DNA of 34,337 nt from a virus, in the IMG/VR virus record IMGVR_UViG_3300020195_000103, positions 1-34,337 of that record, one strand, 5' to 3'. Of this stretch, positions 1 to 34,337 are shown one piece after another (positions within the stretch are counted from its first letter, which is position 1; each line of letters opens with the position of its first letter). A model generated the notes under the pieces. The model did no database searches. It saw nothing but the letters and a program-made list of their open reading frames with translations, and had not been told where the DNA came from. A program made the translations under genes and the position numbers.

Positions 1-406
1 CGCGCTTGGCCTTGTCTGGATTCTCGCGCCACTTGGGCAGCAGCGCGAAGTCCGAATACCCATGCACGAGGCGCGGCCCGGAGGCATCGCCGAAGCTGCG
101 CCCCTCGGCCTTCACCTGTCCCACCAGTGGGCGCACGACACGCGCAGGGAGCGGAGTGGGTGGAGGGGGCTCGGGCTCGGCCGGCACATCGTAGGGCGAC
201 GCCGAGCCGGGGTACCACGCCTGTAGCAGCGCGTTCATCGAACGCAGCGCCGCGTGGTGTCCCTGCCCCGCGTGACGCTCCTCGATGTAGCGGATGCACA
301 GGTCCACGCGTGCGCCATCAGGCGAGGCGCGCTCGTGCGCGGCGATCACCGCAAAGCCCTGCGCCAGTTCGCCCTTTTCGTCGTCACCGATATGCGGAAG
401 ATTCAT
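1..406 (-). CDS. Phage protein, N-terminal part (runs off left edge)
   Basis: This frame opens with ATG at 406-404 and stays open to the window edge, so only about 135 residues are visible. It starts MNLPHIGDDEKGEL, has a Pro/Glu-rich hinge (PAEPEPPPPTP) near residue 80, and then a segment with the pattern VKAEGRSFGDASGP...GYSDFALL. That pattern resembles the beginning of phage TIM-barrel, glycoside-hydrolase-like proteins, but the diagnostic part is outside the window. The ATG overlaps the stop of the upstream gene as ATGA, which shows translational coupling and supports this start. It is probably a late virion or lysis-associated product given its position after the holin-like genes. The coding call is firm; the function is only a guess. 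Confidence 0.7.
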   Translation of the reverse strand, partial: MNLPHIGDDEKGELAQGFAVIAAHERASPDGARVDLCIRYIEERHAGQGHHAALRSMNALLQAWYPGSASPYDVPAEPEPPPPTPLPARVVRPLVGQVKAEGRSFGDASGPRLVHGYSDFALLPKWRENPDKAKR

Positions 407-966
407 TTGCGCTCCGTAGCCGCTATTGTTAACCCTGCCACAGCTTCTACTGCGGCCAGGGTTTCCTCGGTCGTCTGTTCTATGCGATCCGCTTGTGCTT
501 GCGCCCGTGGAAGGAGTCCGTCTACAAGACGCTGGTTCAGATCTTCGATCTTTTTGTTGGAGTGATTCGCTACCTCGGCGGCATTCTTAGACGCGGCGGT
601 GCCCTCATCGATCTTGGCCACAATCGTAGCCGTCTGGCCGCTGAGTGCCGCGTCGACCTCGATGTTTCTGGCCTTCAGTTGCGCGGATATTTCCGCAATC
701 CTATGACGCGCATCGGAGAACTCTTTCGAGCGGGATTCGTTCGCCAGTCGAACTACCTCCAGCGCATCGTCAAACTTACGTTCCAACCGGCGCATAGACG
801 CGTGGTGCAAACCGATGTCCCTGATGAGCAGCGTGACAAAAGCAAAACCGGTGAAGAGGTGTAAGGACGTCTCCCAGCGACTTGGCAGCAGGCGCTCCAG
901 AATGACGGCCCACAAGAACAGGGCTAGCGCGAACGCGGCTGGGCCAGAGAGTGTTTTGACTGTCAT
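403..966 (-). CDS. Membrane-anchored coiled-coil protein
   Basis: The product has 187 residues. The N terminus holds two hydrophobic segments (about residues 9-26 and 35-50) separated by a short polar turn. The rest is a long charged helix with heptad-like spacing (about 58-170), rich in Ala, Glu, Lys and Arg. This is the layout of a two-pass inner-membrane protein with a cytoplasmic coiled coil. Start and stop overlap the neighbours as ATGA on both sides. With two other small membrane or helical proteins next to it, it may belong to the holin/spanin lysis group, but no family signature is recognised. Confidence 0.75.
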   Translation of the reverse strand: MTVKTLSGPAAFALALFLWAVILERLLPSRWETSLHLFTGFAFVTLLIRDIGLHHASMRRLERKFDDALEVVRLANESRSKEFSDARHRIAEISAQLKARNIEVDAALSGQTATIVAKIDEGTAASKNAAEVANHSNKKIEDLNQRLVDGLLPRAQAQADRIEQTTEETLAAVEAVAGLTIAATERK

Positions 967-1160
967 CGCGTATGCTTCTGCTTGGCGTAGTCGCGATTCA
1001 GCTGGTCCACCATTGCTTGCAGCTCGTCGGCCTCGCGCTCGCCTACCTTCAGCCGTGCGCGAAACGCCGTGCTGTGAAGAGACTCAACCGGGGGAAGACC
1101 GTGGGACGTGGCCCTCGCTCGCCATGTTTTCAGCACCCACTCGGTGATGCGCTTCCACAT
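963..1160 (-). CDS. Small basic helical protein
   Basis: This is a 65-residue protein beginning MWKRITEWVLKTW. The first 20 residues form an amphipathic basic helix, and the C-terminal half (ADELQAMVDQLNRDYAKQK) is predicted to be helical and coiled. A longer in-frame reading to 1367 would overlap the neighbour entirely, so the internal ATG at 1160 is preferred. It lies between the holin-like gene (stop at 1163) and the two-pass membrane protein (ATGA overlap at 963-966). The function is unknown; the context suggests an accessory to lysis. Confidence 0.6.
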   Translation of the reverse strand: MWKRITEWVLKTWRARATSHGLPPVESLHSTAFRARLKVGEREADELQAMVDQLNRDYAKQKHTR

Positions 1161-1162
1161 GG

Positions 1163-1390
1163 CTAACTCTGCGTGCCCTTGCCGCGCTCGGCGGTCAGCT
1201 CGTCGATGCGCTTCGTTTGTAGCCCCAGGATGCGTTCGTAGAAATCTGACTGAACCTTGATCGCCTCGACGTGATCCGTCCGCCACATCCAAAGACGAAA
1301 GTAGCTCGCCACGAATACCCCTACGGATATTGCGAGCGGGCCACCTTCGAGCAGCTTCGTAATCCACGTGATGACTCCCGTGTTGTCCAT
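1163..1390 (-). CDS. Holin-like single-pass membrane protein
   Basis: The product has 75 residues: a short N terminus, one clear membrane segment (about residues 16-33, PLAISVGVFVASYFRLWMW), and then a charged helical tail ending ERGKGTQS. Size, topology and position next to other small membrane proteins fit a phage holin or holin accessory protein. Holins have little sequence conservation, so this rests on topology and context only. No endolysin is visible in the window; it may lie beyond the left edge. Confidence 0.6.
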   Translation of the reverse strand: MDNTGVITWITKLLEGGPLAISVGVFVASYFRLWMWRTDHVEAIKVQSDFYERILGLQTKRIDELTAERGKGTQS

Positions 1391-1405
1391 GAAGAACCGC
1401 TTAGG

Positions 1406-1819
1406 TTAGAGTGCGAACCACCCACTGGCGTGTACGGTGACGTTGATGTTGCCGCCGTTGGGTGTGATCGGCATGCCGGTGATGCCAGTGTCCATGAAGA
1501 GCACGAGCTGACGCGCTGCATCCGCAGCCGCGCCGTTGCCGTTGTGATTGTAGAGCGCGATGATTTCGCTTTGGTCGCCGGTGACCGTAGCCCACGAGAA
1601 GTCTGCGGTGTCGAAGACGCCGTCAACGATGGTGGGTGACGTCAGAGCGGTAGAAACCGCGACGCGGCCACCGGCAGCAATGTCGTCGAGGAAGTCGTGC
1701 GCGGCGCCATAGGTGTAGTCGGCCGCGTCGACGAGCACCGCACGAATGTCGTCGGTATCGAGATCGTGCGTTTTGTTGAGTAGCGCCTGCTTGAACTTCG
1801 GGTAGAGAAGGTTCGCCAT
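1406..1819 (-). CDS. Conserved phage structural-type protein
   Basis: The product has 137 residues and begins MANLLYPKFKQALLNKTHDLDTDDIRAVLVD. This start and the following pattern (short helix, then AAHDFLDDI, then beta-rich repeats ending in a glycine-rich NGGNINVTVHASGW) match a protein commonly seen in phage structural modules without an assigned role. It lies between the portal/terminase genes and the lysis-like genes, which also suggests a virion component. Its start is followed directly upstream by the stop of the next gene at 1819 (stop and start share a base). I recognise the family from memory only. Confidence 0.65.
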   Translation of the reverse strand: MANLLYPKFKQALLNKTHDLDTDDIRAVLVDAADYTYGAAHDFLDDIAAGGRVAVSTALTSPTIVDGVFDTADFSWATVTGDQSEIIALYNHNGNGAAADAARQLVLFMDTGITGMPITPNGGNINVTVHASGWFAL

Positions 1820-2211
1820 TAGATGTTCACTCCTGGCAACATGACCAATTGAGCGGACGGCGTGCCATCTTGCGCCGAGCCCGCTTCTAACACAGCGACA
1901 GTCGACACGAGAGTGCCGACGCCGAATCCGACGGTGAAAAAATTCAAGAAACTTTTAGCGAAAACCGAAACATAGGCCGGGTCGTGCGCCGGGTGCCCCT
2001 CGGTGCGGACCTGGATGATAAAGACCTCAGTGATTCGTCCCCTCGAACCAGAGAAGTTCTTCTCGACACGCATCTCGGTCGTGCTGCCAAAGGCTTTACG
2101 CATGAACCTCGCCGTGTTCGCCGCGAACTCCTCGTCGCTGCGTATGCTATGAGCAGGGGTAACACGGATGGTCCAGAGCGACCAGCGTTGGTTCTGCGAG
2201 TTAGGGTTCAC
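1819..2211 (-). CDS. Hypothetical protein
   Basis: This is a 130-residue protein with a GTG start at 2211 that overlaps the upstream stop as GTGA, a pattern repeated throughout this genome. The first 75 residues are polar, with mixed charge and Arg-rich patches. Residues about 85-115 (FAKSFLNFFTVGFGVGTLVSTVAVLEAG) are hydrophobic enough for a membrane segment or a buried helix. No family is recognised. It is co-transcribed with the portal and terminase genes. Confidence 0.6.
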   Translation of the reverse strand: MNPNSQNQRWSLWTIRVTPAHSIRSDEEFAANTARFMRKAFGSTTEMRVEKNFSGSRGRITEVFIIQVRTEGHPAHDPAYVSVFAKSFLNFFTVGFGVGTLVSTVAVLEAGSAQDGTPSAQLVMLPGVNI

Positions 2212-2459
2212 AGCGAGAGGTCCTTTCCAGAACGGGAGAGCACATCAAGCCGCCGCGCTGTCTCTACCGCCACAACCGCATGGCTGCGGCCGTGGAAGTG
2301 TAGCTTGTACGAAACAGGGCGGTCCGATGGGTTGTTGTGGCACACACCGCAGACCGGGTGCGCAACCATGACGCCCTGGTTATCAACGAGGTTTTTGCGA
2401 CCAATGCCGACCATGGCATGGTCACCGAGGGCACCGCAGAAAACGCACACATGGTCCAT
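2208..2459 (-). CDS. Small zinc-finger-like protein
   Basis: This is an 83-residue protein starting at the ATG at 2459, two bases after the portal stop; a longer in-frame reading would run deep into the portal gene. The sequence has two cysteine pairs, CVFC near the N terminus and CGVCH about 35 residues later, with further histidines, consistent with one zinc-binding site. The DNA between the pairs encodes a short beta-rich stretch. Such CxxC proteins are frequent in phage structural operons without a known role. Confidence 0.65.
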   Translation of the reverse strand: MDHVCVFCGALGDHAMVGIGRKNLVDNQGVMVAHPVCGVCHNNPSDRPVSYKLHFHGRSHAVVAVETARRLDVLSRSGKDLSL

Positions 2460-2460
2460 G

Positions 2461-4074
2461 TTATTCTTCCATCCCGAGAATGCGGCTGATGACGTCGGGG
2501 TTCTTGGCGATGATCGCGGCTTCGAGGACGCGGACCATTTCTTCCGCCCCGCGAGGTATGTCCATGTCCCATGTAGCGCGTGCGGCGCGAGGGAATTTTC
2601 TTTCGTCTTCGTCTTCGTCTTCGTCTTCGCCATCGACAGGCTCAGCATCCTCGTCGAGGGGGTCCTCGCCGGGCGCGAGCTGCTGCGGCGGTGGCGCAGG
2701 CTTCGAGAGCTCCTGCTGCTCCGGCGTCAGCGGCGTCATCTCATACCACTTGTCGCGGATCTCGGCGTTCGTGAACACGCCGCCCTCCTGCGTCTTCGTG
2801 CTAGCCCAGGACACAGCACCCGCCATGCGTTCTGTTTCTGTGAGCGCCTGAATGTTCGGCCAGCGCACAGTATATTCGCGTGGACCCTTCTTTGGCTCAG
2901 GCAAATAGCCATACGCAATGAGACGCTCGACGAGGCGCCGCATGATGTAGGGGCCAGCATAGCCCTTCTGCCTGCCGACGATCTGGTCGCGCCAGTTCTC
3001 GCGATCCTGCGATGACGCCAGCTCGCCCATCTCTGACCCGGTGAGAATGCGCTTCGGAATCCCCTTCGTGCCCGCGATCTGTGTGAGAATTCCCTCGGCC
3101 GAGGGCGTGAAGTCAGAGACATCGGACCCGAGTGGCGTAGCGGTAACGCCTCGCGTGCGCAGCCAGCGTGTCATCTGGTGCTTGTAGGACTCGGATTGCG
3201 CTTTCAGCGCCTCGACCTGGTTCTTTGCGTCCTCGAGGGCTAGGTCCTTATCGATATCGAGGTGCATGCCTTGGTTTGCACGCAGCCAATACGCCTCGCT
3301 GCCGCCCCCGGTGACCTTGTCGAGGTCGTCGAGCAAATTCCACACCGCTTCCAGCGAGGGGATGCCGAACACCTCGTTCTGCAAACAGCCCTCAGCGATG
3401 TGAATGATGCGCGACCAATGCACGCGGGGTTGCACGCCGTGCGTTGTATCAGCCCCATGCAACTGATAGTACAGCGGCATCGCATAGCGCTCGCTGGCGA
3501 TGTCTGTGTCGTATTCCAGAACGCTGATCGCTGCGTCAAGACCGATTGTGCTGACCGCCCTGCGACTCGTGGTCTCGAGGACGCCACCGCCACCACCAAG
3601 ATAGGGCTGTAGAAACAGCAGCTTGTCGGGCGAGCCCTTCGGAAGCTCCTCGTCTAGCTTTCCCGCCGCGCCAATCAGCAGGACTGCATACGTGCTTAGC
3701 CCCGCGAGCGTATCAACGCGCCGCAGCTTTGCCTGTATCTGGTGCTTGATATCGAGATCATCCCACGTCTGCTCGAACGCGGTCGAGACCTCAGGGTCTT
3801 CATCCTCGATTAGCTCGACCTCGCCACGCCAAGTCGCGTTTGGGAACACGTCAACAATACGCTTTGACAGTCCTCCGCGTGCATAGCGGTCGCAGAACCC
3901 CGCCGTCGAGAGATCGCGGTCGTAGCCGAGCACGGCGTAAAGATCACGAGCGCCGTTGAAGGTCACTCCGGCCTCGCGCAAACGCCGGATGATGTCGAGG
4001 GGGTTAGCAGCCGCAGCGCGGTGGACCATCTCTCGAGGGGCGACAAGCGAGCGGAGGGTGTCTAGTAGGGCCAT
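2461..4074 (-). CDS. Portal protein (DUF1073-like)
   Basis: The 537-residue protein has the hallmarks of the DUF1073 group of phage portal proteins: FNGARDLYAVLGYDRDL near residue 38, then a Tyr/Arg/Gly-rich stretch (DRYARGGLSKRIVD), a Trp-centred motif, and a long central region with SYKHQM and GIPKRILTGSE. The portal ring sits at the capsid vertex and is the channel for DNA packaging and ejection. Length and position directly downstream of the terminase large subunit are as expected. The C terminus carries an acidic DE repeat encoded by four CGTCTT hexamers on the plus strand (2604-2627), a short satellite that could vary in length. Three bases separate it from the terminase stop. Confidence 0.85.
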   Translation of the reverse strand: MALLDTLRSLVAPREMVHRAAAANPLDIIRRLREAGVTFNGARDLYAVLGYDRDLSTAGFCDRYARGGLSKRIVDVFPNATWRGEVELIEDEDPEVSTAFEQTWDDLDIKHQIQAKLRRVDTLAGLSTYAVLLIGAAGKLDEELPKGSPDKLLFLQPYLGGGGGVLETTSRRAVSTIGLDAAISVLEYDTDIASERYAMPLYYQLHGADTTHGVQPRVHWSRIIHIAEGCLQNEVFGIPSLEAVWNLLDDLDKVTGGGSEAYWLRANQGMHLDIDKDLALEDAKNQVEALKAQSESYKHQMTRWLRTRGVTATPLGSDVSDFTPSAEGILTQIAGTKGIPKRILTGSEMGELASSQDRENWRDQIVGRQKGYAGPYIMRRLVERLIAYGYLPEPKKGPREYTVRWPNIQALTETERMAGAVSWASTKTQEGGVFTNAEIRDKWYEMTPLTPEQQELSKPAPPPQQLAPGEDPLDEDAEPVDGEDEDEDEDERKFPRAARATWDMDIPRGAEEMVRVLEAAIIAKNPDVISRILGMEE

Positions 4075-4077
4075 TGG

Positions 4078-5328
4078 TTACCAGACCGCAAAGCCGCCGG
4101 TTTCGCGGCGTAGTTTCTCGACGCTATAGCGGAGAGAATCAATGACGTGGTTTTTCTTGTCTTCGAGCACCGGCGTCACGAGCCCTGTGAGCTTGTCTTT
4201 GATGAAGCTGTACAGCGTCAGTTCGTCGACAGTATGCACGCAGCGTGGGTGCACGACGATGTCGAAATTCTGAAGAAAGATCACGCCCTCTTTGACGCTG
4301 TCTTTCCCCTTCGTCGCAGCGACCATCTTCGGGAATCCATGCCGCTGGAGATAGGAAATAGTCTCAGGGCGTGCGCTATCGGCGGTGATTGTCCAGTCGC
4401 GTGCGCCGGGGACCTGGTCGAACAACGCGGGTAGGTGGTCAACCTCGACGCCAATGCGGTAGGCTTCCTGGTCGATATAGAGCGTCCGGCCTACCGCATA
4501 GCAGCGCACAAGCACGCTCGGGTCGACGCTGAAGCCCCAGTCTGCTCCGTAGAGGAACACCACGGTAGGCTGCCCGTCCGCGCCGACGCTCGCCTTAGGG
4601 CTCTCGAAGGCGTCAACTTTCCAGTTCTTGAAGACGCGGGCTTCGGACTTACTGAGGTACGCGCCGTTCCAGATATGCTGAAACTTCTCTGGGTCGCGAC
4701 GGCGGTCATACGCAATTTCGTCGCTCAGCGTTTTCGGCAGCCAGGGGTTGTCTTCAAACGAGGTGCGCACTACAACGGAATCGGGCGGTGGACCGTCGGG
4801 ACCCCTGAAAAATTTGTCAACAGGGTTTTCAGGCGACTCAGGGTTCCAGCTAAAGTACAGCTCCGAGCCCTCTTTGCGGATCGTCGGACGCAGCAGATCG
4901 AGCGAGTTCTGCGACAGCGCAGCCGCCTCCTCTACCCACGCAATATCAATTCCCTCGAGCGAGCGCACTGAATCGGAGGTGTGCTGCTGCATGCCGATGA
5001 AAAGGATCGTGCCCGACCCCTTCACAGCGCGGATCTCAGACTCTCTGCTCTCGAAAAGATACCCGACATCGAGGGCCTTGATGCGGTTTTCGATGAGGTT
5101 TTTGACGCTCTGCTTCAGGCTCTTCTGAATTTCACGCACGCACACAACACGCAAATCAGGGTCCATGACCATGCGTTCGATAATCATGTCCGCAAAGCAC
5201 CAACTCTTCGTGCCGCCGCGACCACCATAGGCTGCCTTGTACCTCGCGGGCGCGAGAAGCGGCAGCATGACCCGTGGGGTCTCTATGCGCAGCTTCCTTG
5301 CGTCGGTGGTGGCAGCGGTGGCGTTCAT
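4078..5328 (-). CDS. terL: Terminase large subunit
   Basis: This is a 416-residue packaging motor. The N-terminal ATPase shows a Walker A variant (YGGRGGTKSW, about residue 33), then a Walker B with its catalytic acids (DIAWVEEAAAL, about 128) and a coupling motif (LYFSWNPESP). The C-terminal RNase H-fold nuclease has the three expected acidic positions: GADWGF (about 263), TADSARP (about 315) and HVIDSLRY (about 394). This order and length fit the PBSX-type terminases, which translocate DNA through the portal and cut it. The portal gene follows immediately and a TerS candidate lies upstream. Confidence 0.9.
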   Translation of the reverse strand: MNATAATTDARKLRIETPRVMLPLLAPARYKAAYGGRGGTKSWCFADMIIERMVMDPDLRVVCVREIQKSLKQSVKNLIENRIKALDVGYLFESRESEIRAVKGSGTILFIGMQQHTSDSVRSLEGIDIAWVEEAAALSQNSLDLLRPTIRKEGSELYFSWNPESPENPVDKFFRGPDGPPPDSVVVRTSFEDNPWLPKTLSDEIAYDRRRDPEKFQHIWNGAYLSKSEARVFKNWKVDAFESPKASVGADGQPTVVFLYGADWGFSVDPSVLVRCYAVGRTLYIDQEAYRIGVEVDHLPALFDQVPGARDWTITADSARPETISYLQRHGFPKMVAATKGKDSVKEGVIFLQNFDIVVHPRCVHTVDELTLYSFIKDKLTGLVTPVLEDKKNHVIDSLRYSVEKLRRETGGFAVW

Positions 5329-5354
5329 TTAGTGGTCGCGGCAGTGGGCATGCT

Positions 5355-5504
5355 TCAGCGCGTCGAGGAGGGCGAGGGCGTCGAGGGCTGAGGCACTGAC
5401 GGCGGGGTTGGCGCAGGCGACGGGGTTGGCGTGCTCGGCGTGCCCGGCGTGCTGGGCTGCCCCGGTGTGGGCGTGGCGACGAGGTCGGGGTTCGTGCTGG
5501 CCAT
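5355..5504 (-). CDS. Pro/Thr/Ser-rich short peptide
   Basis: This ORF of 49 codons starts at the ATG at 5504, with AGGAG about 8 bases upstream. After MASTNPDLVA it is almost entirely Pro, Thr, Ser and Gly in PSTPGTPSTP-like repeats, so it is intrinsically disordered. It sits between the repeat-rich gene and the terminase. The G/C repeats of the DNA could create an open frame by chance, but the good ribosome binding site argues for translation. A function cannot be assigned. Confidence 0.4.
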   Translation of the reverse strand: MASTNPDLVATPTPGQPSTPGTPSTPTPSPAPTPPSVPQPSTPSPSSTR

Positions 5505-5665
5505 GATGGAATCTCCTGATATTGCGGTTGATGAAGTTAGCCGTCTCTCCGGCTTGCCACGCCGTTCTGTGCTCTATTGGCCCCAGGCGTTCTCGCGCCG
5601 CTATTACCCGTCAGCACTCCTGCCGGCATCGCCGCTCGTCCTCCGGCTGCCAGATGGGTGTATGA

Positions 5666-6190
5666 TCATGGACGAGTCCCAGAATGTTGTTCGCTACGCT
5701 TCGCATTACGCGCTGCAACGCCGAGCATGGCGATCTCGCGGCGACGTTCTGGGGTTTGGCTCGCTGCACGAGCTTTGCCGGCTGCGCGCTGTCTTATTGT
5801 GCCAGAATTCTCAGGGGTTTCACTAGCCGGCAAGTAGCGGTCAAGCGGAGCTAACCAGCCGGCTAGTTGGGTCAGCTCTATGGCTGAGTCGGGCTTACTA
5901 GCCAGCAAGTTAGCCACTGACTTGCTGGCTAGTTGAGCCATCTCAACAGTAGCCTTTGGGTTACTAGCCAGCAAGTTAGAGACCCCAGCAGCCAACAAGC
6001 CGGCTAGTAAGCCCGAGTGCCGGAACCGGGGCCGGCTACTAGCCGGCTGGTTAGCTTCAAGCCCGGCAGCCGGGGCCGGCTCAGCCGTAGCCGGGTCCGG
6101 AACGGCAAGAGAAACGAGAGACGCGGTCATCGCGTCTACTTCACGCAGATGCGCAAGAGCCTCTCCGAGAGATTGGAAGTTTTCGGCCAT
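5666..6190 (-). CDS. Repeat-containing paralogue of the TerS-like protein N terminus
   Basis: The product has 174 residues. It begins MAENFQSLGEALAHL, which closely resembles MAEKFQSLADLLG of the gene just upstream, so the two share an N-terminal module. The centre repeats LLASNPKATVEMAQLAS and LLASKPDSAIELTQLAG, encoded by DNA repeats built on CTAGCCAGCAAGTTAG. The C terminus (TPERRREIAMLGVAARNAKRS) is basic. The start overlaps the upstream stop as TAATG. After the TGA at 5666-5668 the same frame stays open to a TAA at 5537-5539, so a longer ancestral product with an internal stop is possible. The 5505-5665 stretch otherwise holds only two tiny minus frames. The role is unknown; packaging accessory is a guess from context. 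Confidence 0.65.
   Translation of the reverse strand: MAENFQSLGEALAHLREVDAMTASLVSLAVPDPATAEPAPAAGLEANQPASSRPRFRHSGLLAGLLAAGVSNLLASNPKATVEMAQLASKSVANLLASKPDSAIELTQLAGWLAPLDRYLPASETPENSGTIRQRAAGKARAASQTPERRREIAMLGVAARNAKRSEQHSGTRP
5898..5932. repeat. Inverted repeat inside the repeat-rich gene
   Basis: CTAGCCAGCAAGT (5898-5910) is followed after 9 bases by its exact reverse complement ACTTGCTGGCTAG (5920-5932). The left-arm sequence recurs in direct orientation at 5964-5979 as CTAGCCAGCAAGTTAG, and related CTAGCCGGC and CCGGCTAG forms occur at 5825, 5868, 6000 and 6037. The result is a cluster of direct and inverted copies within a coding region, able to form a stable hairpin in the mRNA. Confidence 0.8.
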
Positions 6191-6546
6191 TATTGGACCG
6201 TATACGCCTTTTCTTCGCCCTGCTGTTGCTGCGGCCGTGCGTCGATAATCACGCGCTCGATGACCGTAACGATCGGACCGCCGTCAGGGGCAGAATGCAC
6301 GATGCGCTCGACCGGCTTACCCCAGCCGTAATCCATCAGCCTGCAAATGATCGCCGAAGGGAGCTCGCCGAGTGTGAGACCGTTGATAATGTAGCTGCGA
6401 AAGACTTGCGAATTCAAGATCTTCGACGCAAAGTCTTCCGCCGTGGTCGGCTCGGAGAGGGAGTCTAACAGCTGAGGTGGCTCAGGTTCAGCAGAATTCT
6501 GGCCAGTTCCGAGGAGATCCGCAAGGGATTGGAACTTTTCCGCCAT
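6190..6546 (-). CDS. Probable terminase small subunit / conserved phage packaging protein
   Basis: The product has 118 residues from the ATG at 6546; an upstream in-frame TTG at 6558 is an alternative. After a short MAEKFQSL head and a disordered Pro/Glu/Ser stretch comes a compact helical region (FASKILNSQVFRSYIINGLTLGELPSAIICRLMDYGWGKP) followed by a beta-hairpin-like tail (VERIVHSAP...VTVIERVIID). This core, ending in the YGWGKPVERI signature, recurs in phage proteins encoded next to terminases and is often annotated as small terminase. TerS binds the packaging site and loads TerL. It is the first gene of the minus-strand structural operon, behind tandem promoters. The TerS identity is inferred from position. 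Confidence 0.6.
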   Translation of the reverse strand: MAEKFQSLADLLGTGQNSAEPEPPQLLDSLSEPTTAEDFASKILNSQVFRSYIINGLTLGELPSAIICRLMDYGWGKPVERIVHSAPDGGPIVTVIERVIIDARPQQQQGEEKAYTVQ

Positions 6547-6557
6547 AGCCGTGAGCA

Positions 6558-6587
6558 AGTTTAGCTTTTCTTGGACCCGCGTGTCTA
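6558..6587 (-). promoter_or_regulatory. Candidate promoter proximal to TerS-like gene
   Basis: On the minus strand, TAGACA (plus 6582-6587), an 18-bp spacer and TAAACT (plus 6558-6563) resemble a sigma70-type promoter, with the ATG at 6546 only 11 bases beyond the -10. It is the innermost of three TAGACA elements facing the structural operon. The spacer differs by one from the other copies, so this is the weakest of the three. Confidence 0.4.
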
Positions 6588-6590
6588 GAA

Positions 6591-6625
6591 GAAAACGACT
6601 AGCATAGACTGAAACTTTTGTCTAG
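6591..6625 (-). promoter_or_regulatory. Promoter-like repeat, copy 1
   Basis: Minus-strand TAGACA (plus 6619-6624), 17-bp spacer and TAGTCG (plus 6596-6601) lie in a 35-bp block that is repeated almost perfectly at 6664-6698. It also contains CTAGAC...GTCTA, an imperfect dyad. It points toward the structural operon, and the leader to the ATG at 6546 is about 44 bases. The spacing matches the plus-strand promoters of this genome, but the -10 is a poor match to TATAAT, so it may need an activator or an altered polymerase. Confidence 0.5.
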
Positions 6626-6663
6626 TTTTTTGTTTCGGTACGAGGTGGAAGAAAAGTCCAGAG

Positions 6664-6698
6664 GAAAATGACTAGCATAGACTGAAACTTTTGTCTAG
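6664..6698 (-). promoter_or_regulatory. Promoter-like repeat, copy 2
   Basis: This is the second copy of the 35-bp block, differing at one base from copy 1 and offset by exactly 73 bp. Minus-strand TAGACA is at plus 6692-6697, and the -10-like TAGTCA is at plus 6669-6674 after a 17-bp spacer. A run of ten Gs (6708-6717) lies immediately upstream with respect to its direction of transcription. Confidence 0.5.
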
Positions 6699-6743
6699 CC
6701 TTGTTTTGGGGGGGGGGCTTCGGGTCCGGGTGGCCGAGGTGCG

Positions 6744-7046
6744 GATTACAGTGATTACAATTGAGATTACAGAGGTTTGCTCTGGATTCCTTAAGCTTCC
6801 TACAGTTGTAATCTAGTAATCTATGTAATCTCTATTTCTCTTAGAGTTACTACAAGGGATGGACTACAACATTCCTATGTAGGTCTGGGATACCCGGGTT
6901 ACAGATTTACAAGATTACACCAGACCTAACTCTAACAAACTAAACCACTTAGCCTGTAATTACACTGCATCAACGGAGATTACACCCTCGGTAACTGTGC
7001 CATTTCTGTACATTGTAATCTTGTAATCTCCTAAACAGCGATTACA
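6744..7046. repeat. GATTACA iteron cluster: candidate replication origin or late-operon control region
   Basis: Ten exact GATTACA heptamers occur within about 300 bp. Plus orientation: 6744, 6753, 6765, 6913, 6978 and 7040. Minus orientation, as TGTAATC: 6807, 6824, 7014 and 7022. Several one-mismatch copies lie between (for example 6815, 6955). The stretch has no coding frame and is clearly more AT-rich than its surroundings. It lies between the 3' end of the primase-helicase gene and the tandem promoters of the structural operon. Clustered short repeats beside a replication initiator are typical of iteron origins. Equally, an activator or repressor could bind here to control the late promoters. 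Confidence 0.65.
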
Positions 7047-7055
7047 AGAGGCTTC

Positions 7056-9173
7056 CTAAAACGGTATATCGTCGATTCCTCCCTTCCTCCCTCCACTATT
7101 CCCCTCATCATCTCCATCATCATCTCCAACCTCGCGGTCAGGCTCTCGATCCATTTGATTCGCCTGCATCAGTGCAGGATCACCGATATGTACTGAGATC
7201 CACCCGCCTTTGACTTTATCGTCCTCACGGACTGTGATTTTCCGAAACCCAAGACGCGTCATCACATCAGAGAACGTCCGATATTGCCGCGTCCGATCTT
7301 TCAACTCGATACCAAGCGCCGTCCACAACACTTCAGATGAAAGACGTCGTCTCCCACCAAGCACAGGTTGTGCAATAAGCACCTCGCGTACTAAGTCCTG
7401 AAACACGTTTTCTTCATTACGGCGCGACTGCTCTTCCCCAGCCACAGGCCAGAGTTTCTCTGGAAGCCGTATCGAAACACCTTTCGTCTCGTAGTGCACA
7501 GCCTCAGCCCACAGCTGGTCGCGGATCTCACGCAGCTTCACGACGTCAAACGCCTTAATGCGTATCGGCCAGAACCGTCGGCTCCCACTCGGGTCACCGA
7601 GATAGTCGTCGCTGTTCGTTGTGCCGACGATGATAAACTCCCGCGGCTTATTGATTGGCGTATGCGCGTAGGCGAGACGTGCGCGGTCAGTCTGTCGCGA
7701 TAGCATTGATTTTAAGTGCTCACGCTCAGCTCTACGACCAACTAACTCAGAGGCTTCGATGATCCACTTCCCACTCGTCGCCTCAATAACGCGTTGCCCG
7801 TCTGCATTCAGCGGGAAGTCATCAGAGAACCAATTCTCGTGAGGACAGAGAGTGCGGAGCGCTGTCGATTTGTTCAGACCCTGCGCGTGACTCTCAAGCA
7901 CAACCATCTCGTCATACTTACACCCAGGTTGTGTGATACGTCGTACTGCCGCAATGAGCATGATTGCACTGACCGCACGGATGTATTCAGTGTTCTCAGT
8001 GCCTGCGGTTTCGACTAACCAAGTCTCGATCCTCGGCGTCTTATCCCATGTCAAACTACCGAGGTAGTCTTTGATGGGATGAAAGCGATTCTCGTAGCAG
8101 AGATAGTCGATGGATTCGTAGAGGTATTCCTTTGGCGGCTGAAAACGATGCGTGATTTCAATCTTGAACCGAATCTCTCTGAACAGGTCTGTCGTCATTT
8201 CCTGCCCATTGATGAGCGACGTACCAGAGAACATGTCGTAGGTCGTCGTATAGTTGAGCAACTCGACGGCACGTTGGATGTTACCAACATCAGACGCGAT
8301 GATCGAGCCTTTCTCGTTCATCACAAACCCGTCTTGCCCAAGCCACTCTCGGATACGCCGGGTGACATCTTTCCCTTGGTCGCCGATGAATTTTTCAAGT
8401 GACGGCCCGCCAGCAGTTTTCTTACCTTTCGTCGCGAGCGAGTCAACTGTTGATTCAACAACCCCTCGAACGTCCCCTATTTCTGTGTTGTTGCAAACGA
8501 GCGACATCGCATTGCCCATCGCGATAAGATCTTCAGCACTGATGCCTGCGCGTAAAAGGAACCCTGCCCAGGACAAACGTACCGCATGCCCGAAGCCATT
8601 ACGCCCGAGATGCAACGCGAGAATCATTCCGATGGCTGCAAGACACGTGCGGTCTTTGAGTATCTGCGCGGCTGAAAGGTGTGCCGGCACGCCGTTTAAC
8701 ACAAACGCAAGAGGTTCTTGCTTCGTATCTTTCTGCCAGATAGATGGCGGCGCCATCGACTGATGCTTATCAGCACGAAACTCAATCAGTGTGACAGGGT
8801 TTTTTCCAATGTCTTTGTAGACCTGCATCGGCACGACATCTGGTGCTGTGTAAAGGCAATGACTAATCTGTTTCGACGTACGTCCCCAGACCATACCTGT
8901 TACAGGCAACATTGCTTTGGCGATTACAGCCCCTGGTGCCCAGTCAATATCGACATCGATGAGATACTTGCCGACAGACACCTCGACACCATGCATGATG
9001 CCGACGCGGTCACCGTCTTTGTATTTGTCAAGCGTGTAGTCGCCGGCGATACCCTTTTTCAGCCAGTCGGCTTCGCGTGGACCTTTCCAGTCATCAATCG
9101 CAGGCCAGAAGACGAGGTGGAACCCTCGATCTAAGTATGATTCGACCACCTCACGAGCGCCTGGCAGCGTCAC
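7056..9173 (-). CDS. Primase-polymerase / superfamily 3-like helicase (VirE-type)
   Basis: About 705 residues from a GTG at 9173 that overlaps the upstream stop as GTGA; an ATG at 9215 is the alternative start. The N-terminal third matches a bifunctional primase-polymerase domain: the metal-binding pair in YLIDVDIDW, then SHCLYT and the strand IEFRADKHQ followed by PPS. The C-terminal half is a Virulence-associated E / D5-like ATPase: Walker A in QGLNKSTALR, a Walker B-like WIIEASEL, and the sensor region FIIVGTTNSDDYLGDPSGSRRFWP. Such fusions prime and unwind DNA for phage or plasmid replication. The C terminus is a low-complexity Asp/Gly tail. The iteron cluster directly follows the gene, which suggests it acts at that origin. 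Confidence 0.85.
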   Translation of the reverse strand: MTLPGAREVVESYLDRGFHLVFWPAIDDWKGPREADWLKKGIAGDYTLDKYKDGDRVGIMHGVEVSVGKYLIDVDIDWAPGAVIAKAMLPVTGMVWGRTSKQISHCLYTAPDVVPMQVYKDIGKNPVTLIEFRADKHQSMAPPSIWQKDTKQEPLAFVLNGVPAHLSAAQILKDRTCLAAIGMILALHLGRNGFGHAVRLSWAGFLLRAGISAEDLIAMGNAMSLVCNNTEIGDVRGVVESTVDSLATKGKKTAGGPSLEKFIGDQGKDVTRRIREWLGQDGFVMNEKGSIIASDVGNIQRAVELLNYTTTYDMFSGTSLINGQEMTTDLFREIRFKIEITHRFQPPKEYLYESIDYLCYENRFHPIKDYLGSLTWDKTPRIETWLVETAGTENTEYIRAVSAIMLIAAVRRITQPGCKYDEMVVLESHAQGLNKSTALRTLCPHENWFSDDFPLNADGQRVIEATSGKWIIEASELVGRRAEREHLKSMLSRQTDRARLAYAHTPINKPREFIIVGTTNSDDYLGDPSGSRRFWPIRIKAFDVVKLREIRDQLWAEAVHYETKGVSIRLPEKLWPVAGEEQSRRNEENVFQDLVREVLIAQPVLGGRRRLSSEVLWTALGIELKDRTRQYRTFSDVMTRLGFRKITVREDDKVKGGWISVHIGDPALMQANQMDREPDREVGDDDGDDEGNSGGRKGGIDDIPF

Positions 9174-9394
9174 GCTACCCGCCCCCGCTTTTGCTGCGCA
9201 CGCATCTGGCGCCACTCACGGTGCGCGACGATAACCAACTTGCGTTGTTCTGGGAGCCCCTCGTAGCGCTGTAAAAAAACGCACAACTTACACATCTCGC
9301 GAGGGAAGAACTTGTCTTTCATCGCATAACGGGCGAATAGGCCGACAGCATCGGTGCGCGTGGTTTGCTTACGCAACCACTCGTAAAATGTCAT
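9170..9394 (-). CDS. YozE/SAM-like small protein
   Basis: The product has 74 residues. The N terminus MTFYEWLRKQ...DAVGLFARYAMKDKFFPR closely follows the pattern of the YozE SAM-like (UPF0346) fold: a short helical bundle starting MTFYEWL, with an acidic/Phe-Pro turn. The C terminus (REWRQMRAQQKRGR) is basic. It is the first gene of the primase operon and overlaps the primase start by four bases. YozE-like proteins have no firm function; nucleic-acid binding is plausible from the basic tail. Confidence 0.7.
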   Translation of the reverse strand: MTFYEWLRKQTTRTDAVGLFARYAMKDKFFPREMCKLCVFLQRYEGLPEQRKLVIVAHREWRQMRAQQKRGRVA

Positions 9395-9402
9395 GGGGAT
9401 CC

Positions 9403-9431
9403 AATAAAAAGAGGACTTGGCTCGTTGTCAA
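9403..9431 (-). promoter_or_regulatory. Promoter of the primase operon
   Basis: On the minus strand a perfect TTGACA (plus 9426-9431), a 17-bp spacer and TTTATT (plus 9403-9408) precede the ATG at 9394. Only 8 bases separate the -10 from the start codon, so the transcript would begin within a base or two of the ATG. It is divergent from the plus-strand promoter at 9609. Confidence 0.6.
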
Positions 9432-9608
9432 CAGTTTGGAGGTCTGTTAACAAAGACTTTGGTGTGCGAGCGGTATCAGAGCTAGGGTAGCCAGATATCG
9501 CTCGAACCAAGCCGTAGAGAGAAGCTGCCAGTATAGCAGCGTACGAGAGGTCTAGCTAGTAGTTTTAACTGCTACTGTTTAAAGCACTTACGGGTTTCCA
9601 AGAAATAC
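9432..9608. other. Divergent intergenic region
   Basis: The stretch between the two divergent promoters has no coding frame that I can support. It contains a short dyad around GTAGTTTTAACTGCTAC (9560-9576) and AT-rich patches that could be regulator binding sites. It probably controls the switch between the minus-strand replication genes and the plus-strand early genes. Confidence 0.4.
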
Positions 9609-9637
9609 TAGACTTTCTTTTCAATGCGTGCTACACT
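9609..9637 (+). promoter_or_regulatory. Early promoter, leaderless type (copy 1)
   Basis: TAGACT (9609-9614), 17-bp spacer, TACACT (9632-9637), six bases, then ATG at 9644. The geometry is identical to five other plus-strand promoters here, and the spacer shares CTTTTCA and GTGC. With usual start-site spacing, transcription would begin at the A of the ATG. Confidence 0.75.
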
Positions 9638-9643
9638 CTACCC

Positions 9644-10764
9644 ATGACTCACCTCCCACTCCACCCCGATGACATTCTCTTGTTCACTGAAATCACCGAC
9701 GTCATGCGGCGCGTCGCGAAGCACTACGCGCTTCCGCTTCAGACGATCGAAGCACTGCAGATGCCCACGCAGGGCATGGCAAACCGCCTTGGTGAGTGCA
9801 CACACACACCGGCATCATCCGCCTCGTGATGCGCGCTACTGTTGACGGACAGTTTGTCGATGCGCCGCGGACGCCAGAAGATGTGTGGAGAACCGCTGCG
9901 CATGAGCTTGCGCATCTCAGGCACATGAACCATGGACTCGGATTTCAAACTTTCGAGCTCGAGATGCAACAGGCCGTCGCAAACATGCGTATAGACCACC
10001 GACAGAAAGTCATCGATAGGTTGTTGAAGATGCAGGCCAGCCGCGACGGTGAAGCACACCTCGGGAACGAAGCAGCTGCCGAAGCTTTCGCCGCTGCTTT
10101 CAACCGCATGATGCTCCAACACGAGCTCAGCCAGAGCGACTTGGATTACGCGAAGAATACGGACAACGACCCCATCGTCCAAATACTCGTGGATCTTTCA
10201 CGCTATCGTATCGAGGAGAAAAAGTCACGCATTGCGTGGCAAGAGACGCTCGCAAGCGTCGTCGCGCACGCGCATCTCTGCAAGTTCCTTATCCGCCCAG
10301 GCTCGAACTGCATCACCTTCGTCGGGACAAAGGCTCACGCTACTGTCGCCGAATATGTATATGGCACGCTCGTGCCGGCGGCCGTCGTGCTCTGTAACAA
10401 GGCGTATGGAGAATACGGGAAGGAATCGATTGCTGAGACCGGGAAGTGGCAAGTCAAAACACCGGGATTCAAGGAAAGCTGGACAACCGCCTTCATTCAG
10501 CGACTCGCCGAACGCTTTGAGGAAACAAAACAGACTGCAGTCGAGGAAGTCAGCATCGGTAGCAGCCTCGCTCTTGTGCGACTTGGTGGAGCGTTAGCAA
10601 AGGTGCAACACTATATCGACGACAAGTTCAAGAGCCGCGGTGCAAGTCCGCTTCAGCGTATCAGAGGTTTTCACACAGAAGGACAGCGACGCGGCCGCGC
10701 TGCTGCGGATGCCATGACTATCGGTCGGCGCGGTCTGGAGAGTGCACAGAAAATGTTACGCTAG
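9644..10764 (+). pseudogene. Zinc metallopeptidase (SprT/WLM-like), split by a (CA)5 frameshift
   Basis: Two overlapping frames make one protein. Frame one (9644-9829) gives about 50 good residues ending MANRLGEC and then runs out of frame. Frame two continues from about 9799 to 10764 with TGIIRLVMR, then the zinc-binding site AAHELAHLRHMNHGLGF (HExxH plus a downstream His). The switch falls in a CACACACACA tract at 9799-9808. Removing one CA gives GECTHTGIIRL, an uninterrupted family-like sequence of about 370 residues. The gene could be a length variant, subject to frameshifting, or a base-calling indel. The C-terminal two-thirds (residues after about 130) has no recognised domain and ends in a basic tail. 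A GTG at 9796 could start an N-truncated product. The gene is driven by a leaderless-type promoter. Confidence 0.7.
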
Positions 10765-10790
10765 CTTTTTTCTCAGAATTTTGCTACACT
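10762..10790 (+). promoter_or_regulatory. Early promoter, leaderless type (copy 2)
   Basis: TAGCTT (10762-10767), 17-bp spacer, TACACT (10785-10790), six bases (GTAGAC), ATG at 10797. The -35 overlaps the stop region of the preceding gene. No ribosome binding site could lie between this -10 and the start codon. Confidence 0.7.
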
Positions 10791-10796
10791 GTAGAC

Positions 10797-11147
10797 ATGA
10801 TGAAACGCAAAGCCAACACCACCTCGATGACCAACTACCTCCTGTCAGGCACGAAGGGCCAGCCCACGCCCGAGGTTGGCATGGGCATCACGCTGCTGAG
10901 CTGGACCGACCGCAGCGCCGGCACCATCCGCCGCATCTCGCCTAGCGGCAAGACCTTCTGGTTCAGCGACGACCTCGCCACGCGCACCGACACCAACGGT
11001 ATGAGCGAGATGCAGGAATACCGCTTCGAGACGGTCGATGGCCCGCAGCGGGCGGCGAAAAAAGCGAAGGACGGCTCATGGAAAGAGGTCGGGGGAGGTC
11101 GAATCCGCCTCGACAGCCGGAGCGCCTACCACGACTTTTCATTCTGA
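10797..11147 (+). CDS. Conserved phage protein of unknown function
   Basis: The product has 116 residues, starting ATGATG at the expected transcription start. The core VGMGITLLSWTDRSAGTIRRIS...FWFSDDLATRTDTNGMSEMQEYRF...GRIRLDSRSAYHDFSF is a beta-rich pattern found in small proteins of many phages, with a WTDR strand and a terminal YxDFSF. No activity is known for it. It heads a short operon with the next five genes, which follow with minimal spacing. Confidence 0.7.
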   Translation: MMKRKANTTSMTNYLLSGTKGQPTPEVGMGITLLSWTDRSAGTIRRISPSGKTFWFSDDLATRTDTNGMSEMQEYRFETVDGPQRAAKKAKDGSWKEVGGGRIRLDSRSAYHDFSF

Positions 11148-11154
11148 GGGCCCG

Positions 11155-11376
11155 ATGTCAACCACCGCAACGACACGCCACACGCGGAAGATTGAAAAGG
11201 CGATCCGCGAGTGCGAGACCTACATCGACCGCGAGTATTTCCGCAACCCCGTCACGCGCCCTGCGTGGGCACTGAAGACGCTGCTGCACTACATCGCCCA
11301 CCGGGAAAAGCTGATCGCGCAGCTTGACGAAAAGCACTGGCGTCGCACCGAGCTGAAGGAGTACAAATGGAAATGA
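11155..11376 (+). CDS. Small hypothetical helical protein
   Basis: This is a 73-residue protein from the ATG at 11155, with GAGGG a few bases upstream. The sequence is mostly helical and charged (RKIEKAIRECETYIDREYF...LLHYIAHREKLIAQLDEKHWRR). No family is recognised. The end overlaps the next start by ten bases. Confidence 0.65.
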   Translation: MSTTATTRHTRKIEKAIRECETYIDREYFRNPVTRPAWALKTLLHYIAHREKLIAQLDEKHWRRTELKEYKWK

Positions 11377-11570
11377 TCGGCCACGTCACGGCCTACCTCG
11401 GTTATGGACAATACGAGGTCCTCTGTCCTGATGCGCCCGAGCATCTGCGCTCGCTCATCCTGACGTGGAGGCAGCTGCTGGGCGCAACGGTTGGCGACCG
11501 CGTCCGCCTCGAATACCAGGTGACAGCGCGCAGCGGTCTCTGGAACGTCGTGGAGATTCTCACGCCATGA
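11367..11570 (+). CDS. Small beta-barrel-like hypothetical protein
   Basis: The product has 67 residues, starting MEMIGHVTAYLGYGQYEVLCPD and ending VGDRVRLEYQVTARSGLWNVVEILTP. The alternation of short strands and the VGDRVRLEY segment resemble an OB- or SH3-like barrel, so nucleic-acid binding is possible but unproven. A second ATG at 11373 is an alternative start. The stop overlaps the next ATG as ATGA. Confidence 0.6.
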   Translation: MEMIGHVTAYLGYGQYEVLCPDAPEHLRSLILTWRQLLGATVGDRVRLEYQVTARSGLWNVVEILTP

Positions 11571-12130
11571 TGTGGTTCATCGCAGACACACACTACGGCC
11601 ACAAGAACATCGTTCGTGGTACAAGCGGTTGGAACGATAAGACCGGCTGTCGGGACTTTTCATCCCAAGAGGACCACGACACCTGGGTTGTTGACCGCAT
11701 CAACGCGGAGGTGCAGGCAGATGACGTGCTCTACCACCTTGGTGACTGGTCGTTTGGCGGCGAGGGGAATATCAAGGAACTCGCGCGGCGTCTGAACTGC
11801 AAGACAGTCCACCTCGTCCTCGGTAACCACGACACGCCAGCACGCTGCCACACTAGCGGAGTCTTCGCGAGCGTGCAGCCCTACCTCGAATTGCCAAGCC
11901 ACAACCTCGTGCTGTCCCACTATCCTATCGAGCTGTGGAACCGCATGGATACCGGCAGCATTCACCTCCACGGGCATGTGCACGGCAAGGGGCGGAAGAT
12001 AGCAGGGCGCTACGATGTTGGTGTAGATGCGCTTGGCCTGTGCAGCTTCAACGATGTGGTGCAGTGGCCGAAGGCTAGTCGTATCGACAGACACGGGAGA
12101 GAGACAGTGGGGAAAAAACCATGGGCATGA
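11567..12130 (+). CDS. Calcineurin-like metallophosphoesterase
   Basis: The 187-residue protein has the full set of metallophosphoesterase metal ligands in order: DTHYGH (about residue 7), GDWSFGG (about 59), LGNHD (about 85), a lone SHYP histidine (about 110) and HLHGHVHG (about 128). These coordinate two metals and hydrolyse phosphomono- or diesters. Small phage relatives may cleave cyclic nucleotides or RNA ends, so a role against a host nucleotide-signalling defence or in RNA processing is conceivable, but the substrate cannot be read from the sequence. It starts at an ATG overlapping the previous stop. Confidence 0.85.
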   Translation: MMWFIADTHYGHKNIVRGTSGWNDKTGCRDFSSQEDHDTWVVDRINAEVQADDVLYHLGDWSFGGEGNIKELARRLNCKTVHLVLGNHDTPARCHTSGVFASVQPYLELPSHNLVLSHYPIELWNRMDTGSIHLHGHVHGKGRKIAGRYDVGVDALGLCSFNDVVQWPKASRIDRHGRETVGKKPWA

Positions 12131-12423
12131 AATACCGCGCCTCGACAACAAACTTCAGAGATGACCCAAACGGCTCGCGTGTCTACTACACCGACGGACC
12201 GTTCAGCTCGATTGCAAAGATCGAGCGTTGCCTTTGTGAAGACGGCATCCACCGGACTGCACAAGCGACCGCCGAGCCTGATACCTTTTTCACGATTCCA
12301 GCCTGCGTCTACATACAGAGCAAAACAGTCGCCGGATTTGTCACGCACACCGAAGACGGCTGGAAGTTCATCACAGATACGCAGAGAAAAAACGCCTCGT
12401 TAATCAAGAAGGAGCCGGCATGA
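12121..12423 (+). CDS. Hypothetical protein
   Basis: The product has 100 residues from the ATG at 12121; the ATG at 12127 overlaps the previous stop as ATGA and may be the real start. It has a central SIAKIERCLCEDGI helix and a strand-rich second half, and it ends in lysine-rich RKNASLIKKEPA. No family is recognised. It is part of the 10797-12581 operon. Confidence 0.6.
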   Translation: MGMKYRASTTNFRDDPNGSRVYYTDGPFSSIAKIERCLCEDGIHRTAQATAEPDTFFTIPACVYIQSKTVAGFVTHTEDGWKFITDTQRKNASLIKKEPA

Positions 12424-12581
12424 ACCCAACCGTCTACTCAGAGACAGGCATCTTCATCGCCTTCATCCGCAGCAACGGCGAGACCGACAACGCGCACTTC
12501 TACACACCACGCGACTGCGTCAGATGGCTGCTCGTCTTCGGCGACGACATTCTCCGCATCCTCGTGCTCCGGACAGGCTAG
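12420..12581 (+). CDS. Small hypothetical protein
   Basis: This frame of 53 codons starts MNPTVYSETGIFIAF at an ATG overlapping the previous stop as ATGA and ends LRILVLRTG before TAG at 12579. It contains DNAHFYTPRDCVRWLLVFGDD, a plausible compact alpha/beta fold. The strict overlap and protein-like composition support it as a real gene although it is short. Confidence 0.55.
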   Translation: MNPTVYSETGIFIAFIRSNGETDNAHFYTPRDCVRWLLVFGDDILRILVLRTG

Positions 12582-12745
12582 GCCAGCTCTACCGTAAGCA
12601 GCCTCACCCTGTCTGTCTTCTCTTGCTGTAGAGGAGAAGCTCTAGCTCTAGAGCCGTTCGCGCTCCAGTCGGGCGCCAGAGACGTAAAGGCGCTGCTTCT
12701 ACCCTCTTCCTCTAGCCCGGCCCGCTGCTGGACTTCCCGGGTTGC
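12582..12745. other. Intergenic region before promoter copy 3
   Basis: No coding frame is supported here. The sequence contains short dyads around GCTCTAGAGC (12641-12656) and GGCGCC (12674), and the pair GTAGAGGAGAAG / CTTCTACCCTC that could form a weak imperfect stem of about 60 bases. It may end the preceding operon, but there is no clear U tract. The element GCTGGACTTCC at about 12728 partly duplicates the -35 region of the downstream promoter. Confidence 0.35.
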
Positions 12746-12774
12746 TAGACTTCCTTTTCAACCTGTGCTACACT
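12746..12774 (+). promoter_or_regulatory. Early promoter, leaderless type (copy 3)
   Basis: TAGACT (12746-12751), 17-bp spacer, TACACT (12769-12774), GTAGTC, ATG at 12781. This is the best match to the shared consensus. Confidence 0.75.
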
Positions 12775-12780
12775 GTAGTC

Positions 12781-12921
12781 ATGATGAATGACAAATCCTT
12801 CGCAGATAGCCTCAGCAAACTCACTGGGACTAAAATTACACTTTGCCCGAAGTGCAAAAAGATGCTTGCCCATCGTTCAGGCATCGCACTTCCCTGCACT
12901 AGCTGCAAGGGGAATCCATAG
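12781..12921 (+). CDS. Mini zinc-ribbon protein
   Basis: The product has 46 residues and starts with ATGATG at the predicted transcription start. It has two CxxC pairs (LCPKCKK and LPCTSCKG) about 16 residues apart, the minimum for a zinc ribbon. It is too short for most gene callers, but the dedicated promoter and the clean zinc ribbon make it convincing. It probably binds nucleic acid or a host protein. Confidence 0.7.
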   Translation: MMNDKSFADSLSKLTGTKITLCPKCKKMLAHRSGIALPCTSCKGNP

Positions 12922-12923
12922 CC

Positions 12924-13193
12924 ATGACGGACGACACACTGACTCTGAAAATCGTACGGGGGACGCTGCTCGCCGACAGCGCGTCGGTCAAGGCCAACAT
13001 CTTCACCGTGCGTGAAGGGTTTTTCTTCACCCACGGTTACACCGCAGAGATGCTCGCCGAGCGCGTGCTCGCTGCGTTCCCGAACGTGACAATCCTCGAG
13101 ACCGGCGAGGTCTGGAAGTCGTTCAGGGGCGGAGCCTCAGTCGCTGCGCAGTCGCACTGGTTCGTGAAGTTCACCGCAAAAGGGAATTCTTAG
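12924..13193 (+). CDS. Hypothetical protein
   Basis: The product has 89 residues from the ATG at 12924, two bases after the upstream TAG. It contains VREGFFFTHGYTAEMLAERVLAAFPNVTILETGEVWKSFRGG and ends with a strand-like SHWFVKFTAKG. The alpha/beta pattern suggests a small globular protein. No family is recognised. Confidence 0.6.
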   Translation: MTDDTLTLKIVRGTLLADSASVKANIFTVREGFFFTHGYTAEMLAERVLAAFPNVTILETGEVWKSFRGGASVAAQSHWFVKFTAKGNS

Positions 13194-13227
13194 GGTCACC
13201 GCGCAAAAACGGACTGGAGATGAAGTG

Positions 13228-13461
13228 ATGGGTAAGCTCCCCAAGACCTATTCCTGCGCTCACTGCAAGCGGTTCACATGCGAGTGGATATGCACTCAGT
13301 GTTGGGACCTCGTTGGCGAGGCCATCGACTTGTTCCACTCCTCGAACGAAGTCCGCAGAAACGAAGTCCGCAGCAAGGCCAAGGTGCTCATTGTAGAGGT
13401 CGAACGCCGCGGTGGCTCGGCCAACTCTTGGCGCACCACTTTCGGGCTGAAGGTGAAGTGA
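13228..13461 (+). CDS. Small Cys-rich (zinc finger) protein
   Basis: The product has 77 residues from the ATG at 13228, with GGAG about 9 bases upstream; a GTG at 13225 is also in frame. The first 30 residues hold SCAHCKRFTCEWICTQC, two CxxC pairs, a likely zinc site. The rest is helical and charged. It is one of several CxxC mini-proteins in the early region. The function is unknown. Confidence 0.6.
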   Translation: MGKLPKTYSCAHCKRFTCEWICTQCWDLVGEAIDLFHSSNEVRRNEVRSKAKVLIVEVERRGGSANSWRTTFGLKVK

Positions 13462-13502
13462 CGGGGAAGTTTCATCAACAAGACACAGGAGAACCCATAG
13501 CC

Positions 13503-13763
13503 ATGATAAACGACAGATTCGCGCTCGTAGAAGCTCTGAGGCGGGAAGCGGAAATTCTCATAGAGAGCTACAACATCGAGATAGAGCGCGGCATCGTGTT
13601 GCTCCAAAATGCCGGCAGCCGCAAACCCAGCGACCACCTCGGGCACAACCTCGCCAACGTCGCGACCACCCTCTCAAGCCTCGCCGGGCAGCTTGCGCAG
13701 AACGCAAAGGTTCTCTTCACCCTAGAGGCTACGCGCCCGTTTGCAGAGCAGGCCACGAAATAA
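13503..13763 (+). CDS. Hypothetical helical protein
   Basis: The product has 86 residues from the ATG at 13503, with AGGAG 11 bases before it. It is predicted all-helical (ALVEALRREAEILIESYNIEIERGIVLLQNA...LANVATTLSSLAGQLAQNAK). The bases before the start (CCATAGCCATGA) repeat those before the gene at 12924, which suggests duplication of a translation-initiation segment. No family is recognised. Confidence 0.6.
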   Translation: MINDRFALVEALRREAEILIESYNIEIERGIVLLQNAGSRKPSDHLGHNLANVATTLSSLAGQLAQNAKVLFTLEATRPFAEQATK

Positions 13764-13766
13764 CGC

Positions 13767-13795
13767 TTTACTTTCTTTTCAGCCGCTGCTACACT
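13767..13795 (+). promoter_or_regulatory. Early promoter, leaderless type (copy 4)
   Basis: TTTACT (13767-13772), 17-bp spacer, TACACT (13790-13795), GTAGTC, ATG at 13802. It lies directly after the preceding stop codon. Confidence 0.75.
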
Positions 13796-13801
13796 GTAGT
13801 C

Positions 13802-14017
13802 ATGGTGAAAAACAAGACGGTGACCTGGACAGGCAGCCACTCGAATTGCGACATCTGCCGGCAGCCCCTCGGCACGAGGAACTTCGTCGACGGCAAGACG
13901 GCCTTCGGCCCCTGGGCGCTGATGTGCCTCGGCTGCGCCCGCGACAACGGCGTGAAATACGGCACCGGGCTCGGACAGCTCTACGACGGCAAGACACGGA
14001 TCAAACTCAAAGGCTAG
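13802..14017 (+). CDS. Phage zinc-binding protein
   Basis: The product has 71 residues. It begins MVKNKTVTWTGSHSNCDICRQPL and has a second pair in LMCLGCARDNG, giving a CxxC...CxxC site, followed by a TGLGQLYD strand and basic tail. Proteins of this pattern (Cys pair, FVDGKT, Cys pair, GxGxGQxY) are common in phage early regions and are uncharacterised. It starts at the predicted transcription start. Confidence 0.7.
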   Translation: MVKNKTVTWTGSHSNCDICRQPLGTRNFVDGKTAFGPWALMCLGCARDNGVKYGTGLGQLYDGKTRIKLKG

Positions 14018-14028
14018 GAGGCCACCTC

Positions 14029-14496
14029 ATGAATATGGCAGGACGCAGCAAAACCCCTCCGGTTGGCACCGTGAGGCCCCTCGGAATCTCGGCTCCAAAG
14101 AAATTGAAGCCGGGCACGAAGAAAACGCTGGACACAGGTTCAGCGCCCGTAGTAAGCTCTTCTCAAGAACCCGTCACCCCGTCAATTCAGGAGCCTAAGA
14201 CCATGACCCTCACCCTCAAGAACCTCAGCAAGAACGGCAAGACCGCTTTCTACACCGGCGCGTCCACCGTTCTCCGGTTCGCCCTCTCGGTTTTCCCCGA
14301 CAAGCAGGCGCCGGAAAGCATCGAGGTGCCCGACGGCATCTTCGCCGAGTCCGCCGTCAAGATGACGCCCGAAGAGCGCAAGGCAGCCAACGCCGCGAAG
14401 CCGAAGGCGACGTTCGCCGAGAAGGCCGCGCGACTCGAAAAGCAGCTGGCGCGGATCCGCGAAAAGGCCGCGACCGAGTCGCAGCCCTCGCTGTAA
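14029..14496 (+). CDS. Hypothetical basic protein
   Basis: The product has 155 residues from the ATG at 14029, with AGGAGG about 8 bases upstream. It has a Pro/Ser/Lys-rich disordered N terminus (residues 1-60), then a small folded-looking core from TMTLTLKNLSKNGKTAFYTG to EVPDGIF, and a Lys/Ala/Arg-rich helix at the C terminus. An internal ATG at 14203 would produce only the core and tail. It is followed by a strong terminator. Confidence 0.6.
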   Translation: MNMAGRSKTPPVGTVRPLGISAPKKLKPGTKKTLDTGSAPVVSSSQEPVTPSIQEPKTMTLTLKNLSKNGKTAFYTGASTVLRFALSVFPDKQAPESIEVPDGIFAESAVKMTPEERKAANAAKPKATFAEKAARLEKQLARIREKAATESQPSL

Positions 14497-14522
14497 ATAT
14501 CCGCCCAACGCCGCCGACCAGG

Positions 14523-14575
14523 ATGGCCCCTAGCTTTCCCCCATGTGGGAAGCGGGGGCCATTTTTATTTTTTTC
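14523..14575 (+). terminator. Rho-independent terminator
   Basis: ATGGCCCC...CTTTCCC pairs with GGGAAGC GGGGGCCAT to form a long GC-rich stem (14523-14562) with loop CCATGT. It is followed by TTTTTATTTTTTT. This is a textbook intrinsic terminator closing the early operon before the polymerase operon. Confidence 0.85.
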
Positions 14576-14593
14576 AGAAAAGAAAAATAAAGC

Positions 14594-14622
14594 TGGACAA
14601 TCTTTTCAAGTCGGTATAAGCT
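14594..14622 (+). promoter_or_regulatory. Promoter of the replication/modification operon
   Basis: TGGACA (14594-14599), 17-bp spacer containing CTTTTCAAG, and TAAGCT (14617-14622). An overlapping TATAAG at 14615 is an alternative -10 with a short spacer. Unlike the leaderless set, it is followed by a 50-base leader with AAGGAG before the ATG at 14678. Confidence 0.5.
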
Positions 14623-14677
14623 TAGTTTCCTTCTCGCTAGAACAGCGGGACCCCCGAAGTCGTGCAAGGAGTATTTG

Positions 14678-17600
14678 ATGTCTGATGAAGAGGAGCTGTT
14701 ACCTGGTACAGAGGACCAGCCAGCATTGTTTGACATCGATCCAAGCTGGAAGGCTACCTGGCAAGGGATGCCTGACTATTCGCATCAAGACCTGATGCCG
14801 AATACAACGTTACTTGTGCACTTCAAGACCGTCGCAGATCGAGAAGCATTTTCGAGACTTATCAACCAGCAACTAACACCGCGCACAAAGTTCATCTGGC
14901 ACCCGCAGGCTACCATCAATCACGCGGCTGAGAAAGTCTACACATCCTCGAAGGTATATACTCCGCGCTATCCGCTCTACATCATCAGTAAGAGCAGGTG
15001 GGAGTCGAGGTTGACGGCGAAGTGTTTCGAGTGGATTAAGGTGCCGTACTACATTGTCATTGAGCCGCAGGAATACGAGCAATACGCCGCGGTGATCGAT
15101 CCCTCCAAAATCCTCGTCACACCCTTCAGTAACCTCGGCCAGGGCGGCATTCCAGCACGAAATTTTTGCTGGGAACACGCCATCGCAAGCGGTGCTGCGA
15201 GACACTGGATTTTTGACGACAACATTTCGGGATTCTGCCGCTTTCAGGACAACGTCAAAGTTGAAGTCGATTCAGCTATCACGATCTGCGCCATAGAAGA
15301 CTGGGTCGACCGCTACGAAAACCTTGCGCTCGCCGCACACAATTATGACTACTTTGCACCACGAAAGCAGGGCGCAAAGATCAAGCCGATCACGATGAAC
15401 ACGCGTTGCTACAGTAACCTGCTCATCGATAACGCACTCCCATACCGCTGGAGAGGGCGCTATAACGAAGATACGGACCTCTCGCTGCGTGTGCTGAAAG
15501 ACGGTCTTGACTTACGCGATGCTGGCCGTGGAGGCAACTACGCGACAGCCCTCTTCAATGCCTTTCTTGTCTACAAGACACCCACATTGACAATGAAGGG
15601 CGGGAATACCGATCACCTCTACGCTGGCGCCGAGGCTGTTACCGCAGAGTGGGGCGCGCACACTACAGCCTGTAATGTATGTACGATCGACGCGACGGCA
15701 CGGTGTGAAGACGGACGCACGATCCTCGCGAAAGACGGTCGGTGGCTGATGGCTGATTCGCTTGCCGAACAGCATCCAGACTGCACGACGATTGAACGAA
15801 AATGGGGACGCTGGCAGCACAGCGTCGACTACCGTCTTTTTCGGAACAACGCGCTCATCATTCGTCCAAATGTTGTCATCTCAGATGTATCTGATTATGA
15901 GATGACGTTGGATGCAATGCCTAATGGGTGGGGCTCGATGAGCGCGTCTCCAGCTCCAGCTCCAGCTCCAGCTCCAGCTCCAGCTCCAGCTCCAGCTCCA
16001 GCTCCAGCTCCAGCGACAACACAGCCAGTCGCAATCTCTTCAGGTCCCTCGGCCCTCGATTTTCTCTCGGATTCCCGTCCTACTGTTGAGATAGCAAAAC
16101 CCCTGTCCCCAGCCCCAGGAGCCGCGGCTCCCGCCCTGGTAGAGGAAGCCCTCGACAGCATAGAAAACTCAGCCCTAGGCCGGCCAGAGAGCCGCCCAGC
16201 GCTCTCTGGCCAGGATGTGTTACTGGCTGACGCCAAGATGTTGAAGCGAGACCTCGAGCGCCGCGGGCATCGCCTTGTCATACGCGACGGACGCTTGTTT
16301 ATCGTGAGTGATAATTCAAGCGCGTTGACCGATACAGAGCGTGCTTCGGTTAAGTCGATGAAGGAAATACTGTTGACGATGGCTGATGCTGTCGTACCGT
16401 GCTCGTGGTGCGGAAAAGTGCACGACGGTGGACCAGAACAGTGCCAGCCAACCGCCACAGTGCCATTTCAATCACTTGCAAGTTTTCTTGACACTGTTTC
16501 TACAAGCCACGTCGAAGTTACACCTGATGCTCCACCTGACCTCACCGGCATTGATCACATCATTCTCAACTTCGCCACCTCGGGCCTTAACTGGGCGCAC
16601 GGGCACAGACCCGTCGGCGTAACAATCGCAACACCTGATGGCGGGCTTGTGCGCTTCCTTCCCTTCGCGTTCAAGGGTGGAGGCAACCTTGATGAGGCCA
16701 TTATCAAGCGTTGGATGCAGGAACAGGTGCGCGGCAAGAAGATCACGAACTCAAAGACGAAGTTCGATATCCACCACGCACGTGAGTGGGGCGTAGACCT
16801 CGAGGCGCAGGGCTGCACGTTTTCAGACATACAGCATAGCGCCGCGCTTCTCGACGACCACCGCAAGCGGTTTGCGCTCGACATTCTCGCTGCGGAATAC
16901 CTGAAAGATAGTGTCGGGGTTCCGCGTGTCGACGAAACACGGCACTCGGATTATCACGCCGCCGAGGTGGCTGAACGCGAACGCTACACCGCGCTAACGG
17001 TCGGTAGGTTGCTTGATGTTTTCGCCCCGCAGCTTATCGAGCAGGATTTGCTGAGGGTCCAGGCCCTCGAGGATTCGGTCATTCCATCCGTCGTTGAAAT
17101 GGAGAAGAACGGGGCCCTCATCGACGTCGAGCTCCTCGAGCGCTACAGCCGTGAATGCACCGTCAGACACGGCGAACTGATGCGCGAGATTATCGAGGAG
17201 GCTGGGTTCGCATTCGATCATACGTCGAAAGCGTGGCAGCGTCTGTTCGAGAAGTGCAATCTAGTGCTTGGCGACAGCCATGCGGAAAGTGTCGTCGGCG
17301 TTGTTGAGCACCCGCTTATCAAGAAAGCGTTTTTCGCTGGGCAAATCGCTTCCCTAAATAGCAAGACATTCGCAGCCTACCGCAGCAAGCTTGACGGCGA
17401 CGTGCTACGGTTTGAGATTAACCAGCTTCGCGGCGACGAGGGCGGCACCGTGTCGGGCCGCTTCAGCATTGGCTACGTGCAGCAGGTTCCAAACTACGAT
17501 AATCATTCATCCGTATTCGGCGATGAGTGGTTTCCGAGGAGTCTCTTTGTTCCGCGTAGCGGGTGTTATCTCGAGGCCGACGCGGCACAGATTGAATACC

Positions 17601-18319
17601 GGCTGTTTGCCCACTTTGCCGGCAACGCCAAGGTGCTTGCTTCATACAAGGAGGACCCCGGTCTATCATTCCACAAGATGACGTGGGAGATGATGAAGCA
17701 ATACAAAGCAGATATGCTTTACGGGCATCAGAAAAATTTCAACTTCGCCCGGCAGTACGGCGCACGCTCCGTGAAGCTTGCTATCATGATGAAATTTATC
17801 ACGCAGGCAGAGGGCGATGAGATACGCGCTGCGAGCCGTTGGAACGACCCTCGGCTCAAGCAGATTCACGAGATCGAGGCGGCATACAAGCAGATGATGC
17901 CGGAGGGCGAGGAGCTACTTGACCGAGCGTCGCATCTCGCAAAACCTGAGTGCGACAAATACTGCCGGAAGAGTGATAAATTCCACAGAGAAAAGCTTCC
18001 ACACCGGGGCTATGTCAAGACGATCATCGGCCGACGCTCGCGATTCCCTACTAGCTACAAGACCTACATCGGTCTCAACCGCGTGCTCCAGGGTAGCGGT
18101 GCAGACATTATGAAGCAGAAGCTCGTCGAGCTTCACAATGCGCGCAAGGATACCGGGTTTCTTATGCGCATGACGGTCCACGATGCTGTAGGTGGCGATG
18201 CTCAGCAACCCGAGACTCTTGAGCGCGTTAAGACAATCCTGAACGAGCAATCTTTTCCACTGCGTGTACCGGTTATCTGGGAGTGCGGCGAGGGGAAGAA
18301 CTGGGCGGAGGCGAAGTGA
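14678..18319 (+). CDS. TAGT-type DNA glycosyltransferase fused to family A DNA polymerase
   Basis: The product has 1,213 residues; ATG at 14678 with AAGGAG six bases upstream. Residues 1-400 match the TET-associated glycosyltransferase (TAGT) group: YPLYIISKSRWESRLT, YIVIEPQEYEQY, LGQGGIPARNFCWE and HWIFDDNISGF (DDN). Such enzymes add sugars to hydroxymethylated pyrimidines in phage DNA. An Ala-Pro hinge (424-446) follows, then a TubC-like docking segment (about 515-565) and a Cys site (CSWCGK...EQC). Next is a 3'-5' exonuclease fold whose first motif reads LNFATSGL instead of DxE, so proofreading is probably lost. The polymerase has motif A (DAAQIEYR, about 964), motif B (KNFNFARQYG, about 1018) and motif C (VHDAV, about 1168, with Ala replacing the usual Glu). 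The start and end overlap no other gene except a GTGA overlap at the 3' end. Confidence 0.85.
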   Translation: MSDEEELLPGTEDQPALFDIDPSWKATWQGMPDYSHQDLMPNTTLLVHFKTVADREAFSRLINQQLTPRTKFIWHPQATINHAAEKVYTSSKVYTPRYPLYIISKSRWESRLTAKCFEWIKVPYYIVIEPQEYEQYAAVIDPSKILVTPFSNLGQGGIPARNFCWEHAIASGAARHWIFDDNISGFCRFQDNVKVEVDSAITICAIEDWVDRYENLALAAHNYDYFAPRKQGAKIKPITMNTRCYSNLLIDNALPYRWRGRYNEDTDLSLRVLKDGLDLRDAGRGGNYATALFNAFLVYKTPTLTMKGGNTDHLYAGAEAVTAEWGAHTTACNVCTIDATARCEDGRTILAKDGRWLMADSLAEQHPDCTTIERKWGRWQHSVDYRLFRNNALIIRPNVVISDVSDYEMTLDAMPNGWGSMSASPAPAPAPAPAPAPAPAPAPAPATTQPVAISSGPSALDFLSDSRPTVEIAKPLSPAPGAAAPALVEEALDSIENSALGRPESRPALSGQDVLLADAKMLKRDLERRGHRLVIRDGRLFIVSDNSSALTDTERASVKSMKEILLTMADAVVPCSWCGKVHDGGPEQCQPTATVPFQSLASFLDTVSTSHVEVTPDAPPDLTGIDHIILNFATSGLNWAHGHRPVGVTIATPDGGLVRFLPFAFKGGGNLDEAIIKRWMQEQVRGKKITNSKTKFDIHHAREWGVDLEAQGCTFSDIQHSAALLDDHRKRFALDILAAEYLKDSVGVPRVDETRHSDYHAAEVAERERYTALTVGRLLDVFAPQLIEQDLLRVQALEDSVIPSVVEMEKNGALIDVELLERYSRECTVRHGELMREIIEEAGFAFDHTSKAWQRLFEKCNLVLGDSHAESVVGVVEHPLIKKAFFAGQIASLNSKTFAAYRSKLDGDVLRFEINQLRGDEGGTVSGRFSIGYVQQVPNYDNHSSVFGDEWFPRSLFVPRSGCYLEADAAQIEYRLFAHFAGNAKVLASYKEDPGLSFHKMTWEMMKQYKADMLYGHQKNFNFARQYGARSVKLAIMMKFITQAEGDEIRAASRWNDPRLKQIHEIEAAYKQMMPEGEELLDRASHLAKPECDKYCRKSDKFHREKLPHRGYVKTIIGRRSRFPTSYKTYIGLNRVLQGSGADIMKQKLVELHNARKDTGFLMRMTVHDAVGGDAQQPETLERVKTILNEQSFPLRVPVIWECGEGKNWAEAK
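15948..16013 (+). repeat. (CTCCAG)11 hexanucleotide tandem repeat
   Basis: Eleven perfect CTCCAG units encode alternating Ala and Pro in the linker between the glycosyltransferase and polymerase domains. The length is a multiple of three, so unit gain or loss changes linker length without shifting the frame. Confidence 0.9.
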
Positions 18320-18714
18320 GCAAACGCGAAGGCGTGCTGAAGGCATCGTTGAAGGAAGCCATCGAACGTGCGCTGCCGCACTTCGTGGTCATCTCTCACA
18401 CAGATATCGCGAGTGGGATTCCAGATTGGTCGATTACCGGCAACGGCATTACGTCATGGTTGGAATTGAAGCACGCGACGCCGGAGTTCACCTCGCGAGG
18501 TATTCAAGTGGTCACAGCTTCCCGCCTCGCCGCCGCGGGGCACTGTCGGTATCTTGTTTTCTGGGAGCGTAGCATAAACAACAAGCGCACGTGCATCGTA
18601 CATCCGGGAAGCGTGGTCTTCGGGCGTAATGCAACGACGAAGTCAGAACTATTCAGTGACGGTCATGACAATGAATTCGTGATCGACTATTTGCGCAAGG
18701 TGCACCGCGTATGA
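18316..18714 (+). CDS. PD-(D/E)XK (VRR-NUC-like) nuclease
   Basis: The product has 132 residues from a GTG at 18316 that overlaps the polymerase stop as GTGA; upstream in-frame starts lie inside the polymerase gene. The active-site pattern is clear: SGIPDWSI (Asp), WLELKHA (E-x-K) about 16 residues later, and GIQVVTASRLAAAGHCRYLVFWE (Gln plus helix). This order is that of VRR-NUC and related Holliday-junction or structure-specific nucleases. In a replication operon it probably processes branched DNA. Confidence 0.75.
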   Translation: MSKREGVLKASLKEAIERALPHFVVISHTDIASGIPDWSITGNGITSWLELKHATPEFTSRGIQVVTASRLAAAGHCRYLVFWERSINNKRTCIVHPGSVVFGRNATTKSELFSDGHDNEFVIDYLRKVHRV

Positions 18715-19259
18715 ACGAACCCTTTCGCGTTCTCTGCGCAGACCCTCCGTGGCCATTCAGAGACAAGCTGCCAGGCAAGAACCGAGGAGCAGCAAGTAAC
18801 TACCCGCTGCTGTCGATCCGAGACCTTTGCCGGCTTCCTCTGCCGCCGCTAGCAGATGATTGCGTGCTGTTTATGTGGCGTGTCGCATCGATGCAGTCCG
18901 AGGCACTACGCGTAATCGATGCGTGGGGCTTTGACCAACCGCAGCGCGAGGTCGTGTGGCTCAAGAAAACCTCGAACGGCAATCGTTGGTTTGGGATGGG
19001 CCGTGTTGTGCGCGCAGAGCACGAAATTTGCTTGATCGCAATGCGCGGTCGTCCGATTGTCAAGAGCCACTCTGTTCGCTCGACATTTGTGACTGACGTC
19101 GACCTTGAAGGGATTAGTGCTATTGTCGGAAAACATTCAGCGAAACCAGAGACTTTTTATGGTATAATCGAGACATTGTTCGACGGGCCGTATTGCGAAT
19201 TATTTGCCCGTCGACAGCGCCCCGGTTGGACGTGTTTAGGGAATGAGGCGAACGGATGA
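18711..19259 (+). CDS. MT-A70-family adenine methyltransferase
   Basis: The 182-residue protein opens with FRVLCADPPWPF, the DPPW catalytic motif of MT-A70 N6-adenine methyltransferases. It continues with ASNYPLLSIRDLCRLPLPPLADDCVLFMW, then WLKK and FGMGRVVRAEHE, and ends with KPETFYGIIETLFDGPYCELFARRQRPGW, the expected SAM-binding end. It probably methylates adenine in phage DNA to block host restriction, or marks DNA for regulation. Both ends overlap neighbours by four bases (ATGA), so it is translationally coupled to the nuclease and clamp genes. Confidence 0.9.
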   Translation: MNEPFRVLCADPPWPFRDKLPGKNRGAASNYPLLSIRDLCRLPLPPLADDCVLFMWRVASMQSEALRVIDAWGFDQPQREVVWLKKTSNGNRWFGMGRVVRAEHEICLIAMRGRPIVKSHSVRSTFVTDVDLEGISAIVGKHSAKPETFYGIIETLFDGPYCELFARRQRPGWTCLGNEANG

Positions 19260-20329
19260 ATGTCGTTGTAAACTCGCAACACTTGGCTGCAGAACTGCGA
19301 CTGCTGAATAAGATCGTCCCCTCAAAGCCAGTGATTCCCATCCTCAGTCACGTGCTTTTCACTGCTGATGAGGAGCTGACGCTATATGCGACCGATCTCG
19401 AATGTGGTTTGTCAACGCAGTGTCAGGCGCGCATCGATCAACCTGGTTCACTCGCGTTGCCTATAGCGAAACTGCTCGCGATGGTTGAGCAGTTTTCTGA
19501 TGCTGACGTGACAATCTCTCTAGAGCACAAGCAAGTCATGATCCGCTGCGGCACCTTCAAGTCGCGTCTTCAGTCACAAGCAGTTCAGGATTTTCCTATT
19601 CAGCATGCTATCGAGGGCGAGACATACACACTCGATGCAATGTCTTTCAACGGGCTCATCAACAAAGTCCGTCACGCCACTTCGGCGGTTGCAAAACAGC
19701 ATATCCTTCAGGGAGCACTGCTGAAACTGACTGAAAGCGGTGCTGCAATGGTGGCAACTGATGGGACACGCATGGTGCTTGCAACAACAGCATATGCAGG
19801 ACCAGAACTCCAAGTCGTAATCCCCACAAAGACGATGGACCTCCTTGATGGACATCTTGGTGCTGGCACAGTAGAGGCAACAATCGGTCCACGACACTTG
19901 TTTTTTTCTCTCAACAACAGACTTCTCACGTCACGCACACTCGAGGGCAAATATCCTGCCTACGAACGCATGGTGCCACGCGATAACGCGAACAAGGTGC
20001 AGTTTGAGAGAGTAATGCTGACGGCAGCGTTGCGCCGCGTCATTCTCGCCGCTGAAGAAAACAGTGCAGTGTATTTCAACTTCACTGAAGGAAATCTCGA
20101 GTTGTACTCGGCGAGTGTCGGCGTCGGGTCTGCTGATGAAACGTTGCCAGTTCACTACGAAGGACCTCCGTTAAAGGTTTGCATGAACGGCAAATACGTT
20201 CTTGACTTCCTCGAGATTGCAACCGGTCAAACGGTTGTGTTGTTGTTGAAGGACGCAATGACGGCTGCGTTGTTTCAAGATGGCACAAACTGCCTGAGTG
20301 TAATCATGTTGATGCGAGGGACCTCATGA
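19256..20329 (+). CDS. dnaN: DNA polymerase III beta sliding clamp homologue
   Basis: The product has 357 residues, close to the bacterial length of about 366. The three-domain clamp pattern is visible: VNSQHLAAELRLLNKIVPSKPVIPILSHVLF at the N terminus, FKSRLQSQAVQDFPIQ near residue 105, GTRMVLATT near 170, and a C-terminal GKYVLDFLEIA...LSVIMLMR. The clamp encircles DNA and holds polymerase. A phage clamp beside a family A polymerase is unusual, since most clamp users are C- or B-family enzymes. Its GAGG site precedes the ATG. Confidence 0.9.
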   Translation: MNVVVNSQHLAAELRLLNKIVPSKPVIPILSHVLFTADEELTLYATDLECGLSTQCQARIDQPGSLALPIAKLLAMVEQFSDADVTISLEHKQVMIRCGTFKSRLQSQAVQDFPIQHAIEGETYTLDAMSFNGLINKVRHATSAVAKQHILQGALLKLTESGAAMVATDGTRMVLATTAYAGPELQVVIPTKTMDLLDGHLGAGTVEATIGPRHLFFSLNNRLLTSRTLEGKYPAYERMVPRDNANKVQFERVMLTAALRRVILAAEENSAVYFNFTEGNLELYSASVGVGSADETLPVHYEGPPLKVCMNGKYVLDFLEIATGQTVVLLLKDAMTAALFQDGTNCLSVIMLMRGTS

Positions 20330-20616
20330 CGCAGGAATTCCACAGTAACAGAAATAAGGAAGTTGTCGCGTACTACCTCGCAGATAACAGCCAAGTTGCC
20401 TGTGCAAAAGAGTTTGGGCTCAGCAAACAGCGTATTCACCAGATCTTGAAAAAGGCCGGCGCCTGGGTACCGCTTCAACGTTCAAACCGGACGCACCACG
20501 TCGGCGTCGTTGTCAGCGAGAAGACAAAAGGCGCGCTTGAAGACAAAGCAATCAAGGCTGGAATCTCTGTCTCGCGGATGGCCGCAGACGCCCTCGATAA
20601 CCTCGTGAAAGAGTGA
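20326..20616 (+). CDS. HTH DNA-binding protein
   Basis: The product has 96 residues. Residues about 5-45 (NKEVVAYYLADNSQVACAKEFGLSKQRIHQILKKAGAW) form a sigma-region-4/Trp-repressor-like helix-turn-helix, with the recognition helix at SKQRIHQIL. The C-terminal part (SEKTKGALEDKAIKAGISVSRMAADALDNLVKE) resembles a ribbon-helix-helix-like tail. It probably regulates transcription or helps recognise the origin. The start overlaps the clamp stop as ATGA. Confidence 0.75.
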   Translation: MTQEFHSNRNKEVVAYYLADNSQVACAKEFGLSKQRIHQILKKAGAWVPLQRSNRTHHVGVVVSEKTKGALEDKAIKAGISVSRMAADALDNLVKE

Positions 20617-20618
20617 TA

Positions 20619-20795
20619 ATGGCAACCACAACCTGCGACTGGTGCGACAACCCTGCCACTGAAATCCGCCACGACACAGGAAAGAAGTTGCACCTGTGCG
20701 AGGTGCACGCCGAGGAGTTTGACGAGGAGTTTTACGAGGACGACGATGTCGACGATGTCGACGACGACGACGAAACAAGCGAGGACGACGAGTGA
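20619..20795 (+). CDS. Small zinc site plus acidic tail protein
   Basis: The product has 58 residues from the ATG at 20619; a GTG at 20613 is the alternative. CDWCDNPATEIRHDTGKKLHLCEVH gives a compact CxxC...CxxxH zinc knuckle. The last 25 residues are almost only Asp and Glu. Acidic tails of this type mimic DNA, so it may bind and inhibit a host DNA-binding protein. That is an inference from composition only. Confidence 0.65.
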   Translation: MATTTCDWCDNPATEIRHDTGKKLHLCEVHAEEFDEEFYEDDDVDDVDDDDETSEDDE

Positions 20796-21124
20796 CCTAC
20801 TATCTCTGCGGCCCCATGAGCGGAATACCGGATTTCAACTACCCGGCATTCGAGATCGCCGCAAAGCTTCTGCGTAGCTCAGGTTTCACCATCATCTCGC
20901 CCCACGAGAACTTTCCGCCCGACGGCGCGGAGTCATGGGAGAACTATATGCGCACAGACATCGGTTCTCTCGTCACCTGCGACGGCATCATCCTGCTTGA
21001 TGGCTGGACAAAGTCACGCGGTGCGCAGCTTGAAGCGATGCTCGCGCTCAATCTCGGTCTGCGAGCGCTGACGTTCTACCGAGACCGTGTGCTTACAGAG
21101 CTTGATAGCGGAAGGATCATCTAA
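20792..21124 (+). CDS. DUF4406, nucleoside deoxyribosyltransferase-like protein
   Basis: The product has 110 residues with a GTG start overlapping the previous stop (GTGA). The sequence YYLCGPMSGIPDFNYPAFEIAAKLLRSSGFTIISPHENFP, followed by MRTDIGSLVTCDGIILLDGWTKSRGAQLEAMLA, is the characteristic DUF4406 pattern, related to nucleoside 2-deoxyribosyltransferases: YLCGPMSG at the nucleotide site and SRGAQLE carrying the candidate nucleophile Glu. In a phage with a DNA glycosyltransferase it might process modified nucleotides, but DUF4406 is also common in phages without hypermodification. Confidence 0.85.
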   Translation: MTYYLCGPMSGIPDFNYPAFEIAAKLLRSSGFTIISPHENFPPDGAESWENYMRTDIGSLVTCDGIILLDGWTKSRGAQLEAMLALNLGLRALTFYRDRVLTELDSGRII

Positions 21125-21939
21125 TGCGCCTCGTAAACCTCGCCAAGATCCTCACGCTTACGCGGCCCCTCGGGATCTTCGATCTCGAAACCACAGGGTT
21201 CGACCCAGTGAAGGACCGAATCATTCAGATCGGCATTACAGCGCATGACCCTGACAAGGAGCCTGTGCGCTGGAAGACGCTCATAAACCCTGGCGTGCCG
21301 ATTCTGAACAGCGATGCGCATCACATCACCGATGAGATGGTCAAGGACGCGCCGACATTTCAAGCCATCGCTTCGGCCCTCGTACCTCGCATGCTTAACA
21401 TCGATCTCGGTGGGCATAACGTGCGTTTTGACGTGGACTTTTTCCGTGCGCAGTGTGAGCGCGTCAACGTGCCCTGGAGATGGAAAGGGCATATGATCGA
21501 CACAGTGATAATCCAGCGGGTTATGCGCCCCAATTCGTTGAGCAACCTCTATGAGGACTACGAAAAAGAACCGCTTGTTGATGCGCACGATGCCGGCGTC
21601 GACGTGCAGGCAACTGAAATCGTGTTTGAGGGCCAGCTGCGCCGCTGGCCTGATATGCCGCGGTCGGTGGCTGAGCTTTCAGCACTCTGTTTTCCGAAGA
21701 ACCCAAACGCCATCGATGCCGACGGAAAACTCGTCTGGAATGATAATGGCGAGGCGTGCATCGCCTTCGGCAAGTGGGCGAAAAACGGACCGGTATCGCT
21801 GAAGACACTAGACCGGGGCTATATGCGCTGGGTCATCGGTGCCGAGTTTCCGAAGGAGGTCAAGGACATCCTACAGGCTGCACTGATGGGCGTCTACCCG
21901 GTGAAACCTCCGAGCAGCGCAGGTGAACCAACCGCATGA
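21124..21939 (+). CDS. DnaQ-like DEDDh 3'-5' exonuclease
   Basis: The product has 271 residues. All catalytic motifs are present: LGIFDLETTGFD (Asp and Glu, about residue 20), LGGHNVRFDVDFF (Asp, about 100) and LVDAHDAGVDVQAT (His and Asp, about 156). This is an active-looking DEDDh proofreading-type exonuclease. The C-terminal third (about 185-260) has a second small domain beginning LSALCFPKNPNAIDADGKLVWNDNGEACIAFGKWAKNGPVSLKTLDRGYMRWVI, a helical pattern also found after phage exonuclease domains. It may supply proofreading in trans for the polymerase, whose own site is degenerate. The ATG overlaps the previous stop (TAATG). Confidence 0.9.
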   Translation: MRLVNLAKILTLTRPLGIFDLETTGFDPVKDRIIQIGITAHDPDKEPVRWKTLINPGVPILNSDAHHITDEMVKDAPTFQAIASALVPRMLNIDLGGHNVRFDVDFFRAQCERVNVPWRWKGHMIDTVIIQRVMRPNSLSNLYEDYEKEPLVDAHDAGVDVQATEIVFEGQLRRWPDMPRSVAELSALCFPKNPNAIDADGKLVWNDNGEACIAFGKWAKNGPVSLKTLDRGYMRWVIGAEFPKEVKDILQAALMGVYPVKPPSSAGEPTA

Positions 21940-22217
21940 ACAGCATTGTCTCGCGCCAGAACCTGATTGATAAACTCGCCGATTCGATGGACATCGTCAA
22001 CGCGGCGCAGATGGTCGACGACTATACAACCGGAATCCGCTACCCAGCCCTCGAGCCCGGCGATCTCGTGCAGCTTCGTCGTGGAGGGCCGTGGTATGAG
22101 GTTTCATCGTGGGCAGGCGGTGATATCTATTACACAACCAACCACATAAAACACTCGCTGGGCGCAACGCGGCGCGTGAATAGAAACGGGTTCATTTGGA
22201 AGACGAGGAGTGCATGA
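21936..22217 (+). CDS. Small hypothetical protein
   Basis: The product has 93 residues. After a helical N terminus (NLIDKLADSMDIVNAAQMVDDY) comes YPALEPGDLVQLRRGGPWYEVSSWAGGDIYYTTNHIKHS, an SH3-like strand pattern. No family is recognised. The start overlaps the exonuclease stop as ATGA. Confidence 0.6.
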   Translation: MNSIVSRQNLIDKLADSMDIVNAAQMVDDYTTGIRYPALEPGDLVQLRRGGPWYEVSSWAGGDIYYTTNHIKHSLGATRRVNRNGFIWKTRSA

Positions 22218-22411
22218 ACAAAAGTCCGGCGGTTATTGCCGCAAACCCCAAAGCCCGTTTTGCTCCCTATCACTTCGCGGCAGCTGCTGCGAATACGCAG
22301 AATCCTGTGATCCGCCGCATGCTCTATCAGGCGTGCGCAGACCTAAAAGCCATCGAGGCTATGCAGAATCAGCCGCATACACAAGCTGCTGGACGCAAGG
22401 AGAACGAATGA
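22214..22411 (+). CDS. Small hypothetical protein
   Basis: The product has 65 residues. The ATG at 22214 overlaps the previous stop as ATGA and is preferred over the earlier in-frame ATG at 22196. The protein is helical and Ala-rich (FAPYHFAAAAANTQNPVIRRMLYQACADLKAIEAM) and ends basic. The function is unknown. Confidence 0.55.
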   Translation: MNKSPAVIAANPKARFAPYHFAAAAANTQNPVIRRMLYQACADLKAIEAMQNQPHTQAAGRKENE

Positions 22412-22644
22412 CTACGAACGCGGCAATTCTCGCCTCGCTGGGGCGCCTCACCTCGGTTTCTGCTTCGTGTGCCGTCGAAGACGACACGAGCTCCGTCGTG
22501 CGACATGCTCGCCCTATAACCGAGGGCGACCGCGCAAAGATCCGCGAGCAGGCCATCGAGAAACTCACCCGCGACTACGACGCGACGACCTCGCGGGAGG
22601 CCCGCATCAGGGCGCGGCAGGTCATCCGGGATGCGGCGCAATGA
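22408..22644 (+). CDS. Small hypothetical protein
   Basis: The product has 78 residues from the ATG at 22408, which overlaps the previous stop as ATGA. The N-terminal half is polar and disordered; the second half is a charged helix (EGDRAKIREQAIEKLTRDYDATTSREARIRARQVIRDAA). No family is recognised. Confidence 0.55.
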   Translation: MTTNAAILASLGRLTSVSASCAVEDDTSSVVRHARPITEGDRAKIREQAIEKLTRDYDATTSREARIRARQVIRDAAQ

Positions 22645-22802
22645 TGCCCAAGAGGACCTTCCGCGACGGGTGGAATTACTTTTGGGGAGCGATTAACAAC
22701 AGCTCGTGGAGGTTCACCCTCGGTTTTTTCACCGCGATATTTGTTCTGGATCTCATATTCGAGGCGTTAGATGCCTTGTGGCGTTTGATAGGGTTCAGAT
22801 GA
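22641..22802 (+). CDS. Small membrane protein
   Basis: The product has 53 residues: a basic start (MMPKRTFRDGWNYFWGAI) followed by one hydrophobic segment, FTLGFFTAIFVLDLIFEALDAL, that should span the membrane. The ATG overlaps the previous stop and its own end overlaps the helicase start (ATGA). Being early and single-pass, it might alter the host envelope, but the role is unknown. Confidence 0.6.
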   Translation: MMPKRTFRDGWNYFWGAINNSSWRFTLGFFTAIFVLDLIFEALDALWRLIGFR

Positions 22803-24439
22803 GCAGCATCGACGATCTATTCCTTGTTGCATCGCCTGTCGAACCGGTCCGCGTGCAAGCGCTGCGTGTGTCACTCGGGCTAGACGAGTGCAGATATACG
22901 CCGTTTGCTCATCAGGTCATTGGAATCAAGAAGCTGATCGACGACCCATATGTCGGTCTGTTCGACGAGCCCGGCGCTGGCAAGACACTTCAGGTCATCG
23001 TGGCTGCCCAACTGCTCTTTCGGGCCGGCACAATCGACCGCGTCATTGTCATTGCCCCTGCTGATGTTAGACCAGTATGGTATGATCCGTATCTAGGTGA
23101 ACTGGCGGCACATCTCTTTCCCGCCATTCCCGCACAGGTATCCGAGTATCACGCCAAGATCCGCCAATGGAAGCACGGCAACTGGGCAGGCACGGCGCGT
23201 CAACTCCGTATCATTGTGAGCAACTACCAGTTTCTGAGAAACAAGCTACGCGTAAGCAAGCTATTTTCCTACTGCGGCCCGAAGACACTGCTCGTGCTCG
23301 ACGAATCGTCGCTTGTGAAAAACATGCAGAGCGCTCAATCTAAGGCGGTTGCGCAGCTGCGCAAGCGGTGCGGTCGCGTTGTGCTAATGAATGGCACGCC
23401 CTACGGCGATACACCTATCGATTTGATGAACCAGGCAAACTTGCTCCACCCTGGTATCCTCGAATGCCGGTGGTTGACGCAGTTTCGTACGCGCTACGCC
23501 ATCATGGAGACCTACCGCGGGTTCCCTGAGGTGAAAAATTGGGTAAATTTGGATGACCTTCAACGACGCTTCGCGCCATACGTCTTGCGTAGGCTGAAAA
23601 AGGACTGCCTCGATTTGCCCGAGGCTCTTCCGCCTGTGCTCCGCGAGGTCACGCTGAAGCCGACGACCTGGACCGCCTACAAAAGCATGCGCGACGACAT
23701 GGTCACGATGCTGCGCGAAAACGTCGGCACGCTTGCGCCGCAAGCCATCACGAAGGCGCTGCGCCTTGCGCAGATCACGAGTGGCTTCGTAGGGGGTATC
23801 GAGGAGATTATCAAGAACGACGAGGTTGAGTTTGGGGAATCCCCTGAGTGGGTTGCTGCGGCCGGAGGCGAGACGCGCCACCTTACCGTGCAGCCGGTGC
23901 AGGCTATCGGGCGTGAGAAGCTCGACTGGGTTCTCGAGTTTTTCACAGAGCGTCTGGCCGCAGAGCCTGACTTCAAGCTGCTTGTGTGGTGCCGCTTTCG
24001 ACCAGAGCTGTTCCGGATGCTGCGCGCAGTCCTCGAATTGTTTCCTCAGATTCCGGATGAAAATATCAATTACCTTGCCGGTGGTCAGAAGCGTGCAGAG
24101 CGCGAGGCTGCGCTCCGTTTGCTCCACCCTTCGACTGCGCCTGATGGACCTGTTTTTCTCGTAGCAACCTATGGCACCGGCAGCATGGGCCACAATTTCT
24201 CAGCCTGCCACACCGTCGTCAACTGCTCCTACGACTACGCGCTGCTGAAGGCACAGCAGGCAGAGGCGCGTGTCGACCGCCCTGGACAAACGCATGTCAT
24301 CAGCTACTACGACATTGTGGCTGTCGGGCCTGCTGGGCAGAAGACCATCGACACCGATATCGTGAAGGCGAAACGCACGAAACAGAGCATGGCCGAGTGG
24401 ACGACAAGTGCGTGGGTTAGAGCGCTGGAGGAAGAGTGA
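22799..24439 (+). CDS. SNF2-family DEAD/DEAH helicase
   Basis: The product has 546 residues from the ATG at 22799, which overlaps the previous stop. Helicase motifs run in order: Q-like YTPFAHQVIGIKKL, motif I DEPGAGKTLQ (about residue 61), motif II LVLDESSLVKN (about 166), motif III LMNGTPYGD, and motif VI AQQAEARVDRPGQTHVISYY near the C terminus. These identify a SNF2-type translocase of the kind found in many phage replication operons. SNF2 enzymes move on duplex DNA and remodel bound proteins or restart forks. A fused nuclease domain is not seen. It sits between the exonuclease group and the UvrD-like helicase. Confidence 0.85.
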   Translation: MSSIDDLFLVASPVEPVRVQALRVSLGLDECRYTPFAHQVIGIKKLIDDPYVGLFDEPGAGKTLQVIVAAQLLFRAGTIDRVIVIAPADVRPVWYDPYLGELAAHLFPAIPAQVSEYHAKIRQWKHGNWAGTARQLRIIVSNYQFLRNKLRVSKLFSYCGPKTLLVLDESSLVKNMQSAQSKAVAQLRKRCGRVVLMNGTPYGDTPIDLMNQANLLHPGILECRWLTQFRTRYAIMETYRGFPEVKNWVNLDDLQRRFAPYVLRRLKKDCLDLPEALPPVLREVTLKPTTWTAYKSMRDDMVTMLRENVGTLAPQAITKALRLAQITSGFVGGIEEIIKNDEVEFGESPEWVAAAGGETRHLTVQPVQAIGREKLDWVLEFFTERLAAEPDFKLLVWCRFRPELFRMLRAVLELFPQIPDENINYLAGGQKRAEREAALRLLHPSTAPDGPVFLVATYGTGSMGHNFSACHTVVNCSYDYALLKAQQAEARVDRPGQTHVISYYDIVAVGPAGQKTIDTDIVKAKRTKQSMAEWTTSAWVRALEEE

Positions 24440-24588
24440 TAATCGATCAACGTCAAACGGGGGGGCAGGACTCCGGGACTGTGCTAAAATGAGACATAAA
24501 TAGTGCTAGACATTCCTTTCAGCTCAAAGTAGAATTCCTATAGTTGTTTCGCGTGCGCAATGAGACGCACCACACAACTGGAGGTCCG
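24440..24588 (+). other. Intergenic leader of the UvrD-like helicase
   Basis: The gap has no ORF I can support. It contains seven Gs at 24463-24469 and the repeated element GTGCTA (24481 and 24504), the latter part of the promoter described at 24507. The helicase ATG lies at the end, preceded by a good GGAGG site. Confidence 0.4.
24507..24535 (+). promoter_or_regulatory. Promoter, leadered variant
   Basis: TAGACA (24507-24512), 17-bp spacer with CCTTTCAG, and TAGAAT (24530-24535). It shares the -35 and spacer block with the leaderless promoters. Here about 47 bases of leader carrying CTGGAGG precede the ATG at 24589, so this transcript has a normal ribosome binding site. Confidence 0.6.
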
Positions 24589-26121
24589 ATGGACACAACG
24601 CAACGCACGCCCACCTCTGCCACATCAATCCTGATGTGCGCATTCAACAAGAAAATCGCCGACGAGCTGAACAAGCGGCTCAAAACCCTTGCTGGCTCTC
24701 CGCCTGCAAGCATCTCCTGGTCCGACGAGCAATTCGACATCTACAGCGAATTCGAGCACGGCACTAGCAACGTGGTCATCGTCGCCCGCGCAGGCACCGG
24801 CAAGACGACCACGGCCCTCGAGGGCGTGCGCCGCATGCCCGAATCGAAGCAGGTGGTTGCGAAGACGCTGCACGGCGTCGGCTTCGGCATCGTCGTGAAA
24901 TTCTGGGACAATGTCGGGGTCTACGACTTCAAGAGGCATCCGGTCAGCCGCGCTGATATTCTGACGCACGCGGCTGCGCCGAAGGCACCTGACGCGATCA
25001 AGCGCCTCATCTCGAAGCTGCACTCGCTGGCCCGCGAAACGGCGCCGTTCGCCATGCACGGCGCAGACCTCACTGACCTCGCGCTTGAGTTCGAGTGCGC
25101 GCCCGACGAGTCCTGGGAGGAGATGGGCTACGGTCTCAGCTTCGTCTGTGACAAGGCTGTTCAGGCAATGGTGCTCGCCGCTGCCTCGAAGCCCGCGTTC
25201 ATCGACTACAGCGACATGATTTTCCTGCCTCTGCGCAACAACTGGACGCACAAGGCATACGAGGCGGTCATCGTCGACGAGGCGCAGGACATGACCCTTG
25301 CGCAGCTTGAGCTTGCACAACGCGTCTGCAAGGGACGGATGATTATCATTGGCGACGACAGACAGGCGATCTACGCCTTTCGCGGAGCTGACTCGGGCTC
25401 GCTCGGTCGGCTGAAGGCCAAGCTGAACGCGGTCGAGTATCCGCTGCGCACGACCTATCGCTGCGGGCACGCGATTGTTGCCCTGGCACAGCAGCTGGTG
25501 CCTGACTTCGAGGCGGCTGCGGGGAACTGCGCGGGAGACGTGAGCCACCTGATGATGCCCAGGCTTGTGGGCGAGGCCGGCCCCGGCGACTTCATCCTCT
25601 CGCGCCTGAATGCCCCGCTCGTCAGCACGGCGATGAAGCTGCTGCGCAGCGGCAAGCGCACGCGCATTGCGGGCAAGCAGATTGGAAAAGGGCTCATCGC
25701 CCTCATCCGCAAGCTGAAGGCCCGCAGCGTGCCCGACCTGCTGCTGCGCATCAACGCCTGGGCGAAGAAAGAGGAGACGCGGATCAAAGCTCGCTTCACG
25801 GGCAGCGACGATGCCCTGCGCGCTCGCATCGAGAATGTCAACGACCAGGCCGCGATGCTCGCCTCGATTGCGGAGGAAAGCACGAGCGTCGACGACGCGA
25901 TCCTCAAGCTCGAAACGCTCTTCACTGATGACGGGCTGGGCGACGCGGGGATTATCACCTGCTCGTCGGTCCACCGCAGCAAAGGCCTCGAAGCCAAGCG
26001 CGTCTTCATTCTCGCTGACACGCTGCGCGACCACAACCAAGAGGAGCTCAACATCCGATACGTCGCCATCACCCGCGCCATCGAAACGCTGGTCTTCGTT
26101 CACGAAGCGAAGGAGGAATAA
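24589..26121 (+). CDS. UvrD/PcrA-like helicase with displaced motif Ia
   Basis: The product has 510 residues; ATG at 24589 with GGAGG six bases upstream. Superfamily 1 motifs are visible: EQFDIYSEF (Q motif), ARAGTGKTTTALEG (Walker A, about residue 63), KTLHGVGF (motif Ic, about 87), FIDYSDMIFLP, VIVDEAQDMTLAQ (motif II), IGDDRQAIYAFRGAD (motif III), LRTTYRCGHAI (motif IV) and VHRSKGLEAKRVFI...IRYVAITRAIETL (motifs V and VI). It unwinds DNA 3'-5' or displaces proteins. The motif Ia strand (ILMCAFNKKIADELNKRL), which normally follows Walker A, is found instead at residues 14-31, upstream of it. Confidence 0.85.
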   Translation: MDTTQRTPTSATSILMCAFNKKIADELNKRLKTLAGSPPASISWSDEQFDIYSEFEHGTSNVVIVARAGTGKTTTALEGVRRMPESKQVVAKTLHGVGFGIVVKFWDNVGVYDFKRHPVSRADILTHAAAPKAPDAIKRLISKLHSLARETAPFAMHGADLTDLALEFECAPDESWEEMGYGLSFVCDKAVQAMVLAAASKPAFIDYSDMIFLPLRNNWTHKAYEAVIVDEAQDMTLAQLELAQRVCKGRMIIIGDDRQAIYAFRGADSGSLGRLKAKLNAVEYPLRTTYRCGHAIVALAQQLVPDFEAAAGNCAGDVSHLMMPRLVGEAGPGDFILSRLNAPLVSTAMKLLRSGKRTRIAGKQIGKGLIALIRKLKARSVPDLLLRINAWAKKEETRIKARFTGSDDALRARIENVNDQAAMLASIAEESTSVDDAILKLETLFTDDGLGDAGIITCSSVHRSKGLEAKRVFILADTLRDHNQEELNIRYVAITRAIETLVFVHEAKEE

Positions 26122-26465
26122 TGGAGTCCAAGATGATCGAAATCCGCGACCGGGGAACGTTCGTTCCGGCGCTTGCGGTGAAGCTCAGTTCAGATAACCA
26201 ACAGGAGCAGTGGCTACTGCGCCGCGCTGGCTGGTCAGATGAAGCCGCAAACGGATTTGCCGGGAGCAGCATCATGCTCTATCCACTCACCGGGCACACG
26301 GCATACACCGACGTCTACGACTGGAGCGGACGCACCTTCCAGGTCGTTCACAACTTCCTCGAAGAGAACTGGCTCCTCGTAACGCCCGGCATGGTTGTCG
26401 ACGTCGAATACATCCTCGGCGAGACCGCAGCGCCGAAGCAAAGCGAGCGCGTGCCGCATGGCTAA
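26121..26465 (+). CDS. Hypothetical protein
   Basis: The product has 114 residues; the ATG overlaps the helicase stop (TAATG) after a strong GAAGGAGG site. It is rich in aromatic strands (WLLRRAGWSDEAANGFAG, TAYTDVYDWSGRTFQVVHNFLEENWLLVTPGMVVDVEYILG). A globular alpha/beta fold is likely; no family is recognised. Strong translation signals suggest it is made in quantity. Confidence 0.65.
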   Translation: MESKMIEIRDRGTFVPALAVKLSSDNQQEQWLLRRAGWSDEAANGFAGSSIMLYPLTGHTAYTDVYDWSGRTFQVVHNFLEENWLLVTPGMVVDVEYILGETAAPKQSERVPHG

Positions 26466-26970
26466 GCCCTCAGTCGGAAAATACGTCAAGGCGCTCGCCG
26501 GCAAGCCAGTGCACCTCGGCACTGAGCCCAGCTATCAGGACCGCGTCGAGAAGATGAAGCAAGAGCTTCGTGCCCAGCTGCCAAACCTGTACGCTAGCAC
26601 GTTCGCGCACGCTTATTCGGTCATCCGAGATGATATCAAGGACATCGAGGGGGACCTCTCAGCAGAAAACCTCAAACTTATGGCCATCACGCAGATGTTG
26701 GTCGAGCAATTCGATGTCGAGGGCATCACGTCGCTGAAGCTCGATTCAGGCGGCAGCGTGCGTGTGCAGGTCGAGCCCTACGTGAAGGTCGAGGACCGGG
26801 CTGCGCTTCAGAAGTGGTGCATTGATAATGGTCTTCTCGAATCGCTTCAACTTCCCTGGGCGTCGCTGAGTTCGATTACCAAAGAACGCCTAATGGATGG
26901 CGAGCCGGAGCCCGCAGGGACGTCAGTGTGGGTCAACAACAAGGCGGTCTATACCGCAGGTAAGGAATAG
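26458..26970 (+). CDS. Conserved phage protein of unknown function
   Basis: The product has 170 residues from the ATG at 26458, overlapping the previous gene by eight bases. It has a helical N-terminal half (YQDRVEKMKQELRAQLPNLYASTFAHAYSVIRDDIKDIEGDLSAENLKLMAITQMLVEQFD) and then a strand-rich region (GITSLKLDSGGSVRVQVEPYVKVED). It ends with the conserved-looking PWASLSSITKERLMDGEPEPAGTSVWV. This two-part layout recurs in phage proteins next to replication genes. The function is unknown. Confidence 0.7.
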   Translation: MAKPSVGKYVKALAGKPVHLGTEPSYQDRVEKMKQELRAQLPNLYASTFAHAYSVIRDDIKDIEGDLSAENLKLMAITQMLVEQFDVEGITSLKLDSGGSVRVQVEPYVKVEDRAALQKWCIDNGLLESLQLPWASLSSITKERLMDGEPEPAGTSVWVNNKAVYTAGKE

Positions 26971-26975
26971 TCAGA

Positions 26976-27125
26976 ATGCCCGAGCTGTCGAATGTCGCCG
27001 CTATCAAGATCTTTTTCGAGCAGGACAACGGGCGCAAGGTCGACCTTCAGGAGGTGAAGGCGCTCTCGGGGGACGAACGCCTCGAGATCGGCAGACCCTG
27101 CATCGAGGCCCTCGCGAGCAAGTAG
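26976..27125 (+). CDS. Small conserved phage protein
   Basis: This frame of 49 codons runs MPELSNVAAIKIFFEQDN to EALASK, with AAGGA about 10 bases before the ATG. It has the pattern VxxIKxFF...G..V...E.KALSGDERLEIG, seen in short phage proteins that overlap annotation cut-offs. It is the last gene of the replication operon before the TIGR-like locus. Confidence 0.6.
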   Translation: MPELSNVAAIKIFFEQDNGRKVDLQEVKALSGDERLEIGRPCIEALASK

Positions 27126-27157
27126 CAAGTTTTGTGCAGCGCGCTACGGGAGCACAG

Positions 27158-27185
27158 CCGATAGGGGAGGCGCGTCGCCTATCGG
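27158..27185 (+). terminator. Hairpin after the replication operon
   Basis: CCGATAGG (27158-27165) and CCTATCGG (27178-27185) are exact complements with a 12-base loop that can itself pair (AGGCG/CGCCT). There is no U tract, so it may be a Rho-type barrier, a processing site, or protection of the upstream mRNA 3' end. It lies 33 bases after the preceding stop. Confidence 0.5.
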
Positions 27186-27242
27186 ATGCATCTGGCAGCA
27201 GACAAGGCCGCAACCGCAAGGCCATCGCCAGACAGCGGTGAC

Positions 27243-27270
27243 TTTGGCCGTGGGAAAGAAACGGCCCATT
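27243..27270 (+). repeat. Cassette-flanking hairpin repeat, left copy
   Basis: TTTGGCCG, ten bases, then ACGGCCCATT, where GGCCGT pairs with ACGGCC. The same 18 fixed bases with the same 10-base interval recur at 29031-29058 after the array, while the 10-base loop differs. Each copy is about 35 bases upstream of the next gene's start. They may be weak terminators or 5' leader elements of one type, or the ends of a mobile cassette. Confidence 0.7.
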
Positions 27271-27304
27271 ATTCATTATCAACAATCGCAAAGCGAGGAA
27301 TCAC

Positions 27305-28339
27305 ATGTCACTAAACCCACTGAAAACCAGCATCGCCGTCGAGCAGGATGCGCTCTGCGCCCTGAGCGGCGAGCCACTCGCCATCGACCCGTCGCTCAAT
27401 GATCCAGATCGCATTACGCCCAAGGCGAAGGGTGGCACCTACACGCGCAAGAACACGCGGGTGGTCACGCCGTTGGCCCACATGGCGCATCACGGCATCC
27501 TGCGGACGCGCACGGAGGCGCTTGACGGCCTCAAGTCGCTCTTCGATGACCGCGTGCAGATGATGAAGCTGCTGCTGAAGGAGAACAACCAACTCCAAGC
27601 ATACAAGCGCCGCATCGACCATCAGCACCCGGAGACCGCCGCGTTCCTCGAGGCGCATCTGCAACCCATCGAGGCGCGGATCGCGCTCATCGACAAGGCG
27701 CTCACGGCAGCCATCAAGTCCTACCCCGATGCGTTCGTCAGAGCGGCGATTGCCGTCAAGGGGCTCGGCCCCATCACGGTCGCGGCGCTCACGGCCTACG
27801 TCGATCTAGAGAAGGCGCCGACGCCGTCGTCCCTCTGGCAGTATGTCGGCCTGGACCGGCCGTCGCACGAGCGCTACGAGAAGAATCCGGCGCAGCAGAC
27901 GCGGCGGGTGGCGCGTGGGCCGGCTTTCTACAGTGTCCCCTCGCGGCATGACGATGACCCGCAGGTGCCGACGGGCTGGGGCGGAAACAAGGTGCTGCGC
28001 ACGGTGTTGTGGAACAGCGCCAATGTGATGATGAAGTTGGGCGAAGGCGGCTACCGGGACGTCTACGACAGGACGAAGCTGCGCCTGAGCGTGTCGGAGA
28101 AGGTCGTGAAGACACGCAACACGGCTGGCGCGCTGGTGGAGTGCGCGTGGAAGGACACGAAGCCGTCGCATCGGCACGGCGCGGCGTTGCGGGCGGTCAT
28201 GAAGCATCTGCTGGCGGACTACTGGATGGTGGGCCGCACGATGGCGGGGCTGCGGACGACGCCGCTCTACGCCGAGGCGATGCTCGGGCACGCGCACATC
28301 ATCGCGCCGAAAGAACGAGGTTGGGCGTTCGAGGGGTAG
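27305..28339 (+). CDS. tasH: HNH plus Nop/IS110-like RNA-guided nuclease (TasH-type)
   Basis: The product has 344 residues; ATG at 27305 with GAGGA five bases upstream. Residues 1-64 look like an HNH finger: ALCALSGEPL, then DRITPKAKGGTYTRKN and AHMAHHG (Asp35/Arg36, Asn50, His59, His62, His63; the usual first His is Arg36). Residues about 75-145 are long helices. Residues 152-183 (KGLGPITVAALTAYVDL...SSLWQYVGL) and about 230-320 (GWGGNKVLRTVLWNSANVMMK, then SHRHGAALRAVMKHLLADYW) match the Nop/Transposase_20 region of IS110 transposases and the TIGR-Tas proteins. The RuvC-like DEDD domain of IS110 is absent. A 36-bp periodic array starts at the stop codon. Together these fit TasH of TIGR-Tas, which uses two short spacers to guide DNA cleavage. 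Naming is by analogy. Confidence 0.8.
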   Translation: MSLNPLKTSIAVEQDALCALSGEPLAIDPSLNDPDRITPKAKGGTYTRKNTRVVTPLAHMAHHGILRTRTEALDGLKSLFDDRVQMMKLLLKENNQLQAYKRRIDHQHPETAAFLEAHLQPIEARIALIDKALTAAIKSYPDAFVRAAIAVKGLGPITVAALTAYVDLEKAPTPSSLWQYVGLDRPSHERYEKNPAQQTRRVARGPAFYSVPSRHDDDPQVPTGWGGNKVLRTVLWNSANVMMKLGEGGYRDVYDRTKLRLSVSEKVVKTRNTAGALVECAWKDTKPSHRHGAALRAVMKHLLADYWMVGRTMAGLRTTPLYAEAMLGHAHIIAPKERGWAFEG

Positions 28340-28342
28340 CCA

Positions 28343-29027
28343 CCAGGTTCAAGAAACCCAAAAACGAAAAGCGAGCCACATCAGCCTAGAAACCCAAAGA
28401 CCTGAAGCGAGCCACGACACCTAAGAAACCCAATGTGAGCAAGCGAGCCATTGTCTAGTAGAAACCCACGGAGCCAAAGCGAGCCAAGCTTCGCAAGAAA
28501 CCCAACGAACGCAAGCGAGTCAGCAGAACGAAGAAACCTATTGATTGCAAGCGAGCCACACCCGCGGAGAAACCTATCACCCTTTAGCGGGCCATCCTTC
28601 GGTAGAAACCCAACAAGTGGAAGCGAGCCACGCCAGATAAGAAATCCAATGATGGCAAGCGAGCCCAGTCAATGCGTTGAATACGCCCAAGGTAGAGAAG
28701 CGAGTCATCAAGCAGTAATCCAGCGGCCGCTAGCGAGCCAGAAGCAGAAAGAAACCCACCAGCCAAAGCGAGCCAATGGCCTCTAGAAACCCATCACGCC
28801 CAAGCGAGCCACGCCAGATAAGAAACCCAATGAGGGGAAGCGAGTCATGAGGCAGTAGAAACCCAGTGGCCGCTAGCGAGCCAGAAGCAGAAAGAAACCC
28901 ACCAGTCCTTAGCGAGTCAGGCATCGCAAGAAACCCACGAGCGCGAAGCGAGTCAGGCGCCGATAAAAACCCACTAGGCGTAAGCGAGCCAGCGACTTAT
29001 AGAAACCCACCCCCTGGAAGCGTCTCA
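28343..29027 (+). repeat. TIGR-like guide array (36-bp period, about 19 units)
   Basis: Each unit is AGAAACCCA, 9 variable bases, AGCGAGCCA (or AGCGAGTCA), 9 variable bases. AGAAACCCA starts at 28352, 28388, 28424, 28460, 28496, 28532, 28568, 28604 and 28640. After two degenerate units (about 28681 and 28714) it resumes at 28750, 28785, 28821, 28857, 28893, 28929, 28965 and 29001. AGCGAG boxes follow each by 18 bases (for example 28370, 28803, 28983). A decayed box (GGGTAGCCA, 28334) overlaps the nuclease stop and a last one (AGCGTCTCA, 29019) closes the array. In the TIGR-Tas family, as I recall, the processed guide RNA is 36 nt with two 9-nt spacers. There is no CRISPR-like long repeat. Confidence 0.85.
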
Positions 29028-29030
29028 ACC

Positions 29031-29058
29031 TTTGGCCGATGAGGAACAACGGCCCATT
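29031..29058 (+). repeat. Cassette-flanking hairpin repeat, right copy
   Basis: TTTGGCCG (29031-29038), ten bases, ACGGCCCATT (29049-29058) begins three bases after the last array box. The stem is GGCCG/CGGCC followed by CATTTT, so it could terminate the array transcript. The fixed bases are identical to the copy at 27243-27270. Confidence 0.7.
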
Positions 29059-29090
29059 TTCGTACAATCACGTATCAGGAGCAAATGACA

Positions 29091-29870
29091 ATGGCTGACA
29101 AGAACACCGCACTCGCGCCCGTTCCGACCTCGACCGCACTCGAGGCTGCGCCCGACTACCTCACGAAGGGCGACCACCGCGGCCTCGAAAACACCGCGCA
29201 GTCGGACATCAACATCCCACGCCTCGCGCTCGCGCAGGCGCTCAGCCCGCAAGTCACCGAGGGCGACCCGGCGCGTCTTCCCGGCCTCACCGTTGGCGAC
29301 ATGTTCAACTCGGTGACCGGGCAGGTCTACGGCCGCGAGGTCATCGTCCAGGTGCTGCGCAAGATGCCGCTGCGTGCGATGGAATTCTACGCCATCGACG
29401 ACGGCGGTGGCGTGAAGCGTCCGAGCGTGCCGATGGACGACCCGGCGATGCAGTGGGGCTCGAGTGGCAACAAGAAGGACGACAAGCCGAAGGCGACGCT
29501 GTTCCGCGACTTCATCGCCGTCATTCTGCCGCAGCGCGAGATGATCGCGCTCAGCTTCAAATCCTCGGGCCTTCGTACGGCGAAGGACTTGTGGGGCCTC
29601 GTCACGATGCGCAACCGGTCGGTGTTCGCCGGCCGCTACCGTATCACCACTGGCGTGAAGCTGGACCCGAAGCCACACCAGATTTTCAGGGTCGAGAACG
29701 CCGGCTGGGTCAGTCAGACCGACGCGCAGCTGGGCGAGGAGAGCTTCGAGGCCGTGCAGATGATCAGCGCCGAGCAGATCGAGTCGAAGAGCGAGACCCG
29801 TGAGCCCGGTTCAGACGACGCGGACACGTTCAACACCGCGGCGATGGACGCCCAGCGCCCAGACATGTAG
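29091..29870 (+). CDS. Conserved phage protein, possible ssDNA-binding type
   Basis: The product has 259 residues. The ATG at 29091 is nine bases after AGGAG and is preferred over the ATG at 29085, which is too close. The layout is a disordered head, then INIPRLALAQALSPQVTEGDPARLPGLTVGDMFNSVTG and VYGREVIVQVLRK, then repeated strands (TLFRDFIAVILP, IALSFKSSGLRTAKDLWGLVTMR, RYRITTGVKLDP), and an acidic disordered tail (SEQIESKSETREPGSDDADTF type). Such proteins, with a beta-barrel core and acidic tail, are widespread in phage replication regions and are suspected ssDNA-binding proteins. The acidic tail supports this; it is not proven. Confidence 0.6.
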   Translation: MADKNTALAPVPTSTALEAAPDYLTKGDHRGLENTAQSDINIPRLALAQALSPQVTEGDPARLPGLTVGDMFNSVTGQVYGREVIVQVLRKMPLRAMEFYAIDDGGGVKRPSVPMDDPAMQWGSSGNKKDDKPKATLFRDFIAVILPQREMIALSFKSSGLRTAKDLWGLVTMRNRSVFAGRYRITTGVKLDPKPHQIFRVENAGWVSQTDAQLGEESFEAVQMISAEQIESKSETREPGSDDADTFNTAAMDAQRPDM

Positions 29871-29888
29871 CTAGCGGCTCTCTGGCTG

Positions 29889-29956
29889 GTCTAGGGCCGT
29901 CTGGGCTGGGGCGTGAGAGGCTTTCTAGCCATCTACCGCGCCAGACGGCCCTAGAC
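29889..29956 (+). terminator. Long perfect inverted repeat / terminator
   Basis: GTCTAGGGCCGTCTGG (29889-29904) and CCAGACGGCCCTAGAC (29941-29956) are 16-bp exact complements with a 36-base loop. GCTAGC sits outside both arms, which extends the symmetry imperfectly. Downstream, GTCTTTTCTAG gives a short T run. It separates the preceding gene from promoter copy 5 and probably ends transcription; the long loop could also host a regulatory RNA. Confidence 0.7.
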
Positions 29957-29994
29957 TCAGCTAGCGTCTTTTCTAGCTCTGCTGTACATAACGC

Positions 29995-30023
29995 TTTACT
30001 TTCCTTTCAGCGCGTGCTACACT
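29995..30023 (+). promoter_or_regulatory. Early promoter, leaderless type (copy 5)
   Basis: TTTACT (29995-30000), 17-bp spacer, TACACT (30018-30023), GTAGCC, ATG at 30030. Confidence 0.75.
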
Positions 30024-30029
30024 GTAGCC

Positions 30030-30227
30030 ATGATGACAACCACTGAGACGAAGCCTTTCAAAGTAGTCGTGCACTTTGCGACATCCCACTCGGAACGGAT
30101 TGTCTCTTCTTTTGATTCGCTCAAGGAGGCGGAGCAGGAATCACGACGCTACCTCATGGCTGATGCACGGGGCGTCTGGGTCGAATGGCCCGATGGAAGC
30201 CGAGATAGAAAAGATCGCGTCCGTTAA
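30030..30227 (+). CDS. Small hypothetical protein
   Basis: The product has 65 residues, starting ATGATG at the predicted transcription start. The sequence FKVVVHFATSHSERIVSSFDSLKEAEQESRRYLMADARGVWVEWPDGS is a beta-alpha-beta pattern with a terminal strand, like a small ferredoxin- or dsRBD-like fold. No family is recognised. It is expressed from its own promoter. Confidence 0.65.
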   Translation: MMTTTETKPFKVVVHFATSHSERIVSSFDSLKEAEQESRRYLMADARGVWVEWPDGSRDRKDRVR

Positions 30228-30247
30228 CCTCAAAAAAGAGAATGACA

Positions 30248-30574
30248 ATGCCCACCCGTGAACAACTCGAGCGCCACATCAACACCCTCGACGACATGCG
30301 TATCCGCCATGCGCACAACGTGTCGGATGGCAAAGGCTCGCCGTCGACCCAGATGGAGCGCGAGGCAGCCTGCGGAGCGGCCGTCGCCGCACTACGCGAG
30401 AAGCTAGCAGCAACCAACACGGTCTCCGAGATCATCGCCAAGCATTGCCCGCACGACGGTGCCCTGCTGAACCCGCTATCCGAGCACCCCGGAAGCTACG
30501 CCTGCCCGCGCTGCGAGCACGTAGACACGATCCTGGTTGTTCCAGGTCCCCGCAACATCAGGCGGAAAAACTAG
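30248..30574 (+). CDS. Helix plus zinc-ribbon protein
   Basis: The product has 108 residues. The ATG at 30248 is seven bases after AAGAG; the ATG at 30242 is too close. An N-terminal helical part (EQLERHINTLDDMRIRHAH...AAVAALREKLAA) is followed by a C-terminal zinc ribbon, HCPHDGALL...YACPRCEHVD. A helical adaptor with a zinc ribbon often contacts nucleic acid or RNA polymerase. The arrangement ATGACAATG at the start repeats that of the gene at 29091. Confidence 0.65.
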   Translation: MPTREQLERHINTLDDMRIRHAHNVSDGKGSPSTQMEREAACGAAVAALREKLAATNTVSEIIAKHCPHDGALLNPLSEHPGSYACPRCEHVDTILVVPGPRNIRRKN

Positions 30575-30600
30575 ACTTTTCTTACAGCGCGTGCTACACT
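30572..30600 (+). promoter_or_regulatory. Early promoter, leaderless type (copy 6)
   Basis: TAGACT (30572-30577), 17-bp spacer, TACACT (30595-30600), GTAGTC, ATG at 30607. The -35 overlaps the end of the preceding gene. Confidence 0.75.
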
Positions 30601-30606
30601 GTAGTC

Positions 30607-30924
30607 ATGATGAACAACACGATGAACGACTTCTACCGCGTCACATTCGGGCCTGCGGCCGAGAAGAAAGACTTTGCGCATACGCCCGACGGCCTGCGCG
30701 AGGCCTGGGAATTCACCTACGACGTGCTGCTCTACATGTCGAACGCCCGCCCCTCGCTGAGCAACCCGAACCGCCTCGAATCTGACGAGCCAGACGGCAT
30801 CACTGACGACGAGCGGGACGTGCTCGGCACCTACGAGGACGAACGCTACCGCCTGATTCATGCCGACGAGATCGCCGAGGACCTCTACTGGGATCGACGC
30901 ATCGCGGAGGCGAGGGGCCAATGA
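30607..30924 (+). CDS. Acidic hypothetical protein
   Basis: The product has 105 residues, starting ATGATG at the predicted transcription start. It contains MNDFYRVTFGPAAEKKDFAHTPDGLREAWEFTYDVLLYMSNARPS followed by an acidic, aromatic second half (ESDEPDGITDDERDVLGTYEDERYRLIHADEIAEDLYWDRR). The negative charge and compact size resemble small early phage proteins that bind host factors, but no family is identified. Its stop overlaps the next start as ATGA. Confidence 0.6.
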   Translation: MMNNTMNDFYRVTFGPAAEKKDFAHTPDGLREAWEFTYDVLLYMSNARPSLSNPNRLESDEPDGITDDERDVLGTYEDERYRLIHADEIAEDLYWDRRIAEARGQ

Positions 30925-31052
30925 CAAACAACTGGTTTCACATTCTGCGCGCACGCGTAGCGAAACGTGTGACCGCAACCAGCATACGCTACCGCATGTA
31001 TCGGTCACTTGCTGGGTCAGGCAGGTTTTGCTCGATGTGGAGGGCGCTGTGA
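30921..31052 (+). CDS. Very small basic protein
   Basis: This frame of 43 codons starts MTNNWFHILRARVAKRV at an ATG that overlaps the previous stop and ends FCSMWRAL. The GTG of the next gene overlaps its TGA. It is strongly basic and helical. The double overlap supports translation, though the length makes it uncertain. Confidence 0.45.
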   Translation: MTNNWFHILRARVAKRVTATSIRYRMYRSLAGSGRFCSMWRAL

Positions 31053-31231
31053 ACCGGAGCTGCAAGTGCGGCGGCGTGCTCAAACGCACAGACATCGAGG
31101 CGGTGCACACGCTCGGCAAGCGCCCGGCGTTTGCAGATACCGACCCGATCAAGGCCAGTTGGAAGTGCGACAAGTGCGGTATCATTCGTACGCAGCGCAA
31201 GCGTCAGCCCGAAAAAGAGGAGCAAGAGTGA
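31049..31231 (+). CDS. Zinc-ribbon mini-protein
   Basis: The product has 60 residues from a GTG that overlaps the previous stop (GTGA). CKCGGVLKRTD near the start and WKCDKCGIIRTQ near the end give a CxC...CxxC zinc ribbon. The tail (KRQPEKEEQE) is charged. The ribbon resembles those of small DNA-binding or transcription-factor-like proteins. Confidence 0.65.
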   Translation: MNRSCKCGGVLKRTDIEAVHTLGKRPAFADTDPIKASWKCDKCGIIRTQRKRQPEKEEQE

Positions 31232-31431
31232 ACACCCACGTGGTGGTCTACCGCACGGGCGGCATCTCAAACTTTGCGTGGCACCGTTCGCTCGTGCTGT
31301 CAAAGGATGTCGCAGAGATGAATCAGCAGTTAATCGAGCGTATGGGTTGCCCGTGCTATGTTGTCGATGCAGCACGCTCGCTGAGCATCGGCCTGCCCGA
31401 GACGTTTGCCGCAGGAGACCTGCTTGAGTAA
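31228..31431 (+). CDS. Small hypothetical protein
   Basis: The product has 67 residues from a GTG at 31228 overlapping the previous stop, preceded by AAGAGGAG. The alpha/beta sequence NTHVVVYRTGGISNFAWHRSLVLSKDVAEMNQQLIERMGCPCYVVDAARSLSIGLPETF is globular-looking. No family is recognised. Confidence 0.6.
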   Translation: MNTHVVVYRTGGISNFAWHRSLVLSKDVAEMNQQLIERMGCPCYVVDAARSLSIGLPETFAAGDLLE

Positions 31432-31609
31432 GCACATCTACAAGATCGTCGTGCACGTCGAAGTCGAAACCGCTGCTGACCTTGATAAAGTGCGTCGATA
31501 CTTCGACCACCACCTCGGGTCCTACGTCCAGCACGCGCTCGACGACTACGAGGGCATCAATTCAGGGACCGTCGAGTCTGTGCACGCGAAGCGAGTCGAT
31601 GCGCCATGA
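31424..31609 (+). CDS. Small hypothetical protein
   Basis: The product has 61 residues, most likely from a TTG at 31424 with AGGAG seven bases upstream, overlapping the previous stop by eight bases. SKHIYKIVVHVEVETAADLDKVRRYFDHHLGSYVQHALDDYEGI suggests a small alpha/beta protein. The TTG start is unusual here and should be treated as tentative. Confidence 0.5.
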   Translation: MSKHIYKIVVHVEVETAADLDKVRRYFDHHLGSYVQHALDDYEGINSGTVESVHAKRVDAP

Positions 31610-31812
31610 CTATGACGCCGCCATCGCCGGACCGAAAGCTCCTCACCATCCTGCACGCACGCATGAAGGCGCAAGTCAGCAGGCGCACGATCTACAACTG
31701 GATTGATGATGGCAAGGTCGAATACATCCGCACCGCGGGCGGGTGTATCCGCATATTCGAGGACACGCTTTGGCGCCCAGCAGGAAAGAAGGTCAGGAAT
31801 GAAAAAGCATAG
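31606..31812 (+). CDS. Excisionase/MerR-like HTH protein
   Basis: The product has 68 residues; ATG overlaps the previous stop (ATGA). The core MKAQVSRRTIYNWIDDGKVEYIRTAGGCIRIFEDTLWRP is the winged helix-turn-helix pattern of excisionase/HTH_17 proteins: helix, SRRTIYNWI recognition helix, wing GKVEYIRTAGGCIRI. In temperate phages such proteins direct excision or act as small regulators. No integrase is visible here, so a regulatory role is equally likely. Confidence 0.75.
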   Translation: MTMTPPSPDRKLLTILHARMKAQVSRRTIYNWIDDGKVEYIRTAGGCIRIFEDTLWRPAGKKVRNEKA

Positions 31813-32026
31813 ACAGAGCCAGCCGCGCATCCCAGGCGTGCGCCGCGAAACCGCTCACGCAACGATGCTCAAGGAGCTGAAGCAGATGGTCGAGCGCGAT
31901 GCCCGCATGGCAGGCGTTAGTCGGTCGTGGGTCATTGCCGTGATCCTGGGCGACCACTACCACGTCCAGACGGCTGATTACCGCAAAGCGGTGCGGCAGC
32001 GTCTGAGCCTGCTCAAGGCGGGGTAA
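31799..32026 (+). CDS. Ribbon-helix-helix-like DNA-binding protein
   Basis: The product has 75 residues from the ATG at 31799, overlapping the previous gene by 14 bases, with AGGA just upstream. A basic head is followed by TAHATMLKELKQMVERDARMAGVSRSWVIAVILGDHY, the helix-turn-helix part of Arc/CopG proteins; the first ribbon is less clear. It follows the excisionase-like gene, so the two may be co-regulators. Confidence 0.6.
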   Translation: MKKHRQSQPRIPGVRRETAHATMLKELKQMVERDARMAGVSRSWVIAVILGDHYHVQTADYRKAVRQRLSLLKAG

Positions 32027-32032
32027 ACAACT

Positions 32033-32305
32033 GTGAAAATCACCCTACAAAACTTCGTGCAAGCCCGCAAGCTGATCTATGATCTTGCGCAGTTGCTCGG
32101 AAACGATCAACCCCAGCATGATGCCATTCTCGGCGCGATACAAGAAGCCGAGACGAGAGCGTTGCTCGACAAAGCAGGATTTGCGGGAGCTATCAAAACG
32201 ATGCTCTACACATTAACGAGCATGGTGGGGGTGGCCCGCATACAAGAAAAGCACGGAGTCGCGCCTAGCTACAAAGATCTGGATCCTTTGGATCCCCGCG
32301 ATTAA
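32033..32305 (+). CDS. Hypothetical helical protein
   Basis: The product has 90 residues from a GTG at 32033. It is helical throughout (FVQARKLIYDLAQLLGNDQPQHDAILGAIQEAETRALLDKAGFAGAIKTMLYTLTSMVGVARIQEKHG) with a proline/aspartate tail. No family is recognised. It is followed by a large inverted repeat. Confidence 0.55.
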   Translation: MKITLQNFVQARKLIYDLAQLLGNDQPQHDAILGAIQEAETRALLDKAGFAGAIKTMLYTLTSMVGVARIQEKHGVAPSYKDLDPLDPRD

Positions 32306-32308
32306 CGT

Positions 32309-32392
32309 CCAGATTGGCTTAGGAGCCTCGACCAGATTGGTAGATGGTAGACTCCAGGCTACAAGCTGTTCGTAGCTCCTAAGCCAATCTGG
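32309..32392. repeat. 18-bp perfect inverted repeat with long loop
   Basis: CCAGATTGGCTTAGGAGC (32309-32326) is the exact reverse complement of 32375-32392. The 48-base interval contains another CCAGATTGG (32332-32340), a third copy of the outer half-site. It is the only element in the 112-base gap between two genes. It could be a terminator without a T run, a cruciform, a binding site for a dimeric regulator with an extra half-site, or the scar of a mobile element. Confidence 0.8.
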
Positions 32393-32417
32393 TAAACCAA
32401 TTTAGGGGATTTCAGGC

Positions 32418-32636
32418 ATGGACCAGGACGTTTTTGATTTTGGCGCCCCAAAAGCACTCACCTACGCGGATCTGCCGCTCAAGGAGCTCTTTTTTCTCCA
32501 GATCAAACGTGATACCGCCGTACTTCTCGAGGACCCGATCTACTACGCGCCAGATCGTCAGTTCTATGTCGACAGAATCGCGTCATATCGCAATGCATAC
32601 AATGCGCTTATGACAGGAGACGACGATGCCCGCTAA
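32418..32636 (+). CDS. Small hypothetical protein
   Basis: The product has 72 residues from the ATG at 32418. MDQDVFDFGAPKALTYADLPLKELFFLQIKRDTAVLLEDPIYYAPDRQFYVDRIASYRNAYNALMTGDDDAR is helical and acidic. Its last codons lie in a 31-bp direct repeat shared with the end of the gene at 33548, so both proteins end in TGDDDAR. Confidence 0.6.
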   Translation: MDQDVFDFGAPKALTYADLPLKELFFLQIKRDTAVLLEDPIYYAPDRQFYVDRIASYRNAYNALMTGDDDAR

Positions 32637-32642
32637 CCCCTC
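32612..32642 (+). repeat. Direct repeat, copy A
   Basis: GACAGGAGACGACGATGCCCGCT plus eight more bases recur at 33997-34027 with one mismatch. Each copy spans the end of one gene (TGDDDAR), a ribosome binding site (AGGAG) and the start of the next gene (MPAN or MPAD). The region between has probably been duplicated or replaced through this sequence. Confidence 0.85.
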
Positions 32643-32790
32643 AATCACCATCGACACCGACACCGCTGCGGTGACACTACATCCCGGCGTCTACGTGCTG
32701 CATGAGCCGTGGGGGCCATTCACGCTCCGAAATGACACTTCGATGTGCGGGGCGCGAATCCCCAGCCGTGCATGTGTGGCCGGCTGGTGA
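32626..32790 (+). CDS. Short hypothetical protein
   Basis: The product has 54 residues starting MPANPSITIDTDTAAVTLHPGVYVLHEPWGPFTLRND, with the AGGAG of the repeat upstream. The first 40 residues look protein-like, while the end (CGARIPSRACVAGW) looks out of frame. A frame change near 32740 would join it to the Cys-rich frame at 32745-32873, so this may be a frameshifted gene or two overlapping genes. Confidence 0.45.
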   Translation: MPANPSITIDTDTAAVTLHPGVYVLHEPWGPFTLRNDTSMCGARIPSRACVAGW

Positions 32791-32873
32791 CACGGCCGGA
32801 CCTGTGCGAGTACGCGGGGGAGTGCGTGATGCTCCGCCACCCGGCCGAGCGCGCCAAAGAGGGGCAGCCATGA
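32745..32873 (+). CDS. Cys-rich short frame, possibly the second half of the previous gene
   Basis: This frame of 42 codons with a possible GTG start contains CMCGRLVTRPDLCEYAGECVMLRHP, four cysteines in a zinc-knuckle-like layout, and ends at a TGA that overlaps the next ATG. No ribosome site is evident at the GTG, so translation probably depends on the frame above or on a sequence error between them. Confidence 0.4.
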   Translation: MRGANPQPCMCGRLVTRPDLCEYAGECVMLRHPAERAKEGQP

Positions 32874-33016
32874 AACTCACAGCGGAAGCGCGCGCCAAGG
32901 CGCGGATGGATCGTGCGGAGGCCTTTATCGAGTACTGGAAAGCACGGTATGCCGCCGCGCTGAAGGCGTATCGCCGCGCCGCGAGAGCCACGCGCGCCAA
33001 GGTGGGGCCGAAATGA
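32870..33016 (+). CDS. Small basic helical protein, tandem paralogue A
   Basis: The product has 48 residues, starting MKLTAEARAKARMDRAEAFIEYWKARYAAALKAYRRAAR. It is an Ala/Arg/Lys-rich amphipathic helix. The next gene has the same first 12 residues and the same WKAR...ALKAYRRA core, so the two arose by tandem duplication. Stop and start overlap as ATGA. Confidence 0.6.
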   Translation: MKLTAEARAKARMDRAEAFIEYWKARYAAALKAYRRAARATRAKVGPK

Positions 33017-33225
33017 AACTCACAGCGGAAGCGCGAGCCAAGGCGCGGATCACCGAGACGCTCAACAGCGCGATCCTGAATAGCATCGCGATGATGGCGC
33101 ACCAGTTCCGAGGGGGGGAGCGCGCGGAGTCGGATCGCGCGCTGGACTTCGTCGAGATGTGGAAGGCGCGCCACGCCTCCGCGCTGAAGGCGTATCGACG
33201 CGCCGTGGTGCGGAGCGTGAAATGA
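33013..33225 (+). CDS. Small basic helical protein, tandem paralogue B
   Basis: The product has 70 residues. It shares MKLTAEARAKARI and WKARHASALKAYRRA with the gene upstream but has an extra 20-residue insert (TLNSAILNSIAMMAHQFRGGERAESD). The function is unknown; basic helices of this kind could bind nucleic acid. Confidence 0.6.
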   Translation: MKLTAEARAKARITETLNSAILNSIAMMAHQFRGGERAESDRALDFVEMWKARHASALKAYRRAVVRSVK

Positions 33226-33551
33226 GCGCGAACCGCTATCACCCCATCGTCGCGGCGATCTGCCGGCAGTCGGGGTGGCCGGAGCCGCTCGCGGAGATCA
33301 TGCCGATTCCTGGCCGGCGCTTTCGCGCGGATCTGCTGTGGATGTCCGCGGCGCTGATCGTGGAAGTGCAGGGCGGCATCTGGGGCCGGCGCGGCGGGCA
33401 CAGTGGCGGCCGCGCGCAACTCGACGACATGGAAAAGTTCAACCTGCTCCAGCTGGCCGGCTATCGCGTGTTGCAGACGACGCCTACCGGCGTGACGGAT
33501 GGGACGCTGCGCGACTTGCTCGCGCGGGTGTTTGGGGAGGCTAAAAGATGA
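33222..33551 (+). CDS. PD-(D/E)XK endonuclease-like protein (VSR/DUF559 type)
   Basis: The product has 109 residues from an ATG overlapping the previous stop. FRADLLWMSAALIVEVQGGIWGRRGGHSGG, then DDMEKFNLLQLAGYRVLQTTP, is the restriction-endonuclease-like core: Asp in FRADL, Glu-x-Gln in VEVQG, and a Lys/Asn helix with a closing strand. Phages often encode such small nucleases of the VSR-like class for DNA processing or exclusion of rivals. The E-x-Q instead of E-x-K is common in this subgroup. Confidence 0.75.
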   Translation: MSANRYHPIVAAICRQSGWPEPLAEIMPIPGRRFRADLLWMSAALIVEVQGGIWGRRGGHSGGRAQLDDMEKFNLLQLAGYRVLQTTPTGVTDGTLRDLLARVFGEAKR

Positions 33552-34021
33552 CCGATCACATCACACGGCTGCGCGGCATGGCGGATTGCTACGCGGCACA
33601 ATCGGCGCGGGCGCGTGACGACTTCGCGGTTGACCTCTCGAGGGATGCCCAGGCGTGTCTCGCGGGCGCGGCGGCGTTGGAGCAGCTCGCCACAGTCCGC
33701 GAGGTGCTCGCCGCCGATTTAGCCGTCGCCCAAGCCCGCGTGTTGGCGCTAGAGCTTGACGCCAAGCACAAGGGAGCCACCGTGGCATCGCGAGCGTGGC
33801 AGCTTATCGAGACGGCTCCGCGTGGCACGCTCCTAGATGGGAGGCCCATGTCGATCCTTGTGTGGTGGCCGAGCCGTTTTGAGTGGCCGGTCGACGTGTA
33901 TTGGGACATCTACCACGAGCGCTGGGCGAATGACGGCATGGAAGGCGACGATGATGGACAGCCGACCCACTGGATGCCCCTCCCCGCGCCACCTGAGACA
34001 GGAGACGACGATGCCCGCTGA
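33548..34021 (+). CDS. DUF551-containing protein
   Basis: The product has 157 residues. The N-terminal half is helical (MADCYAAQSARARDDFAVDLSRDAQACLAGAAALEQLA). The C-terminal part is the DUF551 pattern: WQLIETAPRGTLLDGRPMSILVWW..., a Trp/Tyr-rich middle, then THWMPLPAPPE. DUF551 is common in phages and has no known activity. The gene ends in the direct repeat. Confidence 0.75.
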   Translation: MTDHITRLRGMADCYAAQSARARDDFAVDLSRDAQACLAGAAALEQLATVREVLAADLAVAQARVLALELDAKHKGATVASRAWQLIETAPRGTLLDGRPMSILVWWPSRFEWPVDVYWDIYHERWANDGMEGDDDGQPTHWMPLPAPPETGDDDAR

Positions 34022-34027
34022 CCCCTT
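33997..34027 (+). repeat. Direct repeat, copy B
   Basis: This is the second copy of the 31-bp repeat at 32612-32642, with one mismatch (GCTGACC against GCTAACC). It also spans a gene end, an AGGAG site and the next start. Confidence 0.85.
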
Positions 34028-34259
34028 CTACACCGGCACGATGCCGATACATGCTGTGCGCGCAGCGCTCGTGAAGGCTGAACGCGAGGCGAAGGAAAAA
34101 GCACTCTCCTGGGCGTGTGAACGGCTAGGGAGTGCTGGCTACCAAGAGGCCCCGTCTTATCAGTTTGACGAGTGCATCTCCGATGCACGAAGAGCGATTG
34201 ATGAAGCGGTGCGGGCACACGCCAACCACTTGGCGCTGACGGAAGAGGCGAAAAAGTGA
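34011..34259 (+). CDS. Small hypothetical helical protein
   Basis: The product has 82 residues, starting MPADPFYTGTMPIHAVRAALVKAEREAKEKALSWACERLGSAGY. It is helical and charged, with an FDECISDARRAIDEAVRAHANHL second half. It starts in the direct repeat with AGGAG upstream, overlapping the DUF551 gene by 11 bases. No family is recognised. Confidence 0.6.
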   Translation: MPADPFYTGTMPIHAVRAALVKAEREAKEKALSWACERLGSAGYQEAPSYQFDECISDARRAIDEAVRAHANHLALTEEAKK

Positions 34260-34337
34260 CCAGTGATGACTTTCGCGCCTCGCTCGCGCTGCCGCCCCAG
34301 GAGCCACCAACGTCTAACGACCCCCAACTCTTTGACG
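34256..34337 (+). CDS. Hypothetical protein, 5' end only
   Basis: A GTG at 34256 overlaps the previous stop (GTGA) and opens a frame that runs off the window: TSDDFRASLALPPQEPPTSNDPQLFD. The start is disordered, Pro/Asp-rich. The consistent GTGA coupling in this genome supports it. Confidence 0.5.
   Translation, partial: MTSDDFRASLALPPQEPPTSNDPQLFD

Follow-up and report, generated by a model that had tools for sequence, protein, structure and literature searches.

We have analyzed a cluster of short repeats in a virus record of 34,337 bases, the whole of which is called the window here. The repeats are copies of the heptamer GATTACA between positions 6744 and 7046, next to the gene for the phage's own primase-helicase. 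We consider it quite probable that they form the iteron part of a replication origin, or of a combined ori/crr element, used by that protein. A first-pass annotation had proposed an origin at this position, and comparison gives the proposal good support: arrays are found 3′ of such genes across the family, their words co-vary with the winged helix of the initiator, and the arrangement matches P4 crr and the origins of SaPIs and PICIs. Replication origins are mostly unknown in uncultured phages, and the reading places this one within 300 bp.

The GATTACA array and its setting

The ten exact heptamers of the first-pass annotation, six on the + strand and four on the − strand, are all found in 6744–7046, and the array extends to at least four near copies beyond them. 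Three + copies, starting at 6744, 6753 and 6765 and thus 9 and 12 bp apart, make up a first group (6744–6771). A second group (6807–6830, − strand), inverted with respect to the first, has exact copies at 6807 and 6824; the near copy AGTAATC at 6815, with one mismatch, lies 8–9 bp from these neighbors and provides a third tandem copy. The third group (6897–6919, +) consists of the near copies GGTTACA at 6897 and GATTTACA at 6904, followed by GATTACA at 6913. A palindromic near copy, TGTAATTACA, occupies 6955–6964. Beyond it are a lone iteron (6978–6984, +), a pair at 7014 and 7022, 8 bp apart (7014–7028, −), and a last copy (7040–7046, +) that is the nearest to the primase-helicase stop codon (7056–7058), at a distance of 10 bp. 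Same-orientation neighbors inside a group are separated by 8–12 bp, and the fuller iteron motif is aGATTACA.

Such an array is far from a chance occurrence, as had been supposed. Only two further sites, at 8922 (+) and 20299 (−), are present in the 34 kb, where 1.8 copies are expected in total; 12 copies were reached in none of 100 dinucleotide shuffles. In 2000 first-order shuffles of 6559–7055 no 7-mer of any sequence was present in more than seven copies. The description of the DNA as AT-rich and non-coding also holds. The iteron clusters contain 25–33% GC, compared with about 58% for the record, and the 497-bp gap between the primase-helicase stop (7056) and position 6558, where the leftward operon begins, contains no ORF of 60 aa or longer. 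Of all 300-bp stretches of the record, the one from 6744 is the least stable (nearest-neighbor energy −1.248; mean −1.514, sd 0.062), making 6744–7043 a candidate melting region.

The array does adjoin the primase-helicase gene, but the earlier wording of its location needs mending: it is on the 3′ side of that gene, and the primase-helicase and the structural operon are both transcribed leftward. The order on the − strand is primase-helicase, gap, the first ORF of the operon (6190–6558), another ORF, the terminase large subunit TerL (4078–5328; assigned by Pfam and PHROG profiles) and portal (2461–4074). No repeats were found near the start of the primase gene (9216–9800). In the cumulative GC skew there is a slight local peak near 6.7 kb, and a wide trough near 17 kb; the curve does not mark the site. 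The two HTH-like ORFs (20326 and 31606) that had been named as candidate binding proteins showed no link to the heptamer. The contig has no detectable terminal repeats, and virus records of the linear class are often fragments, so that a further origin could lie outside it.

Several other features of the record were noted. A run of about ten G residues (6706–6717) separates the iterons from a promoter-like repeat considered below. Ten AGCCGGC repeats and seven inverted repeats of ACTAGCC type occur at 5777–6075, just upstream of TerL and inside an ORF of no known family (5666–6190); these could be a packaging or regulatory site. At 28352–29009 (+) there are 35 half-units, AGAAACCCA alternating with AGCGAGCC at a near-strict spacing of 18 nt. 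In the frame that continues past the TAG of ORF 27305–28339 they read RNPxxxSEPxxx, with no interruptions other than TGA codons and a single frame change; this may be a coding repeat that has decayed or been recoded, or else a binding array in non-coding DNA. In a single ORF of 1214 aa (14675–18319, +) a TET-associated glycosyltransferase (TAGT) is fused to a family A DNA polymerase, and 11 copies of CTCCAG lie between the two parts. Together with a methyltransferase-like ORF (18711–19259) it suggests that the DNA is hypermodified. The phage also encodes a DNA polymerase III beta clamp (19256–20329, +).

The primase-helicase and the arrays of its relatives

The gene at 7056–9215 (−) encodes a 719-aa primase-helicase, a predicted initiator in which a Prim-Pol domain, a VapE-type SF3-like ATPase and a C-terminal winged helix follow one another. 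The motor is clear from Pfam and PHROG profiles (PF05272, 2.7e-64). The Prim-Pol match is weak (1.9e-4, slightly below the Pfam cut-off), and in an AlphaFold2 model of the full protein (mean pLDDT 84.5) the N-terminus resembles the pRN1 primase-polymerase with Z of 14 (1rni/3m1m). By both sequence and fold the best solved relative is PriRep1 bound to double-stranded DNA (7pds; E 6.8e-64, Z 29.9 over 381 residues).

Residues 604–674 (7194–7406, −) have the helix-strand-helix-helix-hairpin order of a winged helix, also when predicted alone. The structural neighbors include many winged-helix DNA-binding proteins (FoxO, MarR and PadR types) at Z of 5.6–6.8, below the level that proves a fold. The isolated model gave no Foldseek match at E ≤ 0.001, and the P4 alpha domain is absent among the matches listed for it, which does not speak against the assignment. 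From the models, these neighbors and the co-variation described below, the domain is the predicted reader of the iterons. The protein ends in a tail (residues 680–719; 7059–7178, −) that is acidic and, in the model, disordered; its last residues, GGIDDIPF, resemble the C-terminal tip of SSB.

The record has no nucleotide relatives in the phage collection, and comparison was therefore made at the protein level. Terminase relatives were unusable as a conservation set, because none of 24 contigs with a terminase about 60% identical carries a match to the studied primase. The nearest primase relatives (36–51% identity) also have arrays at this position, built from related words. The words are GATTACA/ATTACA in L094 (primase 51% identical), GTTACA in L096, CGGTAACA in L095 and L007, and AGTGTAACA in L098. 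A short contig, L008, carries a VapE winged-helix end with the tail EPEDDTPF, ATTACA iterons, a homologue of ORF 6190–6558 (36% identity) and then TerL (61% identity), i.e., the gene order of the window. The gene order is kept in the relatives with GATTACA-like words (L008 and L094).

The more distant primase relatives L002–L005 have no cluster of GATTACA as such, and we therefore used an unbiased word search, which revealed words of their own. L005 has nine copies of GGGACAAG (9048–9292) between the VapE and VRR-NUC/SNF2 genes, and Corynebacterium phage CL31 has eight to nine copies of this word, also between VapE and VRR-NUC/SNF2. Some arrays are displaced by 0.5–3.8 kb from the VapE gene (L002, 12477–12696; L174, 12871–13091; L104, 2102–2395). 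That of L002 (primase 39% identical) is made of CGGTTACA iterons 2.4 kb from the gene and, like that of L174, still lies between replication and terminase genes.

The linkage was then measured across the family, in 102 VapE-type loci from viral and bacterial contigs with less than 80% identity across the C-terminal 350 residues, by scanning 300-bp windows for over-represented 6–8-mers of any sequence. A cluster falls within 300 bp 3′ of the VapE stop at 57 of the 102 loci (56%), compared with 253 of 7098 windows elsewhere (3.6%); the remaining 45 loci have no detectable cluster in the first 300 bp. The difference persists in windows that lack long open frames (14/19 near, 8/113 far), and the family has no second positional peak within 6 kb of the gene. 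As a control, the detector picked up P4 crr directly 3′ of alpha, at offset 0. Both orientations are present in 56 of 59 strong arrays, with a peak of same-strand spacing at 8–9 bp. Named phages with adjacent arrays are Marinobacter PS3 (GGGGTGACC, seven copies), Corynebacterium CL31 (CGGGACAAG, eight copies) and Caulobacter BL94 (GTTACA, four copies). In Ruegeria V11 and Pseudomonas U5 the clusters are 300–600 bp further out, and no clear adjacent array was found in Bacteroides BT401P1 or Rhodobacter RcBigEagle.

The words themselves follow the C-terminal domain. Among the 59 loci, word similarity correlates with winged-helix identity (r = 0.30) and with ATPase identity (r = 0.20). With the ATPase controlled, the partial correlation with the winged helix is 0.229, a value as high being reached in none of 2000 permutations; with the winged helix controlled, that with the ATPase is 0.009 (870 of 2000 permutations). 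This is indirect evidence from sequence that the iteron word may be read by the winged helix of the initiator, in agreement with SaPI Rep and Cch2, whose C-terminal domains have this role (PMC7581432).

The tail is also a recurrent feature. A terminal PF, mostly after acidic residues, is present in 24 of the 102 non-redundant VapE-type proteins, compared with 6 of 990 long ORFs from the same loci; examples are DDIPF in the studied phage and L098, EEEIPF in L114 and DAEIPF in L264. The C-terminal motif of E. coli SSB is DDDIPF, which docks many replication proteins including DnaG (PMC5872125), and the phage tip may act in a similar way. Our literature search, of partial coverage, found no report of an SSB-like tip on phage primase-helicases.

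Probable origin function and its alternatives

The arrangement is like those of P4 alpha-crr and PICI/SaPI rep-ori, and on this basis we infer a pathway of initiation in which the initiator loads itself. The C-terminal winged helix of the 7056–9215 protein would bind aGATTACA, with copies stacked 8–12 bp apart in opposed groups. Binding would load ring helicases onto the duplex in opposite orientations, the SF3-like motor would melt the DNA of the groups and of the stretches between them, which is unusually rich in AT, and the Prim-Pol domain would prime. Replication proteins would then join, the phage providing its own family A polymerase and beta clamp.

P4 itself offers the basis of a different view, in which binding of the primase-helicase to the array would promote or restrain initiation while melting occurs at an origin elsewhere. 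The crr element of P4 has the same place (directly 3′ of alpha), number (10) and size (300 bp), and P4 has its annotated ori about 4.7 kb from there. Yet there is no second GATTACA cluster in the 34-kb record (which may be incomplete), and the family scan gave no other positional peak within 6 kb. The array also falls on the DNA of lowest stability in the record, and its position is that of the functional origin in PICIs (PMC6092414). An accessory or copy-control role of this kind is unlikely, though the likeliest of the alternatives. The pRN1-type origin, in which a large stem-loop and not the heptamers would be recognized, was considered in the light of the stem-loop 3′ of the gene assigned to pRN1 and possibly to Bordetella phage BIP-1, with their AEP primase, SF3 helicase and winged helix (PMC4234260). 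The array folds somewhat better than shuffled sequences (z of −2.2 and −3.3), but this added pairing is to be expected from inverted iterons. The model fits poorly, because no single dominant long stem is predicted on either strand, compared with the stem-loop of about 100 bp of the pRN1 type; moreover the heptamer words are conserved between relatives. We regard such an origin as highly improbable here.

The first-pass annotation had also suggested that the array activates transcription from tandem promoters beyond it. Two 52-bp direct repeats are indeed present between the array and the operon, with a TAGACA-N17-TA pattern directed towards the structural genes (6583–6634, TAGACA-N17-TAGTCG, and 6656–6707, TAGACA-N17-TAGTCA; both −); their promoter character is a consensus match only, and a sigma-70 scan gave one weak match with no excess over shuffles. 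In L094, L096, L099 and L007, all close relatives, the corresponding position also has a promoter-like sequence, as would suit a transcription factor, possibly the initiator itself, that binds GATTACA to activate or repress the leftward promoters. Against this, the genes that follow the 3′ VapE arrays in L005, L204, L178 and CL31 are VRR-NUC nuclease or SNF2 helicase genes and not a late operon or packaging genes, and the words follow the winged helix of the initiator. The activation reading is not supported, and an operator array is quite improbable as the explanation, though the array may serve as both origin and operator. Nor is there much to commend a packaging site of pac or cosB type, bound by the terminase small subunit, in spite of the position of the array upstream of the terminase genes. 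Terminase loci without VapE have upstream clusters at about the background level (23 of 67, with about 18 overlapping windows each, mostly weak, and including L008, a cut VapE-iteron end), L096 keeps its GTTACA iterons beside a terminase of another PHROG family, and some arrays lie away from the terminase. Packaging thus seems a very remote prospect.

An origin read by the primase-helicase remains the preferred interpretation, and it yields a practical rule: look for a repeated word of 6–9 letters right after the gene for a VapE-type primase-helicase. The rule works for about half of a diverse set of relatives. Among those covered are some tractable phages, for example Corynebacterium phage CL31, which grows on the laboratory strain C. 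glutamicum MB001, and Caulobacter phage BL94. Winged helices and iteron words also occur in many natural pairings, from which the recognition rule might be learned. Tentatively, and with less confidence than in the origin itself, we suggest that VapE-type primase-helicases could make up a very large initiator family whose members load themselves, with a C-terminal winged helix that in each of them reads a word of its own at the 3′ end of the gene. On many members an SSB-like tip (xPF; DDIPF here) would dock SSB-binding replication proteins of the host at the origin once it has been melted. Were this the case, sequence would suffice to read the origins of uncultured phages, and the tail would be an unrecognized means of replisome recruitment.

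Comparison with known systems

The type I iterons of the P4 alpha/crr/ori system are closely alike in arrangement: ten short iterons in 300 bp, in both orientations, with 9-bp tandem spacing and directly 3′ of the primase-helicase gene. The P4 iteron GGTGAACA shares G...ACA with aGATTACA. The systems differ in that P4 has a primase of the bacterial TOPRIM type (PMC4234260) whereas that of the studied phage is a Prim-Pol (AEP), that crr is a cis-required element with a separate ori, that the polarity of the opposed groups is reversed, and in the word. The spacings of 9, 12, 42 and 17 bp here resemble 9, 43 and 18 bp in P4, but we do not claim the same geometry because the word polarity is opposite.

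PICI origins directly adjoin the 3′ end of the initiator gene and have an AT-rich region between two iteron sets, as tested by plasmid maintenance (PMC6092414). The SaPI/PICI rep and pri-rep systems share with the studied phage a VapE/primase-helicase initiator, an origin directly 3′ of it and opposed iteron sets with AT-rich DNA (PMC6092414, PMC7581432), and PriRep1 (7pds) is the closest solved relative of the protein. Unlike them, the phage is no satellite, having its own polymerase, clamp, terminase and portal, and it has another word and the SSB-like tail. SCCmec Cch2 likewise has a C-terminal domain that binds short direct repeats (AAGTG iterons) directly downstream of its own gene (PMC7581432), but with a separate primase, only three iterons and a helicase of another subfamily (Primase_Cterm/D5-like). 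ORF904 of the crenarchaeal plasmid pRN1 shares the Prim-Pol fold, SF3-like motor, winged helix and an origin 3′ of the gene, but a stem-loop is required there, not iterons (PMC4234260). Our reading tempers the proposal made in that work, that initiators with an AEP primase, SF3 helicase and winged helix read stem-loops and not iterons.

Most probably, then, the array and its initiator belong to the known P4 crr/ori and SaPI/PICI rep-ori kind. What may be newer is the generality of the arrangement across uncultured phages, and the SSB-like tip (...DDIPF) on many of the initiators. The word itself, the breadth of the arrangement in the family and the tail make this more than a routine case.

What the first reader, a model, noticed from the sequence alone, without database searches (positions are those of the whole stretch)
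27305..29027. A TIGR-Tas-type RNA-guided nuclease locus carried by a phage
Seen: a gene for an HNH-like plus Nop/IS110-type protein, immediately followed by about 19 units of strict 36-bp period with two alternating 9-bp fixed boxes (AGAAACCCA, AGCGAGCCA) and two 9-bp variable segments. Known: the TIGR-Tas family combines Nop-domain proteins (some with HNH, called TasH) with arrays giving 36-nt guides that hold two short spacers. Inference: this is a phage TasH system, and its spacers define targets in rival phages, plasmids or the host. The fixed-box sequences may be new for this family.
Basis: partly seen in the sequence, partly recalled or inferred. Interest (0 to 1): 0.97.

Follow-up and report, generated by a model that had tools for sequence, protein, structure and literature searches.

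The report
Phage RNA-guided DNA cutter, likely target
This phage carries a TIGR-Tas (TasH) RNA-guided DNA-cutting system of a recently described kind, and two of its guides match a conserved spot in the DNA-primase gene of many other phages, which may be the first pointer to what such systems naturally attack.

Summary
Gene 27305-28339 encodes a TasH protein: its best solved-structure match by sequence is TasH (E=2.7e-107), it is 51.5% identical to the type TasH of Salicola phage CGphi29, and its predicted fold matches TasH cryo-EM structures. It is followed directly by a dual-repeat TIGR array of 19 units, irregular only at 28658-28766. All 13 TasH relatives I found also have 36-bp-period arrays. 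The locus is therefore a new member of a known kind, and its boxes are not new: AGCGAGCCA is also CGphi29's box.

What is new is a candidate natural target. Units 9 and 14 are a duplicated, diverged pair. Written as spacer A + reverse-complement(spacer B), they read CGCCAGATGCCATCAT and CGCCAGATCCCCTCAT. Of 120 listed IMG/VR hits for this pair and its two mixed forms, 68 fall in one homologous gene. All eight hit genes tested are P4-family phage/plasmid primases, matched at D-[D/E]-G-I-W-R. The guides differ only at two third codon positions. Two other guide sets scanned the same way gave scattered hits (largest clusters 5/44, 6/120). The phage's own primase is of another type. Natural TIGR targets are stated as unknown in the founding paper. 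Function is inferred; nothing was tested experimentally.

The parts
27305..28339 (+). tasH: HNH + Nop-domain RNA-guided endonuclease, 344 aa
   Evidence: PDB TasH E=2.7e-107; tblastn to CGphi29 51.5%; NF052498 E=3.4e-27; Foldseek to 9w04 E=1.4e-31, TM 0.77/0.85
27356..27502 (+). N-terminal HNH domain (residues about 18-66); D33, R36, N50, H59, H63 invariant in 14 TasH proteins; the usual DH motif reads with Arg throughout the family
   Evidence: alignment of 14; strand-strand-helix in the model; weak HNH matches
27515..28324 (+). coiled-coil + Nop/IS110-type RNA-binding domain (residues about 71-340)
   Evidence: Pfam Transposase_20 at 151-187, E=2e-4; two 30-residue helices H71-101 and H109-138; structural match to TasR and IS621
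27878..27979 (+). stretch holding an insertion of about 28 residues absent from CGphi29 TasH, predicted disordered
   Evidence: alignment; pLDDT below 50 at 192-225
28337..29027 (+). TIGR array: 19 units, edge (W)AGCGAGYCA, spacer A, loop (W)AGAAACCCA, spacer B; truncated edges at both ends
28622..28666 (+). unit 9 guide: A = CGCCAGAT (28631-28638), B = ATGATGGC (28649-28656); candidate target CGCCAGAT|GCCATCAT, primase D-D-G-I-W-R
28803..28847 (+). unit 14 guide: A = CGCCAGAT (28812-28819), B = ATGAGGGG (28830-28837); candidate target CGCCAGAT|CCCCTCAT, primase D-E-G-I-W-R
   Evidence: 12 of its 14 listed viral hits are in P4-like primase
28604..28775 (+). older, partly decayed copy of a duplicated array block (units 8-12)
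   Evidence: alignment with 28785-28928
28785..28928 (+). intact copy of the duplicated array block (units 13-16)
   Evidence: alignment
27242..27270 (+). hairpin-containing imperfect repeat upstream of tasH
   Evidence: similar to 29030-29058, found nowhere else in the window; 2 of 207 control pairs score as high
29030..29058 (+). hairpin-containing imperfect repeat after the array; possible weak terminator (no T run)
   Evidence: no + strand terminator found

Best explanation
The locus is a phage-borne TIGR-TasH system. The array is transcribed with or behind tasH. Each 36-nt unit becomes a tigRNA whose spacer A pairs with one DNA strand and spacer B with the other, directly adjacent, and the TasH dimer cuts both strands. 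This mechanism is shown for the CGphi29 relative in the literature and is inferred here. The most likely use is attack on competing mobile DNA: guides 9 and 14 are aimed at the conserved D-[D/E]-G-I-W-R site of P4-family (D5-like) primase-helicase genes of other phages or satellites. The phage spares itself because it replicates with a different, VapE-type primase-helicase. The array has grown by duplicating blocks of units, and the copy then took on a codon variant of the same target site.
For: Family; mechanism of the relative: PMC12045711. With the motif masked, 68 form one homologous cluster. 74 read ...GIWRR in frame. Eight tested ORFs are all TIGR01613 'phage/plasmid primase, P4 family'. 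Two other guide sets scanned the same way had largest clusters of 5/44 and 6/120. Exact unit 14 hits are 12/14 primase in viral contigs but about 3/64 in GTDB genomes. The two guides differ at positions 9 and 12, both third codon positions. The best self match has 4-5 mismatches; own primase is VapE-type. The match lies in the A + rc(B), gap-0 layout.
Against: Only 2 of about 19 guides have an identified target. The other roughly 200 guides of 14 TasH phages and one TasA phage show no excess over shuffled pairs in about 1.4-1.5 Mb samples. Sixteen base pairs is short, and a chance match to one very conserved motif cannot be excluded; I estimate roughly 1e-4 to 1e-3 per guide, which is a judgement, not a computed value. 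Unit 9 has slightly decayed boxes. In the founding study a TasR did not block phage or conjugation in E. coli, although it cured plasmids. The host of this phage is unknown.
Confidence: 0.72

Rival explanations
1. A functional TIGR-TasH locus, but the primase match of guides 9/14 is a coincidence; the real targets are uncharted phages, plasmids or host sites.
For: No other guide could be assigned a target; the motif is among the best conserved in phage primases, so chance matches favour it; unit 15 and the L019 pair found nothing.
Against: 68/120 listed hits in one gene against 5/44 and 6/120 for the two other guide sets; the duplicated guide changed only at third codon positions, to a natural variant.
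Confidence: 0.25
2. A relict or decaying locus: TasH is made but the array, or part of it, no longer works.
For: Units 10-12 have degenerate boxes and odd spacing; the protein has a disordered insertion; no sigma-70 promoter or clear terminator was found.
Against: Full-length ORF with all family-invariant residues; 16 of 19 units regular; the intact block copy is kept.
Confidence: 0.1
3. An IS110-type RNA-guided transposase rather than a Tas nuclease.
For: Pfam Transposase_20 and a weak IS110 match; shared fold.
Against: IS110 score 35 against a cut-off of 140; N-terminus is HNH-like, not DEDD; TasH matches by far the best; array of guides present.
Confidence: 0.02

Closest known systems
SpTIGR-TasH of Salicola phage CGphi29 (Faure et al. 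2025, PMC12045711; PDB 9w04, 9vzx, 21kl)
   Same: HNH-Nop protein at 51.5% identity; array directly downstream; box AAGCGAGCCA identical; period 36; 8+8-nt spacers
   Different: Loop box AGAAACCCA instead of AGACAACCA; 19 units instead of 11; 28-residue insertion; block duplication in the array; a candidate target
TasH of IMG/VR contig 3300003885_000017 (L007)
   Same: Nearest relative in the tree (support 97/97); 19-unit array directly behind the gene
   Different: Other loop box (AGAGTCCCA-like); insertion at another place; different spacers
TasA of Microcystis phage Mvi-JY20 (L003)
   Same: Nop domain and an array with ATGCGAGCC / ACGAAACCC boxes
   Different: No HNH domain; 26% identity; module flanked by perfect 37-bp direct repeats
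IS110/IS621 bridge-RNA transposases
   Same: Nop-type RNA-binding domain and coiled coil
   Different: DEDD catalytic domain, single bridge RNA, transposition

Membership tests
TIGR-Tas, TasH type | Nop domain protein related to Tas proteins | tested here: met
   PDB TasH E=2.7e-107; Foldseek to TasH and TasR. NF052498 E=3.4e-27, but 95.8 bits against a cut-off of 100
TIGR-Tas, TasH type | N-terminal HNH nuclease domain with conserved active-site residues | tested here: met
   D33, R36, N50, H59, H63 invariant in 14 proteins including the experimentally active SpTasH; the HNH part of the model matches HNH structures weakly
TIGR-Tas, TasH type | Adjacent array of two alternating 8-12-nt repeats with two 8-9-nt spacers, unit about 36 | tested here: met
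   also in all 13 relatives
TIGR-Tas, TasH type | Array starts and ends with truncated edge repeats | tested here: met
   TAGCCA at 28337, AGCGTCTCA at 29019
TIGR-Tas, TasH type | Box C/D motifs shared by edge and loop | tested here: met
   both boxes begin AG and end CCA
TIGR-Tas, TasH type | Rho-independent terminator after the array | tested here: inconclusive
   5-pair hairpin without T run; none on + by scan
TIGR-Tas, TasH type | 36-nt tigRNAs and HNH-dependent cleavage of both strands | not testable with these tools
   needs RNA sequencing and biochemistry
IS110 transposase | DEDD domain and full-length IS110 profile match | tested here: not met
   NF033542 35 bits against a cut-off of 140; HNH at the N-terminus

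The most novel reading that the evidence does not exclude
Phage TIGR-TasH systems are weapons against the replication genes of rival phages and satellites: guides are aimed at the most conserved motif of P4-family primases, and arrays diversify by duplicating units whose copies then cover codon variants of the same protein motif, so that spacers track coding sequences without any adaptation machinery.
Probability: 0.5. Interest if true: 0.85.

Novelty: new member of a known kind. Interest (0 to 1): 0.62.

Why it matters
The founding paper says that genuine targets, the origin of spacers and the way arrays expand are all unknown. This locus offers a concrete, cheaply testable target (a primase motif present in many phages), a duplicated guide pair that matches two codon variants of it, and an array block duplication caught in sequence. 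If confirmed, it would set TIGR-Tas as an inter-virus competition system and give a way to decode other arrays: read A + rc(B) as coding DNA of conserved mobile-element genes.

Tried and rejected
Self-targets in the phage: none beyond chance.

Reciprocal targets among TasH phages: 20 one-mismatch hits against 14-25 in shuffles.

The opposite layout rc(B)+A: no excess.

General excess of guides in a 1.47 Mb viral sample, leaving out the guides used to fetch it: none.

Targets for unit 15 and for the L019 synonymous pair: scattered hits.

Other guides aimed at the primase genes: none.

L016 guide spelling LSGNH, like the primase motif LSGNHKP: the DNA match is not close, so dropped.

Flanking direct repeats as general cassette ends: seen at the Microcystis TasA, weakly here, not at the other 13.

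Rfam: nothing. Close relatives in GTDB genomes and plasmids: none found. Searching GTDB genomes of one phylum for the Tas family failed on a handle rule.

Full report
Observation. The window is a 34,337-bp virus record of IMG/VR. ORF 27305-28339 is followed without a gap by an array to 29027. The box pair AGAAACCCA-N9-AGCGAGYCA is found 17 times at up to 2 mismatches and never in shuffles. There are 19 units, of which 16 keep the 36-bp period; 28658-28766 is irregular. The array opens with a truncated edge box over the stop codon and closes with another truncated edge, as described for TIGR arrays.

The protein. It is TasH. Sequence: the solved TasH matches at E=2.7e-107, and Salicola phage CGphi29, the type TasH, is 51.5% identical over 99% of the query. 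The NCBIfam model for TIGR-Tas endonucleases matches at E=3.4e-27, 4 bits under its cut-off. IS110 transposases match far below theirs. A 12-sequence AlphaFold model (pLDDT 82) is closest to TasH-tigRNA-dsDNA cryo-EM structures (E=1.4e-31), then TasR, then IS621. HNH residues D33, R36, N50, H59 and H63 are invariant in 14 TasH proteins. The first His of the usual HNH motif is Arg in the whole family, including the active CGphi29 enzyme. An insertion of about 28 residues within 192-225 is predicted disordered.

Relatives. Searches found CGphi29 and twelve IMG/VR TasH loci. All have a 36-bp-period array next to the gene. The edge box GCGAGYCA recurs in about ten of the fourteen, so the boxes here are not new. 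The window's nearest kin is L007 (support 97/97). A phage relative (L023, 61% identity at the gp34-like gene next door) has no tasH in front of that gene, so the module is an accessory gain or loss.

Array evolution. Unit block 8-12 (28604-28775) aligns with block 13-16 (28785-28928). Spacers A of units 9/14 and of 12/16 are identical while their spacers B have diverged, and the first copy has decayed boxes and an extra segment. Near-identical spacers within one array are clearly more frequent than chance across TasH phages: 12 A-spacer pairs with at most 1 mismatch against 1.3 expected, a count that includes two parsing artefacts. Arrays therefore grow at least partly by copying units.

A candidate target. 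The known rule is that spacer A pairs with one strand and spacer B with the other, side by side. Written as A + rc(B), unit 9 is CGCCAGATGCCATCAT and its copy unit 14 is CGCCAGATCCCCTCAT. Reading the hits in frame, 74 of 120 read GIWRR at the site, most with flanks such as SGNHKPDIRGTDDGIWRRVMLVPF. With the 16-mer masked, 68 contexts form one homologous cluster. Eight sampled ORFs are all TIGR01613, phage/plasmid primase, P4 family, and blastn of the site finds phage genes annotated as primase. The exact unit 14 guide has 12 of its 14 listed viral hits in this gene. In GTDB genomes only about 3 of its 64 hits are, which is near background.

Controls. The same procedure with a duplicated guide pair of phage L019 gave 44 hits, largest cluster 5. 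With window unit 15 it gave 120 listed hits, largest cluster 6. Units 9 and 14 differ at two positions, both third codon positions in the primase frame: GAT/GAG, D to E, a natural variant; GGC/GGG, silent. I put the chance of a random guide hitting such a recurrent conserved 16-mer at roughly 1e-4 to 1e-3, and the chance that two random changes both give natural variants at about 3%. These are estimates by reasoning, not computed. The phage itself has no match better than 4 mismatches, and its own primase-helicase is VapE-type.

Limits. No other guide could be assigned a target. About 200 other guides show no excess over shuffled pairs in roughly 1.4-1.5 Mb of viral DNA, which is a small sample for 16-bp sites. 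The host is unknown. Processing, cleavage and biological effect are inferred from the family.

Known and new. Family membership is ordinary: a new member of TasH. The literature held here contains no natural TIGR target; the founding paper calls genuine targets difficult to identify and spacer origin unknown. The candidate primase target and the codon-tracking guide pair are therefore the part worth following up.

Noticed in passing
window 14675-18319: One 1214-aa ORF joins a TET-associated glycosyltransferase domain (PF20691) to a family A DNA polymerase (PF00476) through an (Ala-Pro)n linker encoded by 11 copies of a 6-bp repeat (15948-16014); suggests hypermodified DNA bases.
   Followed up: no
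window 18711-19259: MT-A70 adenine methyltransferase near the polymerase gene (PF05063 E=1.8e-22).
   Followed up: no
window 1436-1498: 63-bp stretch about 86% identical to a minor tail gene of several Pseudomonas phages, although the phage is otherwise distant from them.
   Followed up: no
L003 4912-4948 and 6041-6077 (Microcystis phage Mvi-JY20): Perfect 37-bp direct repeats, found nowhere else in the 100 kb of the 108-kb genome searched, flank the TasA gene plus its array exactly: a possible mobile cassette or insertion footprint.
   Followed up: partly
L019 12581 and 12761: Two near-duplicate guides (CGAAGTATTCCAGGTA, CGAAATATTCAAGGTA) both spell YLEYF, differing only by silent changes; of 44 IMG/VR hits the largest homologous cluster (5) reads YLEYF in that frame, but hits are otherwise scattered.
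   Followed up: partly
L014 3785 and 3821: Adjacent guides with identical spacer A and a one-base difference in B that is silent in one frame: another unit duplication.
   Followed up: no
window 27242-27270 and 29030-29058: Hairpin-containing imperfect repeats bracket tasH plus array and occur nowhere else in the window.
   Followed up: partly

What the first reader, a model, noticed from the sequence alone, without database searches (positions are those of the whole stretch)
28622..28901. The guide array has grown by segmental duplication and then decayed
Spacer CGCCAGATA occurs at 28631 and 28812; GAAGCAGAA at 28741 and 28884; GCGGCCGCT (28723) and GTGGCCGCT (28866) differ at one base; TCAAGCAGT (28708) and TGAGGCAGT (28848) at two. 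These are in the same order in both places. The first block contains a degenerate unit with extra bases (28666-28698) and a box shortened by three bases (28717-28722). One spacer at 28759 is 8 rather than 9 bases. So the array seems to evolve by recombination between repeats, not only by addition of new spacers.
Basis: seen in the sequence. Interest (0 to 1): 0.75.

Follow-up and report, generated by a model that had tools for sequence, protein, structure and literature searches.

The report
Duplicated block in phage TIGR array
A phage's string of tiny RNA guides, belonging to the recently described TIGR-Tas DNA-cutting systems, contains a stretch of guides that was copied and then drifted, which offers a way to study how such arrays change without any known machinery for adding new guides.

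Summary
The array (28337-29027, 19 units of about 36 nt) is a TIGR array. It lies directly downstream of a TasH gene (27305-28339), 57% identical to SpTasH of Salicola phage CGphi29, so the system is a new member of a known family. Units 9, 11 and 12 recur in order as units 14, 15 and 16, with 7/53 spacer and 2/51 repeat substitutions. None of 20,000 column shuffles reached the observed collinear score. All three indel-bearing units lie in the first copy (hypergeometric P = 0.004, post hoc), which fits redundancy followed by decay. In 68 TIGR arrays (1,333 spacers) near-identical spacers within one array exceed chance: exact 10 versus 0.3-0.7, at most one mismatch 31 versus 5.6-6.4. Outside the window and one other locus the neighbouring spacers are not duplicated, so most cases are single spacers re-paired with new partners. 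The window has the clearest multi-unit block. Alleles L088/L089 show drifting spacers and a unit fused at a loop repeat. No targets were found above chance. The TIGR discovery paper calls array expansion an enigma; copy, drift and re-pairing is a testable answer, but the recombination mechanism and loss of function are inferred.

The parts
27305..28339 (+). tasH: HNH + Nop-domain protein, 344 aa
   Evidence: phmmer to PDB TasH E=2.7e-107; tblastn 51.5% to Salicola phage CGphi29; 57% in alignment; NCBIfam TIGR_Tas_endo 95.8 bits, just under cut-off 100
28337..29027 (+). TIGR array, 19 units; edge AGCGAGCCA, loop AGAAACCCA, 9-nt spacers (8 + usually A/T); starts with a truncated edge TAGCCA that contains the tasH stop codon
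28622..28766 (+). duplicated block, copy 1 (units 9-12)
28803..28910 (+). duplicated block, copy 2 (units 14-16)
28658..28698 (+). unit 10: degenerate, 41 nt, no partner in copy 2
28717..28722 (+). loop repeat of unit 11 shortened by 3 nt (or spacer A shortened to 6 nt with loop AGTAATCCA)
28759..28766 (+). 8-nt spacer B of unit 12
28767..28802 (+). unit 13, unpaired unit between the two copies
29034..29060 (+). weak terminator-like hairpin (GGCCG/CGGCC then CATTTT)
   Evidence: -9.5 kcal/mol centroid, z -0.17; not found by the consensus scan

Best explanation
A phage TIGR-TasH array underwent a segmental duplication of about 3-5 guide units, probably by unequal recombination or replication slippage between the short identical edge or loop repeats. 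The copies then diverged by point substitution in the spacers, and at least one whole unit was gained or lost between them. The first copy collected indels in three consecutive units, probably because the second copy made it redundant. More generally TIGR arrays change by copying spacers or units, drifting, and re-pairing A and B spacers. Shown: duplication, divergence, indel clustering, family-wide excess of near-duplicate spacers, unit-length differences between alleles. Inferred: recombination mechanism, redundancy as the cause of decay, and the tigRNA/TasH cutting function (by homology).
For: Collinear matches of three units in both spacers, far beyond shuffles. Copies differ by 7/53 spacer and 2/51 repeat positions, so they are not identical assembly copies. 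All three indel-bearing units fall in the 4 units of copy 1, P=0.004. Survey of 68 arrays: near-duplicate spacers 31 versus 6.4 (column shuffle) or 5.6 (8-mers of own genome), nearest-neighbour units 9 versus 0.88. Smaller duplications in L045, L065. Alleles L088/L089: tas 12.2% nt different, spacers 18/136, repeats 5/117; chimeric unit joined at a loop repeat; a unit resembling the third array of the L089 contig, P=0.00045. Whole-unit differences among L026/L027/L028.
Against: No close relative with the same array was found, so the ancestral order is unknown. Unit 13 sits between the copies without a partner, so a simple tandem duplication needs at least one further event. In the rest of the survey the neighbours of near-duplicate spacers are not duplicated apart from L045, so multi-unit segments are not the usual mode. 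A unit with a degenerate loop is kept in both L088 and L089, so a degenerate unit need not be on its way out.
Confidence: 0.82

Rival explanations
1. Independent acquisition or selection: the two blocks arose separately because they guide TasH to variants of the same targets, so spacers are similar by function and not by copying.
For: Most near-duplicate spacers in the survey recur without duplicated neighbours, which would fit repeated sampling of a shared half-site; spacers differ by a few bases as target variants might.
Against: Three consecutive units in both A and B spacers in the same order need repeated coincidence (56 of 20,000 order permutations); no acquisition genes are known in TIGR systems (PMC12045711); no targets found above control.
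Confidence: 0.1
2. Assembly artefact: a misassembled repeat region printed the block twice.
For: Metagenomic contig; short tandem repeats are hard to assemble.
Against: The copies differ by 9 substitutions and 3 indels and are separated by a unique unit; the same kinds of change appear in independent contigs.
Confidence: 0.03
3. Copy by short-tract conversion from another array of the same or a related phage, not duplication within this array.
For: L088 carries a unit resembling one in the third array of the L089 contig; L089 TGTGTTAGG/TGTGTTGGG and L065 CTTGGTGAA recur across separate arrays.
Against: Only one array was found next to the tas gene in this record; three collinear units at 140-181 nt offset are explained more simply inside the array.
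Confidence: 0.1

Closest known systems
TIGR-TasH of Salicola phage CGphi29 (SpTIGR; Faure et al. 2025, PMC12045711)
   Same: TasH 57% identical; array directly downstream; identical edge AAGCGAGCCA core; effective 8+8-nt spacers; 36-nt period
   Different: Loop AGAAACCCA versus AGACAACCA; 19 versus about 11 units; TasH here has an extra 28-30 residues after residue 196; SpTIGR shows no duplicated block
CRISPR arrays with spacer duplication (e.g. Streptococcus agalactiae CRISPR1, PMC5641575)
   Same: Spacers and repeats duplicated or deleted, attributed to slipped misalignment; degenerate repeats
   Different: One repeat type of 25-36 nt, Cas1-Cas2 acquisition; here two 9-nt repeats, no acquisition genes, copies have diverged in sequence, and spacers work in pairs
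IS110 bridge RNA transposases / box C/D snoRNPs
   Same: Nop-fold RNA-binding domain, split guides with box C/D-like motifs (weak IS110 Pfam match)
   Different: No DEDD transposase domain matched; array of many guides

Membership tests
TIGR-Tas | Tas protein with Nop domain | tested here: met
   PDB TasH E=2.7e-107 over both halves; NCBIfam TIGR_Tas_endo E=3.4e-27, 95.8 bits against cut-off 100
TIGR-Tas | TasH: N-terminal HNH nuclease | tested here: met
   Aligned HNH-region residues D35 (D or H in relatives), R36, N50, H59, H63 kept in 12 TasH proteins; activity not tested
TIGR-Tas | Two alternating 8-12-nt repeats with about 9-nt spacers, 36-nt period, next to the tas gene | tested here: met
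TIGR-Tas | Edge and loop repeats share box D and box C motifs (AG...CCA) | tested here: met
   AGCGAGCCA and AGAAACCCA; same pattern in nearly all survey loci
TIGR-Tas | 5' truncated edge at start; truncated edge and terminator at end | tested here: inconclusive
   Start TAGCCA met; end AGCGTCTCA degenerate, hairpin weak
TIGR-Tas | Processing into 36-nt tigRNAs bound by Tas | not testable with these tools
   needs RNA sequencing
TIGR-Tas | Paired-spacer cutting of DNA (spacer A on one strand, B on the other) | tested here: inconclusive
   No self or cross targets above controls; single 17/18 self match in the portal gene is probably chance
CRISPR-Cas | Single repeat type of 25-36 nt | tested here: not met
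   Two alternating 9-nt repeats

The most novel reading that the evidence does not exclude
TIGR arrays need no spacer-acquisition machinery: new guide pairs arise mainly by copying single spacers or unit blocks, letting spacers drift, and re-pairing A and B halves by recombination at the short repeats.
Probability: 0.3. Interest if true: 0.8.

Novelty: new member of a known kind. Interest (0 to 1): 0.52.

Why it matters
[quoted passage not shown] This array, the survey and the allelic pairs show copying, drift and re-pairing in TIGR arrays, which makes that question testable by comparing alleles. It also bears on whether spacers come from foreign DNA at all. I found no report of TIGR array duplication in the main texts available; supplements were not readable.

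Tried and rejected
Self-targeting: paired-spacer sites A+N0-2+rc(B) in the phages' own genomes, 588 units in 44 records: 0/1/7 hits at 0/1/2 mismatches versus 0/0-1/8-10 in three controls; rejected. Cross-targets among 1.9 Mb of phage sequence: 13 versus 8-10 in controls; rejected. The 17/18 match of unit 17 to the own portal gene: 10 exact matches in IMG/VR, none in a portal homologue, so chance. An older copy at unit 3 (12/18 with units 9 and 14): seen, significance not tested, not claimed. Shared non-consensus repeat letters beside near-duplicate spacers: no excess. Transition bias in one-mismatch pairs: 10 transitions, 11 transversions, not decisive. Close relatives of this array: none found in IMG/VR, phage records or plasmids; genome contigs gave no Tas relative with the pattern used. 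Rfam: none.

Full report
What is there. The window is a 34,337-base virus record with phage genes: portal, terminase large subunit, DNA polymerase A, sliding clamp, helicases. At 27305-28339 lies a gene for a 344-aa protein that matches solved TasH structures (E=2.7e-107) and is 57% identical to SpTasH of Salicola phage CGphi29. Its stop codon TAG is part of a truncated edge repeat TAGCCA, and the array follows at once. The array has 19 units: edge AGCGAGCCA, spacer A, loop AGAAACCCA, spacer B. The ninth base of the spacers is A or T in all but a few, so the effective spacer is probably 8 nt, as in SpTIGR. This is a TIGR array as defined by Faure et al. 2025 (PMC12045711).

The observation. 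Two further spacer pairs match (B9/B14 and B12/B16), so units 9, 11 and 12 correspond to 14, 15 and 16 in both spacers. A collinear self-alignment scores 19; no column shuffle and no independent A/B permutation of 20,000 reached it, and 56 of 20,000 unit-order permutations did. The copies differ at 7 of 53 spacer positions and 2 of 51 repeat positions, which excludes a plain assembly copy. All three indel-bearing units (10, 11, 12) are in copy 1; for 4 of 19 units the chance is 4/969 = 0.004, with the caution that this was asked after seeing it. Unit 10 has no partner in copy 2 and unit 13 lies between the copies, so at least one unit-length gain or loss came with or after the duplication.

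Is it general? IMG/VR gave 19 and then 62 Tas loci, overlapping; nearly all have arrays of the same design. In 68 arrays with 1,333 spacers, same-type spacer pairs in one array are identical over 8 nt in 10 cases (0.28 expected from column shuffles, 0.65 from 8-mers of the own genome) and differ by at most one base in 31 (6.4 and 5.6) at 17 loci. Adjacent units hold 9 of the 31 (0.88 expected; share test P=0.02). Without the window the counts are 8 and 28. But the neighbours of such pairs are as a rule not alike: only 4 of 58 neighbours match at 6 or more of 8, three of them in the window and one in L045. So the usual event is one spacer recurring with a new partner, and the window block is the clearest multi-unit case. 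L045 and L065 show one- and two-unit duplications (5 of 3,000 shuffles each), not corrected for 68 arrays.

Alleles. L088 and L089 share flanks; their tas genes differ at 12.2% of bases and 27 of 108 four-fold sites. Matched spacers differ at 18 of 136 positions, repeats at 5 of 117. In L088 the first downstream unit has a spacer A like that of L089 unit 1 and the spacer B of L089 unit 2, joined at the loop AGCAAACCA. L088 unit 2 resembles the first unit of the third array in the L089 contig (P=0.00045). L026, L027 and L028 share the last unit, differ by whole units and have related but substituted spacers. Spacers thus drift, units come and go, and halves are re-paired.

Targets. With the geometry deduced from PMC12045711 (spacer A, gap 0-2, reverse complement of B on one strand), neither own genomes nor 1.9 Mb of other phage sequence hold more matches than controls. 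What the guides aim at remains open, and so does whether drift tracks targets.

Judgement. A true, unusual multi-unit duplication in a new TIGR-TasH member. The family-wide pattern of copy, drift and re-pairing is the more interesting result and speaks to a stated open question.

Noticed in passing
window 14675-18319 (+): 1214-aa ORF joins a TET-associated glycosyltransferase domain (PF20691, residues 99-310) to DNA polymerase A (819-1212), which suggests modified phage DNA.
   Followed up: partly
window 28337-28342; L025, L076, L088, L089, L091: The tas stop codon TAG is part of the truncated first edge repeat (TAG|CCA) in several loci, so tas and array are probably one transcript.
   Followed up: partly
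L003 3912-3948 and 5041-5077: In Microcystis phage Mvi-JY20 a TasA gene (annotated only as hypothetical protein) and its TIGR array are flanked by perfect 37-nt direct repeats: a repeated promoter or a trace of module insertion.
   Followed up: no
L027 4604-5050: About 440 bp with an ORF lie between tas and the array, absent in the close relatives L026 and L028.
   Followed up: no
L076 3583-4510: Spacer B GCAATGGCA occurs three times with three different A partners; spacers are purine-rich.
   Followed up: partly
L088 and L089, third downstream unit: A unit with a degenerate loop ATACACACA is kept in both alleles despite 12% divergence of tas.
   Followed up: no
window TasH residues about 197-224: Insertion of 28-30 residues in the Nop region absent from the other 11 aligned TasH proteins.
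   Followed up: no
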